A stretch of DNA of 64,000 bases. It comes from Thraustochytrium sp. TN22 (Eukaryota > Sar > Bigyra > Thraustochytrida > Thraustochytriidae). The notes under the pieces were generated by a model that was not told the origin of the DNA, did not search any database, and saw nothing but the letters and a program-made list of their open reading frames with translations. Location: NCBI GenBank assembly GCA_013306675.1, contig JABLUY010000147.1:1-64000 (forward strand), in the 5' to 3' direction. Shown in pieces: positions 1 through 64,000 of this stretch (the first letter of the stretch is position 1; each line of letters starts with the position of its first letter). A program made the position numbers and the translations under genes.

Positions 1-55
1 CCGGTCTAATTTGCCCGCGTTGCGACGCCCTTTTCTAAGGACCAACCGACCCCTC
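1..55 (-). mobile_element. Terminal end of a second copy of the 4.95 kb DNA transposon
   Basis: The first 55 bases are the exact reverse complement of 38464-38518, the left end of the transposon annotated at 38464-43414. Identity stops after position 55, exactly at the terminal base inferred for the other copy (terminus GAGGGGTCGGTTGGTC read on the minus strand). The rest of this copy would lie to the left of the window. It is either a second insertion in opposite orientation or a solitary end; the window cannot tell which. Confidence 0.8.
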
Positions 56-765
56 TGCCCTCCGCCCGAGCCCTCATCCATCCAGGCCAGGCCGGCCATG
101 GCCGGGTCCTTAGCGCCATCACCATCCTGCCTGCGCGCCCTCCGCGGCAAGGGGCGGACGCGCCCGCGCCGCGCGCCGCGCGCCGGGCCGGTCCGCGCCC
201 GCGCGGCGAGGCGCGCGGCGAGGCGCGGCGAGGCGCGGCGAGGCGAGCGACGCGGGGCGGACGCGGGCACGTGCCCTGCGCCGCGCGAGCGCCTTGGTTG
301 CCGGCAGCGCGCGAGCAGGACTCCGACTCCTCCACTGGCGGGGGTGCTGCGCGCCGTGCACGTGCCGCGGGGTCGCACCGCGGCGCTCGTCATCGCTGCA
401 GTGCTGCGAGGCGGCGAGGCTGGGAGGGACGGGAGGTGCAAGGGGAGGGTGGTGGCGCGCCGCGTGGAGGAGCTCCCCAGGGCGCGTATTGCATTCCTGC
501 CTGCCTGCCTGCCTGCCTGCATGCATGCCTGCCAGACGGCGAAGAGCGATGCGGACGAAACGCACAGAGAGAGAGGGGTCAAGGTTCTTTCTCTGTCTGA
601 TTGACTGGGAGACAGACACTTGCAGTGATCCTGCCTTGAGACGCCACGCGTGTGCGTGTTGTGCAAGAGATGCGCAAAAAGATTACTTGTCTTTCGAGAG
701 GATTCAACTCTTGTCTGGCTAGCTCGCTAGCTCGCTCGCTCCAGCTCGTCGCTCTCTCTCTCTCT
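56..765. other. Intergenic, no supported gene
   Basis: GC-rich DNA between the transposon end and the tandem repeat. It holds a CCTG microsatellite (about 496-533) and short CT runs near 750. Open frames here have Arg/Ala/Pro-rich translations typical of random GC-rich DNA, and no domain was recognised. It probably includes downstream sequence of the nitronate monooxygenase gene. Confidence 0.5.
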
Positions 766-988
766 CCAACGCGGCAACGCAGACTCAATACGGGCGACAA
801 TGTCCTCAACGCGATCACGAGTGCACAGGCGAACCGCTCAAGCCCAACGCGTCAACGCAGACTCAATACGGGCGACAATGTCCTCAACGCGATCACGAGT
901 GCACAGGCGAACCGCTCAAGCCCAACGCGGCAACGCAGACTCGATACGGGCGACAATGTCCTCAATGCGATCACGAGTGCACAGGCGA
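766..988 (-). repeat. 78-bp tandem repeat (about 2.9 copies) made from the 3' end of the nitronate monooxygenase gene
   Basis: Three copies with a period of exactly 78 bp (matching points at 783, 861 and 939) and only a few substitutions. The gene-proximal copy encodes the last residues of the oxygenase and its TGA stop. The two others repeat that coding tail plus stop in what should be the 3' untranslated region. Because 78 is a multiple of three and each complete unit carries the stop, copy-number changes would leave the protein unchanged. Confidence 0.9.
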
Positions 989-2007
989 GGGCTCTGGCCG
1001 CTCCACATGCTGCCGAGTCCTGGGTCGGCCTTCTTGAGAGGCGCTGTGAGCGTCTGCTGCAACGGGTATGGAGCAACGTTCGGGCGCTGCTCTAGCACGC
1101 GCGGCTTGTTGTGGTTGGCAGCCCCAAGGCCTGGGCCGTAGGATCGCACGAAGTCGTTGACGAGCCCTCGCGCAGAGCGGCCCGAGAAGACGTCCGTGCA
1201 GATGGTGTCCGTCTCGGCGCTAGCCAGCACCCGGCGCTTGTGCTCTGCTGAGGCTTGCGAGTCGGCGCTCGTCAAGAACGCAGTGCCCATGCAGGCGCCG
1301 CGCGCGCCGAGGCAGAGCGCCGCCGCTACGCCACGCGCGTCCGCGATGCCGCCCGCTGCCAACACCGGCACGCGAACGCGGTCCACGATCTGCGGCACCA
1401 GGCTCACCGTGCCGACGAGCGTGGACTCTGGCAAAAAGGAGCCACGGTGACCCCCTGCCTCGGCGCCCTGCGCGATGATGGCGTCCACGCCGTCGTCTTG
1501 TAGCAGCAGCGCCTCTTCGACGCTCGTGGCCGTGCCAATTACGAGCGTGCCGTGATCTTGGAGTCGCGCCACGTCCGCACGGGCGAGCCTGCCGAAACAG
1601 AACGAGAGCAGCGGCACGCGCTTGGCCACCACTACATCCAGCTGTGCTGCGAGCTTGCACGCGCCGAGCGGCGCCGGGCTCGGCGGCAGCTCCACGCCAG
1701 CACGCGCGCACAGCGGCGCGAGCTCCTCGCGCGCCCTCGCCTCTCGCTCCCGCGCGTCCTCGCCCTCGCCCCACTCATACAGCGCAAACACGTTCACGCC
1801 CAGGCTCTCCGCGTGCTCCTCGCCGGTCAGCTGCCGCATCTCGTCAATGTCGGCCTCCAGCTCCTCCGCTGACCTGAAGGCGCCGCCGTGGAAGGCCACG
1901 ATACCCGCCCTGGCCGCGGCCGCCACCAGCACCGGCGTCGACACCCCGGCCATGGGCGCCAGGCATACAGGCGCTCGTCGCGCCAACAGCCGCCCCAGAC
2001 GATCCAT
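916..2007 (-). CDS. Nitronate monooxygenase (2-nitropropane dioxygenase family)
   Basis: A 363-residue FMN-dependent TIM-barrel enzyme expected to oxidise alkyl nitronates such as propionate 3-nitronate to carbonyl compounds and nitrite, which detoxifies a respiratory poison. The sequence opens with the family's first strand (LAPMAGVSTPVLVAAAARAG). It carries the GAEAGGHRG signature around the FMN and active site, then AAGGIADARGVAAAL and GACMGTAFL for phosphate binding, and ends with the family segment RSARGLVNDFVR. The ATG at 2007 is chosen because the barrel starts 15 residues later; the frame is open further upstream but only with Arg-rich sequence. No intron is needed. The last codons lie in a 78-bp tandem repeat. 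The nearest relatives of this class are often bacterial, so transfer is possible but not shown. Confidence 0.9.
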   Translation of the reverse strand: MDRLGRLLARRAPVCLAPMAGVSTPVLVAAAARAGIVAFHGGAFRSAEELEADIDEMRQLTGEEHAESLGVNVFALYEWGEGEDAREREARAREELAPLCARAGVELPPSPAPLGACKLAAQLDVVVAKRVPLLSFCFGRLARADVARLQDHGTLVIGTATSVEEALLLQDDGVDAIIAQGAEAGGHRGSFLPESTLVGTVSLVPQIVDRVRVPVLAAGGIADARGVAAALCLGARGACMGTAFLTSADSQASAEHKRRVLASAETDTICTDVFSGRSARGLVNDFVRSYGPGLGAANHNKPRVLEQRPNVAPYPLQQTLTAPLKKADPGLGSMWSGQSPRLCTRDRIEDIVARIESALPRWA

Positions 2008-2863
2008 GCCGCTCGCCCCTCGCGCGCGCGCGCGCGCACCTTGCCTGTGCCTGCGCCCTGCGCGATCTTGGTCTGCACGCCGCGGGGGACAAGAACGCCT
2101 CCGAGTCGGGCGCAGGGACGTGCGCCTGCCGTCCCGCTGACTGGGTACGAGCAGGAGCGCGGAGCTGCAGCTCCTGAGCATTTCACCAGGCTGCCTCCGG
2201 GCGCGAAACCTTCTCCGTCGTGCTCGTGGGCACAGCGGCGAAGCAGTGCAACAGCGAGGCACCAGCCCGTCGAACCGAGCAAGATGTCACGGGCCTCTTT
2301 GCGAGCGTTGGCGTTGCAAGTCCTTGTAACCAAGCATGTCAGCGTGACTTGATGTGAGGAAAGGAGAGAGAGAGAGAGAGAGAGAGAGGGGACGCGAGAG
2401 GACCGAGAGGACGAGGACAAGCAGATTCTCAACGTGCGTGCAGATGGAGCTCGAAAGTCGCTTGAACTCGGGCTGCCTCGGGCTGCTGCGGGCTGCTCTG
2501 GCGGGAAGGGTAGTCCTGGCACTTCACTTCCACTCGCACCCTAGCTAGAGCTAGCTAAGATTAGTCATTCGCCACCACGACTTCGCCCGAGCTTCATCGA
2601 ACGAGCAGCAGCCTGTGCAGTGGGCGAGCGGGAGCGAGAGCGAGCATGGCATGCCCTGGCCGCGCTCGTGGGAGCATCACGGTGCCCGCCTTGTCGCCAC
2701 GCGTCGTCAACGGCGCGGAGCGGCGCCCAAGTCAGGGTCCGGTGCGCGCGCGCAGCGGAACTCGTTGCGCAACAGCCGTACCGGACTCAGCGGGAGGCGG
2801 CGAGGCGGCAATCCCCACTCCGGTGCGGCGCGGCGCGCGGCGCGGCGCGCGGGCGTGGCGGCC
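2008..2863. other. Divergent intergenic region with a GA microsatellite
   Basis: Lies between the oxygenase (-) and the small spliced gene (+), so it should hold both promoters. A GA dinucleotide run occupies about 2363-2389. No convincing open frame or recognised regulatory motif was found. Confidence 0.5.
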
Positions 2864-3208
2864 ATGGTGGTAGGTGGCGGCGGCGGCGGCAGCGGCGACG
2901 AGCACGGCCCAGGCGCGGCCCTCTCCGGCGGCGACGCGGCTGGACTCCGCGGTGCCGAGGGGCGCGGACGACACAACAACAAGCCTGACTAACGCAACAA
3001 GCGGGCGACCAGGTCGTCAAGCGCGTAAGCGTGCTGCACGCGGACTCGCATGCTTGCTTGTTCGACCATGTGCGGCAGTGGCCTGGCGAGAAGAGTCCCG
3101 AGGCGCTCTCGGGCCTGGTGCGCAGCTTTTTCCAGTTCGGCGGCGAGCTGGGCGAGGCGGGTACGTGCTCCCTAGGTGCCCTCGTCGAGAGCCAACTTCG
3201 TTTCTCCG

Positions 3209-3239
<31 letters not shown>

Positions 3240-3756
3240 CTCGCTCGCTAGCTACGGTGGCAGCGCGTGCTTTGTAGAAAGCTAGAACTGACGCTTGCTC
3301 GCCTGCTCGTGTGCACAGGATTGTCCAAGGTCAAGTTCTCGGCCGCAGAGCCGAGACCAAGCCGCCACAACCGCAGTCGCAGTCGCACCGGCCCAGTGCT
3401 TGGAGGCGCGCGCAAGGTACGCTCCGCTGCACACATTGTGCAGAGAAAGTAGTCCGTCCTTGCAGCAGCTGACGTTCACGTTCCACGCTCAGGTAAACAC
3501 GCGCGGCGAAGACGTCTATCTGCACTGCTTCCCAGGCAAGCACGCTCTCATCACGGCTTTCACGCAAGAGCGCCCCGACGAAGCCAATCCTGAGAGGATA
3601 CGCAGCTTCATGGTGACAATCGACGAGGCTTTTGGGCTGCACCACGCGGAGGTCGAGAAGCTGCAGCTCGCCGTGTCGCGCGCCGTGGCCGACTTCGTCG
3701 AGCCCACGCCAGTCGAAGGTCCGGCGGACGTCCAAGGCTCCGTTGCGCAAAGCTGA
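2864..3756 (+). CDS. Small four-exon protein, possibly longin-like
   Basis: Proposed exons are 2864-2869, 3013-3160, 3319-3416 and 3493-3756, giving 171 residues. Donors are GTAGGT, GTACGT and GTACGC; acceptors end in CAG. A CTAAC branch-like site precedes the first acceptor, and all phases join in frame. The protein alternates hydrophobic strands and helices (VSVLHADSHACLF; LSGLVRSFFQFGGEL; VYLHCFPGKHALITAFT; FMVTIDEAFGLHHAEVEKLQ) with a basic Ser/Arg insert, a pattern recalling longin folds of vesicle-trafficking proteins. That likeness is inference and no family was identified. The six-base first exon is the weakest part. Intron 2 (3161-3318) contains a CT run at 3208-3236. The gene converges on UGGT, with 165 bp between the ends. 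Confidence 0.55.
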
Positions 3757-3921
3757 GCCGACCCGTGCCAGACTCGCTCGTCCTTGTTTCCTTCCCATCT
3801 TTTGTGTGCATAAGTCCTTTTCTCCGTGATAAGCGATGATGCAGGCTGTCCCGAAGAACCGAGGCAATTGGTCGTCAGACAAAAGCGCCGCCCCTCCGCA
3901 GTCGAACGGTCGAAACGCTCG

Positions 3922-6900
3922 CTACTCCACCCCTGGCGATCCCCCTCGGAGCACAGCCTTGATCTCCTCGTCCAGCTCGACCCAAGACTGCGGGAAAAGG
4001 TCGCCGGAGATAACGCGCTTGGCCATGTCCAGCTTGGGCTCCTTGTGCAGCGGGTTGTTGCACAGGTCAATGGTCTTGGAGTCCCTCTTGGAGGCATCCG
4101 AGCACCAGGACTCGCACCACAGCCACTCCTGCGGGAGTGAGTGGATCGGCACCAAGTGCTGCGCGTAGTTGGGCAGATCCTGGTCGAGGTTGCTGAGCGA
4201 GTTCGGGTCGCGGCTGAGCTGATCGTAGAGCGCGCGCAGACGGTCGCCCACCGTCATGCGCCGGAAGCGCTTGAGGTCGACGACGTAGAGCGCGGAGATG
4301 TGGTACGGGAGGCCGCGCAGGTGGTCCTTCCAATAGCCCGAGCGCCAGAACTGAAAGCCGAGCGTCTCCTGGCGCGATGTGCAGAACGGTGTGTAGCCGT
4401 AAGGCTTGCCCTCCAGATCCATCTCCCAGAGCTCCCGAAGGTCGGCACGCACCACCTGATCAGCGTCAACGTAGATCACCTTGGGCACGTCCAGCGGGAA
4501 GAGCACGTCCAAAAACAAAATCTTGTAGCCCCAGATGATGCGCTGCTTCTCCGTCTGCCTGCGCAGCCAGTGCGGCCACTTGTACGTGACGAGGGCCACC
4601 TCGAAGCCGTAGGCGTCCTTGAGCGCGCCCAGGCCTGCCTTGAACTCGGGCGACAAAAAGTTCTCAATCAGCCAGAACTTGACCGGATTGCGTGTCGCCT
4701 TGGTCACGCTCACCATCATGATGCGCAGGAATCGCTCGTACAGTGCGCCAGACGCCAGTGAAAACACGTGGATCGTCTCGTTCGCCGAGGCCTCGGCCGG
4801 GCCCTCCGCCGGCGCCAGGGTTGCCACGGCCGCAGGCTTGCTCGCCCTGCCGCCGCCCACCAGGCTCAGGACACGCTCCTGCACCCAAGCCACAAGGGGC
4901 GGACCCGTCGGTGCAGGGGCCGTGCCGCCGGCCTCGCCCGCGTTCCCCATTACGTCCTGGAGGGAGTCCTGCTCTCGACCTGGCCGCTTGTGCGCGGCGA
5001 TGCGATGGGCGTGGCCCGTGAAGCTGCGCAGCACGACCCGCATGGCGCCGTGCGGGCCTGCGCCGGGCTTTGTCGGCGCCGCCGAGGCCTCCGCCAGCTC
5101 GTACAGGTCCGCTGAAGGCCCTGGCGCGGGCTGCAGCAGCCACACGCCTGGGCGCGCCTGGAGCTGCAGGTAGCCGAGGTTCCGCATCACCAGGGTATCG
5201 GATTCTACCGCGTCGGGCCGGCCCGCGGGCAACAGCTGCACCTGCAGGCCGTCCGGCGGCACCTGCGTGCTGGCGTCGGCGCAGTGGCCGGTCACGAGCA
5301 GCTTGCTTAGAGAAAATGTCACCGTGGAGGTCGCCGCGCCAGCGTAGCCAAGCCGGATGTTGTCCGTGTCGAGGCCTGCCGTGTCGATTGGATACACGAT
5401 CCATGGCTCTGGCGTGAAAACCTTGAGCGTGAGGATCTGCTCCTGCGGGAGCCCATGGAAGTGGGCCGCCGCTGGGCCCGGGCCCAGGCCCGCGTCGTTC
5501 GCTGCAACGAAGCGGAAGTAGCTCGAGAGCGGCAAGGCCGACACGGACGGCTGGGGCGTCAGTACGAGCTCCACCTTTGCGCCCAGACGATCGCGCAACA
5601 AACGCACAACGCCCGCTACCCGCGGTGCAGCCTCAGACAGTGGGTCGATTACCACCTGCACCAGCAGCGTGCTGGCCGACTCGCTGGACGGCGATCCAGG
5701 CGGTGTCGCCGTCGAGTATACGAGGAGCGGCAGGTGCTTGCGCAGCTGCGCCATACCGACGGATTGCTTCCCCAAGCTCGCTCGCTGGGCTGCGAGTGGG
5801 GAGAGCCGCATGACGGCCTCCGGGCTGCGCAGCGCGCTCGGCAGGGACTGCACCACGATACTGGCGCGCAGCCGGCGCTCATGCGCGACGAGCAGCCCAA
5901 GGTCTTCCTCATCCATGGACACGGATGCGGGAGAGGCGTCCACGACACGGCCGTTCGCGAGCAGCTGCAGAGAGCGCACCGGCATGGCCGCGGCACGGCC
6001 CGTCAGGGCCACCATCCACTCCTCCACAGGCCGCGCCGGGTTTACGGCGGCTTCGTCCTCAGCCAGCAGCGCCCCGGCCGCCTCGTCGTCACCCGCCCGC
6101 GCCGCTTGCAAGAGGGCCGCCAGCCGACTCGGCTCACCTAGCTCCGGCAGGGCCACTGGCAGCAGGCCGAGGCGTACCTTGTCGGGCTCGCTCGCCTTGT
6201 AGGCCCACAGCGCGCGCAGCAGCTGGCGACCACGCGCCGAGCCCACCGCGTCCTCGTCTACCACGAGCCAGACCGTGACGTCCGCCGAGGCTGAGGAGGT
6301 CCACACGTACGGGACGTCGTCGCTCGCCACCAGCCCGACGGGCGGGTCCACAAAAGAAGACCCAGCGGTGTCCTGCAAAATGGCCTCATTGTTGCGCGGG
6401 ATGGCCTCGGCAAGATCCAGGATTGTCGCGAGCACGTTGGACTTGGCCGAGATCGCCTGCATGTGCACAAGGTAAGCCAAGAGCCGCTGCTCTCGGAAAA
6501 CCTCCTGCAAGAGCTGCGACTGGAAGTCGCCCCGCACCGTCAGAACCAGGCCGTTGAGCAACCAGGACTGCGGGTGTAGTCCCTTGCTCCTGACGTACGC
6601 CTGCATGGTTTTCGCCATGCCGTTGGTCTCCTCGTTGGTCTCCCCGAGGAAGGAGAGCGCCAGGTTCCGGTACTCCTCCTCCGATAGGCGCTTCTTCGTC
6701 CGCGCCTGCATCGCCAAAGTGCGAGAAAACACATCCAGGGCTTCCGACACGGTCAGCGCGCCTGCCTCGCTAAGGAGAACCAGCGAGCGCAACGCGAGGA
6801 TGCCCACGTTCCGCCCCCCCGCGTGCGTCCCAGCCAGGAAAAGTGCGGTGAAGCAGCGAGCACCACACCTATCGTCCAGAGCAGCGCCCTCGGCATCGGG

Positions 6901-8552
6901 CTGCCCGGTGGCCTCTGGCGCCAGGACGACGCCGAAGCGGATGCCTACCTTCTTGTCCAGCAGTGCGAAGCTCTGCTGCAGCATCAGGCGGCCCACGCTG
7001 GACAGCGGATCCACAACGAGGAGGACCGTGTACAGGTTCTTGCGCACTGGGATGATCTGGTAGGACTGCTGGAGGAGCTTGCGGAGGTCTCCCGGCCAGT
7101 TCTGGTACGCGTTGTCCTTTTCGATGTTGTTGTAGAAGAAAACCCCGCCCTTGGCGTCAGCGCGCACATCAATGCGAGGACCGGCGGCCTTGACGAGCGC
7201 GTCCGCACTCTGCGCTGAGCCCATCGCTGGCGGAGCACCGGCGGCCGCGATGCGACCCGCCATCACCTCGAGGAGCCTCTCGCCGCCCGGGACTACCTCG
7301 CCGGCGAGCCGCCGGGCACGAAAGCCATCGCGAATCGTCTCCACGAGGGCAAACACGTTAAAAGACTCGGATTGGGCGTCCACAGGGACGCCGTTGACGA
7401 GGACCGTGCCGTCGGGCACCTCCAAGCCCTGGCTCGCCAGTTCCGCCTGGGCCAGGAGTGCGTCAGGGTGTCGCACGCGGATGAGTGAGCGAGCACGAGA
7501 CGGGAAATTCTGCGCAATGTCCTCCCAGCGCGCTAGCGGGTCGCTGTCCTGCAAAATTTTCCATGCAGCCTGCAGGCCGAGGTTGACCATGTCCCAGACT
7601 TTGATCTGCGACAGTTCACCACGCTTGGACGCGGCCTCACGTTCCTCGCTGTCCAATTCGCCGCGCAGCGTCAGCAAGGCCTCACGCGCGCTCGGGACGC
7701 GCTTTAGGAGCTCGTCAAAACGAAGGCCGCCCACAGGTTCGCGCAAGTCCACATCCGCATCGCCAGCTTTTGCGCGCGCAGCCCCGTCCGTCTCGGACGC
7801 TTGGTCGCCGCCGCTCTTGTCATCATTCACGGTGAGATACTCCATGTTCTTGATATCGAGTGCCGCGCTGAAGCCCTGCAGCACGGTGCTCTGCAAGGCC
7901 ATCGGGTCGTCGGCCGCCGTATCACCGCCCGGCATGAAGCGGACGACGTACACAAGGTTCTGGCGTGCCGCACTGGCCTCCAGCTCTTGGTGCAGCGCCG
8001 TAAAGTCGGCACGGCCCAGCACGCCGTGCAGGACGGCCACGATGACGGGCGCGTTCGCGCGAGCAAAGGACCTGGGGTGCACGTGGTCCTGCTCCAAGAT
8101 CGCGAAAATCCCAACGTCGTCGCTGCCGCCCGGCTCGCCCTGGCACTGCGCCCGACGTTCGTCGAGCTCCCGTAGGGTATCTTGGAGTCCCTCGGGCGCC
8201 GTCGCGGCGGCGGTCGGCGCCTCTCGACCACAGCCGCGGATGGCAAGCGCGACCCAGGCACGGCCATCGTCTGGGTCACGAGGGGCCAGGGCGGCCTTGG
8301 CGGCCAGGCCGAGCTGCCGCTGCTGCTCGATCGCTGGCGCATGCTCGCGCAGCTCCAGCGAAAGGACCAAGAGATTGCGCGAAAAGGCGGCGTTGGCGTC
8401 GCCCTCCGACGCAGATGGGACGCCCAGTTCCACGGCGCGCCCCAGGAGGTTGTCGTCGTTGAGGTCCTCCCAGCCGCCCGGCTCCGCGCAGACCGCGTCC
8501 ACAAAGGCCCAGAAGGCGTTGCCGTCGTCGAGCGCTTCGCTCGCCTGTGCAC

Positions 8553-8602
<50 letters not shown>

Positions 8603-8866
8603 TGCCGTCAGCGCCCTTCGCTCTGCGTTCGCCTGCGCCTCCGCCTGCCCGCGACTTACCTCCATGAGCGGCCAGAAGCGGTGCGACGGCCAGGGCACCT
8701 CGAGCCGCACCTCGAGCGCGTTCTGCGCGATGCTGGATCCGACCAGCGCCACCAGGGACAGCAGCAGCGACAGCATGCCTGCCGTAGCGCCCATCGCGCC
8801 ACCGCTGCTGCTACCGCCGCCCCCGCCGCCGCCGCCGCCGCCCACGCCGCACCGCCGAACGACCAT
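3922..8866 (-). CDS. UGGT: UDP-glucose:glycoprotein glucosyltransferase (UGGT)
   Basis: The ER-lumen folding sensor that reglucosylates misfolded glycoproteins so they rebind calnexin/calreticulin. Exons are 8866-8660 and 8544-3922, 1609 residues. A GTAAGT donor and CAG acceptor rebuild the family N-terminus PLME|ASEALDDGNAFWAFVDAV, matching the LEASEFL...FWNFVE region of animal enzymes. An N-terminal Gly/Ser tract and hydrophobic segment (GMLSLLLSLVALVGSSIA) form the signal peptide. The long middle contains the thioredoxin-like and beta-sandwich region. The GT24 catalytic domain spans about 1320-1595, with the metal-binding DAD in YVDADQVVRADL near 1426, then NLDQDLPN and a WLWCESWC segment. 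An ATG at 8794 is an alternative start. The predicted C-terminus (RGGSPGVE) lacks a recognisable KDEL-like retrieval signal. Confidence 0.95.
8554..8602 (-). repeat. CTG trinucleotide run inside the UGGT intron
   Basis: About 49 bp of near-pure CAG on the plus strand (CTG in the sense of the gene), ending a few bases from the CAG acceptor at 8545. It fills nearly half of the 115-bp intron (8545-8659) and occupies the place of a polypyrimidine tract. Confidence 0.85.
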
Positions 8867-9148
8867 AATGGTCGAGCGCGCCTCGTTGTCGATCTGGCAG
8901 TGGCGCCGTCGCTGCGCCGCGGCCGCAAATGACCAAAAACCAACCGTCGGGACTCGGACTCCAACTTGAAGTCGGCCCGAGGCTCTCAAATTCGAGCTCA
9001 AATACCATCACCACCATCGCCTTCTACTCGTACATAAGATTACATCACGTGAATTGTCAGATACTGGTTGAAAGAAGGCTGCCTGCGATGAAGAGAAACA
9101 AGACGAGAGAACACACACAGACTTGCACGCAGATGGACCAACCAAAGC

Positions 9149-11878
9149 TTAGCGCTCGGCCTCGTCGTCGTCTGAGCCATCCTTGTTGTCGATTACAAAA
9201 AGGTCGCGGAAGCTCTTCGAGACGCCCGTGACCGGGTCAATCTCGTCGTCCTCAGCCTCCCGATCATCATTCACGTCGGCAGCCTCGTTGTTGTTGTGGC
9301 CGCTGCCAAAGAAGTCGTGTCCGGCCGGGCTCGGGCGCCGTGAGGGCAGGGCCTTCTTCTTACCGAAGCCTGCGGCGACGGGCGGAAGCGGGCCCACGCC
9401 GATGAGGTCTGCTGCGCTAAGGTCGAGGAAGGCGGCATCTTCGGGAGAGATTATGTCGGCGTGCGAGAGCCTGCTCGCGGAAACGCGCGAGCAGACGTTC
9501 TGCGCATCGAATTGCACCGTGCATGTGTCGTCGGCCTCGTGCACCTCCACGACGGTCCCGTTGCCAAGGTCACTGTCGCGCACGCGGTCTCCTGGACAGA
9601 GCGAGATGCCGGACCACTCGCTGTCGCTAGCCCAGGGGTCGTTTGCAGGCGCTGGCCTGGCAAGCCGCTCTGCGGGCGCATCGGATCCTGCACGGGCCGA
9701 AGGTCTCTGCGTAGCTGGCTGCTTTGCGCTGCGCTTGGGCCGCCGAGCGCGACGCTGGCGGCGCTTCTGCTCCTGCTCATGCGCATGCTTCATCTCGGCC
9801 GCCATTACAGCCTGCGCGACGCCAAGGGTCTTCTTGCGCGCACTGGACTCGAACTGCTTGTAGAGACGCAAGCAGGCGCGGCGGGAGGTCTCGCCCGTGG
9901 CGACGCTGTTAAAGTGGGACGCACGAAGCTCGCGCTGCTCGCGCGCGAGGGCGTCCTCGTCGCGCACTGCGGCGATGCGGCGGTAGCCGTCGAAGCAGAC
10001 CTCGCACACGCGCACGAGTTGGTGCTGGTCCCGACGCTCTTCCGCCGTGAGCCAGGCAATGAGCTCTTCGGATGCATAGACGGGCTTGTGCGCGGTGGCA
10101 GAGCCTAGCTGCCGTGCCTCTTCCCAGGCACGCTGACTGGCGCGGTGCAGGTATACCTCGCGCTTCGCGAGCGGCTTGGAGGACCGCGTCACGCTCGCCG
10201 CACTTTTGCAGAGGTCGCCGAAGCACACGCGCGCGCGGGCCGCGCCCGAGGCGGCAGAGGCCACCGAAGCGTCGTCCCGCGCGACAGAGACGGAAACGAC
10301 TCGCTTGCGCTTGGGGCGCGCCAACAGGCGTAGCACCGGCACGTGAAGGCCGTCACCCCGCCTTCGCGCGTCGCGGCCCTCCTCCAGTTCGACGTGCATC
10401 TTGTAGGACTTAATTTGCAGCAGGTGCCACTGGCCGTGATCGTCCTGGCAAAAGTCCGCGGCCAGCTCCGCCAATGGGAGGCGAGCGTACCTGCGCAGCG
10501 CCAGCGCGAGCTCTTGCAATAGCTTCGCCGGCACAGGCCACACCGCAGGCGACGCCTGCACCATGTTGCAGCGGCCGCGCGCGGAGAGGTCAGTTGCGAG
10601 CTCGTGGACGTGGTGCGGGCGCAGATTGCGGCCGTGCAGCGCGTGCAGCGTGCCCAGCGAGACATGCGTTGCGGGTCCAGCCCGGTCCGCCTCGGGACCA
10701 TCACCGCTGGTGCTGGTGCTGGTCCCGGTGCCGGCATTCGCGCGCGAGGAAGGGAGCTTGGTCCAGAGCTGGCCCACCTTGGTGGCCGCCTGCGCAGACT
10801 GCATCACGTATTCCGAGGTGCTCGTGAGGATCCACACCGCCCTACAGCCGACGGCAAGGTCCCAGGACGCGCGCACCATCCAGGGACGCGTACCACGCGC
10901 CTTCAAGAAGCGCTGGATGCAGAGCGCCCCTGGTGCGTTGCGCTCCAGCTCGCTCCGGATGTGCGCCTTCGTATACAGGAACACGAGCGAGGCGTGGTGG
11001 CCGTAGCGCCGCGTGCTGGCTGGGTCTGCGTCCCGCGCGGCGTAGTGCGAGCGCTTGGCGACGGCCAGCGGGAAGCCGGGCTCGCTCGGATGCTCGCCCA
11101 GGACCGCGTCGACGGCAGCGTCCAAATCGCGGCTGTCCTCGCCACGCTCAAAGTAGCGCGCCTCAGGGCATCCCTCACTCGAGGCTCCTTGTAGCGCAAA
11201 GCAGCGATCGTGCGCTCTGTCGGCGGAGAGCGCGTCAGTGCTGGCCACGTCGAGGGCGACGACGAGAGAGGCGGGCAGTGCTTTTGCGGTCCAGAGCGTC
11301 TGCTGGCCACTCGACAGCAGGCCGGCAACAGCCGTCGCCACGTGCGGCCAAAAGAGCGCCCCAGGCTGCAGTCGCAGCAACGTCGTGGCTGCGGCGGCGG
11401 GCCCGCCCGAGGCCCGTGCAGAAGGTTCGCGGCAAATTGGCACGTAGAGCGGCTCGTAGGCGGTGTTGGCAAAGGTGACCGCCGTGTAGGGCGCGCTGCG
11501 GTCGCTGATCACGGTCGGCAGCGACAGCTTGCGTTTGCTGTCCCACCGCATGCGCGGCTTGGCGACCTCGGGCGCGGCACGGCTCGCCTCGTCTTCGCTA
11601 CGTCCCGAGGAAGGCTCCGAGGTTGCGCCATCAAGGTACGGGTTCGCGACGAGCACGCTCTTCTGACGCGCCTCGGGCAGCTCTCTCCTTCGCCGCAGCA
11701 CCTTGCGATTTGCGATGCGGTTGTTGATCATGAGCGCCGCGCTCGTGCCGCCCAAGCTCAGTCTTCGCGCCTTGCTGTCCTGAGTCTGGTTGGCATCGTC
11801 CACCCTGCAGTCCTCGCCGAGCAGGTCCGAGAACCAGTCTTCGAAGCCCTCCTTGGCGCTTCGCGTGCCGACCTCCAT
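9149..11878 (-). CDS. Large uncharacterised protein with a Tudor/SH3-like C-terminal segment
   Basis: An intronless 909-residue protein from the ATG at 11878. No family was recognised for the body. It contains a conserved-looking central region (PVPAKLLQELALALRRYARL; LAADFCQDDHGQWHLLQIKSYK) and a Cys-containing segment VCEVCFDGYRRIAAVR. A Lys/Arg-rich linker (QEQKRRQRRARRPKRSAK) follows. A strand-rich segment near 770-820 (CPGDRVRDSDLGNGTVVEVHEADDTCTVQFD) has the feel of a Tudor or SH3-like barrel. The tail is acidic. There is no signal peptide or membrane segment. The repeated DF..D..G.W...QIK layout recalls large uncharacterised oomycete/thraustochytrid proteins, but this is memory of pattern rather than a database match. 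It shares a divergent upstream region with the EF-hand gene. Confidence 0.75.
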   Translation of the reverse strand: MEVGTRSAKEGFEDWFSDLLGEDCRVDDANQTQDSKARRLSLGGTSAALMINNRIANRKVLRRRRELPEARQKSVLVANPYLDGATSEPSSGRSEDEASRAAPEVAKPRMRWDSKRKLSLPTVISDRSAPYTAVTFANTAYEPLYVPICREPSARASGGPAAAATTLLRLQPGALFWPHVATAVAGLLSSGQQTLWTAKALPASLVVALDVASTDALSADRAHDRCFALQGASSEGCPEARYFERGEDSRDLDAAVDAVLGEHPSEPGFPLAVAKRSHYAARDADPASTRRYGHHASLVFLYTKAHIRSELERNAPGALCIQRFLKARGTRPWMVRASWDLAVGCRAVWILTSTSEYVMQSAQAATKVGQLWTKLPSSRANAGTGTSTSTSGDGPEADRAGPATHVSLGTLHALHGRNLRPHHVHELATDLSARGRCNMVQASPAVWPVPAKLLQELALALRRYARLPLAELAADFCQDDHGQWHLLQIKSYKMHVELEEGRDARRRGDGLHVPVLRLLARPKRKRVVSVSVARDDASVASAASGAARARVCFGDLCKSAASVTRSSKPLAKREVYLHRASQRAWEEARQLGSATAHKPVYASEELIAWLTAEERRDQHQLVRVCEVCFDGYRRIAAVRDEDALAREQRELRASHFNSVATGETSRRACLRLYKQFESSARKKTLGVAQAVMAAEMKHAHEQEQKRRQRRARRPKRSAKQPATQRPSARAGSDAPAERLARPAPANDPWASDSEWSGISLCPGDRVRDSDLGNGTVVEVHEADDTCTVQFDAQNVCSRVSASRLSHADIISPEDAAFLDLSAADLIGVGPLPPVAAGFGKKKALPSRRPSPAGHDFFGSGHNNNEAADVNDDREAEDDEIDPVTGVSKSFRDLFVIDNKDGSDDDEAER

Positions 11879-12434
11879 CCTCCTCGCCCTCCCAAGCCGG
11901 ATGTGCTCTGAGCGCGCGCGCGCCTCTCTGTGCGCTCACGTTGAGGCGAGGCTAGCTTTGCGCTGTCCGGTTTGCATTCCCCGTGTGCCCATTCAGAGCG
12001 GACTTTCAAGAGGTGTTGTGCCGGACCTCTGTCAGCTCACTCACACAGTCTCACAGTCAGCGGCTGACCGGCCGGCTCAGGTGAAGGCTGGCGCGTGGGT
12101 CGAGGCCTGCAGGAACGCGGTAGACAGCGAGACTGCAGACTCGCCAGACGAATGCAAACGCTGTGGCATGACGAATGTGCGACAGCGCGTGTCGAACCGG
12201 GCGCCGCGAAGGCGTTGGTAGTGCCGCCGCCGGTGCGGCGCCGCGGCCGGGGGCACCGGTCTCCAACGGCTCGGGCGGGGAACCTCGCCGACTCGGAGCC
12301 TCGGTGAGCCTCGACACGGGAGGACACACGTCTCCTCCCCGCCAGCTCGCGAGAGAAACCGGTCGCTGTAGCCGACGAGTCGGCAGCGCACGAGCAGGAG
12401 CAGACGCTGAACGAGACCCGGAGCAAAGGACGCC
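11879..12434. promoter_or_regulatory. Divergent upstream region
   Basis: 556 bp between two genes transcribed away from each other, so it must contain both promoters and 5' leaders. No TATA box or repeat stands out. Confidence 0.4.
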
Positions 12435-14193
12435 ATGGCAAGCCAGGACGCCATGGCACGCCGGGAGGGCATGCTTGCCATGGTGCGGCGCTTCCAGCGC
12501 ACGCCACTCAGACGCGAGGTAGGTAACAGAGCAAACGATTAGAGGCCGCACCGAGAAGCTGACGGACGCCGTGGTCGCGCAGATTATCGAGGCCTTTGTC
12601 TCCATGAACGGCGACAACGAGGACACCACCCTGAGTAAGACGGAGCTTCGTGAAGGCCTTCAACGCAAATTCGACGTCGACCTCACGCACGCCGAGGTCG
12701 ACGGCATATTTGAGGAGATGGATGTAAACATCGATGGACGCATTGACATTGTCGAGTTCGCCGACGTCTTCCTCCAGCATGCTGAGGCAGTCGAACGCGA
12801 GAAGATGATGACGGAGCCTGCTGGCTACGGAGATGACAATAAGCCTGACGACAAGCCCCTTGAAAGCAACGGCGGTGACGAGCCGGCGCCCTACGGCTAC
12901 GATGGCGACAGGCCTGACGACAAGCCTCATGACGAGCCTAAGGATTACGGCGATATCAAACCAACGCCAGATGAGAAGCCCGACATCACGCCTGACGACG
13001 GGGCAGAGGGCTATGGCAATAATCGGCCGGAGCCAGACGGCTATGAGGGCGACAAAAACAAAGATTACGGGACTGACGGGACCAACGCGCCAGACGATGA
13101 AGACATCCAGAACCTAGAGGATGACGAGGACCAAAAAGACAAGGAGTCGAACGACTACGAGGACCCAAAGCCCGCACCGCCGAACGACTACGAGGACCCG
13201 AAGCTGGCCCTACCAGACGACTACGAGGACAAGAAGCCCAAGGAGTCGGCCGGCGACTACGGGGACAAAGAGTCCACGCAGCCGGACGATTACAAGCAGG
13301 AAAGGCCCACACCGCCAGACGACTTCGAGGACCAAAGATCCAAGCAGTCTGACGACCACGGGGACAAAACGCCCACACCGCCGGACGACAACGAGGATGA
13401 GGATCAAGACCCCACACCACCGGACGAGTACGAGGACCAAAAGCCCAACCACGCGGACGAGTACGAGGACAAGAAGCCCGCACCGCCGGGCGACTCTAAG
13501 GATGAGGATCAAAACCCCACACCGCCGGACAAGTATGAGGACCAAAAGCCCAACCGCGCGGACGAATACGAGGACCAGAAGCCCACACCGCCGGACGACA
13601 GTCCGAGTGAGCCGCCACAGGTGGATCCCACACCAAAGCAGGAGGAATCGGAATACGAGGCCAAGGAGAAGAAATCCGATCCTTCACCAGAGCCCAAGCC
13701 TTCTCCTCCTCGTCCCGGAAAGGTCGATCCAGCCCCGCCGCAACCTGAAAAGCCGCTCGATGAGAAAAAACGACCCGATGACCTCGAGAAGGCTGACAGC
13801 GAGGAGAAAGACCCAGCACCCAAACCTAAAGTCAGGCCGGACAACAAGGTGCACCCCGAGGGCGGGGAAGCTATCGTTCGGCGCAAAAAGAACGGATGGG
13901 GCACTCCCATGAAGGTGTTCTGCGTGATCGGCTTGCTAGCCGCCATCATCGTCATCGTCATCGTGGTCGTCGTCGAGGGTGCGCACGACCAGCACGAGGC
14001 TGACGGCGATGACGACCTGGCGACGGTGGCACCAACAGTGGAGGACGTAGTCGTCGTCGTCCCGACGCTAGCGCCAGCAAATGCGCCGACGATAGCGCCA
14101 TCAGATTCGCCGACGCTGGCGCCAACGGAGCAGCCGACGGACCCGCCGACGCCTGTACCAACTGCGGACACGCTGACGACGTTCGATCGATAG
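12435..14193 (+). CDS. EF-hand protein with acidic proline repeat, one membrane segment and APT-rich tail
   Basis: The main frame (12556-14193) encodes a paired EF-hand; the second loop DVNIDGRIDIVEF is canonical, the first is less regular. About 300 residues of Asp/Pro/Lys/Tyr-rich degenerate repeats follow (units like PPDDYEDKKP). A basic segment precedes one strong membrane helix (VFCVIGLLAAIIVIVIVVVV), and the tail has stramenopile APT repeats (TLAPANAPTIAPSDSPTLAP). Inferred topology: Ca2+-binding region in the cytosol, short Ser/Thr/Pro tail outside. The start is uncertain. No ATG precedes the EF-hands in this frame, but 12435-12518 begins with ATG and ends at a GTAGGT donor. Joining it to an AG acceptor at 12555 keeps the frame but needs a 37-bp intron. 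The first in-frame ATG is 12604. The gene converges on the lipase, with 177 bp between the ends. Confidence 0.8.
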
Positions 14194-14370
14194 ATAACCG
14201 AGATGAAAACGACATGGGCCGGTGCCACGAGGTGAGGTGATTATCACGGTGTATGAACAAATAAATTAGCGAACGGTGGGTGGGTACTAACTGTAAGTGC
14301 GCAGGTGAGCAAACGCATGCGCATGCATGAGATGTGGCTGCTGCTGCTGCTGTCTTGCCTCGCAGCGAAT

Positions 14371-16743
14371 CTAAAAGTATATATCCTGAGGGTTGGGGCG
14401 CGAGTTGAGAATTTGCACGTCCGGGAGAGAGACCGGGCTGGTGAAGGTGGAGGCACTGGCGATGGCGTTCAGGTAACGAATGGGCAGGTGCGCTGTCATG
14501 AAGGACTCTGAGAACTCGAGCGAGTGCAAGAGCTCCCGGGGATCCACTTCGACCGGGTTCATGTTGAATTCATCGGAGTCGAGGAGCCAGACCGTGCCGG
14601 CGGAAAAGAGCTTGGTGTGCACGGCCTCCTTTTTGATGGAGCGGTAGACCTCACGCACCTCGCTGCGCGAGAGGCCGAAGCCGCGCGAGGCGTACGTGTT
14701 GATAGCTTGCTGGACCTCAAACACGGTGGAGAAGCTGAGGCGCGAGACGAAGTCGTCGCCAACGACGACTGCGGTGATAAAGCGGCGCGCGAAGGCGCTC
14801 TGCGCGAGCTCGTGACAGAGCGTGCAGGGGGCGCCGAAGGCGAATGCGTGCATATCGTCGGTGCGGTCGCCAAAGGCGCGCGACTGCGCCCAGAGCAGCG
14901 TGAGCAGCGTGGCAATACCGGCACCCATGGAGTGGCCGGTGATCACGAGGCGATAGTCTGGGTAGTCGTCGAGAGCGCGTTGCACGGTGTCGTGAATGCT
15001 AACAGCGAGGTTGCGGGCGGCGATGAGGAAGCCGCGGTGAGCTTTACCGGCAAAGCCACGTGCAGAAGCGTCAGCGTCATCCGCATCGAAAGATGCACCA
15101 TCGTCGTCGTCGTCGTCGTCGTCGTCATCCTCATCCGAGCTGCAGGCGCAGTCGGACTCGGAGGAAAGTGTGCTTGCGTCATCGATGTTGACCTCCTCCT
15201 CCTCCTCCTCATCGACGCTGCTGCCAAGGCTATCGCGATGACGGTGGCAACGGCGGTGGCGATGGTTGCGAGCGCCCAGCGGGCCGTGACCGTCCTCGTC
15301 GGTCTGACAGGTGAAGCTAACCTGCTCACAGACAAGGTCGACGAGGAGGTCAGCAATGTGCATGGTGCCGCGAATGACGACGACGATATTCTCGTTGGCG
15401 TGGTCAACGGCGATATAGTGCGCGGGATTGTACATGGCGCTGGTGCCCGCGGCTTGATAAATAACATCGTGCTCCTCGACGCCGGTAAGGGCACGGATCC
15501 CGTCCGTGAGAGTGAGCATAGATTCAGCGATCTCGTCCGGAACGGCGCGCAGCAGGCGCAGAAGCTTGGGCCCGTAGGCGGCAGCGCTAAAGCGCATGAA
15601 GAGGTCCCAGCGTGCGACGCGCTTCCTGCAGATGAGCGGCACGAAGCCGAAGCGCAGGTCACGGTCGCGCTGGGAGATGCGCTCCTGCTTCTCGAGCGCC
15701 TGCGCCTGGACCATGGCACGAAAACCTGCCATGAGCGCGAGCGGGCTATGCGGCTCGAAGCCCTCGCCGAGGCGGTTGAGAAGGCGGCACACACAGAGCA
15801 GCGCCTCGCGGTAGTGACCGTCCGAGAAGAGCCAGCGGATCAGATCGCCCTGCTCGCCGCCGCGCTGGGCAAGCGCCTGGTCGCCGTGCTCGAGCACGCG
15901 CAGGAGGCTGGTCTCGGTCGCGTCGAGGCTGCCGCGCGCAATACGATGCGCCTGACGCAGGCCCGCGCCGAGCAGGCGGACCAGACCGGCAGGGGTCGAG
16001 AGCCCAAGCGAGCTCAGCGTGTACTCCTGGAGCTCGAGCGCCTTGTGACCGAGCCCGAAGCAAAGCTCGGCGGTTGACTGGGCGGCGCCAAAGACGCCGC
16101 GCGTGCCAAGGCGCGAGGCCACGAGCAGGTCGCGCAGCATGCCGGCGCGCGTGCCGGTGCGGTCGTCGCGGAGGCCGGCGAATAGCTCGCCGTCGTGCAC
16201 GTGCTGCAACAGCACATTCGGGTCAAATCGCTCCGCTGCGGCGGCCGCTAGGCTCTCCGCCACGCTGGCCGCGCTAATGCCCTCCTCGCTGGCGCGCGGC
16301 GACTGCGGCGATGACGGGGCGCACTGCTTCGCGCACGACTCGCGCGAGGCATCCTGCAGCGATTCGCGCGAGGCATACTGCAGCCCGCGCAGGTCGCCGG
16401 CCGACTTGAACTTCTCTACGAAGCCCCCCTGGCCGTACTGCTGCTCGGCTTGGAGGAAGTAGTCCTCCTCCGCCTCCATCTCCTCCTCCTCCTCCTCCTC
16501 TCCTCGCTCAGCACCGCCGGGGTGCTGCTGCTGCTCCCATGCCGCGGCCTCCAGCTCTCGCCTCTGCATCTCCTCCAGCCACACCTCGCCCGCGGCGCGG
16601 CCCTTCCTGGCCGCAGCGTCCTTGGCCACGGCGGCCTTGGCCACGCCGCCGCGCGCCCGCAGCGCCGGCATGGACTGCGAGCGCGCCATCCTCCGAGCGC
16701 GCACCAGGGGCGGCGTAGCGCCTGCGCCTGCGTGCGGCGCCAT
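14371..16743 (-). CDS. Class 3 lipase, diacylglycerol-lipase-like
   Basis: A 790-residue serine hydrolase. The fungal-lipase-type domain fills the C-terminal half: an oxyanion-side strand VVVIRGT, the nucleophile elbow GHSMGAG with Ser at about 605, a likely Asp in VVVGDDFVSRLS near 663 and a likely His in TAHLPIRY near 752. The order and spacing match diacylglycerol lipases, which release fatty acids from diacylglycerol. The four N-terminal membrane helices of animal DAGL are absent, so it is probably soluble or peripheral. A regulatory-type insert with a run of Asp (TLSSESDCACSSDEDDDDD) separates the oxyanion strand from the nucleophile. The N-terminus is basic, then Glu-rich. The ATG at 16743 is chosen because the frame continues upstream without an ATG. 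Confidence 0.85.
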   Translation of the reverse strand: MAPHAGAGATPPLVRARRMARSQSMPALRARGGVAKAAVAKDAAARKGRAAGEVWLEEMQRRELEAAAWEQQQHPGGAERGEEEEEEEMEAEEDYFLQAEQQYGQGGFVEKFKSAGDLRGLQYASRESLQDASRESCAKQCAPSSPQSPRASEEGISAASVAESLAAAAAERFDPNVLLQHVHDGELFAGLRDDRTGTRAGMLRDLLVASRLGTRGVFGAAQSTAELCFGLGHKALELQEYTLSSLGLSTPAGLVRLLGAGLRQAHRIARGSLDATETSLLRVLEHGDQALAQRGGEQGDLIRWLFSDGHYREALLCVCRLLNRLGEGFEPHSPLALMAGFRAMVQAQALEKQERISQRDRDLRFGFVPLICRKRVARWDLFMRFSAAAYGPKLLRLLRAVPDEIAESMLTLTDGIRALTGVEEHDVIYQAAGTSAMYNPAHYIAVDHANENIVVVIRGTMHIADLLVDLVCEQVSFTCQTDEDGHGPLGARNHRHRRCHRHRDSLGSSVDEEEEEEVNIDDASTLSSESDCACSSDEDDDDDDDDDDGASFDADDADASARGFAGKAHRGFLIAARNLAVSIHDTVQRALDDYPDYRLVITGHSMGAGIATLLTLLWAQSRAFGDRTDDMHAFAFGAPCTLCHELAQSAFARRFITAVVVGDDFVSRLSFSTVFEVQQAINTYASRGFGLSRSEVREVYRSIKKEAVHTKLFSAGTVWLLDSDEFNMNPVEVDPRELLHSLEFSESFMTAHLPIRYLNAIASASTFTSPVSLPDVQILNSRPNPQDIYF

Positions 16744-18583
16744 GCCTGCCGCCCTCTGCGCGCTGCCCGCCTGCCCGCGCCGCGCCGCGCCGCGCTTGCC
16801 GCGCGCGCGACGGCCAGCCTTCTTTCTTTCGCGCAAAGCGATTTGAATTGCACGCGGCGGCCGGGCGCTGGCCAAGCTTGACCTCTCAGCAGGCGCCTCG
16901 CCTCGAGTGAGTGATGAATGAATGCCGTTCCAGCAGAAGTTGAAGTGGTGACCGGCCCGGCCGCCACGCCGCCGCGCGCGCCGCGCGCGCGAGGTACGAG
17001 CCTAGGCTGCGCTAGGCCAGAGGTCGGCCACGGCTCAGGCAGACAGGCTGGGTGTCTGCGCCTGAGGTACAGACTGCGACGCTCTGCTCTGCTGACGTGG
17101 GCAGGCTCGCTGACTCGGACAGCCTCTGTCTGCGCGGCTGAGCCTGAGCCTGGCAGAGCGCTTCGGCGTTTGGGCGGCCGGCGCGGGCACGAGGCGCGGC
17201 GCAGCACTGGCAGGCAGCAGGGCAGGCGCTTCCGGGGGGCCGGGCACGGCGCACGCCGCCCGCGCCTGGCACGACGTAAGCCTTCGGGAGGGAGGAAGGA
17301 AGTCCGAGGAAGGCGGCACGGGCGCGCCCGCTCGCTCGCCCGCCACCGCGGCACGGCCACGGGCGGCACGACGAGTGCAAGCCGCAAGCGAGCAAGGCAC
17401 AGCACGCAAGGCTGGTGGCCTGGCGGCCGCCTGGCCGGACCAGGGACGGTGCACGACGGGCCCGGACCGGGGCGCCAGGCCGCGCGCTCGCAGTCTCGGC
17501 GGCTCGATGGCCGCGGCCAGGCTCGCCAGGCTGCGAGCTCGGCGCTTGCTGTGGCTGGCGAGCGGCCGCGAGGCAGCCGCGCCAGGTCCAGGACCCCGGG
17601 CCGGGCTTGTAGATCGGTGCTGGCAGTTCGGCTTCGGTCGGCAAGACGACAGGGCCTGCCGCCGGGCCCGAGCGAGCCACCAGCTGTCCGACCGACGTGC
17701 CGTGCCTTGCCGCGCAAGGCGACGCACGAGGACTTGGCCGCTTGCACTGTCTGGACACTCGGACTGCAAAAAGGCTGCCCGACCGCACCGCGGCCACTGG
17801 CCGGCAGGCGTCGCGAGGCCTCCGCGAATCTGCGCGCCGCCGCCTGCCCGGTCGCCTTCGCGCGCTCGCGCCAGCTGCACCGCGTGCTCGCACGCCCTCG
17901 ACCCTAATGAGCGAGTCTTGACAGCCACCACCGCGGAGTCGGCCGCCGACGCAGCCTTGATCCATGAGTCCAGTCGGCTGGCTGAGCCCTAGCCCGCCGA
18001 GCTCGCCACGCTCGCGCGGCTCAGCGCGTTGCGACCTCGCAGATCGTGGCCTCGTGCTTCTTGCGGCCCCCCACGGACTGCAAGGCTGCCGTCTGGCAGC
18101 CATTACCAGGCGCAGGCAGACGCCGACAGACTGCAGTTAGGGGTGCGCGCACACCCGCAGCTGGTGCGGCGTCCCTTCTTTGTTGTGTCCCAGGTTGTCC
18201 GCTGCGGGTGCCGCGTGCCCCAGTTGAGGGGAGGGCGGCGCGGCGGGCCTTCTTGGCGCCGAGGAAAGGGGGCGCGCGGAGCGCGTAAGGGGGCAGTGAA
18301 CGAGTACCTGAGGCAAGAGAGGCGTTGGACGTTTGGGGGCGGGTCACTCGAGCCGGCGCTCCATTCACCGCGGCGCGGCAGGGTTTAACTTCTCCAGGTT
18401 CTTCGCTTTCAGGCTATCTCTCTTCTTTCTCACATCAGTCGTTCGCCAGTCGAGTTCGGGTTGGCCTCGCGCGCGCGCCTCTGCTTCAGATCCAAGGTCA
18501 GTCCTTCGCGGTCGCGGCCTGCGGCCTGCGGCCTGCGGCCTGCGGCCTGCGGCCTGCGCTGGCCGGCGTGCTGGCGCGGCGCC
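16744..18583. other. Intergenic region, divergent promoters, no supported gene
   Basis: 1.84 kb between the lipase (-) and the coiled-coil gene (+). Both strands show long open frames of Arg/Ala/Gly/Pro-rich translation, as expected by chance at this GC content. None has a recognisable domain. It ends in a 7-bp tandem repeat just before the downstream start codon. Confidence 0.5.
18514..18558 (+). repeat. 7-bp tandem repeat (GCGGCCT), six copies plus GCG
   Basis: Six perfect units at 18514-18555 followed by GCG, ending 25 bp before the ATG at 18584. It therefore lies in the 5' leader or core promoter of the coiled-coil gene. Confidence 0.85.
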
Positions 18584-19675
18584 ATGGGCGAGGTGGCAAC
18601 CGCAGACTGGGAGGCGCGCGCTGCGTTGCTGGCGCAGCAGCTCACGGAGGCGCAGGCGCAGCTTGAGAACCAGGAACGAAGTCACGCGGCGGAGCTTGCG
18701 GACGCGCAGGACGCGTGCGGCGTGGCGGAGCTCGAGGGCCAGACGCGCGCGGATGAGCTGGAGCACGAGCTGGCGCTGGCGCGTGCCACCATCGGCAGGC
18801 TTGAGGTGGAGTGCGCAGGCTTCGCCGTGCTACGCGAAGAGAATGAGCGGCTCAGTCGGCTCCTAGTGGACGTCCAAGACCGCATGTCGGACCTGGCGGC
18901 CGAGCACGCGGTCGAGGCGCACAGCATCAAGAAGGAGTCCTTCAACGCACGTGTGCAGCTAGAGAGCACCTTTCGCAAGACGCTGCAGGAGCTGGAGAAG
19001 AAATTGCATCAGGAAGCCTTTTCGTGCATGGACAAGGAGAGCAAGTCGGCACTCGTGGAGAAGGCGCGCGTGCAGGAGGAGCTTGCGCTGCAGACCATTG
19101 GCATCGAGGCGCTCACCAAGCGGTACCATGAGAAGTGCGCTCTTGTCCAGTCGCTGCGGACTGACAAGAGCTTCCTCAAGGAGCACCAGCTCGCACAGAC
19201 CAAGAAGATCAGCGCGCTCAAGCAGCAGCTCGGCAAGCTCGAGGCGCAGCGCATCGAGCGCGAGGAGGCACTCGAGGCGACGCAGCAGGAGGTTGCCGCG
19301 GCGGCCGGTCTGCGATCGCGCGTGCAGGAGCTGGAGGCGGCCCTCAGCGCGCGTGACGCCGACCTGGAGGCGGCCACCGCGCGCGCGGATGGCCTTCGCG
19401 CCAAGCTACTGCGTGCGCAGGATCGCGTGCGCGCCTTGGAGCACGCAAGCAGCAAGCGGTCGGCGAAGCGGGCTCTGCCGTCGCTCTCGGCGAACGATGC
19501 GCTCGTGCAGACGCTGGCCAAGATGGGACGCGCTCCCCTTGCGAGGCCATCGCCGCCAGAGACGGCAAGTGGCGAGCCGCAGCTCGGCAGCAGTGCGTCT
19601 GTGCCATCGCTGCGCAAGAGCGAGTATACCGGTATCCTAGAGACGTGGAACGCCAAGTACAACCAGCGAAGATAG
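18584..19675 (+). CDS. Coiled-coil protein, possibly BBOF1/DUF4515-like basal-body protein
   Basis: A 363-residue, almost entirely heptad-patterned protein rich in Ala, Glu, Leu and Gln (for example LLAQQLTEAQAQLENQERSH and ISALKQQLGKLEAQRIEREE). The middle (FRKTLQELEKKLHQEAFSCM through ALTKRYHEKCALVQSLRTDK) resembles the DUF4515 region of basal body orientation factor 1, a ciliary protein. This is a pattern judgement on a coiled coil and could be wrong. The short unstructured tail ends SEYTGILETWNAKYNQRR. The ATG at 18584 follows a 7-bp repeat and is the first sensible start. It converges on the MAP kinase gene, with 231 bp between the ends. Confidence 0.75.
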   Translation: MGEVATADWEARAALLAQQLTEAQAQLENQERSHAAELADAQDACGVAELEGQTRADELEHELALARATIGRLEVECAGFAVLREENERLSRLLVDVQDRMSDLAAEHAVEAHSIKKESFNARVQLESTFRKTLQELEKKLHQEAFSCMDKESKSALVEKARVQEELALQTIGIEALTKRYHEKCALVQSLRTDKSFLKEHQLAQTKKISALKQQLGKLEAQRIEREEALEATQQEVAAAAGLRSRVQELEAALSARDADLEAATARADGLRAKLLRAQDRVRALEHASSKRSAKRALPSLSANDALVQTLAKMGRAPLARPSPPETASGEPQLGSSASVPSLRKSEYTGILETWNAKYNQRR

Positions 19676-19906
19676 TTCGGTGGAAGCAAGACAGGGACTT
19701 GATGTAAACATATGCGAAGCGCTCGCTGCTGAGGCCACTGCTGTCGGCAATACTGCGGCTTTGGCGGTGGTGAGGCTCTTGGTGGGTGCGTGGGTGGTCG
19801 GTCGTCTTTCTGCTGATGTTGCTTGCAGGTGTTGCTTGTGCAGACTGAGCCTGCCACTGGGAATCACAAAAGGGTCACGCATGACTTTACTCGGGGGTCC
19901 ATTCGA

Positions 19907-22501
19907 CTAGTAGAGCGTGCGCGTGGAACGCGACCGGCGCGACGAGGTGGAGGTGGAAGAAGAGTGAGAAGAGGTGCTTGCGTGGAGCGAGGCTGACGGT
20001 CCCAGGCCCGAGCCTTGAAGCTTTCGCGAGCGCGTCTGCACGCCCGCAGAGGCGGAGGAGGACGAGGACGAGGAGGACGAGGAGGAACCCCCGAGGAGCG
20101 TGCATGTGCCATACATTTGCTGCTGGCCCTGAGCATGCACTTGCTGCTGGTGTTGTTGCTGCTGCTGCTGCTGCATGTAGCGATCGCTATTGTACGAGTT
20201 GGCGCGGTTAAATTCGCGCAGGGGCATCTCGGCGACAGGCTGCTGGCGCTGCTTGCGCAGAATCTTGCGGATGGGCAGCATAGAAGAGGAGGACGAGGAG
20301 GAGAGCGAAGAGTCCTCCTTGCGCTCCTCGTGCTGGCGGTGGTTCTGGTAGTCCTCGTAGGGCGCCGCGACATCGTCATAGGCGCCATCGTCTGAGCAGG
20401 ACATGGGCGAGGCGGCGCCCGTGTTGTCGGTGGGCTGCGAGCGCGCGCGCGAGATGCCGGCCACAGAGTAGGACCGGTGCACATTGGGCAAGCGAGGCAT
20501 CTCGTGGCCAGTGACGGTCTTGGAGAACTTGTTGGAGGTGGCGAGGATGCGCGAGGTGAAGCTGCGGCTCTTCTTACGCATGCGCGGGTCGGCCTGGTCC
20601 GCGTTGTTGCGATGAAGAGCGCTGCTGGTACGGCTGCGGCCGACGATCGTGGGATCGTCCATCTCGTGCGTGCGCTGATTGGAGGTGGCGCTGGAGGAGG
20701 AGGAAGAGGAGGACGAGGACGTCTCATCGCAGAGCGTGCTGTTGCTACTGCCGCTGCTGCTTCCGCTGCTGTTGCCAAGGTGATCGGCGGCGGCGGCGGC
20801 GGCGGCGGCGGCGTGGGAAGCCCTGCCTGTGCGCGAGGCGTGGCGGCCGCTGGACGAGGACGAGGAGGCAGCGGCGGGCATGGACGCTGTGCTGATGGCG
20901 CGGCCTACATCGCCATTGCCAGCGTCTTCGACGTCCATACGGTGGTAGTCGCGCGCTGTCCGCGCAGCGTCCTGGGCCGAGTGTGGGCGCGAGGCGGCGC
21001 CGGCGGCGTCGGCGGGCCCTTGCGAGTGCTGATACATGTTTGGCTGCTTGTGGAACTGCTGATGTGGGTTGCTGCCGTCGCGGTGCTGCTTTGCACTCCG
21101 GTTCACCTGGGTGCGGCGCTGCGCCGTGGAGACGACCTGCTGCGTGTGGGCCGAGGCGTAGGCGTAGGCCGAGGAGGAGGACGCGGTAGCCTTGGCGACG
21201 GCCTTGGCGGTGGCCTCGGCGTTGTGGTGATCACCGCCCGCCTCGGCGGCCCGTGCCGACTGCGCCCTGCGCGAGCGCAGCAGGGCCTGCTGCGAGGCGG
21301 CGTCGGCACTGGTGGTGGCACGCGCCGCGCTGGCCGTGGAGATGGACGAGGCGGTCTCGCCGGCGACATCGTAGGTGAGTCGCGTGGTGTCGAGCCTGCG
21401 CACGGAGGAGCGAGCGCGCTTGGGCGGGGCGCGCAGGCCTTGCTCCTGAACGAAGTCCGCGACCTCGTCAATGATGATTTCGCGCAAGGCCTTTTCGTCG
21501 AGGTCCTGCTGCTCAAAGTCGAAGTTGAAGCGAGACTCGTCAATCTCCGGAACGCGGATGGTCTTGCCCTTGAGCGGGGCATTGTCGAAGAACGGGTGCG
21601 CCAGAGCGTCCTTCACGGTGATGCGGTTGCTGGCGGAGAAACGAATGCAGGCCGTCATGAAGTCGATGGCGTCGTGGCAGGCGTGCGGGTAGATGGAGGC
21701 GAGGTCGACCGGGCCCTTCTTGGGCAGGGAGCGCAGGAACTGGATGGCCTGGGAGTTCTTGATGTAGGCGGTCTCGCTCGAGTGCGGCGTGCCGATGACG
21801 TCAAAGATGAGTTGCAGCTGGTGCACGAAGTTCTTGCCGGGGAAGAGAGGCGTGCGGCCCAGGAGCTCGGCGAAGATGCAGCCAACGGACCACACGTCGA
21901 CGGCGGCGGTGTACTTGCCATCCGGGGAGAGCATGAGCTCGGGCGGGCGGTACCAGCGCGTGACGACGTGCTCGGTCATGAGCGGCTTGCTCTCGGAGGC
22001 GTCTGGGGCGCGACGAGCGAGGCCAAAGTCGCTGATGCGCAGGTCGCAGTTCTTGGAAACGAGCAGGTTGGCTGGCTTGAGGTCGCGGTGCAGGATGCCC
22101 TTGGAATGCAGGAAGTCGATGCCCAACACAAGCTGGTACATGAAGTGCTTGTGATGCGAGACGCTCAGCTTCTGGCTGCTCTGGATGATGCGGTGCAGGT
22201 CAGTGTCCATGCACTCCATGCCAATGTACAGCGAGTCCTCCGTGTCGCCCAGCATGAGATCCACGAGCGTGATGATGTTCGGGTGCTGACCGCAGTGGCG
22301 CAGCAGGCGAATCTCGCGCAGCGTGTGCTTGGCGTCGTAAACGCTCTTGGCCATGGGACAGATCTTCTTGATGGCCACCTTGTTGCCGGTCTTGGCATCG
22401 CGTGTGGAACACACCACGCCGTAGGCGCCCTTGCCCAGCGCCTTGACAAAGGTGTACCGCTCGTCCACGTCGAACTTGGTGCCGTATGCGTCGAAGACCA
22501 T
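19907..22501 (-). CDS. MAP kinase with TEH activation motif and long Ser/Gln-rich C-terminus
   Basis: An 864-residue CMGC serine/threonine kinase. The kinase domain spans about 15-315: glycine loop GKGAYGVV, VAIKK lysine, HRDLKPANLL catalytic loop near 139, DFGLARR, and RWYRPPE. MAP kinases carry TEY, TDY or TGY for dual phosphorylation; here the codons read ACC GAG CAC, so T176-E177-H178, with no phosphorylatable Tyr. A MAPK insert and docking-type region follow. The remaining ~550 residues are low complexity (Ala, Ser, Gln, His runs) with basic patches, likely regulatory. The start ATG at 22501 immediately precedes VFDAYGTKFDVDERYTFVKALGKG. It is clearly a MAPK by overall sequence, and ERK-like rather than p38-like by the Glu. 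Confidence 0.92.
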   Translation of the reverse strand: MVFDAYGTKFDVDERYTFVKALGKGAYGVVCSTRDAKTGNKVAIKKICPMAKSVYDAKHTLREIRLLRHCGQHPNIITLVDLMLGDTEDSLYIGMECMDTDLHRIIQSSQKLSVSHHKHFMYQLVLGIDFLHSKGILHRDLKPANLLVSKNCDLRISDFGLARRAPDASESKPLMTEHVVTRWYRPPELMLSPDGKYTAAVDVWSVGCIFAELLGRTPLFPGKNFVHQLQLIFDVIGTPHSSETAYIKNSQAIQFLRSLPKKGPVDLASIYPHACHDAIDFMTACIRFSASNRITVKDALAHPFFDNAPLKGKTIRVPEIDESRFNFDFEQQDLDEKALREIIIDEVADFVQEQGLRAPPKRARSSVRRLDTTRLTYDVAGETASSISTASAARATTSADAASQQALLRSRRAQSARAAEAGGDHHNAEATAKAVAKATASSSSAYAYASAHTQQVVSTAQRRTQVNRSAKQHRDGSNPHQQFHKQPNMYQHSQGPADAAGAASRPHSAQDAARTARDYHRMDVEDAGNGDVGRAISTASMPAAASSSSSSGRHASRTGRASHAAAAAAAAADHLGNSSGSSSGSSNSTLCDETSSSSSSSSSSATSNQRTHEMDDPTIVGRSRTSSALHRNNADQADPRMRKKSRSFTSRILATSNKFSKTVTGHEMPRLPNVHRSYSVAGISRARSQPTDNTGAASPMSCSDDGAYDDVAAPYEDYQNHRQHEERKEDSSLSSSSSSSMLPIRKILRKQRQQPVAEMPLREFNRANSYNSDRYMQQQQQQQHQQQVHAQGQQQMYGTCTLLGGSSSSSSSSSSSASAGVQTRSRKLQGSGLGPSASLHASTSSHSSSTSTSSRRSRSTRTLY

Positions 22502-22574
22502 GGTCGCGTGGCCTGCTTGTTGGACTTGACAGCCAGCCAGCCAGCAAGCAAGCCACTGAAAGAGTGCTCCACGA

Positions 22575-22629
22575 GGCGCACGCGGCGCAAGCGGCGCACG
22601 CGGCGCACGCGGCGCACGCGGCGCAAGCG
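22575..22629. repeat. 9-bp tandem repeat (GGCGCACGC-type)
   Basis: About six units differing at one position (CACGC or CAAGC), lying 75-130 bp upstream of the MAPK start codon and therefore in its leader or promoter. Confidence 0.75.
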
Positions 22630-24016
22630 GAGCGGCGAGCTTCGCTGCAAGCTAGACTAGGCTAGCTAGGTTTGTCGCGCTGCGGCCGGCCAGCCAGGCC
22701 CGTCGTCCCCTGTGCTCGTGCTCCCGCACTCGCACGCAAAAGCAAGCAGACGGCTGCGCTCGCGCTCGCGCTCGCGCGCTTGCGCAGGCGCGAGAACCGG
22801 CGCAAGCGCAGACGCTGACGCGGGCGGGCGCAAGCGCGCCGCGAGCGCAGGTCACCGAAGCGCGCCGCGACGCAGCTTCGAGCGAGCGAGTGAGGGCGTG
22901 CGCGGCTTTGCTGCCCTGCCGTGGCCGCCGCCCATGCGCCCTTTCGTCGATAACAGCGCGCGAGGCCTGCTTGAAACGCAGCCTGCCTGGGTCGCCCGCC
23001 TCCGGCCGCGGTAGTTACTCGCGCGCGGGAGCTTCAGCCGCACCTGCGAGCAGAGCACAGGCAGCCATGGCAAGCAAGCAGCAGCACGCAAATTAGCGCG
23101 CTCGAGACAGTTTCGTTCTTGGTACACACCTGGCCGGCCCGGAAGCCATGGCCAATCGCAAAAGACAGCGACCGATGGCACGCCATGATGATGATGATGC
23201 AGCAAGCTGCTCATCCGCAGGGAGGCCGCCACGGCTTCGCACGCCTGCCAGGGCCTGGTTGCCTGGTGCAGCGGCCCGGGCATCGCGCAACACAGCAGCG
23301 TAGGTTTCGCGACGCTGGAAAGAAAGGCCAGCCCCGAAAAGCGAACTTGGCGCACGGGCTCCGGGGACAGCGCGCTCGTATCCCTCCTGACAGAACCGTG
23401 TCGGACGCTGACAGTGAGTGAGTGCTGGGCAGGGCCGAAAGCAGGCGAGCACAAGGGCTGGTTGCTTGCGCAGCTGCATCCGCGTCGGCGAGGGACGCCA
23501 AAGCAAGCGCGCGGCGCGTGCGCGTGCGGCTGCGCCAGAACCGCAGGCGGACGACGTGGCGCCTTGAAACGCAGGTCGCGCCGCCCGCCAACGTACAAGC
23601 CGCACCGCCATACTCAGCTACTCACCACTGTCAGGCTGGTCCATCAACCAAGGCAACTCGCTTGCCAGTGAAAGTTAGGCAAGCAAAAGTAAAGTCGCCG
23701 TCCGTCGAGATCGCCGACCCTAGCCTGCCGTAGACCTGTGGGGAAACGGCGGAAACCGCCTCGCCGCTCAGAAGAGCGGCGGCCACGCCGGCAGACTCGG
23801 CCGGCGCAGCTGAGTCCGCGCGCATCCCCCCCTGCAGTGACGTGTGCCAGTGGGAACCGACCGCGACGCACGACAACGCACGGCAACGGCGCAGGCCGGC
23901 ACTACCCCGGCATGAACAGTGCGCGGTGGGCGCAACCCGTTTCCAAGGCCCCCAAGCACAAGTGCGTTTCGCACCCCGCGGCGAGCCCCCCGAGCCGGCG
24001 GCCTCGGCTGGCTTGG

Positions 24017-24032
24017 TAGGGTTAGGGTAGGG
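24017..24032 (+). promoter_or_regulatory. Telo-box-like motif upstream of eL24
   Basis: TAGGGTTAGGGTAGGG occurs 146 bp before the eL24 start codon. Telo-box motifs (AAACCCTAA) are known promoter elements of ribosomal protein genes in plants and some fungi. Function here is inference. Confidence 0.45.
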
Positions 24033-24177
24033 CTCGGCGTGCGTGGGGGTAACGAGGGGAGCGCATGCGCTGGTGGGCGGAGGGCGAGCGAGGCGGGGCG
24101 GCGCGGCCGCGGCAGCAGCAGAAGGGAAGGGAGCGGCGGTCGGCAGGGTCGGCGGCAGCGCGAGGCGCGCGGGCACC

Positions 24178-24555
24178 ATGGTTGTCAAGACGGACATGTG
24201 CGCGTTCACTGAGTTCAAGATCTACCCGGGCCACGGCATCAAGTTCGTGCGCAAGGATGGTCAGCCGCTGGACTTCATCAACCGCAAGGCCATGTCGCTG
24301 TACCAGCAGCGCAAGAAGCCCGCGAAGCTGACGTGGACCACGGGCTGGCGCCGCCTCAACAAGAAGGACAAGCGCGACGACGGCAAGCGCATCCGCCGGA
24401 GGAAGGCGGCCGCCAAGCAGAAGCCCTTCCAGGGCATGTCGCTCGACTCCCTCAAGAAGAAGCGCGACCCCAAGGAGAAGAGCGCCGCGCGCGAGGCCGC
24501 CGCCAAGGAGGTGCAGGATCGCCAGAAGAAGGCCAAGAAGGTCATCAAGAAGTAA
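24178..24555 (+). CDS. RPL24: 60S ribosomal protein eL24
   Basis: A 125-residue protein covering the whole family length. The N-terminal zinc-ribbon-derived fold is present: MCAFTEFKIYPGHGIKFVRKDG, then a loop with AMSLYQQRKKPAKLTWTTGWRR. A highly basic Lys/Arg/Ala-rich helix that extends across the subunit surface follows, ending KKAKKVIKK. No intron interrupts it. The ATG at 24178 sits in a strong CACCATGG context. Codon use is extremely GC-biased, as expected for a highly expressed gene in this genome. A telo-box-like motif lies upstream. Confidence 0.97.
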   Translation: MVVKTDMCAFTEFKIYPGHGIKFVRKDGQPLDFINRKAMSLYQQRKKPAKLTWTTGWRRLNKKDKRDDGKRIRRRKAAAKQKPFQGMSLDSLKKKRDPKEKSAAREAAAKEVQDRQKKAKKVIKK

Positions 24556-24982
24556 GCCCGCGAGCGCAAGCCCTCGGGACCCGGGCTTCGGCTCTCGCCC
24601 GCGCGACCCCGCGCGACCTCGTGACCTCGGCCGCCGGGGACGGCGGGAGCGCCGCGCCGCGGGCGTACCATGCGCGAGGCGGACCTGCGTCCAGCCCCTG
24701 CGCGTGGCTGTTGCCATCGATGCGACCCGCGTGCCCCGTCGCGGGCCGTAGCCCGAACTCTACATCATCAGCCTTTATAAACCCCCATCTGGACGTGACA
24801 CACCATCATTGGCATCCCGTTTTGTTGATTAGAGAGCACCAGCGAGTCGATCGATCGCTTGGGTGGTCTCGCTGCTCACGCCCGGACGAACTTGCGTGAG
24901 GCAGTTCTGCTTGTGGATTGTTTTCTACTTGCTAAGAGTAGCTCTAGCTCGAGCTAGTAGGCGAGGAGGAAACCTTGTTCGC

Positions 24983-25054
24983 GAGGCCACTCTGACCGAG
25001 GAGGCGACCTTGAACGAGAAGGCGACCCTGAGCGAGGAGGCGACTCTGAGCGCA
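24983..25054 (+). repeat. 18-bp minisatellite, four copies
   Basis: Four consecutive 18-bp units of the form GAGGCGACYYTGARCGAG. On the plus strand they are open and read as a six-residue repeat (EATLTE/EATLNE/KATLSE/EATLSA) inside a 67-codon open frame (24863-25066) that has no other support as a gene. Confidence 0.8.
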
Positions 25055-25422
25055 AGACGCTTTTGAGCGTGGTTCAAACGAGCAAACTTATCAACAGAAG
25101 CGCCTTCGACCGATTCTCCAGGGGTGTGCACCTTCCTCGCCTGAAAAGTCTGCAGACACTAACTGTAAAGGAAGACCGACAACGAGCGCTTGCAGTGGCT
25201 TGATTCCCTGTGGAGCGCTGCACCCTCAAAAGCTTGCGCGAACTTGCACTCTCAAGAGCCCGCGCGAGCATGCTTGGTCTTTTCGCTTGTTCTGCTCGCC
25301 AGCTCGCTCTGTAGTACTGCTGCTGCTGTGAACTTTGACTCTTTCATGACATTTGGCTCTCCTGTCGCATACCTGTACGGTACTAATTTTTCTGCGCTCG
25401 CGCTTGCGCTTGCGCTCTCCTT

Positions 25423-25474
25423 CAAGAAGAAGAAGAAGAAGAAGAAGAAGAAGAAAAAGAAAAAGAAAAAGAAG
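25423..25474 (+). repeat. AAG/AAAAAG microsatellite
   Basis: Pure purine strand of AAG triplets turning into AAAAAG units. It creates a spurious poly-Lys (plus) or poly-Phe (minus) open frame that is not a gene. Confidence 0.9.
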
Positions 25475-27700
25475 GAGGAGTTGCCAGCATCGTGCACGAA
25501 CGTGCCGCGCACCTTAAAAGCGTCCCGCCACAAGACGGCGCACCCGCGGGCGGCGCGGCGGCGGCGTAGAGCGCCTTCACCCGACTCCGCGGCGCGCGCG
25601 TGCGTGCGGGGGCGGCGGCGGCAGCGCGCCGCGGCGGCGCGGTGGAAGTGCTGCCGTTGCTCGACGCGCTGTGCCGGTGGTGGCCGTCAGGCGGCGCGCG
25701 CGGGCGGCTGTGCGCATGGCGGCACCCGGGCGCGACACGCGACGACATCTCAACAGCGCGGCGAGGTTCGCCCGCCCAGCCACTCGCGTCGCGGGCAGCG
25801 CGTCCAGCGTGCGGGCAGGGCTGGCTAGCGGGCTACTGGGCGCAATGCCTCAAGTGCCGCATCCCTGCAAGACTTGCGCCCGCACCCGTGTCTGCCTGCG
25901 TGCCGGTGCGGCGCGCTGCCAAGCGCGCAGCTGTATGGCCGTCGCGACATCACCATCAACTAGCCTAGGAGGAGCGCGTGACGTATCTGTGAGTGGAAAA
26001 GGGGGGAGGGGAGTGGTTTGTGAACAAAAAAACGGCGTGCCTTACGTGTCAAAGCTGACCAAGATCGCCTCGCTGTCACGTTAAAGAGACGAAGCGCGCT
26101 GCAACGACAGATGGCTCAAGGGCGCTCTCTCTCTACATCTCGTGCTCGCGTGGGCCTAGCTAGCTAGTTAGGCCGCACGCTGTGGCAACATCGTCGCAGC
26201 ATTCACATGAACGCAACGGCCAAGTCAATGGATGCTGCGTTCGGCTCGACTCTCATGAGAGACTCTTACCAGAGAGCTCCGCGCGATCCCAGTCTCCCTC
26301 GGCGAACAAAAAGGCCAGAGCCATTGCAAGATGATCTCCGGCGCCTTTACCACTACGCACAAGTCAAGCGCTCCTCCAGGCCACAGCGACGGACAATGCC
26401 GTCGGCATCGTCGCTCGCTTTCTTTTGAATCATCGCGGGCGTCCTCTGAGGCAGGTCAAGCAAGCCAAGGCACCGCTGCACGACGGTCTCGCATCTGCAC
26501 ATCGTCCACAGCCACCCTTACTTAGCCGAGAATAGATTAGCACTACCCAGCGACGCCGCGGCAGCCGCGGCAGCAGCACAAGCAGCCATAGCAAGAAGCA
26601 GCGCAGCAGGAGCAAGAAGCGGCCGCAAGATGCAGCACAACGAAGCAGCAGCAGCAAGAGCAAAGAGCAACGGCAGCGACGAGACCCGTGCGCTTCAAGG
26701 TTTTGCTCCGCTCGCTCGGTTGCCTGATTGCTTGCACGCTTGCACGCTTGCGCGCTCTCGCGCTGCGCTGCTCCTTCAAGGAGCCTGTCAGGCTCCGCGC
26801 ACGTGCTCCTGCCCTACTCCGCGGCGTGCGCAACCCATTTCTGGCGCGGCGCGTCGCTACGGCTCGCTCGCGCGCGAGCGCGCAATCCGATTCCGACGGC
26901 CGCCGGCGCGTGGCCGCGCAGTCGCTCGCTCGCTCGCGCGCGAACGAGCCATGGCCACGTGGTCGCGCGCTTCCCGCGTGCCCCCGCGCGGACGTGCCGG
27001 CTGCCCCCTTGATGGTTGGGTGGCGGCGGGCGTTGGAAAAATCGGGAGCGCCGGCCGGCCCGCAGCTGCCCACTGGGCGGCGCAGCCCACGCGGCGCCCA
27101 ACGACCGCGCGGCGCCTAGCGTAGCGCCTAGTTGCAGTGCCAAGCCTCTGCGCGGAAAGTTCCCCCTTGCTCTCGGCTGAACATGCTCACTGAGGCCAAC
27201 TCGCGGCTGTGGGCCTGCTAGGGGGAGCTGCGTGGCCGGTGCCGCGTGCCGCGGTCCTCTTGGCGGGCACGCAGTGGATGGCAGGTTGAGCCGGGTGGCG
27301 GGCGAACTTGGCTCACCCTCAGCGCCCACTGCGCTTCGGAGCCTACCGGCCCCCTCGGCGATGTCCAGTGGAACGGGGTGTCGGAGAATCTTGGTGGAGA
27401 AGGCTCCGGCCTGGCAGTAGATGGCCGCTGCGGGGGTGGCCGATTCAACCGAGGGCCCACAGACAGGGAGGCCAATCCACCTGTCGTGGCGAAGCGAGGC
27501 CCAGTGGGGCGCCCCCCTTGCTGCACTCTGCGCGCACACCAGCAAAGGCGCGCGACGCTGAGTGGCGCGCCACGTCGCCCGGTTCCCGAAGCTAGGATAT
27601 GGGCCCAGAGGCTGCGGGCCACTGCGGGGCCAAGCGGAACGGTCAGCCTGAGCTCGCCACCCCACCCAAGATACAAGCACGGGAAAAACTACTCGGCCAA

Positions 27701-27730
27701 GACGTGACGTGGACGTGACGTGACGTGACG
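27701..27730 (+). repeat. Cluster of TGACGT motifs
   Basis: Five closely spaced GACGTGACGT-type units. TGACGT is the half-site of bZIP/CREB-type factors, so this may be a regulatory cluster, but it may equally be a short repeat. No gene start is nearby. Confidence 0.45.
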
Positions 27731-27807
27731 CCGCCGCCTGGGCGCCATCTGCAGCGCAGCTGCCGGCTGACTGGTCAGCCCAGCCACATCCAGCCACGTG
27801 GCGCGGC

Positions 27808-27853
27808 CCGGCCGGCCGGCCGGCCGGCCGGCCGGCCGGCCGGCCGGCCGGCC
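27808..27853. repeat. CCGG tetranucleotide run
   Basis: About eleven perfect CCGG units. The sequence is self-complementary and can form a hairpin. Confidence 0.9.
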
Positions 27854-29080
27854 TCGGCTCAAGCCAGCCCAGCCGAGCCGCAGCTGAGCTGCGCTGAGCC
27901 GAGCCGAGCCGAGCCGAGCGGCGCTACGAGGTCGAGGCTTGAAATGCGTTGCGTCCACGCGTTGCGCTGTGCAGCTTTGGCAGTGGCGTGATTTGCGTTG
28001 CGTCCCGCCAGCGCCGCTGGCCACTGCGCGCCTGACTGCCTAACGGCGGCCTGGCCGGCCGCCGGCCCTCAGGCTTGTAACTAGCTAAGGCAGCGTTTAC
28101 CTTTTCTTGCAACAGCCGAGTTCGAGTTGGCCTCATTTTTTCCTCCGTTGCTGGCAGCTCGGCGAACAGACCGATGCAGCGAAGCTTCGCCGGCGCCTCA
28201 CTGCCAGCTGAGTCAGGTCAGCCGACGCTCGCAGGCAAGCTAGTGCAGCTCCGCGAGGCAACCGCAGCCAGCCGCCGCGCTGGGGGAGGGAGGGGGAGGG
28301 AGGAAAAAAAACTGGAACGCGACTTGCGGCGCGCGCGCAAATGCGGCAAGCGCTTCCGAAGCGCTTTCAAGCGCGCCCTCGCCCCCTTTCCCCGTCGTTA
28401 TAAGTCCTCGCGCCACGCGCGCCGCTGGCCAGTGAGCGGCAACAGGCACACACTGCTCGGCCTGGCCTGCCCGCCTGCTTGCGAGGCTTTCCGCCGCCCA
28501 CTCGTGACACGAGGGGGGGGGGCAGGCGGCGCCTTGGGGCCCGCCAGTGGCGCCAGGGGGCGGCGCCGCCAGCAAAGGCGCAAAGCAGGCGGCACGAGAG
28601 AGAAGAGCAACCGCACAGGCCGCGGCGGTACTAGCGCCGCGCGCAAGCGCGCCGGGAAAGAAAGGGCTGCAGCCACATAGGCAAGCAGCAGGCAGGCAGG
28701 CAGGCAGGGAGCCCGCCGCCGCATTTCGCTCGCCGCGCCGCCGCGCAGCGCGCCGCCGCGCCGCCGCGCCGCCCGAATTCGCGCGCCGCAGCGCCGCCGC
28801 CGCGCGCCGCCGCTCCGCGCCGCGCCCGTGGCAGCCCGCTCCGCGCGGCGTGCGCGCGCGCAGCGACAGCGCAGGGCGCCGTCGCCCGCCGCCGGCAAGC
28901 AAGCAAGCAAGCAAGCAAGTCCTGTGCGAGGCTGGCTGGCCGCGCCGGGCGGGCGGCAAGGAAGGACTCTCCCTCCCTCCCGTTCCCCCTCCCTCCCCTC
29001 TCCCCCCCTCGCTCCCTCGCTCCCTCCCGGGCTCCTCGGGCCCTCCGCGCGCTTCGTTCGCCCTGCCTCGCGGCGGCGTC

Positions 29081-29144
29081 GCGCCGCGCCGCGCCGCGCC
29101 GCGCCGCGCCGCGCCGCGCCGCGCCGCAGCGCAGCGCAGCGCAG
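29081..29144. repeat. GCGCC pentanucleotide repeat
   Basis: Roughly ten GCGCC units followed by GCAGC units, in the GC-rich region upstream of the acetyltransferase gene. Confidence 0.8.
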
Positions 29145-29992
29145 GGCGCGCGGCGAGGGACCGCGGCGAGAGCGTCGGAGCTTCGGCAAGCAGCGGCAAG
29201 CGGCGGCGCCAGTCTTGTTTCGCGCGCGGCTCCGTTCGCTGTAGTTAGGCGGCGAGCGCGCGCGCCCCGAGTCGGCCTCCCCGCGCGCCGCTTCCTTCGC
29301 GCCGCCGGTCTTCGCGAGCGCGGCGCGCCCCGGCTGCCCCCTCTCCTCCCGCGCGGGTGTAGGCTTGCGCCTAGGAGGCGCGTAGAGCAGGCTTCGATCG
29401 GGACCGACCGCGGCCAGGCAGGCCACGCCAGGCCCGGCGCGGCGCGGCGCGGCGCGCGGCGCGAGGGCGCGGCGCGAGGGCGCGGCGCCGGCGCGGCGAG
29501 GCGAGGCGAGGCGCGGCGCGGCGCGGCGCGCGAGGCGCGGCGAGCGAGGCGAGGCGAGGCGAGGCCCGCCGAGCCCCGGCCGGAGAGTGAGACCGGGGAG
29601 AAAGGGAGAAAAGGAGGGAGAGCCGCGGCGCATCGCGGCGAGCCGCGACCGGTGCCGGGCGAGCCGCGGGCGCGCGCCACCCAGCAGCGGCGTGGCGCGG
29701 GCGGGCGGCGCGGGCGGGCGGGCGGGCGTGCGGCGGCGCGGCGCGGCGCGGCGCGCGTATTTGCGCGGCGGCGGCGTACGGCGCGAGGAGCGGCAGCGCG
29801 CGCGCGGCGGCCTCGACGGCGGCGGCCGCTGCGGAGACGGCGGCGGGCGACCGGGCCCCGTGCGCCGCGCCGGTGGATTTTTCCCGCGAGGTGCAGCGGC
29901 AGGCTTCCCATGCACGGGGCGCCGCAACGGGTTGCGAGACATTCGTGAAGACCGAGCGAGCACCGCGCGACGGGGCCCGCGCGGTCCCGGAC

Positions 29993-32900
29993 ATGAGCAG
30001 CGGGCCCGCGAGGGACGACGGCCTCGAAACTTCGCCCGCCAGCACGAAGGGAGAGCCTGCCTCGGACTCGACCACCGGCGCAACTAACGCAGCACCTGCG
30101 CAGCCCGGTCTTGACGCGAGGACGACGGGCGTAGCCACGCGCTCGTCGCCGCGTGCGGCTGCGGCCGCCGCGGCGGCCCAGGACCAGGTCGCGCAGACTG
30201 CTGTTGGCAAGAAGCAGCAGCAGGACCAGATGCTCTCTGATCCGCCGCCCGCTACGGCGGTGCCCGTGCGCGAGCCCTCTTCACAGCCCGCGCAGCAGCC
30301 AGCGCCAGCTCAGGCCCAGGCCCAGGCCCAGGCTCTGTCGCAACCTACCGCGTCCCAGCAGCAAAGCCAGCCCCAGCCGCCTCACCAGCAACAGCAACAG
30401 CAGCCGCAGCAGCAGCAGCAGCCGCAGCAGCAGCAGCAGCAGCAGCCGCAGCAGCAAGCTCAACAGCAATCGCAACAGCAGGCTCAGGCTCAGGCTCAGA
30501 CTGCCACGAACGCCGCAAGACCAGCAGCGGCGCCCGCTAGCGGCGGTGGGCAGTGGCGCGTGGACCCTCAAGCTGATGTGGAGGCACGGCGTCAGGTCAT
30601 CCAGCAGATTGTGAGTTTGCTGGAGAGCTGTAAGCCAAAGACTTTCCAGCGGCGGCATGAAAAGCTTGTGGACCTGGCCAGGAGACTCGAGGTGGCTCTT
30701 TACAAGCAGTCACGGACCAAGGCCGAGTACATGGACCGGAATACCTTGCGACAGCGCGTGCGCGAGCTCGCCAAGGCGAGCACCGCGCAGCAACAGCAGA
30801 TGCAGATGCAGCAGCAGCAACAGCAGCAGGCTCAGGCTCAGGCACCCACGGGGGGCGCCGGGCCTGCCTTCGTAAATGCTCGGCCTGCGGCACGTCCGGT
30901 TGCTCAGGGCCAGGCCCAGCCGGTCGCGCAGGCTCAGGGCCAGGCGCAGCCACAGGTGCAGACTCAGCAGCCGTCCTCTCAGGCGCTTGCGCAGGCACAG
31001 CTGACACCGCAGCAGCAACAGCAGCAGCGGCAAATTTTGCACCAGACCCAGGCGCACTCTCTGTCGCATCCGGCCATGGCCGCCGCCCAGCAGCGGACGG
31101 GCGCTTCGGCGGACAAGGAGCAGATCCTCAAGCAGCGGCAGCAGCGGCTGCTGCTGCTACGACACGCTAGCCGGTGCACCAACCCTGAGGGTACATGCAC
31201 GGTGACGGAGCTTTGCGGCCGCATGAAGCGCTTGTGGAAGCACATTTCCAAGTGTAAGGACCCGCGCTGCCCCGAGCCGCACTGCGTGTCGTCGCGCTAC
31301 GTGCTTTCGCACTACCACCGCTGCGACAAGTCAGAGTGCCCAGTGTGCAAGCCGGTCCGCATCATCTCGGCCAAGCAGCGCGCGCAGCAACCGCAGGACC
31401 AGCAGCAGCTTCTTCACGCACAGCAACACGCTCAGAACCAGGCACTCCGGGCGCAGTCCGCCCGGGTCGCCGACCCGGCGGCGCGTGCCGCGCTCGCTGG
31501 TAGGCCTGGTGTCCAGGGCGCGGCTCGGCCGCAGCAGCAGCACGCGTCCGCGGCGCAGCAGCAGCAGCAGCACGCGTGGCAGCAGCAGCAGCAGCTTCTT
31601 CAGATGCAGCAGCAGCAGCAGCAGCAGCATGCTGCGGCGACCCAGCGCCGCCGCCAGCCGCAGCACTTGTTGCAGCAACAGCAGCAACATCAACAACAAC
31701 ACCCTCAGACTCAGGAGGAGCTGGAGAGGTTGCGCGCCAAGTATCCGAACGCCATTGACCCGACCAAGGCGCGTCACTGCAAGTCGGGCACCGGACCATC
31801 TCTGCCCTTTAGCATGACCCGCGCCGACGTCGAGAGCCACATTCAGTCGCTGCGCGTCGAGGGCATTCAGCCCAATGTGCGCCCCCTGCTCCGCAAGCTC
31901 ATTGAGCACAAGTCCAACAAGGGCATTTACAACCAGCCTGTGGACTGGAAGGCCATGAACATCCCGGACTATCCCAAGATCATCACCAACCCGATGGATC
32001 TTGGCACCATCCGCAAGCGTCTCGATACCTCGTATTACAAGACGCTCAAGCAATTTCGCGACGACGTCGAGCTCACCTTCAAAAACGCCATGACCTTCAA
32101 TCCTCCCGAGAACGAGTACCATACGCGTGCCCACGACCTGCTCAAGGTCGCGCAGAAGGAATTCCCAGCCATTCAGAACAAAATCGAGCGCAACGGTCGA
32201 CCCCGGAACCAGGACTGCCAGCTCTGCCGCCAGGCTGTCTGCGAGCAGTGCCCGCTTTGCGAGCGCGGCTGTATCCCCTTTCAGCCCAAGCTCCTCTTCT
32301 GCTCCGGCACCTGCGGCAAGCGCATCCAGCCCAACAGCGTCTACTACACCGGCGTCGGCTACAACTACTGCTGGTGCAGCGACTGCTACGACAAGGCGCG
32401 CGGGGGCGTGCTGGCCGTCAACAACCAGAGCTACAACAAGGAGGATCTCCACAAGAAGAAGAACAACGAGCTCTACGGCGAGCCCTGGGTCTCATGCGAC
32501 AAGTGCGAGCGCTGGGTGCACCAGGTCTGTGCTCTCTTCAACTCGCGCAAGAACAGCCTCAACTCGTCGCAGGACTACATCTGCCCGCTCTGTCTCATCA
32601 AGGAGTCCAAGGCCGGTGAACAGGAGCGCGCGGCCAAGGCCAAGGCCGGCGCCCCCGCCCTCGAGGACGACAAGAACGCGGCCGCCTCCGCGGCTGCCGC
32701 AAACGCCAACACCCAGGCCGTCGGCGACGATGCTGCTCGTGCGAAGGGAAAGTACGAGCACTTTGTTCTGCCGGCCGGCAAGCGCGTCCCGAGTGCCAAG
32801 GAGCTCGACCAGACGCGCATGGGTGTCTTCCTGGAGAAGTGGCTTCGCAAGAGCATCGACGATTTTCGCGCCCGCGAGCATACCAAGGGCAGCGAGGCCG

Positions 32901-35900
32901 CGTTGCGCGACCTGGGGCCCGCCTCGGACAAGCTCCACGTGCGTGTCCTCTCCAACTTTGACGAGTCCTGCAAGGTCAAGCCTTTTGTGAAGCGCCTCAT
33001 CCCCGAGTACCCGGATGAGTTCCCTTTCCGCTCGCGCTGCATCTTTTGCTTCCAGGAGCTCGATGGCGTCGATGTCCTATTCTTCGCCATGTTCGTCCAG
33101 GAGTACGGCTCCGACAGCCCGGCGCCCAACAGCCGCAAGGTCTACATTGCCTATCTCGACTCCGTCTACTACTTCCAGCCGCGCCGCATGCGCACCGCCA
33201 TCTACCACGAGCTTCTCCTTGGCTACCTGGAGTATATGCGCCGCGACGGCATGACGTCGGCCTACATTTGGGCCTGCCCGCCGCCCAACAAGCGCGACGA
33301 CTACATCATCCACTGCCACCCGGAGGACCAGCGCGTGCAGACTGCCGAGCGCCTGCGCAAGTGGTACCACGACATGATTGAGGTGGGCTCCAAGTCCCGC
33401 ATCTTCATGGGCTCCTGTGCCATGTTCGAGGAGCACTTTGAGGCATCGGCGCGCGCCAACAACAAGAAGAAGTCCAAGGCCAAGAAGCGCTCCGGCAAGG
33501 CCAAGTCCAAGGCCAAGTCCAAGAGCAGCAAGAAGGGCAAGAAGTCCTCGCGCAAGAGCTCCTCCGCGCGCCGCATCTCAGGCGCCGCTGCTGCCGCCAA
33601 GGCCGCCTCGGCGGCCAAGGCGGAGGCCAAGGCTGCCGCCGAGGCCGAGGCGGCTGCCGCCGCTGCGTCTGCGTCCGGCAAGGCTGGCAAGTCAGCCGAG
33701 GACGACGGCAAGGACGGCGATGAAGACAACAACGACGGCGACGACGCGCTCGGTCTGCTCGCTGACATGCCCGACATGGCTGGGGATGGCGGCGAGGACG
33801 ACGAGGACGACGACGAGGAGGACGACGAGGCCAACACTGAGGCGCGCGCCACGCCTGAGGATGGAGCACCGCTCTCGGATGCTGACAAGGCCAAGGCCGT
33901 GGCCGAGGCCGCCGGCGTCACCTTCATCACGCCGGCCAATGGCGTGCGCGCCGGAGACGATCGCATGCTGGCCGCCGACCTTGAGCGCCGCAAGAAGAAC
34001 AAGCTCGCTGCCGCCGGCAACCTGCCGTACTTTGAGGGAGACTACTGGCCGCAGGAAGCGGAGGAGCTTGCCAAGGAACGCGCCCGTCAGAAGAAGAAGG
34101 AAGACGACGACTCCACGGGCGGCCGCAGCAAGCGCAAGCGCCGCCGCAGTGCTGGCGAGGACGCCTCTGGAGAGGCGGCCACTGCAGGCGAGGAGGCCGA
34201 CCCCGCCAAGGCCGGCTCCGACCTTGCCGTCGAGCTGAGCGAGGAGGAGGCCGCGGAGGCGCGCGTGCAGCTCATGCAGCGCCTTGCCCAGCAGCTCGAG
34301 GTCATGAAGGACGACTTCCTTGTCGTCAAGATGGCCCACGAGTGCTCGCGCTGCGGCATCTACCTGCTGCGCGGTCGCTGGGAGTGCCGCCACCCGTCCT
34401 GCCTCGAGGACTCAGGCTTCAACAAGTCTTGCCCCTTTGCGCTCTGCAACAGCTGTTACGCCCTCGAAGTCAAGCGCCCCGCCGAGCAGCAGCACGGTGG
34501 CGGGTGCGTTGCCGACGGCGACGCCGGCAAGCCAAAGCCCGCCACGGAGGAGGCGGACAAGGTCGCTGGCAAGGACCAAACTGTGGTCGATGTCAACGCT
34601 GACTTCAAGCGCAAGGAGAAGGAGCGCCTCGAGAAGGAGCGCCAGGACAAGGCCAAGCGCGAGGCGGACGCCAAGGCCAAGGAGGATGCCAGGAATGGCA
34701 CTGGCGACTCGGATCCCAAGCGCGTCAAGCTCGAGGCTGGCGCCGCCGATGTCAAGCAGGAGCAGAATGGCGAGGCTGGCCCCAAGCCCGCCACTGTTGT
34801 CGAGGTCAAGAAGGAGGAGCAGGCCAGTGCTGAAACCAAGCCTGCGTCTACGAAGCGTAGCGCTGCGGACGCGGGCGCGGACGGAGACGGAGACGGAGGC
34901 GTCTCTGGCAAGCCTGTGGATGCAGGAGCCGGAGCATTGGAGCCTTCGACGAAACGCCAGAAGCTCGAGAATGGCGACGCCAAGCCGGCGGCAAACGGCA
35001 GCAACAAAGACGAGGCCACGCCGTCGGAAGCCAAGGATGGCGAAAAGCCGGATGCTACTGCCGAGCCCACGGCAGACGCCACAGAGGCCAAGGCCGATAC
35101 CGATGCCAAGGCCGAGGCCGAGGCGGCCGCCCCGTCGGTGTCTGCGGAGGAGCCCGCACCAGCTGCGACGGCGAACGGCGATGAGACAAAGCCCGCTGAG
35201 ACGACGGTGAAGGACGGTATCAAGAAGGAGCAGGTGGAAGGAGAGGAGAAGGAGGAGAAGACGACGGGTGGCGCCGACAAGACCGTCAACAAGGTGAAGA
35301 CGGAGCAAAAGGAAGAGAAGGAGGCTGAGGAACAGAAGAAGAACAAGGTCGACGAGGACCCCGAGGCCAAGAAGAAGCGGCTTGCTGAGGAGCGCAAGCG
35401 CAAGGAGGCCGAGGATGCGCGCAAGAGGGAGGAGGAGCTGGCCGAATGGGACAAGGTCCCGCTCGGCTGCACGCGCGAACCGATTCCCAAGACCGCCGAG
35501 GACCACATCCTGCATTACGTGGACGAGAATTTGCCGGTGCGCACGCCGGACCGCGACAAGATAATCAAGAACCACCTGCTTGAGTCGCGGCATGCCTTCC
35601 TCTCCCTGTGCACCGGCAACCGGTACCAGTTTGACCAGCAGCGTCGCGCCAAGCACTCAACCATGATGGTCCTTTACCACCTGCACAACCCGGACGCACC
35701 CGCGCACCTGTACACCTGCTTCGAGTGCCACTCGGACATTCTCTCTGGGAAGCGCTACCACTGCGATGTGTGCAATGGTGGCGACTACGATATCTGCGTG
35801 CACTGCAAGCGTCACAACAGCCACGATCATACGCTCACACCGTTTGTTGTCACGCGCGGTGTGCAAGCCGAGACCTCGGAGGCGCAGCGCATGCAGCGCG

Positions 35901-36571
35901 TGCAGGAGATGCAGCGCGCCCGACAGCACTCGCTTGCGCTCTTCCTTGAGGCACTCGTCCACTCCTCTCAGTGCAACGATCTGCAGTGCAAGAAGGCGCC
36001 CTGCAAGAAGATGAAGGAGCTCCTCAAGCACCGCATGACGTGCGAGGTGCGCGTGCGCGGCGGTTGTGAGATTTGCCGCCGTGTGCTCTGCCTTGTGCAG
36101 ATGCATGCGCGTACTTGCAACCTGCCCAACTGCCGTGTCCCTCACTGCGAGGACCTCAAGGTCCACATCACCAAGCACAAACAGCAGCAGATGCTGCTGT
36201 ACCGCCGGCAGCAACAGCAACAACAGCAACCATCGCAGCAACAGCTCACGCAGCCCGAGCTCGTGCAGCAACACGCTGTCCAGCAGCGCCAACTTGCGCT
36301 TCAGCAGCAGCAGCAGCAGCAGCAGCCAACATCGCGCGGCCGAGGCCGAGGCGCCGCTGCTCGCGCCGCGCATGTTGGCGCCGCGGCGCAGGCTGTGGCC
36401 CAGGCTGGCCAACAGATTCAGGCCACCGTCGTGGAGGGCTCCGGCGGCACACGCCTCAAGATTCGGCCGACCAACATTCGGCCGACCAACGCGAACACCA
36501 CCGGCGGCGCCGCGGCGCCAGGATCCGCACCGCGTTCCTCGGCACGTGGCCAGCGCTCCGCGCGCAGGTAA
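29993..36571 (+). CDS. p300/CBP-type histone acetyltransferase (KAT11 family)
   Basis: A 2192-residue transcriptional coactivator that acetylates histones and transcription factors, in the nucleus. Domains in order, by residue: Gln-rich start; KIX-like helical region ~187-263; TAZ1 zinc finger ~378-456 (RHASRCTNPEGTC ... HRCDKSECPVC); bromodomain ~630-723 (NQPVDWKAMNIPDYPKII, then NPMDLGTI); Cys-rich RING/PHD region ~741-870; KAT11 catalytic domain ~918-1146 (IAYLDSVYYFQPRRMRTAIY, ELLLGYLEYMR); a divergent ZZ-like finger ~1448-1493; a long Lys/Glu/Ala-rich charged linker; a canonical ZZ finger ~1907-1953 (CFECHSDILSGKRYHCDVC); TAZ2 ~1978-2063; Gln-rich end. The ATG at 29993 is the first in frame; upstream codons are open but lack ATG. 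It is intronless over 6.6 kb. Confidence 0.95.
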   Translation: MSSGPARDDGLETSPASTKGEPASDSTTGATNAAPAQPGLDARTTGVATRSSPRAAAAAAAAQDQVAQTAVGKKQQQDQMLSDPPPATAVPVREPSSQPAQQPAPAQAQAQAQALSQPTASQQQSQPQPPHQQQQQQPQQQQQPQQQQQQQPQQQAQQQSQQQAQAQAQTATNAARPAAAPASGGGQWRVDPQADVEARRQVIQQIVSLLESCKPKTFQRRHEKLVDLARRLEVALYKQSRTKAEYMDRNTLRQRVRELAKASTAQQQQMQMQQQQQQQAQAQAPTGGAGPAFVNARPAARPVAQGQAQPVAQAQGQAQPQVQTQQPSSQALAQAQLTPQQQQQQRQILHQTQAHSLSHPAMAAAQQRTGASADKEQILKQRQQRLLLLRHASRCTNPEGTCTVTELCGRMKRLWKHISKCKDPRCPEPHCVSSRYVLSHYHRCDKSECPVCKPVRIISAKQRAQQPQDQQQLLHAQQHAQNQALRAQSARVADPAARAALAGRPGVQGAARPQQQHASAAQQQQQHAWQQQQQLLQMQQQQQQQHAAATQRRRQPQHLLQQQQQHQQQHPQTQEELERLRAKYPNAIDPTKARHCKSGTGPSLPFSMTRADVESHIQSLRVEGIQPNVRPLLRKLIEHKSNKGIYNQPVDWKAMNIPDYPKIITNPMDLGTIRKRLDTSYYKTLKQFRDDVELTFKNAMTFNPPENEYHTRAHDLLKVAQKEFPAIQNKIERNGRPRNQDCQLCRQAVCEQCPLCERGCIPFQPKLLFCSGTCGKRIQPNSVYYTGVGYNYCWCSDCYDKARGGVLAVNNQSYNKEDLHKKKNNELYGEPWVSCDKCERWVHQVCALFNSRKNSLNSSQDYICPLCLIKESKAGEQERAAKAKAGAPALEDDKNAAASAAAANANTQAVGDDAARAKGKYEHFVLPAGKRVPSAKELDQTRMGVFLEKWLRKSIDDFRAREHTKGSEAALRDLGPASDKLHVRVLSNFDESCKVKPFVKRLIPEYPDEFPFRSRCIFCFQELDGVDVLFFAMFVQEYGSDSPAPNSRKVYIAYLDSVYYFQPRRMRTAIYHELLLGYLEYMRRDGMTSAYIWACPPPNKRDDYIIHCHPEDQRVQTAERLRKWYHDMIEVGSKSRIFMGSCAMFEEHFEASARANNKKKSKAKKRSGKAKSKAKSKSSKKGKKSSRKSSSARRISGAAAAAKAASAAKAEAKAAAEAEAAAAAASASGKAGKSAEDDGKDGDEDNNDGDDALGLLADMPDMAGDGGEDDEDDDEEDDEANTEARATPEDGAPLSDADKAKAVAEAAGVTFITPANGVRAGDDRMLAADLERRKKNKLAAAGNLPYFEGDYWPQEAEELAKERARQKKKEDDDSTGGRSKRKRRRSAGEDASGEAATAGEEADPAKAGSDLAVELSEEEAAEARVQLMQRLAQQLEVMKDDFLVVKMAHECSRCGIYLLRGRWECRHPSCLEDSGFNKSCPFALCNSCYALEVKRPAEQQHGGGCVADGDAGKPKPATEEADKVAGKDQTVVDVNADFKRKEKERLEKERQDKAKREADAKAKEDARNGTGDSDPKRVKLEAGAADVKQEQNGEAGPKPATVVEVKKEEQASAETKPASTKRSAADAGADGDGDGGVSGKPVDAGAGALEPSTKRQKLENGDAKPAANGSNKDEATPSEAKDGEKPDATAEPTADATEAKADTDAKAEAEAAAPSVSAEEPAPAATANGDETKPAETTVKDGIKKEQVEGEEKEEKTTGGADKTVNKVKTEQKEEKEAEEQKKNKVDEDPEAKKKRLAEERKRKEAEDARKREEELAEWDKVPLGCTREPIPKTAEDHILHYVDENLPVRTPDRDKIIKNHLLESRHAFLSLCTGNRYQFDQQRRAKHSTMMVLYHLHNPDAPAHLYTCFECHSDILSGKRYHCDVCNGGDYDICVHCKRHNSHDHTLTPFVVTRGVQAETSEAQRMQRVQEMQRARQHSLALFLEALVHSSQCNDLQCKKAPCKKMKELLKHRMTCEVRVRGGCEICRRVLCLVQMHARTCNLPNCRVPHCEDLKVHITKHKQQQMLLYRRQQQQQQQPSQQQLTQPELVQQHAVQQRQLALQQQQQQQQPTSRGRGRGAAARAAHVGAAAQAVAQAGQQIQATVVEGSGGTRLKIRPTNIRPTNANTTGGAAAPGSAPRSSARGQRSARR

Positions 36572-36820
36572 ACGCGCAGCGCTTCCCTCCCCTTCCCTTC
36601 CCTTTTCCGCCCGTCCGCCCGCCCGCCCGCCGGACCCCTCCTATATGCCAAGCGCCTTTGTTTATTGCCCCTGACGATCTGCATCAGCTTTGAGAATGTG
36701 ATCTTTTCGTAAATCTGATCCACACCACTCCTTCTCTTTGGGAAAAACATGAATCTGTTACTGCTACACGGGGAAAGAGGCATTCTGCGCCCTGTCTGCG
36801 CTGTGCGCGTTACGCGCTCA

Positions 36821-37855
36821 TCATCCGGTGAGCTGCTCGACGCGCTTGGTCTTGTCGATGGCCTGTGAGATGAAGGGCTCAAAGTCGTGCATGCACGTCT
36901 CGATGCGCGTGATGATCTCCGTGAACGCCGGGCGAGCCGCGCTGTCCTCCTTCCAGCAGTCACTCATGAGCTTGTTGAGCGACTCGGGGCAGTGCTTGAG
37001 GTACTCCGGTCGCAAGCCCTTTTTGGCCACCAGATATGGCAGCTCAACGCAGTCTTGGTCCTGATATGGCTTCTCGAAGCAGAAGAGTTCCCACAGCACG
37101 ACGCCAAACGAGTACACATCGACAGTCTCCGTGTAAGGCTCGCCACGAAAGATCTCGGGTGCGACCCAGCACGGTGTGCCGCAGACCGTCATGACGGCCT
37201 TAGTCTCGTACCCTCGAGAAAGACCGAAGTCCGTCAGCTTGCAGTTAAACTTGTCGTCCAACAGTAGGTTCTCCGCCTTGAGATCACGGTGCAAGATCTT
37301 GGGCGTCAGACCGTGCAGATAGGCCACGGCGCGCGCGCAATCCAGCGCGATCTTGAGGCACATGCGCCACGTCACGTTCACGCGGTGCTTGCGCACCATG
37401 TTGAGCAGGCTCCCTACACTGCCCTCGCAGAGCTCAAAGAGAAGGCAGTAGTTTGGGTCCGTGCGGCAGGCACCAAGGAACTGGATGATGCATTCGTGTT
37501 TGAGAATGCTCAGGATCTTGATTTCCTTCGCGAAGTCCTCCAGGATCTCGGCGCGCTCGTCCGGCACCACGGACAAAAAGATCTTCTTCACTGCGATGTG
37601 GCGGTTATTGTAGTGCGCCTTGTACACCTTGCCGTACGTGCCCTGGCCGATTGTCTCGTGGATCTGGAGCTCATCGTAGTCCACGTCTAGTCCGAAAAAG
37701 GTCTCCGCGTCGATGCTCTGCGATGCGCTCTTCTGGACGCCCTCCGTATGGTTGAAGTAGATGAGCGTGCCCGTCGGCTTGCTCGCCAGGCCGTTCGTCT
37801 CCGGGTCCAGGGTCTCCGTCGTCTGCTTGTTCTTGGTCGACGCCGCGCCGCCCAT
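36821..37855 (-). CDS. TKL-group protein kinase with N-myristoylation signal
   Basis: A 344-residue kinase. It begins MGGAASTKNKQTT, a good N-myristoylation consensus (Gly2, Ser6), so membrane attachment is likely. The kinase domain runs from ~75 to ~335: GQGTYGKVY, HIAVKKI, HRDLKAENLL, DFGLSR, then GTPCWVAPEIF and the hydrophobic VDVYSFGVVLWELF typical of the tyrosine-kinase-like (RAF/MLK) group. All catalytic residues are present. It is intronless. The ATG at 37855 is preferred to further upstream codons because it creates the myristoylation site and follows a non-conserved Arg/Pro-rich stretch. It converges with the acetyltransferase gene, with 249 bp between stops. Confidence 0.92.
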   Translation of the reverse strand: MGGAASTKNKQTTETLDPETNGLASKPTGTLIYFNHTEGVQKSASQSIDAETFFGLDVDYDELQIHETIGQGTYGKVYKAHYNNRHIAVKKIFLSVVPDERAEILEDFAKEIKILSILKHECIIQFLGACRTDPNYCLLFELCEGSVGSLLNMVRKHRVNVTWRMCLKIALDCARAVAYLHGLTPKILHRDLKAENLLLDDKFNCKLTDFGLSRGYETKAVMTVCGTPCWVAPEIFRGEPYTETVDVYSFGVVLWELFCFEKPYQDQDCVELPYLVAKKGLRPEYLKHCPESLNKLMSDCWKEDSAARPAFTEIITRIETCMHDFEPFISQAIDKTKRVEQLTG

Positions 37856-38463
37856 GGTGCTGCGCACGACGATGCACTGCGCAGGGAGTCGTGTCTGCGC
37901 GACCCGCGACCCGCAGCGGGTTTGGTGCAGCGCTACGCGGAGAGGCAGGCAGGCTGGCGTGCGGGCCTGCCCACGCAGCAGGAATGGCTGAACAGCCGGC
38001 GCCCTGCTGTCCACTTTGGGAGGTCAAGTCCAAGCTCCTTCTTTGCCAAAGCTTGTCTAACCTCGGTCCGCGCCGCAGCCCCGCGCTGTTCCAGGTCGCC
38101 GCGCGGAGCCGTATTGCGCTGCATCGTGCCAGTGCAGTGCCGCGCCGCGCCGCGCCGCCCGCGGAGTGCACACCCCGCTTCCTTCTTGCCCTTCTCTTCT
38201 ACTAGTAGTGGTCACGGTAGCTACAGCCTCGTAGCTTCTATTTTTGTGGAGCTTGCCAGGACAGTCCATCCACAGGGTGCTGGCCGCCCACAGTCGGGTC
38301 CAGAGATTTAATGACCGGGTCTCGTCTTTCACCTTCGGCCGCCTCCGAGTCTTCTTCTTTCGGATAGTTTCACGAGGTGCGCTTCTTCGCTTCCCACCTG
38401 CTCCTGCCTGTAGCGCCGTAGCGGGCCTCGTTCCCGTGAACTCACGCGAAAAGCCAAGGTGCG
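37856..38463. other. Kinase 5' flank up to the transposon
   Basis: Contains the promoter and leader of the TKL kinase. No gene was recognised. Its last seven bases (38457-38463, AGGTGCG) are the left target-site duplication of the transposon. Confidence 0.5.
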
Positions 38464-38518
38464 GAGGGGTCGGTTGGTCCTTAGAAAAGGGCGTCGCAAC
38501 GCGGGCAAATTAGACCGG

Positions 38519-39428
38519 TTCGACGGCGAACCCGGTCTATTTTCATGACCATGTCGCTTGTGATCCACATGCGCTCGAGAGCAATGCTTTAGCCAGACAT
38601 AGTTCAATTGCTTTATGCTCCGCTTCCTGAAATTTTGATAGTTGTTGGTTCTTTTTTGGTGCTGTTATCTATTATTGAAGATGACACCTTCGTGACCATC
38701 TGTAGATCAAGCATTCCAGTTCTGGGTGTTCCCTTCGACAGAGGAGCCTCAAGACGGTGAGAGGTGTCCGCATGCCCTCGTAGTGCACTTGAAATTCGAG
38801 CTCGGGTATCTATAGGTCCTTCAAAGAACTCGAACTCTCTTGAAGTTTTCTCATGAAATAATCAATCGAATTGTGATTTTCTTCGGCCATTGAACATAAA
38901 GGTTACATAGCTTTCTTTTGTGCCAATTTTGATTGTGTCTGAGATGAATTGATTGAATATTTCGCATGAGAAGTTTGTTGTATTTGCCACTGTACAAATC
39001 CGTAGTTAGAGAAATGGGGGGTACGCACTACCAAGTTAGGCTGTCTTGTGTGACATGTACACACCTTCTTCGTCGCATGAGGCGTTGACTCGGGGCCGGG
39101 TTCTGCCAGCTTGCTCGTGCAAGCCCTGTCCCAGCGTATAATGGCCGTGCGAGCGGTCTGCGAGCGAGAGCTGAGAAAGCGAAAGGGATTGCACGCGCGC
39201 GCGTACGACGCGCGCGTGCGCGTACGAGGCATCCGCTGCGCGCGGTCGTGCCGAAGCCCCGGCCTCGGGCTGCTCCCATCGTTGTGAGGCATCATCCATC
39301 CCGCGGATCCGCGGGCGCGGATCCGCGGGCGGGACGCGGGCTGAGGTGGCGCCTTGGCGCGCTTGCGCCTTGGCGCGCTTGCGCCTTGGCGCGGCTGCGC
39401 GCCGCGCAAGGGTCAGGGTCTGGCCACC
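38519..39428 (+). promoter_or_regulatory. AT-rich transposon leader with hairpins
   Basis: A 910-bp non-coding stretch before the transposase. 38540-39060 is conspicuously AT-rich against the GC-rich host. A palindromic segment straddles the left end (38512-38538, AGACCGGTTCG paired with its near-complement). A GC hairpin lies at 39191-39219 (GCACGCGCGCG / CGCGCGCGTGC). GCGGATCCGC palindromes occur twice at 39302-39330. An 18-bp repeat of GCGCCTTGGCGCGCTTGC type occupies about 39350-39401. Confidence 0.6.
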
Positions 39429-42400
39429 ATGGAGAATCAGACAAGGTTTGTTGAGCGCCTGTCGGAGCTCGTCGCCTCAGCTCCTGGCTTGTGGGGTCTC
39501 TGGTGGTCGCCCGAACCCAACCACATCCCATCTCGCTTCGCTCGTTGGTCGAGATGGCGCGCAACCAAGGCAAACAACATATGTGTGCTCGAGCTCGATG
39601 GTGGGCAGTACTGCCTGCTATACGACAAGGAGAGGAAGAAGAAGCGCCACTGGTTCTGCATCGTGCAAGCAGGCAACTGGAGCGAACCAGGTACGCTCCG
39701 CGGGCACGTTGATGCCCTTCGCTGTGGCCCCAATGCACCCACGCCCGAGCAAATGATGGTGCTCAATGACCTCCTGTCCGGCATGAAGGCTCTTGTTCAG
39801 GAGTACAGCTGCAAGCGTCAGAGAACAGACGCGAGTGCGTCTCCCGCCGATGACCAGCCGGTGGTTAGGTCCTCGCGGAACGCAGGTCCCGAGACCGGAG
39901 GCGCGCCTGCGCCGCCCGCAGCGCGCTGCCAAGGCTTTCCAGCAGCCTATTGCTTCTCTGACAGCGTCGATTCAAACGGCACGACCGGGTGGAGCACGAC
40001 GTGCACGGGCGGAACCGCGACGAAACGATGTGACGCGTGCGTGAAGGCGTTTGCATGCAACAGGTCCTACATGTGCCGGCTGAGAACGGCACTCATGACG
40101 CGGGACGTTACGCTCGACGATGACGTGACGTTTGACAAGCTCGTGGAGGTGATCGTGCGGATGCGGCGCACCAACGAGGACCTCGAGAGGAAGATCAAGA
40201 GGATCACCGCAGAGCAAGCGCGTCCCCGCGAGCCAGAGGGAAGCGAGTCCACGCGCGAGCTCGTCGAGCTCATTGAACGTGTAAACGTGCCGTCGTCACA
40301 CTTCCTCTACAAGTTCACGTTCTCTATGTACCACGCCATGGAGGCCTACATGACAGGCAAGGGTCAGTATCATTGGGACACAAACCCACACTCGCGTGTG
40401 GTGAAGTCCTTCTTCATGTTCATTCACATGCTGCCACACTCCTCGCGGATCCTAAATGCACTTCACGGTTATGGCCAGATGGGTCGCGGGAACAACGCCA
40501 ACAAGGGACCAATCAACATCCACCTTTTCAACCTACCCATCCCGACCGTGACAACGCTGCAGAAGAGCGTGGGGAGGCTCGGCTCGCCCTACACACCGTT
40601 CCGGAGCGGATGCATTGAGCGTTTCTGCAAAGCTATGCTCGCGAAAGGCTCGCTTCTTTACGTGATTACGATGGACGGGATCGAGGCAAAGAGGGACGGT
40701 CTCCTCGAGGTGGCCTCCTTCGAAGGCAAGCCGTACTTGATCGGCCTCGACTACTACGAAGAGGAGCGCATCCGCGCGAGGCACAAGGACGAGGGGAAGG
40801 AAGAGGCAGACATTGTGCAAGAGCTGTTCACCTTCCGCGGAAGCATCGCGGCAGCCAAGCTCGTCACAGTCATCCTCAAGAGTCCCGACAACCGCATTCG
40901 GATCCCGGTCGCCGCCGTCCCTGTGCGGAGCGAGAACGCCAGCGCGATCTCCCGAATTGTGAACGACGTCGTCGAGCGAGTGCGGGAGGCTTCTGGGGAC
41001 AGGCTCGAGCCAATGGCGGTCTGCTCGGACGCCGCGGCAAGCAACCAGAAGGGTTTCGCCCAGAGTGCAATCTCTGACGAAGCCACTCGGCCCGGGGCCA
41101 ACGGGGTCGACGAAGAGGACGAGGAAGCGGACGATGACGACTCAGACCTCGAGGATCACGACGTACGCGAGCAAGATCAAGACGGATGTGAGGAGGACAG
41201 TGCGGCGGCCAACCCTCCCGCTGCTCCTGCGGCCTCCCCTGCGAGGCTGGTCCTGGACAAGGACCACATTGTCAAGGCCTTCGTGGGGCAGCTTCGTAGG
41301 AAACAACTCCGGCACAAGGGCAAATCGTACCAGCTCATCGAGCTCCTGATCGGTTTGCGCAACAACAAACCATGCCTGAGCGCCAAAGGCCTGTGCAGGA
41401 GCGCGGACATCCCATTGCAAGAATTGCTCGCTGGCGGGCTCTCGCCGGAGTCCATCGAATGCCTCGCCAAGGTGCTCCCGGCCAGCGCATTTCTCGACGA
41501 GAGCAGAACCAAGCTGCGGATTTCCGCTCACGAGGCCATTCGCAACGCCATGAGGATCCTCGTCACACCGGCTGCGCTCGACGACTCTGATCCGATGAAC
41601 TGCAAGCTCCGACTCCAGCTTATCTCGCCTGCCGTCCAACGCGTCCTGCGGATGGCAGAGCTGAGCGAGCACACGGGCGTCCTCGCCGAGCTGATGCAGA
41701 TCGGCACAGACATGTACTACATCTTCGAAAAAGACGACTTCCGGGCGTGTGAGGTGAAACGAACACAGCGCCAGGACCGAAGCATCGGAGAGGTCGCCGC
41801 CGCTGGTCAGCATATCCAGGTCAAGCTGGAGGCCTGGTATCACGACTATCACGTCCCGATCAACGGCAAGACCAACACCAGCGGTTTCATCTCCACGCTA
41901 ACGTTCCGCAACCTCATCAGCTTCTGCAGCGTCTGGCGGGAGCTAGAACAACGTTCGCACGAAGAAGGCATCGCAGACAGCATCGTCCCTCGCGCACTCC
42001 AGTCCATGGACAACGAGACGCTGCACTCCATGATCCGCGAGCCCTGCCAAGACATCAGCATCAAGACCGGCCTCAGCCAGTTTGGCGCATGCGCGCTTCG
42101 CATGGCTGTCCTCGCCGAGCCCAGGCGCGGGTACATCCTTCTAACGTCTCGGGACATCATGGCGCAGTACTCGACCATGGAGCGAGAGCGCATCGAGGCG
42201 GGCGAGTTTCTTCGTGTCGAGTCCTCAGACTGTGTGAACCCATTCGAAAAACTCTGCGGGCCCATGTATTACAACAACGCATGGGACGGGTGCGCCAAGG
42301 AAACCAAACTGCCAAAGACGTGCGAAGCGTGGACGGAGCAACTGCGCGCGATGTACGAGATGGAGAATCGCGCACGCACAACAACGCTGCGCGACTCGCT

Positions 42401-43151
42401 CAGAAGGTATTGCGCGACCAGTGCTGAGCAAGTCAATGAACGAGCACGCCAAAGGTCCTCCACATCGCGCGACCAGACGTATAGCGGTGGATTCAAGGCG
42501 CTCAGCATGATGCGGGACCCAGATCGCGCGCAGGTCACAAGCTTCAAGGCACCGACCAGCAAGACCAATCACAAGGTCCTCTGCACCACGGCGATCCTGG
42601 CACACATGACACAAGGCGCAAACGTGGTGAGCCATGAAACATTCAAGACAACGCAGGGAAGCTCGCCGCAACAGCCGTCCAAGAAGCTCTGGGTATCTTT
42701 CGGCTTTCGCTCCAACAAACGTGAGCCCACGATCGAGCTCATCACGAGGGAAGGGCGCCGGGAAGAGAAAACGGTCGTCATCCTAGCACAGTCGAAGGTT
42801 TACGGCCTCCGCTTCCAGCCGATGGGAGTCCATGGCTCCAGCAACCGAGGTAGCGACCCGCGCAGGGCCATCATTCGAGCCTTCTTGGCTACAAACGAGC
42901 ATCACATTGAAGCGGACTTTCCGCTCACAGCACTCGGCAAGAACCCGGCTCAGACGCTCGCCCAGATCGTCCGAGTCAAATCGGCGGGAAGCTCCATGGG
43001 CTGGGCGCTGGCCTTCCGCCAAAGCCAGGTGACTCGCGCGCTGCTATCGACAGCGCAGCGTCTGGACCAGGCGTCCAAGGCTTTGCGCGAGGCCATGAAC
43101 GACGCGGCGGCCACTGCCTCTAACGGCGCAAGAAAACTATTTAACTCTTAA
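39429..43151 (+). CDS. Transposase (DDE/RNase H-like, P/THAP9-like motif order)
   Basis: A 1240-residue protein from an ATG in an excellent GCCACCATGG context, inside inverted repeats with a target duplication. The N-terminal domain is rich in Trp and basic residues. A Cys-rich segment (CTGGTATKRCDACVKAFACNR) and a short coiled coil (RTNEDLERKIKRITAEQ) follow. The core looks like an RNase H fold: strand with first Asp (LLYVITMDGIEAK), strand with second Asp (LEPMAVCSDAAASNQKGF), an acidic insert, then KDHIVKAFVGQLRRK, matching the DP.HL.K..RN motif that follows the second Asp in P-element and THAP9 transposases. The third acidic residue could not be placed. No THAP finger is visible. Function (cutting and joining the element's ends) is inferred from context and motif order. 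Confidence 0.8.
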   Translation: MENQTRFVERLSELVASAPGLWGLWWSPEPNHIPSRFARWSRWRATKANNICVLELDGGQYCLLYDKERKKKRHWFCIVQAGNWSEPGTLRGHVDALRCGPNAPTPEQMMVLNDLLSGMKALVQEYSCKRQRTDASASPADDQPVVRSSRNAGPETGGAPAPPAARCQGFPAAYCFSDSVDSNGTTGWSTTCTGGTATKRCDACVKAFACNRSYMCRLRTALMTRDVTLDDDVTFDKLVEVIVRMRRTNEDLERKIKRITAEQARPREPEGSESTRELVELIERVNVPSSHFLYKFTFSMYHAMEAYMTGKGQYHWDTNPHSRVVKSFFMFIHMLPHSSRILNALHGYGQMGRGNNANKGPINIHLFNLPIPTVTTLQKSVGRLGSPYTPFRSGCIERFCKAMLAKGSLLYVITMDGIEAKRDGLLEVASFEGKPYLIGLDYYEEERIRARHKDEGKEEADIVQELFTFRGSIAAAKLVTVILKSPDNRIRIPVAAVPVRSENASAISRIVNDVVERVREASGDRLEPMAVCSDAAASNQKGFAQSAISDEATRPGANGVDEEDEEADDDDSDLEDHDVREQDQDGCEEDSAAANPPAAPAASPARLVLDKDHIVKAFVGQLRRKQLRHKGKSYQLIELLIGLRNNKPCLSAKGLCRSADIPLQELLAGGLSPESIECLAKVLPASAFLDESRTKLRISAHEAIRNAMRILVTPAALDDSDPMNCKLRLQLISPAVQRVLRMAELSEHTGVLAELMQIGTDMYYIFEKDDFRACEVKRTQRQDRSIGEVAAAGQHIQVKLEAWYHDYHVPINGKTNTSGFISTLTFRNLISFCSVWRELEQRSHEEGIADSIVPRALQSMDNETLHSMIREPCQDISIKTGLSQFGACALRMAVLAEPRRGYILLTSRDIMAQYSTMERERIEAGEFLRVESSDCVNPFEKLCGPMYYNNAWDGCAKETKLPKTCEAWTEQLRAMYEMENRARTTTLRDSLRRYCATSAEQVNERARQRSSTSRDQTYSGGFKALSMMRDPDRAQVTSFKAPTSKTNHKVLCTTAILAHMTQGANVVSHETFKTTQGSSPQQPSKKLWVSFGFRSNKREPTIELITREGRREEKTVVILAQSKVYGLRFQPMGVHGSSNRGSDPRRAIIRAFLATNEHHIEADFPLTALGKNPAQTLAQIVRVKSAGSSMGWALAFRQSQVTRALLSTAQRLDQASKALREAMNDAAATASNGARKLFNS

Positions 43152-43273
43152 GAGGAAAGGACAAGAACTTGACATAAAGGCATCACTTGACGATCATCTG
43201 GATCTCTCACCGCCTCGACGTGTAGCGTAAGTCTCACGCGCAGCCGCCACAACGCGCGCGCTGGGAGCTCAGC

Positions 43274-43343
43274 TAGCGCTCACTCGCCACGCGAGCGAGC
43301 GCTAGAGCCTCATAACGCGCACTCGCTACGCGAGCGAGCGCGG
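43274..43343. repeat. Subterminal inverted repeats at the right end of the transposon
   Basis: Two consecutive imperfect hairpins, TAGCGCTCACTCG / CGAGCGAGCGCTA and CGCACTCGC / GCGAGCGAGCG, 70-140 bp inside the right terminus. They are plausible transposase-binding sites. Confidence 0.6.
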
Positions 43344-43421
43344 AACCGCGGCGGACTGTGCGAGGAACGCTTCCCAGGCTAATATGGGCCGCCAGAGCGA
43401 CCAACCGACCCCTCAGGTGCG

Positions 43422-43796
43422 GAGAAGTGCAAAGCTTGTGTTGCGGAGAGCGTGGCAATTCGCCGCGGCGGCGCGATACGTTAACGGGCGGAATGCAGCC
43501 TGAGCTGCTGCAACCGATGGACCGCTGCCGGCGCCCCGCCGGCGCCGCCACTGGCGACGAGTGTGCGCGCTACGAGGACCGTTTCTAGGACCTTGGGGAC
43601 ATGTGATGCGTGGAGGCCGCACGCGGCGGCCCAAGCACGCCTGGGCAGATCGACCGAGCCAGGGGTGGGGCCCCGGCGAAGCAGCAGGCGAGCTACCTTG
43701 CCTGACGGTGAGTGAGTGCGTGCGTCCGGCGTGCGTCCAAGTTGGAGAGGGGCGGCGCGGAGCTTCGCAGAGCTCGCCACCCGGAGGCTCAGCGAC
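43422..43796. other. Leader/promoter of the DUF4614-like gene
   Basis: 375 bp between the transposon target duplication and the next start codon. No other feature was recognised. The transposon has inserted about 380 bp upstream of this gene. Confidence 0.45.
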
Positions 43797-46181
43797 ATGG
43801 CGGACGACCCATACGACTTCGACTTCGACGTCGCTAGGGGCGCGTCGCGCAGCACATCGCGCATGGCGAATCATAGCGTCTTCCGCACTACGAAGGACAA
43901 GGGAGAGGACCATCAGACGGCCCTTCAGCGTGGCGAGTACTACCTGCGCAAGTACAGCAAGAACACGGCGGCGCTGACGCCGACCTCAAGCCAAGCCGAC
44001 AGCGATCGCTTCCTGGATCCAGACTATGACGACGCGGACAGGGGTGATGTTGACGACGAAGACGAGGAGGAGGACGAGGAGGACGAGGAGGACGAGGAAA
44101 GCGGCGCAATCAGCGGCTTTCGGCAGGTCGATCTCAGGTACAGTGATGTCGCTGGAAGCGACGAAGAATCCGTGCTGCGAAACTCAGGCGCGCCACGTGG
44201 GCTCTCGCGAAGTGGGGGAACGCTCAATTTACACCTGGACGTACCCACAATCGGCGCACTGGACGTCGAGAATTTGCTCACCTCTACCGACGATCAGCGG
44301 AGCACTGCACTCGGGGTGAGTGGCGGTGCAGCTGCCTCGCACTCTGGATTCGATCGCTTCGCCTCGCCCTGGCAAGCATCGCCTCCGACTTCGCCAGCCT
44401 CCGCTGTGTCCCCGCTCACTTCGCATCGCAAGGGTCTGGTGTACGAGCGGCACGAGTCAAGCTCGAAGAGGGAATGGCTTGATGATGCTGCTGTTGGTGG
44501 TGCTGGCGGTGCTGCTGCCGGTGATGGCGATGATGATGAGGAGGAAGTCAAGATGCCCGACGCGGACCTCGAAACGAGCGAAGGTAGCGTGGAGGAAAAT
44601 GATGAGGACTACGCCGCGGCGCTGCGCGAGATTCAGCGCGAGGAAGAGTCGCGCCGACGCGAAGCCCTGGCCATGATGTACTCGGCCGCCACAGACCCGG
44701 CGTCGCCACCACCGCCAGCTCAAGAGACTGAGCGCCCGGTCAGAAGTCGCCTGCCCCTGGAAGAGGGAGACGAGAGCGCCAGCGAATCAGAAGGCGAGGC
44801 GTTTGCCATAGCCCTGCGGCAAATGGAGGAGGAGGAGGCGCAGCGGCGGCGCGAGGCACTGAGCATGATGCAGCCGGCATCTGAATCGACACCGCAGACT
44901 CGCTCCCAGGACCTCCACGTGCACATCAACGACAGCACATACGCGGGCGGCCATGGCGAAAATGTCGGATCGGCGCGGGCGCTGGGCAGCGCCCGCGACG
45001 ACAGCGCCGCAGTGCAGACGGCCTACAGTTCATCCTTCGCAGAGGAGGAAGGGCCGTCCGCCCCTGCACAGCGTGAGCCGTACTCGTCGAGGTCCGTCTA
45101 TAGCCGCGTGTCGGCGCGTTCGATTCGGTCCGGCGTGAGCGGGCGGTCGCTGCGGTCGGGGCGTTCGATCCTTACGCATCGCTCGCGGATCCATCGCAGC
45201 GAAACCGCCGCAGAGTCCTCGGCAGATGAGGCGTACAGCGCAGATGACTTCGAGTCCGACGCGGATGGGCCCCTATCGCCGCGGTCTGTGAGGTCCGCGA
45301 GGTCTACGCGTTCCACGCGATCGCAGTTGGCCACTCGGCAGGACCACCTCGAGCCGTCGTGCCGTGCCGAAGCTTCGGGATCGGGCCCGCAGTCCGCACG
45401 AACGCAGCTTCGTGGGTCGCCACCCTCACAGTCAGTCCCACATTCTCCGCGTTCGCCGCGGCCCGAGGTACGCTCGCCTAGGCTGTTGCGTCATGAGGAA
45501 CCTGAGGAGGCTTCTTCTTTTGCGCGGAATGCGGCCAGGGCCAAGGTCGTACACGAGGCGTCCACACAGTATGTGGAGTCGCGGGAGGTGGAGGTCCAGG
45601 CCAACTTAGTCGTTTCCGCCTCGGGCATGGTTTACGAGCTGCCCGAGGCACCGGTTGGCGCGATCGCCCCAACGCTCCTGCCACGTCCCGGCCCGCAGAG
45701 GCAAGGTAACGGCGGCATGTGCAGCTCGTGCTCGTGCGGTGCCCACGCCAGCGGAGCGGCCGGTTCGGAAAACAGGTTCGCGCAGACTGCCTTGGAGGCG
45801 CTGCTCAACCCGCTCAACCCGACCTACACGAGCGTCTACGCGCAGGCCCGGGGAGCGCCCGGGGTGGAGGCGCAAGCGAGTTCCCCAGAGACCGCTCCCG
45901 GCAAGGCTGATTTGCCGCGCACTCGTCAGGCGGCTGGCTTCGACGGCCTTACGGCATCGCTCCTGGCGACGAACAACATGTTCAAGCGCAACTTGGAGAT
46001 GATCCGGGAGCATTTGCAAGAGTGCCGGCGGGAGGCGGACCGCGCCATGGGCGACACCAGCTCCGGCAGCAAGCCGTACACTCGCTTCAGCGACGTTCAG
46101 GCGTACATCGCCGGCCATCGGCCAAAGGTACGATCCGCTGCCGAGGTGCAGGCCGCCTTGCACGCGCAGGGCCAGCTCTGA
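43797..46181 (+). CDS. DUF4614 / C19orf44-like protein, probably ciliary
   Basis: A 794-residue protein, mostly acidic and disordered (runs of Asp/Glu near 90-105, Ser/Arg-rich middle), with two short Glu/Arg coiled segments of the same type (YAAALREIQREEESRRREAL and the later IALRQMEEEEAQRRREALSM). The conserved part is the C-terminus (~660-794): TALEALLNPLNPTYTSVY, then FDGLTASLLATNNMFKRNLE, then YTRFSDVQAYIAGHRPK. This matches in order the C-terminal domain of human C19orf44, whose family (DUF4614) occurs mainly in ciliated organisms. Function is unknown. The ATG at 43797 begins MADDPYDFDFDV. Confidence 0.75.
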   Translation: MADDPYDFDFDVARGASRSTSRMANHSVFRTTKDKGEDHQTALQRGEYYLRKYSKNTAALTPTSSQADSDRFLDPDYDDADRGDVDDEDEEEDEEDEEDEESGAISGFRQVDLRYSDVAGSDEESVLRNSGAPRGLSRSGGTLNLHLDVPTIGALDVENLLTSTDDQRSTALGVSGGAAASHSGFDRFASPWQASPPTSPASAVSPLTSHRKGLVYERHESSSKREWLDDAAVGGAGGAAAGDGDDDEEEVKMPDADLETSEGSVEENDEDYAAALREIQREEESRRREALAMMYSAATDPASPPPPAQETERPVRSRLPLEEGDESASESEGEAFAIALRQMEEEEAQRRREALSMMQPASESTPQTRSQDLHVHINDSTYAGGHGENVGSARALGSARDDSAAVQTAYSSSFAEEEGPSAPAQREPYSSRSVYSRVSARSIRSGVSGRSLRSGRSILTHRSRIHRSETAAESSADEAYSADDFESDADGPLSPRSVRSARSTRSTRSQLATRQDHLEPSCRAEASGSGPQSARTQLRGSPPSQSVPHSPRSPRPEVRSPRLLRHEEPEEASSFARNAARAKVVHEASTQYVESREVEVQANLVVSASGMVYELPEAPVGAIAPTLLPRPGPQRQGNGGMCSSCSCGAHASGAAGSENRFAQTALEALLNPLNPTYTSVYAQARGAPGVEAQASSPETAPGKADLPRTRQAAGFDGLTASLLATNNMFKRNLEMIREHLQECRREADRAMGDTSSGSKPYTRFSDVQAYIAGHRPKVRSAAEVQAALHAQGQL

Positions 46182-46304
46182 CTGTGCGTAAGTGGTTTTC
46201 TGGGACCACTAGCTAGAGGCCTACCGTAAGAACTTATCATTCACTTGTGCGCCGCATTGATCTCCCCGTGAGACAACGAAGGTCAGCCCAATACTCTTCC
46301 TTTT

Positions 46305-47333
46305 TTACTGTTTCGACCTCGCTTGAGACTGCAGGTAGGCGGCGGCCTCTTCGCGCGCTTTGGCGAGCACCGGCGCCGACTGGCGGCGGTGGAGGGACAT
46401 CGGCATGGCGGCGCGGATCTCCTCCATGCGCGCAAAGTCGAGGTCCACGACGCCAAGCGCTTCGGGTTCGACGCCCAGATCGCAGGCCACAGCGCCATAG
46501 GGGTCGACGACAAGCGAGTGACCATAGGACTCGCGCTTGCGCGCAACCTCGGTGTCCTCGGCGTTGTGCACGCCGCTCTGCGCGGCGGCGACGACGTAGG
46601 TCTGCGTCTCGATTGCGCGTGAGCGGAGCAGCACGTGCCAGTGCGCCTTGCCCGTGGTGGGCATAAAGGCAGAGGGCGCAAGAATGACGTGCGCCCCCAA
46701 GTCGCGCAGGATGGCGTAGAGCTCCGGGAAGCGCATGTCATAGCAGGTTGTAACGCCGATGTTGCCCACGGGCGTGTCGCGCACGATGATAACCTGGTCG
46801 CCGGCAAGCGTGGAATCAGACTCGCGGAAGCCGCCGTCCACGTCTACATCGAAAAGGTGCACCTTGCGATACGCGGCGACCAGCTCGCCGGCGTGATCGA
46901 TGATGCAGTGCGTGTTGGCGATCTTGCCAGGCGCCGCTGCCAGCTCCGCACCGGCGAGGCGCTCGTGGAAGCCGCCCAGCGACATCCACATGGCCTCTTC
47001 GCGCGCGATGCCCTTGAGCGCAGTCAAAGTGGGACCAGTCAGCTCCTCAGCAGCCTCGGCGCTGTCGCGCGTGCCGGGCCTGCCCATGAACTCGAAGGCC
47101 TCCGGGAAGCACACCAAGCTGGCACCCTTGGCCTTGGCCTCGCGCGTGAGGCGGCGAACAGCTTCAAGATTTGCGCTCTGCAGCGCGCTCGTCGCGGCCC
47201 ATTAGTCTTCGTCGTCTCAAGGCAAAGCAAGCCAGGCACGGCAGCCCTCGACTCCGTGACGTACCTTGTCGAGCGACGAGCACATTTGCGCTACGGCGAG
47301 CCGCCGCAGGCTGCCGGTGGTGGACGACGCCAT
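46305..47333 (-). CDS. Carbon-nitrogen hydrolase of the nitrilase family (NIT1-like amidase)
   Basis: Exons 47333-47265 and 47177-46305 (intron 87 bp, GTACGT donor, GCAG acceptor) give 313 residues. The short first exon supplies the first strand, MASSTTGSLRRLAVAQMCSSLDK. The catalytic triad is complete: Glu49 in LVCFPEAFEF, Lys128 in YRKVHLFDVDV and Cys168 in GVTTCYDMRFPELY. These signatures fit the NIT1 branch, known as deaminated glutathione amidase, a metabolite-repair enzyme; assignment to NIT1 rather than another branch is inference. No signal peptide was seen. It converges with the DUF4614-like gene, with 123 bp between the ends. Confidence 0.92.
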
Positions 47334-47725
47334 CACTGCTGCAGGTTGGTATGGCTCCTGCTGCTCCTGCCGCCGCCGCCGCCGCCGCCAGAGCTGCCGC
47401 CGCCGCTGCTCCTGGCGGTGCCCTTTGGAGCGCGCGCCTGCCTGCCACGCACGCGCTGCTTCGCTTGCCACTTGCCACACGCCACGCTTCTCCGCAGCTA
47501 GTAGAGCTAGCGCTCTAGAGCTAGGAGGTCGTCGTCTCGCCGGCGACTCTCGCGGCGCAGTCAGCCTGAGCCCCGTTTTTCCGGCCTGCCCGGCAGAGCT
47601 AGTACGAGGATAACCAGCGCGCGCCGCCGGCGCGTCTCGCCTTGGACGAGCGGAAGGCAGGCGCCGTGCCGGAGCTGCTCGCGGTGCGGGCCTTGCTGTT
47701 CGAGGTGCAGCAGGGAACTGCGCTG
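47334..47725. other. Short intergenic region
   Basis: 392 bp between two minus-strand genes: nitrilase promoter plus PrimPol 3' end. It contains a CCGCC-rich run near 47370-47410 and no supported gene. Confidence 0.5.
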
Positions 47726-49042
47726 CTAGAGTTGCTGGCGCGGACAGGCCCCGTCTCCTCCCAGGGCGCGGCGACGGCGTACGAGCGCAGCAGCGATGTC
47801 CTCAGGGAGAGCCCAGACCACGGAGCGAAAGGCGGAGGCGGCGCAGGTCGGGTCATAACAGGCCTGGTAAAAGGTGGCGGCGTCTAGGTCCACGACGTAG
47901 TAGACGTTATTGGAGCGGTGCTCGCGGCGGATGCGGTGACAGTAGCGCGCGCTTCGCAAGGACATGCGCAGCTCGCGGTCGCCAAGGCTCCAGGCGCGGA
48001 GCTCAGGCGCGCGGGACCCCGGGCCTGCGGCTTGCTGGGCGTGGCGCAGCACGTGGACGTCGACCTCCGGAAATGGCGATGGCCCGTTGTCCAGCGCTTG
48101 CTGGCGCTGGGCCGATGCCGAGACCGGTGCCTTGGCTATGCTTGACGGTTTCCCTGGGCGAATGGTGGCCAGCAGCGTCGGGTGCCGGAGACACGCGGCA
48201 GGGCGGTCGCCGCGCAGCCGCGTGACCATGGATGCTTCCAGGAACTCGGCGACGCCCGCGCGCGTGGCGTCGTCCACTGGGTGCGTGTTGCGCGCGTCGC
48301 AGGGGAGCAGCACGGTGCGCTTGGCGTACTTGGAGCTCAGATACAGACGGAAGGTGCGGTTGCGCGTGTAGACGGCGAGGTCCACAAAGGGCGAGATCTC
48401 GCCGTCCTTGTCGTAGACGAGCAGCTGCTGGCGAGCAGACTCGAAGACGGCGCGGGCGAATCGTCCGCATGCGCGATTGTCTGCAAAGTAGGGCCCGGCG
48501 CCGGCTGGCAGGCTCACAATGAGGTGGCGGGAGAACTTGCGGTCGGTGGTAGAGTCGAGCTCCACGAAGTCGCGGCGGCGCAAAGCGAGGCCAAAGAGCT
48601 CCAACATGCGCGTTGCGGTGGCGCCGACCACGACGTCGACGAGTGCGTCGCCATCCACGTCTGGATTGCGCTCCACAGGGAACTCGAGGTCAAAGTACAG
48701 CTTGCAGGCGTCAGCCTCGCGAATCACCTCGTAGACGTGCCGTTTCGTTGGCGAGATGTCCATGTACCAGGCGAAAAAGTCTTCTCTGCCGGCCACCAAA
48801 AAGGCGCGCTTCCCGCCCGTGCCTTTTTCTTGTGCGAAGACGAGCGGCCTGTCCCAGCCCTGGCCAAGTGCGCGGCGCGCCTCGTCGTCCAGGGCGTCCA
48901 CGAACTCGAAGGCCTGCGCCTGCCTCGCGTAGACGCGTGGTGGCTTGGCGAGCGACGTGGTCGCGGGCGTGTCCGCAGCCGTCCCTGCGCACTGCTCGGT
49001 GCCGTAGAAGCGCTCCGCGCGCACGCGCTTGCGGCCCGGCAT
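47726..49042 (-). CDS. PRIMPOL: PrimPol primase-polymerase
   Basis: A 438-residue archaeo-eukaryotic primase (AEP) that restarts stalled forks by repriming and can bypass lesions, in nucleus or mitochondria. Family landmarks occur in order: RVYARQAQAFEFVDAL (matching the HRQAQAFNFV start of human PrimPol), motif I KLYFDLEF with Asp118 and Glu120, motif II SRHLIV near 172, motif III FVDLAVYTRNRTFRLYLSSK near 220, and the UL52-type zinc finger Cys-His...CYDPTC close to the end. It ends soon after the finger, so the acidic RPA-binding tail of the ~560-residue human protein is absent. The ATG at 49042 is chosen by alignment; upstream codons are open but unrelated. It is divergent from the SAC3 gene. 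Confidence 0.93.
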   Translation of the reverse strand: MPGRKRVRAERFYGTEQCAGTAADTPATTSLAKPPRVYARQAQAFEFVDALDDEARRALGQGWDRPLVFAQEKGTGGKRAFLVAGREDFFAWYMDISPTKRHVYEVIREADACKLYFDLEFPVERNPDVDGDALVDVVVGATATRMLELFGLALRRRDFVELDSTTDRKFSRHLIVSLPAGAGPYFADNRACGRFARAVFESARQQLLVYDKDGEISPFVDLAVYTRNRTFRLYLSSKYAKRTVLLPCDARNTHPVDDATRAGVAEFLEASMVTRLRGDRPAACLRHPTLLATIRPGKPSSIAKAPVSASAQRQQALDNGPSPFPEVDVHVLRHAQQAAGPGSRAPELRAWSLGDRELRMSLRSARYCHRIRREHRSNNVYYVVDLDAATFYQACYDPTCAASAFRSVVWALPEDIAAALVRRRRALGGDGACPRQQL

Positions 49043-49235
49043 GGACGCCACGATTTCGGGCCACGACTGCAGTCTGTGCCAGTGGTGGCGGTTAGTGTTG
49101 AGGAGCTGAGCCAGACGATGGTTTGGTTGCCATCCCAGACTCGTGACAACGAAGATAATAACCCAACGCGCGGCGCAAGGCGGGCCGCAGCCGCAGAATC
49201 TCAATCGCACGAGGCCACGCGGCACGTGCGACAGG
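49043..49235. promoter_or_regulatory. 193-bp divergent promoter, PrimPol/SAC3
   Basis: The start codons of two oppositely transcribed genes are only 193 bp apart, so the core promoters must overlap or be shared. No TATA-like element was seen. Confidence 0.55.
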
Positions 49236-50624
49236 ATGCAGCGCGGCGCGCGGCGGAGCGGGCCCAGGAGCCGCGGGCGCGGCGGCCGGCGCGGTGGCAG
49301 CGGGCCTGGCGGGCGTGGCAGTCGGCCCGCGCCGCGCAGTCAGGAGGTTAGCCCAAGCCGCTGGCAGCGGGGCGAAAGCGACAGCGGCAACGACAGCGGC
49401 GGCGCGGCGCAGCGCGCGGGCGCAGGCGCGGGCGCGGGCGAGGGCGCGGGCGTCGGCGTGCGGGCACGGTGTAAGGACGTTGGCGTGCGGGCACGGTGTA
49501 AGGACATGTGCCCAGCCGCAGAGCGCGCGGCGCGCGAGGCAGAGAACGACCTGGACGACCTGGAGGTGGCCGGCACGGAGCAGCGCGAGGTGCGCGGGAA
49601 GCTGCAAGAGGTGCGGGTGACCTCGGCGGCGCTGGCGGTGAAGAAGTACAGGCGCAGCGCGGCCGGACGCGACGCGGACGTGCGGGACAGCGGCGCGGTG
49701 CGCGACGTGGAGACGCTGGCGCGCACGACGCGGTACCTGGCGCTTGAAGTGCTGGAGCCGCGGCTGGGCGCCGCCCAGGGCGGCGTGGAGGCGGTGCGCG
49801 CCCTAGACCGCGCGTACGCCTTTGTGAGTGACCGATTTCGCGCCGTGCGGCAGGACCTGACGGTTCAGAGCGCGCACAACGGCGACGTGGCGAGGCTCTT
49901 GGAGACGCAAGTGGCGACGCATTTTTGCGCGTTGCTGCAGCTCTCGTCGCCAGCGCGAGAGGACAAGGGCCCGACGCAGCTCGGCTTTGTGCGCAAGCTC
50001 TGCCTGGAGCAGATTTCGCAAGCGCTGGTACCGCTGCTAGAGACGTACGAAGCGCTGCGCGCGGGCGGCACGGAGCCGCCGCGGCGCGAGCCGAGCCTGC
50101 GCGGTGTGGCGCTTCTTCTCCAGGGCGCCGGGAGCGACCTCGGCATATCGATGCTCGGGGCGAACTGGCTGCAAGTCCCGTCGTCGGTGCGGTCTTCGCG
50201 CGAGATGCGCGAGGCGCTCCTCCTCGTGCGATTATGGCGTCGTGGCGACGCCCGGGGTTTCGTGCGGGCACAGGCGCACGTTTCTTGCCCATTGCTGCGT
50301 CTGGTGGCGGGCGGCTTGCTCGCGCACGTCATGGCGCAGGGCCTTGAACACATGAATGCAAGCTACACGCAGCGCGAGCCCATGCCAGTCTCGCGGGCGT
50401 CACGACTTCTGGCGGCAGAGTCGGTGCCCGCCCTTGTGGAGCACTTGTGCCGCGCGTGCGGGCTGCACGTGGCGGCCGGGGAGGGGGGGGAGGGGATGCG
50501 CGTGACCTTCAAGTCTGCTTCGTTCAACCGCAGCGGGCCCGCGACAAGTCCATGGACTCGTACCCTGCACGGGGAGAGCGAAAAAGGACTGTTGGTGGAG
50601 GTGATGCGATGGGCGACGGCATGA
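49236..50624 (+). CDS. SAC3/GANP-family protein
   Basis: A 462-residue protein of the SAC3 family (TREX-2-type mRNA export or SAC3D1/LENG8-like). After an Arg/Gly/Ala-rich start, the diagnostic CKDMCPAAERAAREAE motif begins near residue 88. The helical SAC3 domain follows: VKKYRRSAAGRDADVRD, TTRYLALEVL, AYAFVSDRFRAVRQDLTVQ, ATHFCALLQLS, and later PLLRLVAGGLLAHVMAQGLE. A 27-bp in-frame duplication (about 49455-49508) repeats VGVRARCKD directly before the motif. The ATG at 49236 is the first in frame. The length fits SAC3D1-like proteins rather than full GANP. It converges with the next gene, with 177 bp between the ends. Confidence 0.85.
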   Translation: MQRGARRSGPRSRGRGGRRGGSGPGGRGSRPAPRSQEVSPSRWQRGESDSGNDSGGAAQRAGAGAGAGEGAGVGVRARCKDVGVRARCKDMCPAAERAAREAENDLDDLEVAGTEQREVRGKLQEVRVTSAALAVKKYRRSAAGRDADVRDSGAVRDVETLARTTRYLALEVLEPRLGAAQGGVEAVRALDRAYAFVSDRFRAVRQDLTVQSAHNGDVARLLETQVATHFCALLQLSSPAREDKGPTQLGFVRKLCLEQISQALVPLLETYEALRAGGTEPPRREPSLRGVALLLQGAGSDLGISMLGANWLQVPSSVRSSREMREALLLVRLWRRGDARGFVRAQAHVSCPLLRLVAGGLLAHVMAQGLEHMNASYTQREPMPVSRASRLLAAESVPALVEHLCRACGLHVAAGEGGEGMRVTFKSASFNRSGPATSPWTRTLHGESEKGLLVEVMRWATA

Positions 50625-50801
50625 CTTTGCGAGGAGCAACGCGCGACGATACCATTGATGATCATGAAGGAAGAAGAAGAGGGTGCAAATAAGATGGATG
50701 AATGAATGAATGGAAAGGAAAGGAATGAGGCAGAGCCGGGCCGGGCGTGTGTGCGAAGTCGCGAGCCGAACCTGTGCGTGTTTGTGTGTGTTCAGTTTTT
50801 C

Positions 50802-53057
50802 CTAAGGCAGTGGGCGGCAGCCCTGGGTCTCCGGGTACAGGAAGGTGACGTCCTGGATGCGCGTCACGAAAAGAAGGCTGCCCGACTCGGTGTACTCTGC
50901 CTTGGAGTGGCAGCGGAGCACAATTTGGCGGCCCTGGATGGTAATGACCCGGTGGAACCACTCGCGCGAGTTTCCAAAGCGAACGCGGTAGTAGCGGGCC
51001 ATGACGGAGGTGGCGTCGGAGAGGTCGAGCGTGCCGATGAAGTTGGTCATGCCGATCGGATTGCGGCGCAGGATGCGGCGCGCCTCGTCGTCAGCGGACT
51101 GCACGAGGTGCAGACCGGGGCGCGCCGGATCCTCCTTGGCAGTGACAACGCCGACGTTGACACCCTCGACGAAGCTGGTGAAGCGCGGGTAGAGGAAATC
51201 CGGGTCGACGCGGCAGTCGTGTTGCAAAACGGCGCGGCGCAGATAGCGCGGGACCTCGGTCTCGAAGAGCGTGTGGCAGATGCGCGCGTAATCGTTGGCA
51301 AACTGCAAGACCTCCATGCCGTTGCTGAGCGTCTGCAGAATGTGCTTGGCAAGAGCGCTGCCGTCGATGTCGTTCATGAGCTCCTCCTCGGAGAGCGACT
51401 TGTGAACTTCCTCGGCATCCGGAACGGGCGCGGCGAACGGGGCCGGGCCCGCGGGCGCGGCTGGCGGGGCGAGACTGTCGGCCACCGACATGTTCTCGAA
51501 GACGAAGCTGGCGGTCTCGGCCGCTGCGAGCGAGACGATGACCGAGGCGACGGATTGGTTGCGGCCGGCGAGGTCAGCGTTGGAAGAGGAGGAGGCGGCG
51601 GCACCACCACCGACACCAGCGGAAATCGGCGGCTTCGTGGCAGCGCTCGGTGCCGAGAAGCTGAGGCCACTGAGGCTGGCGGTGGAGCCGGAAAGGCCGT
51701 TACCGCCGAGGAGCGGGGGCGTGTTACAGTTGTTGAGAATGGCCGTGGACGACGCGCCGGAGAAGTTTGAGTTGCTGGGCGGGACCAGACTGGAGGTGGC
51801 GCCAGCGGCCGCCGAGACGGCATCGTCGAAGGAGGCCGTGTTGTTCATGAGAAAGTCGTAGGAGTCGAGCTCGTTGTGGCGATCGGCATCGGCCGAGGCG
51901 CCAGCGGCGGCCGAGTAACCGGCAGCGGCAGCGGCAGCGGCAGCGTCCTCACGCTTCTCCTCTTCCTCCTCCTCCAGGAAGGCATGGCTAAAGGCAGAGG
52001 CGTGGGGGGGCGGAGGCGCAGGCTGCGCAACGTGAAGGTAGTCGGCAGCCGAGAAGGCGTGCTTGCGACCACGCTTGGCAACGCGAAGGCCGCCGAGGCC
52101 GAGGTCGAGCGAGGCATCGTCGTCCATGTCTGAGTAACTGCGCTTGCCAGCAGAGATGGAGGAATGGGCGTCCTCGCCATCGAGGCTGACGGAGAGCGAG
52201 GCGGTGTCCGGCATGGTGGTGTGCGAGACGGGCGGGATGGCGCGCGCCACAGACTTGAGAAGCGAAGCGCCCGAAGCGGAGCTGCCGCCGGAGCGCGAGC
52301 GGTTGAGTGGCCAGATATGGACGATCTTGGCGGCGTCCTCAACGATGTACTTGGCGAGAGAGGCCTTGGGTACGGTCATGGTGGGGTTGTCGCGGCGCAG
52401 AAGGACGTAGGAGAATCCTTCAAAGACGTGAAAGAAGAGTGAGGACTTGGTCGCCATGTCAGCCTCCAGGTGGGCCTGCTTCTGCTTCATGCGCGCCTGA
52501 TGCTGCATGCGGCGAGCGACGATGCCCCAACAGGGCATCGACTCGGAGAACCAGACCGTGCTCTTGTTGAAACCCTGGTAGCGCACGGGAATGTCCACGC
52601 CGTTCTCCTCGAGTTTGGCGAGCTTCCGCTCCTTGGACACGTAAAAGAGAGTTTCGTAGGCCTCTGTGCGCGAGTTGTATGGCACGGGCGAGCCGCACTT
52701 TTGGCGATGAACACCAGCGGCGAAGCGGCCCTCGAGTGAGGCGAGCAGAAGCCGCAGCACCTCTTCGAAGTCGAGGCGTGCGCCGGCATCGGCGCTCGGC
52801 GCGGGTGGGAAGCTGAGGCTGGCGGCAACCTCCTCGATGCGCCGCGATAGCATCTGGTCGCGGGCCTTGCCCTTGGGCAGGTCATCGAGCACCTTGGCGC
52901 GCTCCAGTGCGTTCAGCTTGGCGGTCGCCACGCGCGAGTGTTCCTTCTGCATGTTGATGTTGTCCGAGAGGCCAAGGTCCTCCGTGCGCGCATTCTTGAC
53001 TGGCGTTTGCCTCACGGTGACGACCTGGCGACCGCCAGAGTCGCGCTGGAGGCCCAT
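50802..53057 (-). CDS. Uncharacterised Ser/Ala-rich protein with two conserved-looking globular regions
   Basis: 751 residues from the first in-frame ATG at 53057. The frame is open without ATG up to 53429 and includes plausible sequence (VLKVPIAAQHHLLFFSGFEV), so an upstream exon is likely and the true N-terminus is unknown. The N-terminal globular part contains EAYETLFYVSKERKLAKLEE and ESMPCWGIVARRMQHQARMK, with a mixed strand/helix segment FFHVFEGFSYVLLRRDNPTM. The middle is low complexity (Ser, Ala, Asn). The C-terminal ~180 residues look folded (AKHILQTLSNGMEVLQFAND; IGMTNFIGTLDLSDATSVMA; WFHRVITIQGRQIVLRCHSK). No family was recognised, and no signal peptide or membrane helix was seen. 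Confidence 0.7.
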   Translation of the reverse strand: MGLQRDSGGRQVVTVRQTPVKNARTEDLGLSDNINMQKEHSRVATAKLNALERAKVLDDLPKGKARDQMLSRRIEEVAASLSFPPAPSADAGARLDFEEVLRLLLASLEGRFAAGVHRQKCGSPVPYNSRTEAYETLFYVSKERKLAKLEENGVDIPVRYQGFNKSTVWFSESMPCWGIVARRMQHQARMKQKQAHLEADMATKSSLFFHVFEGFSYVLLRRDNPTMTVPKASLAKYIVEDAAKIVHIWPLNRSRSGGSSASGASLLKSVARAIPPVSHTTMPDTASLSVSLDGEDAHSSISAGKRSYSDMDDDASLDLGLGGLRVAKRGRKHAFSAADYLHVAQPAPPPPHASAFSHAFLEEEEEEKREDAAAAAAAAGYSAAAGASADADRHNELDSYDFLMNNTASFDDAVSAAAGATSSLVPPSNSNFSGASSTAILNNCNTPPLLGGNGLSGSTASLSGLSFSAPSAATKPPISAGVGGGAAASSSSNADLAGRNQSVASVIVSLAAAETASFVFENMSVADSLAPPAAPAGPAPFAAPVPDAEEVHKSLSEEELMNDIDGSALAKHILQTLSNGMEVLQFANDYARICHTLFETEVPRYLRRAVLQHDCRVDPDFLYPRFTSFVEGVNVGVVTAKEDPARPGLHLVQSADDEARRILRRNPIGMTNFIGTLDLSDATSVMARYYRVRFGNSREWFHRVITIQGRQIVLRCHSKAEYTESGSLLFVTRIQDVTFLYPETQGCRPLP

Positions 53058-56000
53058 GTTGTTGTTGCTGCTGCTGTTGCTGCTGCCGCTGCTGCTGCTG
53101 CTGCTGCGGCTGATGCTGCGCGCGAAGGGAAAGTCGCTCTTGGACTCGGCCACTTCAAAGCCGCTGAAGAACAAGAGGTGATGCTGTGCCGCGATGGGCA
53201 CCTTGAGGACCGACGACGAGGCGGGAATGGTTTTGAGCTGAGATTCCCTCCGTACCGAGCCGCCGCTACCGGTCGGCGCTGCGGGTACTGGCTGCGCCCA
53301 AGCTGGACTCGTCTCGCCGGTGGGCTTTCCTCCTCCCGACGAGACTGGCCGAGGGCCTGCTCCCGTTGCCGCCGCCGCTGCTGCTGCTGCGGCGGACACG
53401 GCGGTCTTGTCTTCGCGTGCGGGCCGCAACTACGGCCTCGCCTGCCTGCCTGCCTGCCTGCCTGCCTGCGCGCGACGCTCCAGACGCCGTCCGTCGCGCC
53501 GTTGACGGCGCCCCTCTTTGCTTTGCTGGTGAGTGAGAGAATGAATGTGCGCCGGCCAGCGCAAGCTACGTAGGTTAGCAGGCAGGCCTAGAGGCAGGCC
53601 TCCCTCCCTCTTGAGCCTCGCTGCGCGAGGCGGGCGCACCGCCAACTCAGGAGTGGCGCTGCGACTGGCGCGGCGCCACGCGACGGCGCGGCGCGGGCGC
53701 GGCGCGGCGCGGCGTGGCGAGCTGGGGCGCGCGGGGCTGCCGAGCGGGCGGGCTTCCGAGCGCCGGAGGCTTGCCTAGTTTTGCTTGCTCGCTGTTTGCG
53801 CACTTGGCCGCCGCCGCTTGTGAACTGCGCAGGTCACGCGGGCCGAGACCGAGGGGCGCGCGCGCGCGCGCTCGGGCGACGACTCGGCTTCGGACGCCTG
53901 GCCGCCCGTACGGGGCCTCTTGCGCCTGCGCGGCCGTCGGCCCGCGTCGTCGCGCTACGCTGACGGACTTGCGCCGCGACGAGTTCGAATTCGAATTTCC
54001 CCCGCCCCAACGGCGTGCCACGGCGCACGCGCGACTGGCCGGGCCGCCTCCGCTCGGGCCGACGGCGAGCGCGCCGCGCCGCGCCGCGCCGCGCCGCGCC
54101 GAGCGCTGGCCGCGGTCCTGCGTGGGCGCGCGCTGACCTTGCTTTCCTGCCTGCCTGCCTGCCAGTGCCTGCCCTGCGCGCACGCGCGGCCGAACCTGCC
54201 AAAGCTCTCACGGCTTCCACCACGCCCACGTCCGCCTCGTCTCGGCGCCGCCGCCAGCTTCACGCCTCGCGACCACTCACTCCCTCACCGCGCCGCCGCC
54301 GACGGGCGCGCGCGAGGTCGCGGCGCGGGGCGCTCGGCGCGCGCAGCGGCGTGGCGAGCGCAGCAGTGGCTGTGCTTCGCGGCGAGGCGAGGCGAGGCGA
54401 GGCGGGGCGAGCGAGCGAGGCGCGAACAGCCGAGAGGTCTCCACGAGCGATTCCGTACTGCTGCGGCGCAGCCAGCTGCCAAGCAAGCAAGCAAGCAAGG
54501 CAGGCGAGCAGGCAAGCGAGCAACCACGCGGAGCTTGCCAGTGACTCCCTCCGCGCCGAGCGGACGGTGCGCCGCTCGCGACCTGCGCCGCGCTTCCGGT
54601 TGCGTAGGCCGAGGCGCGCCAGCCAGGCCAGGCCAGGCCGGCCAGCGCCGGCCTCGAGGAGTCGTGGTAGCCAGGCAGCCAGGCAGGCAGCCAGCCCGAC
54701 GGCCAGGGCCAGCCAGCCGTCGCCTTCTGACGCGCCTCAGGCTCCGCACCGCCTCGAGCGAGCGAGCGAGCGAGCGAGCGAGCGAGCGTGCCTCAGCGGC
54801 GCGATGGAGCGAGATCTGGCCGCGCAGGCGCGCGCGCGCAGGCGCTCACTGCACGCGGGAGTTCTGGCTGGCGGCGGGGTCGCCTCCGCCAGTCTCGCCC
54901 AACAGCAACAGCGCCTAACAGCCTGACAGCGAGTGAGTGTCCTAGCGCCTGCGACCCGCGCAGGCGCGGCTGGCGCGGCGAGGCGAGGCAGCGAGCGGCC
55001 TGGGAGAAGAAGATCGTGCCGCCGCGGGCGACTGCCGGGCGTGCGCGGCGGGTCTCGACGCGGCCGGGCTGGCTGTTGCCATCGCGCTTGCGTAGCTGGA
55101 GGTGGAGAAGGGGCAGGCTGCACGAGCGCACCCACAGACTGTGCCGCACACGCCGCACTGGTGATGGCTGGTAGCAGGAAGCGACCCGGCTGCGACGGAA
55201 GCTAGGCTAGCTGCTTGGCGGAGCTTCGCGCCGCGTCGCCTCGCGCCGAGCGGGTCGCACCGACGCCTCGTTGCGGCGTCGCCCCATCAGAGCGAGCCCA
55301 TCCGAGTTGCGCCTGGCGCCGTGCTCAGCGTGCTGTGCGCCTTCTGCCTTCTGCCAAGGGCACTGGGCTTGCCGGTGAGCTGTGGGGAGCGTCGCATACG
55401 CCACGGAGCTGGCGCCCTGCCGTCCGCTCCATGGGCGGTTCATCTTCTCAATCCTGCCGCCACCACTCGCAGGCCGAGTCCCAGGACGAGCCTCTCAGCT
55501 TTCCGAGTCAACCGCAGCGCGGCCACTGCATGGATGGCCGCCCGCCGTCGCTGGTGCCCGGCCGGCTGGTCGGCGCGCCCGCCATCGTGACGCGTTCTCG
55601 CGCGCGGGTCTCGAGCCTGCATCCGCCCCTGGTCTCGCCATAGCGATGAGAAAGGCCAGGTCCCGATGCCTGGATCCGCAAACTGCCGGCCAGAGCTGCA
55701 GAGCTGCGCGCTCCCAGCAGCCAGACGCCCAGCCTGAAACGCTCGCTTAGTACGAGCAACGCACGAGGGCGACGCGACGCGACGGAGCGAGGCGACGCGG
55801 CACCGAGTATTGCACCCGGCCAGTGCCACCACCAGTGCACTGCGTGGAGCGAGTCAGCGACCAACTCTGCCAGCAGTGCCAGTGCAGTGGCACTGGCAGG
55901 CCTGCGTCGAAACCGCAGGCTCCAAGTGTGCTGCCGGCGCGGAGTGACGGGCCTCGCAGATTCGAAGACAATCGCACCCGACATGCCCTGGCAGGGCCTG

Positions 56001-57544
56001 GCTGACCGTGACGGGGCCGCCGCGGCCGGCCTAGTCCTTGTCCTCCCTGAGCGTGAGGAGCGCCACGTCAGCCAGCCGTGGCGCCGCGGGCGAGGCACCT
56101 GGCTGACCGCTTCCGCGACCGCTGCGGCGCTGGCAGCTCTTCTGGGCGCCGAATGAGACCTTTCGCCATCACATACGGCCGCGCACCTCGAGAGCCCGCC
56201 CCTGCCCCCTCCGAGTCCTCCACTTTCCTCCCCCTTGCTGTGTCCGTCGTAGGCGCGGGCAATAGTCGGCGCGGGGCGCCCGGGCCGCCCCTCGGGCCGC
56301 TGACGCGCTGATGACGTGTGCAGTCAGGGCACGGTCGGCTCGGCCACGGGCCGCCGGGGCATGCTCGGCGGCGAGCCCGGGGCAGCACTGCGCGCGCCTC
56401 CGGCCCTTTGTCGGTGCGCTGCCGGATCCGGGGGCCAACGAACCCTGGCTGATTGCTTGCTGATGCAGCCAGAGCTCGGCAACTCGCACGGAGCAGACGC
56501 TCGCCCGCGTCCAAGTTTTCGGCGTACCTCGGGACAGCAGCCGCCAACGCACGAGTGAAGAGGTCGTGACGCTCACTACGAACGCAATTTTCTCCAACCC
56601 GCCCGTGGATTGCGACCTGGCCTGCGCAAACTTCTGCGACGCGTTGTCCGTCCTGCCCGGTGCGGTGTCCAGGTCCAGGCGTACGAGTCACGGTCCGCTT
56701 GCCACGGCAAATAGAGGAGGAGATCGAGCAGGAGGGGGGGGACCAGACCCCCGGGCCCGGACCACTCCACTACTAGTAGCGCCATCCAGCGCCTAGTAGC
56801 GCCATCCAGCGCCCGTGGCCAGCCCCGCCAGCCAGCGCCAGCCAGCGGACCACTGGCAGGCACTGCCAGTGCGGGCGCCCCGTTCTTGTTAGCAGGTTGT
56901 GCGCACTTGCGCGAGGACCTCTCAACTGCCTCAACTTGAACTCGTTGCTGGCACATTCACGTCACAGCGTAGCGCTGGCGAAGCGCGCCGAAGCGCGCCG
57001 ACGCTACCATCCTGGTTAGTCTCTCACGCGAGCTTCTCCGGCTGCCTTTTGTTTCGACAAATCGCGCATCACTGTTGACCAAACACAGTGGTGGCCGATG
57101 CCTTCATCCTTGTGTTGCATGACACTGAGCTCTTGCGCCGACAGACACCCAGACCGTGCGTGCCAACTAAGAGAGAATTCCACAGCACTGCTAGGTAGAG
57201 CCAAGAATTCGGGCGATTGGGAGTCAACACTGCGATCTCATCAATCTCAATCGCACCCACCACCAACCAGGCTCGTCGCAGCAACCAGCTTGGCAGAGAG
57301 CCGCAGGTCCCGAGAGCCGCAGGTCCCGGCTTTGGAATGCTGCCGACGCATCTTGGAACCCCTGCATCTTGGTGCCCATGCGTCTGGGCGCCCATGCAGC
57401 TCGGTGCCCCCCATGCAGCTCACTGACTGGCAACAACAGGAGCAGCGCAAGGACGCAACCCTTCGCTGCATCCCAGCGCTTGCGCACTCCACTCGTGAAC
57501 GACAAGAGATGAACAGAGATGATCTCGTGCATATCTCTTGTCAA
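53058..57544. other. Gene-poor GC-rich stretch
   Basis: 53058-53429 is probably 5' coding or leader sequence of the preceding gene. Beyond it, about 4.1 kb shows no recognisable gene on either strand. It holds CCTG (53440-53468), CAAG (near 54480) and CGAG (near 54755) microsatellites, GCGCC runs near 54070, and a 14-bp direct repeat AGCCGCAGGTCCCG near 57300. Long open frames are Arg/Ala/Pro-rich and typical of chance. Confidence 0.5.
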
Positions 57545-58141
57545 TCATTCGGCCTTGACCACGACCAGGCGGCGGCCGTAGGGCACGGCGTCCCAAATGC
57601 GCTCGTGCACATAAAAGATGGCCAGCTTGACGAAGAAGTCGATTGGCCCCACGCGCAGCGCTACAGCTACGCTGCCCGTAACCGCCACGGTCGTGAGCAT
57701 GGTCAATGTCAGCGCGATGGCTTTCCATGACCACATCTTGAGCATACGCTTCCGCTCCAACGCCTGCAGCTGGTCCGCTAGCCACAAGCGCTCGTGCAGG
57801 TAGTACACGGCCAGTTTCACAATGAAATCCAACGGCCCGATCTTGAGCGACGTGCTCAGCTCACCCTGTGCCTCCGCCACGCTCGGCCGCAGTCAGCACT
57901 CCTCCTGGTCCCGCCAGGCTCACGACGCCCGCGTCCATGTGCCACCTACCGTCAGAAAGTAGCTAATCACGATCGTCGTGGTCGTCGCCAGGATGCGAAA
58001 GGTCACTCCTTTGGTCAGGCTGCGCCACGGCGCATGCTCTTCGCGCGTCTTGGGCTGCACGCCGCCCGCGTCCGCCGCTGCCGCCGCCGCCGCCGTCGTC
58101 ACTGCGCCAGAGGAGGACGGTTTCTGGGACGCGCGCTGCAT
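57545..58141 (-). CDS. Small membrane protein with two tandem DUF2061 domains
   Basis: Exons 58141-57950 and 57865-57545 (84-bp intron, GTAGGT donor, CACAG acceptor) give 170 residues. Two copies of the DUF2061 pattern are visible. The first is RSLTKGVTFRILATTTTIVI ... LKIGPLDFIVKLAVYYLHERLW and spans the intron. The second is SWKAIALTLTMLTTVAVTGS ... RVGPIDFFVKLAIFYVHERIWD. Each has a hydrophobic helix followed by the K..Y..HER.W signature. The family is common in bacteria and of unknown function. The N-terminus is Ala-rich with no clear targeting signal. The splice junction falls exactly where the first domain needs joining, which supports the gene model. Confidence 0.85.
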
Positions 58142-58860
58142 CTCGCTTGCGGCTCGTGCGCGCCGACCGCGGCGAGGTGGCGGCGACCTGCAGACGCGCT
58201 CGCGCGACTACACGTCCGTCCACGCGCGCCCGAGCGGCCGCTCTAGGCCTAGCCCGCCTTTGTCGCGAGCGGCAGGCGAGCGATGAAGTTCTGGTGTTTC
58301 CCCTTTCGAGCAGCAGAGGCTGGCTACCAGCAGGGCTTGCTCGGCTACGCTTGCACTCTAGCTCGCTAGCTAGCTAGCGAGCCACCCCGCGAAAACCTGA
58401 GGCGAGCCTCCTGTTCAGCCCAGACGCGCTCTCGGCTTGGCTCATCCCGCCGCAGCTCATCTCGCCGCGCCGCGCGGACTCGCCTGCGCTGCTCTTCTGC
58501 TTGCAGCGCGACCTGCAGTCATCCCAGCCATCGGCAGGCGCTGCAAGGGGCCGTCAAACGAAACCCTGCGGGGTCTCGAGCTGAGGTCTCCTACGCGGCG
58601 AGCACAGCGGCAACAGCGAGCGCGAAGGGCCGCACGGGGGGGAGGCATCGCGCTCCAAGCCTGCTTGGGTGCAGCAGGCCATGTCCTGCACGGACAGTGA
58701 GAGCTTTGCGGTTTTGCAGCTCCTGGTCAGCAAGCGTCCGAGGTTTGTGCCGGTGGGCTTGTGGTCGCTCAGGGGCGAGCGCTCAGGCACATGGGATGAA
58801 GAGACAGACAGATAGACAGACAGGCAGACAGACAAACGACAAAAAAAAAAGGAGGGCTCC
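58142..58860. other. Intergenic, no supported gene
   Basis: Promoter side of the DUF2061 gene, then a GACA microsatellite (58802-58836) and an A-run (about 58840-58850) directly before the 48-bp sequence that is repeated inverted at the centre of the palindrome. Confidence 0.5.
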
Positions 58861-58908
58861 TATCCCAATCCCATCGCCCTAGACGGAGTTTAATCAGGAT
58901 AGCCATAT
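58861..58908 (+). repeat. 48-bp flank repeated in inverted orientation at 61201-61248
   Basis: The 48 bases left of (and just overlapping) the left arm are the exact reverse complement of 61201-61248, the spacer between the two arms. Both this segment and each arm begin with TATCCCAATC. Its last part, ATAGCCAT (58899-58906), recurs at 63542-63549 beyond the right arm. Confidence 0.9.
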
Positions 58909-59363
58909 CCCAATCACACCTCTATGCTTACTCGTATCCGCCTACCACGCGGGGGTCCCTCGGTGACGCCCGGCACAGGGGGCACTAAAGCGTATTAAGA
59001 GGGTACTTTACTCCCGATTTGCTCCAAAAAAGTGGCCTAGAGTCTGGCGAAGTTAGTTCCGCATTCGATCAAAAACGCAGCGATGGGGCCGAGCTTGAAG
59101 AGGCCCACTCGAAGCGACCCAAGGCTCCTGCCCCCTATTCATTTTGGCCGAAGGCGTGGTGGTTAGGATGAGATGAGCTCGGCAGTTCGCCCAGAGCGGC
59201 TTTGGGGGGAGCTCGCGCGCGACTTCGTCGCGGAGCGCGCTGGAGCCGCAGGCGCTGCGGCGCGCGGCTGCAGGCGGCCCTGGCGGGTGCCTTGTGCCTG
59301 CTCTCAGCTCGCACGCCCCTGCCGCAGCGCTTGGACGTGGAGTCGGGCCCGCACTGCGACATC

Positions 59364-61039
59364 ATGGCATCGGCGAGGCCTAACCACCGCGTGGAGGACG
59401 ACAGCGACAGCGACAGCGACAGCGAGTTCGTGCCCCTGGACAAGCGGGACACAGGGGACGAAGACGAAGAAGGAGAGGAGCTTGGCGCCGAGGATGCTCG
59501 TGCTGAGGCCGCTGCGCAGCAAGACTTCGAAGACATACTTGCGTTGGTCGACGAACCGACGCGTGGTGCGAGTGCATGTTCGAGGTCGGCCTCATTCAGC
59601 ACAAGACCGTTCCGGGGCTCGCAGTCTCGCCGGATGGAGTCGCTCGCGTCCGGCTTCCAGGCGCGGAGTGCGACGCATCGTCAGTACTATGCAGCGTCGA
59701 GATCAAGACGCGCGTCGCGCCTGGAGGCGCGGTAGACGCACGTATCGTGAGCACCCAGATGAACACGTGGGGGACGAGACTTGGTGGAAGGCCATACCTG
59801 CCGAGCACCGCGCGCAAGTCTTGCACCAAGCTGTGGTCCTCCAAATCGATCACGTGCTCTACGTTGCTGCCAGCACGAGTTCGTGTTTGTACGCCTGCCT
59901 CGTTGAAGTGCCTCCGGACGCCCGGCTCGCCATGGAGCGCGCTCTGAAACCGTGGGCGGACAAGCTCACGACATGGGCGCACCAGAGCATCGACAGCGGG
60001 TGCGCCGCCCAAGCCACCTGCCATCTTCGGCGAGGAGGAGGGGGCGGTGCTGAGCTCGCACTTCCGGCTGTGGCGCGCCATGCGCAAGCTTGTCGCTCTG
60101 AAGGGGCCCATGCGGCCCGTGCATGTCATCAAGTGCTTACCGCAGGAGCTATACAACGTCGCAAAGGGCGGCGTCGACGGAAGCACACAGTACGTGGAGC
60201 AGATCACCAACACGCAGTGCATGAATCTGAGCTGCGACCAGAACATCGCGTTGCGCACGTACAAGCAGCTCGTTGTCAACGCCATCGTGGTCTACCGCTA
60301 CTTACAGGCTGCGAGGAAGAGCAACCTCGAAGACAGCGACGGGCTAAAGGCCCTCCGCGACAAGGTGAACCGCTCTGAAGCGCTCAGCACTGTCTCGTTC
60401 CGCCTCACTGTCGACATGGTCCGTCACGTCTACAGGAGCAGGCAGCTCGATACGGCGCAGGTGGAGTTCAACATGCAGCCAAGCATGCCCAAGCCCACTG
60501 GGCTCACCAGGGAAGCGGCGAGGGACCTCGTGACCGCCGGTAAGCGCAAGCGAACCCCCGAGTTGCAGAAGTTCTTCAACCACGGCCAAGCCCGCGACAT
60601 CCGCCTCGATGCCGCACTGCAACATGACTCAGAGGCAGCGGGAAAGGCATCCTTCAACGCCAACAACAAGAGGATTCCCGCCAAGCGGCTCTGCGTCATC
60701 TGCGGCAAGCAAACGCACCGTCGTTGCACCATCTGCGGTGTGCCTCTGCACGTGTTCATGAGAAAGAATGAACGCACAACCTGCTTTTCCAAGTGGCACA
60801 CGCGCGTGCGCGTCGAGCCTCACGAAGGCTTCAAGAAGCGCAAGACAAACGTCAACGGAACACCTTCGCCCATTTGCCTCGATCATGTCGATTCGAGCAG
60901 CGCCAGTGCCTCGTCCGGTACCCCTACAGCGCAGAGCAGGAACGACCACGTAGCCCAAGCCAGCTACACCGACACCCCATCAAGCCATAGTTCAAGATCC
61001 TCTCGCAGCAGCCTCAGCACGAGTCCATCGTGCCCTTGA
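59364..61039 (+). pseudogene. piggyBac-related gene with YqaJ-like nuclease sequence, left arm
   Basis: Coding matter lies in three reading frames. An acidic start (59364 on, MASARPNHRVEDDSDSDSDS) is typical of piggyBac N-termini. A PD-(D/E)XK/YqaJ-like nuclease part follows: VPGLAVSPDGVA and CSVEIKTR around 59576-59730, then in another frame WWKAIPAEHRAQVLHQAVVL from about 59765. The third part is the open frame 60047-61039 with YNVAKGGVD (third catalytic Asp region of piggyBac) and the C-terminal zinc motif CVICGKQTHRRCTICG ... CFSKWHT. The piggyBac segments bearing the first two catalytic Asp residues were not found. Frame changes mean either unrecognised introns or a decayed copy; no convincing splice sites were seen, so pseudogene is the safer label. 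Confidence 0.65.
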
Positions 61040-61410
61040 TGCAGCCCAAGTTGGCCTCAGCATCCGCACAGGCCAGTCGGAAGTGACCAACACTTTACGC
61101 TTCCATACAAACCCAGTAGTTGAAAGTTCCAAAAATGATTAGAATCATGATAGCAACAGGTCAGTCGAGCGCAAGCAGGAGAGCCGATTTACTAGGGATA
61201 ATATGGCTATCCTGATTAAACTCCGTCTAGGGCGATGGGATTGGGATATTATCCCTAGTAAATCGGCTCTCCTGCTTGCGCTCGACTGACCTGTTGCTAT
61301 CATGATTCTAATCATTTTTGGAACTTTCAACTACTGGGTTTGTATGGAAGCGTAAAGTGTTGGTCACTTCCGACTGGCCTGTGCGGATGCTGAGGCCAAC
61401 TTGGGCTGCA

Positions 61411-63086
61411 TCAAGGGCACGATGGACTCGTGCTGAGGCTGCTGCGAGAGGATCTTGAACTATGGCTTGATGGGGTGTCGGTGTAGCTGGCTTGGGCTAC
61501 GTGGTCGTTCCTGCTCTGCGCTGTAGGGGTACCGGACGAGGCACTGGCGCTGCTCGAATCGACATGATCGAGGCAAATGGGCGAAGGTGTTCCGTTGACG
61601 TTTGTCTTGCGCTTCTTGAAGCCTTCGTGAGGCTCGACGCGCACGCGCGTGTGCCACTTGGAAAAGCAGGTTGTGCGTTCATTCTTTCTCATGAACACGT
61701 GCAGAGGCACACCGCAGATGGTGCAACGACGGTGCGTTTGCTTGCCGCAGATGACGCAGAGCCGCTTGGCGGGAATCCTCTTGTTGTTGGCGTTGAAGGA
61801 TGCCTTTCCCGCTGCCTCTGAGTCATGTTGCAGTGCGGCATCGAGGCGGATGTCGCGGGCTTGGCCGTGGTTGAAGAACTTCTGCAACTCGGGGGTTCGC
61901 TTGCGCTTACCGGCGGTCACGAGGTCCCTCGCCGCTTCCCTGGTGAGCCCAGTGGGCTTGGGCATGCTTGGCTGCATGTTGAACTCCACCTGCGCCGTAT
62001 CGAGCTGCCTGCTCCTGTAGACGTGACGGACCATGTCGACAGTGAGGCGGAACGAGACAGTGCTGAGCGCTTCAGAGCGGTTCACCTTGTCGCGGAGGGC
62101 CTTTAGCCCGTCGCTGTCTTCGAGGTTGCTCTTCCTCGCAGCCTGTAAGTAGCGGTAGACCACGATGGCGTTGACAACGAGCTGCTTGTACGTGCGCAAC
62201 GCGATGTTCTGGTCGCAGCTCAGATTCATGCACTGCGTGTTGGTGATCTGCTCCACGTACTGTGTGCTTCCGTCGACGCCGCCCTTTGCGACGTTGTATA
62301 GCTCCTGCGGTAAGCACTTGATGACATGCACGGGCCGCATGGGCCCCTTCAGAGCGACAAGCTTGCGCATGGCGCGCCACAGCCGGAAGTGCGAGCTCAG
62401 CACCGCCCCCTCCTCCTCGCCGAAGATGGCAGGTGGCTTGGGCGGCGCACCCGCTGTCGATGCTCTGGTGCGCCCATGTCGTGAGCTTGTCCGCCCACGG
62501 TTTCAGAGCGCGCTCCATGGCGAGCCGGGCGTCCGGAGGCACTTCAACGAGGCAGGCGTACAAACACGAACTCGTGCTGGCAGCAACGTAGAGCACGTGA
62601 TCGATTTGGAGGACCACAGCTTGGTGCAAGACTTGCGCGCGGTGCTCGGCAGGTATGGCCTTCCACCAAGTCTCGTCCCCCACGTGTTCATCTGGGTGCT
62701 CACGATACGTGCGTCTACCGCGCCTCCAGGCGCGACGCGCGTCTTGATCTCGACGCTGCATAGTACTGACGATGCGTCGCACTCCGCGCCTGGAAGCCGG
62801 ACGCGAGCGACTCCATCCGGCGAGACTGCGAGCCCCGGAACGGTCTTGTGCTGAATGAGGCCGACCTCGAACATGCACTCGCACCACGCGTCGGTTCGTC
62901 GACCAACGCAAGTATGTCTTCGAAGTCTTGCTGCGCAGCGGCCTCAGCACGAGCATCCTCGTCGCCAAGCTCCTCTCCTTCTTCGTCTTCGTCCCCTGTG
63001 TCCCGCTTGTCCAGGGGCACGAACTCGCTGTCGCTGTCGCTGTCGCTGTCGTCCTCCACGCGGTGGTTAGGCCTCGCCGATGCCAT
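61411..63086 (-). pseudogene. piggyBac-related gene with YqaJ-like nuclease sequence, right arm
   Basis: Mirror copy of 59364-61039, with the same three coding blocks and frame changes and one amino-acid difference (Asp for Ala in the acidic N-terminal block). The piggyBac-like C-terminal frame is 61411-62403. Because both arms share every frame change, these predate the duplication or reflect the genuine gene structure. Confidence 0.65.
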
Positions 63087-63544
63087 GATGTCGCAGTGCG
63101 GGCCCGACTCCACGTCCAAGCGCTGCGGCAGGGGCGTGCGAGCTGAGAGCAGGCACAAGGCACCCGCCAGGGCCGCCTGCAGCCGCGCGCCGCAGCGCCT
63201 GCGGCTCCAGCGCGCTCCGCGACGAAGTCGCGCGCGAGCTCCCCCCAAAGCCGCTCTGGGCGAACTGCCGAGCTCATCTCATCCTAACCACCACGCCTTC
63301 GGCCAAAATGAATAGGGGGCAGGAGCCTTGGGTCGCTTCGAGTGGGCCTCTTCAAGCTCGGCCCCATCGCTGCGTTTTTGATCGAATGCGGAACTAACTT
63401 CGCCAGACTCTAGGCCACTTTTTTGGAGCAAATCGGGAGTAAAGTACCCTCTTAATACGCTTTAGTGCCCCCTGTGCCGGGCGTCACCGAGGGACCCCCG
63501 CGTGGTAGGCGGATACGAGTAAGCATAGAGGTGTGATTGGGATA

Positions 63545-64000
63545 GCCATTCTTTGTACCGGTTCATCATGAGAAGGACGAAGCAGGCATCGACCAGCGAG
63601 GCTTGGCATGCTTCACTTTGCTTCGATTCTGGGGCATCGCGACACGCTGCGGCAAGTCGCTGCCGAGCCGGGCGGGCCAAGTCAGGTCGGCTGCCTTGTG
63701 TGCGACGTGGGTCTCAGCCTGTCGACTGACTGGCTGACTGCAGAGACCCCGAAGACCTCATCGTTCGCCCGCGCGCTCCTCCGTGGCTGCAACTGCGTGG
63801 CGAACTCCATTTCAGGCCGCGAACCCAGAACCGCGGCAATCTCTCTCTCTCTCTCTCTGTCCTCTGTCTCTCTCTGAGTCTCTCGTCGATTCGTGGAAAG
63901 CTCAGCTTTGGGGTAAAATTGATGCCGAGTCACCATGGTCACTGCCAGTGCAACGAAAGAACCAGCGATTCTTGTGACTTGTCATCGGACGGGAAATTTG
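63545..64000. other. Right flank of the palindrome, no supported gene
   Basis: Contains the right ATAGCCAT repeat (63542-63549) and a CT-rich microsatellite (about 63839-63884). No recognisable coding sequence. Confidence 0.5.

Follow-up and report, generated by a model that had tools for sequence, protein, structure and literature searches.

The 64,000 nucleotides of Thraustochytrium sp. TN22 DNA analysed here (positions 1 to 64,000 of contig JABLUY010000147.1, hereafter the window) hold, at 38464-43414, a recently mobile cut-and-paste DNA transposon (class II, terminal inverted repeat order) in a eukaryotic genome. Most likely this transposon is autonomous and recently active, and its gene, a single open frame, codes for a divergent P-type (TNP-like) DDE/RNase H transposase. 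The P-type reading is based on a sub-threshold match to the Pfam family PF21787, the order of D, D, D(2)H and E residues in the protein and a 7-bp target-site duplication (TSD). On these features, a THAP-less P/THAP9-like RNase H transposase is the most likely and best-supported reading, though one that is not proven.

Boundaries and a second insertion

An earlier reading of the sequence without database searches (the sequence-only reading) had described a complete DNA transposon with 16-bp terminal inverted repeats (TIRs), an AGGTGCG duplication and a frame of 1,240 codons. All of these parts were confirmed at the same positions, and a second copy can now be added. The features that define the element are as follows.

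38464..43414, + strand: whole element, 4,951 bp, delimited by the TIRs, the TSD and the left-end match with the second copy; left to right is the direction of the transposase gene
38457..38463, unstranded: left target-site duplication, AGGTGCG
38464..38479, + strand: left TIR, GAGGGGTCGGTTGGTC, complementary to the right end at 16 of 16 positions
43399..43414, - strand: right TIR, complementary to the left end at 16 of 16 positions
43415..43421, unstranded: right target-site duplication, AGGTGCG
39429..43151, + strand: transposase gene, 1,240 codons in a single uninterrupted frame, with GCCACCATGG as start context
1..55, - strand: left end of the second copy, in opposite orientation and continuing past the window edge; 55 of 55 positions identical to 38464-38518

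A 16-bp inverted pair alone means little here because the window is rich in GC-rich repeats: 2,231 perfect pairs with a spacing of 0.5-8 kb occur in it, and when 100 windows were simulated with a first-order Markov model, 33 contained at least one such pair. Combined with a matching 7-bp duplication, the pair is found only once among the 2,231, namely at the ends of the element at 38464-43414, and in none of the 100 simulations.

Mobility is seen in a third occurrence of the TIR, at 40-55 on the minus strand. From base 55 back to base 1 the sequence is the same as the element's leftmost 55 bp (BLAST E 4e-23), so that the match extends well past the TIR. This second copy lies about 38 kilobases from the full element and its right end is beyond the window. 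The seven bases outside the left ends are AGGTGCG in the full element and GAGGGCA in the second copy, and an identical 55-base end next to a different flank therefore represents a second insertion, i.e., the element has moved. Copies with non-coinciding ends had been named in the sequence-only reading as evidence that would speak against the element; the left end of the second copy instead coincides with 38464, which gives more than one copy with the same left end over the 55 visible bases. A tblastn search of the window with the transposase turned up no additional copy, the next best match having an E of 1.4.

Ten bases (AGGTGCGGAG) are common to both flanks of the element, which leaves room for a duplication 8 to 10 bp long. 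Anything longer than 7 bp would, however, require chance matches in the flank of the second copy (about 1 in 4 for 8 bp and 1 in 64 for 10 bp), and a duplication of 8-10 bp would break the end symmetry of the element. As the identity between the copies starts at 38464 and the TIRs are symmetrical, the boundary at 38464 and the 7-bp duplication are favoured over a longer one. Exact 8- or 9-mers of the TIR are absent from the non-coding DNA that lies inward of the ends. P-like subterminal inverted repeats are not claimed for the element, the best match (12 points) being equalled in 2 of 40 shuffles.

The transposase and its proposed catalytic residues

The transposase gene translates into 1,240 residues with no internal stop and looks coding by its codon usage, which correlates with that of five other window ORFs at r = 0.88, compared to 0.43 and 0.30 for the other two forward frames. 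Its third-position GC (0.75) is below the 0.81-0.86 of the same five ORFs. The segments and residues of the protein that are discussed below are located as follows.

39489..39710, + strand: Trp-rich N-terminal segment of no known family (Pfam gave nothing at E up to 10)
39999..40115, + strand: Cys-rich segment (RCDACVKAFACNRSYMC), a candidate metal-binding part for DNA recognition, suggested by its sequence; no Pfam match
40674..40676, + strand: D416, proposed first catalytic Asp (VITMDGIEAK), from motif reading against D230 of DmTNP; outside the PF21787 match
40866..41062, + strand: residues 480-544, PF21787 stretch (TNP-like RNase H N-terminal domain), below the curated cut-off
41028..41030, + strand: D534, proposed second catalytic Asp (CSDAAASNQK), at PF21787 column ~124, as D303 of DmTNP
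41256..41267, + strand: D610-H613, putative D(2)H motif (LDKDHIVK), from motif reading and the P signature described in PMC8230255
42015..42017, + strand: E863, proposed catalytic Glu (MDNETLHSMIR), from motif reading

The transposase protein or pieces of it were compared in 25 queries with the 24,736 Pfam models, with matches listed at E up to 10. PF21787 was the sole Pfam family listed in five of the six queries that span residues 480-541 (E 0.052, 0.022, 0.034, 0.022 and, in a longer fragment, 0.018 as the best value); the full-length query missed it. The best score, 15.8 bits, is below the curated cut-off of 24.6. PF21787 was drawn by none of six shuffled or reversed fragments and by none of ten fragments of other ORFs. 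The control sequences did draw unrelated families, from E 0.063 upwards, so an E of 0.02 alone is unconvincing. For PF21787 as a single model, the chance is P ~1e-6 per model and query, and this value rather than the E for 24,736 models applies since the P superfamily had been named beforehand in the sequence-only reading. At E 0.022 residues 483-541 align to profile positions 76-131, and residues 212-316 of the P transposase DmTNP (PDB 6P5A) to positions 12-137. This places D534 at column ~124, the column of the catalytic D303 of DmTNP, provided that the last few columns are free of gaps. With the superfamily named in advance and D534 in the D303 column, the match appears to be more than noise.

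In PMC8230255 the P signature is given as D, D, [C/D](2)H, E. By eye, this signature can be traced through D416, D534, D610-H613 and E863, in that order. Aligned by hand to DmTNP, VITMD416GIEAK faces LAFD230EMK, CSD534AAASNQK faces VSD303LGTGNQK, LD610KDH613IVK faces SD339TPHLIK and MDNE863TLHSMIR faces DIVE531HFFGSMR, and the SDxxxxNQK and D(2)HxxK wordings agree between both proteins with equal internal spacing. The spacings between the signature residues are 118, 76 and 253 in the transposase of the element versus 73, 36 and 192 in DmTNP. An acidic insert of about 60 residues ahead of D(2)H, probably disordered, accounts for the longer second spacing (76 versus 36). The D444 of DmTNP, described as essential in P (PMC8230255), finds no Asp counterpart in the hand alignment.

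When the five motif blocks were scored as a chain over residues 285-965, 14 of 1000 shuffles of this core were as good, which is a weak score. The best core chain includes D534 and D610 and omits D416 and E863, and on the full protein the best path runs through other residues altogether. Neither hhalign nor BLASTP of the transposase against DmTNP was significant. Because of this and the weak motif-chain score, D416 and E863 stay proposals.

Structure prediction with AlphaFold without an alignment gave mean pLDDT values of 34 for residues 270-1000 and 47 for residues 401-550, which are too low to use. In the low-confidence model of residues 401-550 the order of strands and helices would fit the first half of an RNase H fold, with D416 in an unformed stretch. 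Foldseek searches with this model against PDB and viral structures returned nothing at E <= 0.001; the best 50 of 342 PDB matches and the best 50 of 789 viral matches include no entry named as a P or RNase H transposase. The pyrophosphatases (E 0.5 and above) and phage proteins (best E 0.0086) among the matches listed are regarded as noise. Likewise, phmmer against PDB found the P transposase in none of five queries; its matches to SPT16 (E 2.9), protein A (E 0.16) and 'THR2' (E 0.029), from one query each, are taken as chance, and the remaining two queries drew no match.

Fragments covering residues 605-790 gave no match to PF21788 (GTP-binding insertion domain), which is matched by DmTNP, and a stretch of suitable length for an insertion domain is present between D610 and E863. 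PF21789 (RNase H C-terminal) and PF12017 (HTH), both of which match DmTNP, were unlisted at E up to 10. The lack of a THAP finger noted from the sequence was borne out by the Pfam queries, as PF05485 (THAP zinc finger) was unlisted in the queries with residues 1-269, with shorter pieces of the N-terminus and with the full length. The Trp-rich N-terminus and the Cys-rich segment had been called unfamiliar, and they remain so: residues 1-269 and 1-132 drew no Pfam match, the best E for any N-terminal piece was 0.19, and the full-length protein matches no Pfam and no NCBIfam family. Matches of pieces to MCM_C (E 0.17) and OTU1_UBXL (E 0.19) are taken as chance, and a PHROGs match of the acidic stretch to a family of unknown function (E 0.25) was dismissed. 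The profile search that the sequence-only reading had proposed for classifying the transposase returned PF21787 below its cut-off.

Relation to P-type elements and rival classifications

With Drosophila P and DmTNP the element shares the cut-and-paste anatomy. By motif reading it would also share the succession of D, D, D(2)H and E, with a long stretch separating D(2)H from E, and its sub-threshold PF21787 match covers the second Asp. The P element is described as having TIRs of 31 bp and a TSD of 8 bp (PMC7776569); unlike P, the element from Thraustochytrium has TIRs of 16 bp and a TSD of 7 bp, and no THAP finger was found. Its protein differs from DmTNP in its length (1,240 versus 751 residues in the P sequence compared), in the acidic insert of ~60 residues ahead of D(2)H and in that the other P Pfam domains were undetected. 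A duplication of 7 bp is shared with Galileo, a member of the P superfamily in Drosophila for which 7- or 8-bp duplications, mostly of 7 bp, are described (PMC4168063), and the 7-bp duplication of the element lies within the 7 or 8 bp of the P superfamily. Galileo is also described with a THAP domain and with Foldback-like TIRs of unusual length (PMC4168063), whereas the TIRs here are short (16 bp) and a THAP domain was not found. Short TIRs (13 bp) together with an 8-bp duplication are described for zebrafish Pdre2 (PMC7776569), and a P-type DDE signature with an insertion domain for THAP9 and Pdre2 (PMC8230255). By these descriptions, the element would resemble THAP9 and Pdre2 in its DDE signature with an insertion domain and the zebrafish element in its short TIRs, and differ in the lack of a detected THAP finger and in a duplication of 7 bp versus the 8 bp of zebrafish.

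The P/THAP9-type assignment made from the sequence alone thus gained the sub-threshold PF21787 match, the D/D/D(2)H/E order and the 7-bp TSD, but the pairwise comparisons were weak and the four other P-transposase models (PF21788, PF21789, PF12017 and THAP) stayed silent. The same silence and the same weak pairwise tests against DmTNP speak for a rival reading, in which this cut-and-paste transposon would belong to a different or new DDE superfamily (for instance hAT-, Kolobok- or Dada-like) and would resemble P only through the shared RNase H fold and the [C/D](2)H motif. That motif is not known to be exclusive to P, a point in favour of such an origin. Nevertheless, the 25 Pfam queries listed no transposase model other than PF21787, neither hAT nor MULE nor any other, and SDxxxxNQK and D(2)HxxK occur as in DmTNP with the same spacing, which makes another superfamily an unlikely source. 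A domesticated host gene or a decayed element that has lost its mobility is far less probable still. Although the window holds a single full copy and its edge cuts the second one, the perfect TIRs with their duplication, the unbroken frame and the second insertion, whose end is identical but whose flank differs, all argue against a loss of mobility.

A divergent P-type transposase stays the preferred reading for the gene. A more far-reaching and tentative classification is that the element might be the founding member of a THAP-less P-type lineage in microbial eukaryotes, in which a module of Trp-rich and Cys-rich parts would replace the THAP finger in recognising the ends. In its boldest form, this lineage would be a separate superfamily branching near P.

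Proposed mechanism, relatives and genomic context

The paired ends, the duplication and the second insertion are read from the DNA itself and frame a possible mode of transposition. The transposase would bind both ends, which may be recognised by the Trp-rich and Cys-rich N-terminal parts. As in P, D416, D534 and E863 would hold the metal ions for cutting the ends, and the cut ends would then be joined to target DNA at positions 7 bp apart, where repair would leave the 7-bp duplication. The stretch of ~250 residues from the D(2)H motif to E863 could correspond to a P-transposase-like insertion domain, GTP-binding or not. In this scheme the catalytic residues, the end-recognition module and a GTP dependence are modelled on P.

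According to PMC7776569, no transposase or integrase other than that of the P element uses GTP as a cofactor, and the relatives described in these sources (P, THAP9 and Galileo) are from animals and carry THAP domains (PMC7776569, PMC4168063, PMC8230255). If the P-type reading is true, a P-like element in a protist would allow a test of whether GTP use predates the animal branch, and an apparently active P-like element without THAP in a microbial eukaryote would point to an alternative way of end recognition. Perhaps it could also provide a transposon tool for a group that has few.

Scans of viral contigs with the transposase or its pieces, with part of DmTNP and with the 21-base left end yielded no relatives, as did scans of prokaryotic genome contigs for relatives of the element; one tblastn match to phages (E 0.5) is taken as chance. 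In the openly licensed literature, covered by titles and the openings of abstracts, no report was found of this element or of P-type elements among thraustochytrids or labyrinthulomycetes.

Rfam matches and tRNAs were absent from the window, which has a GC content of ~65% and long uninterrupted genes. The element sits between two ORFs in divergent orientation, a kinase with its likely start at ~37855 on the minus strand and an ORF with its likely start at ~43797 on the plus strand. Products encoded in the window are, among others, a UGGT glucosyltransferase, two protein kinases and a p300/CBP-type histone acetyltransferase. Genes of this kind mark the host as a eukaryote, and the GC content and gene structure would suit a protist. 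The acetyltransferase gene occupies 29873-36571 in one uninterrupted frame of 2,232 codons, with two TAZ stretches and bromodomain, PHD and ZZ domains. Tandem repeats include an array at 766-988, near the second copy, with 2.9 copies of a 78-bp unit (97% matches), and an array at 13151-13600 within a 540-codon ORF, which combines a 33-bp unit with a 105-bp higher-order unit.
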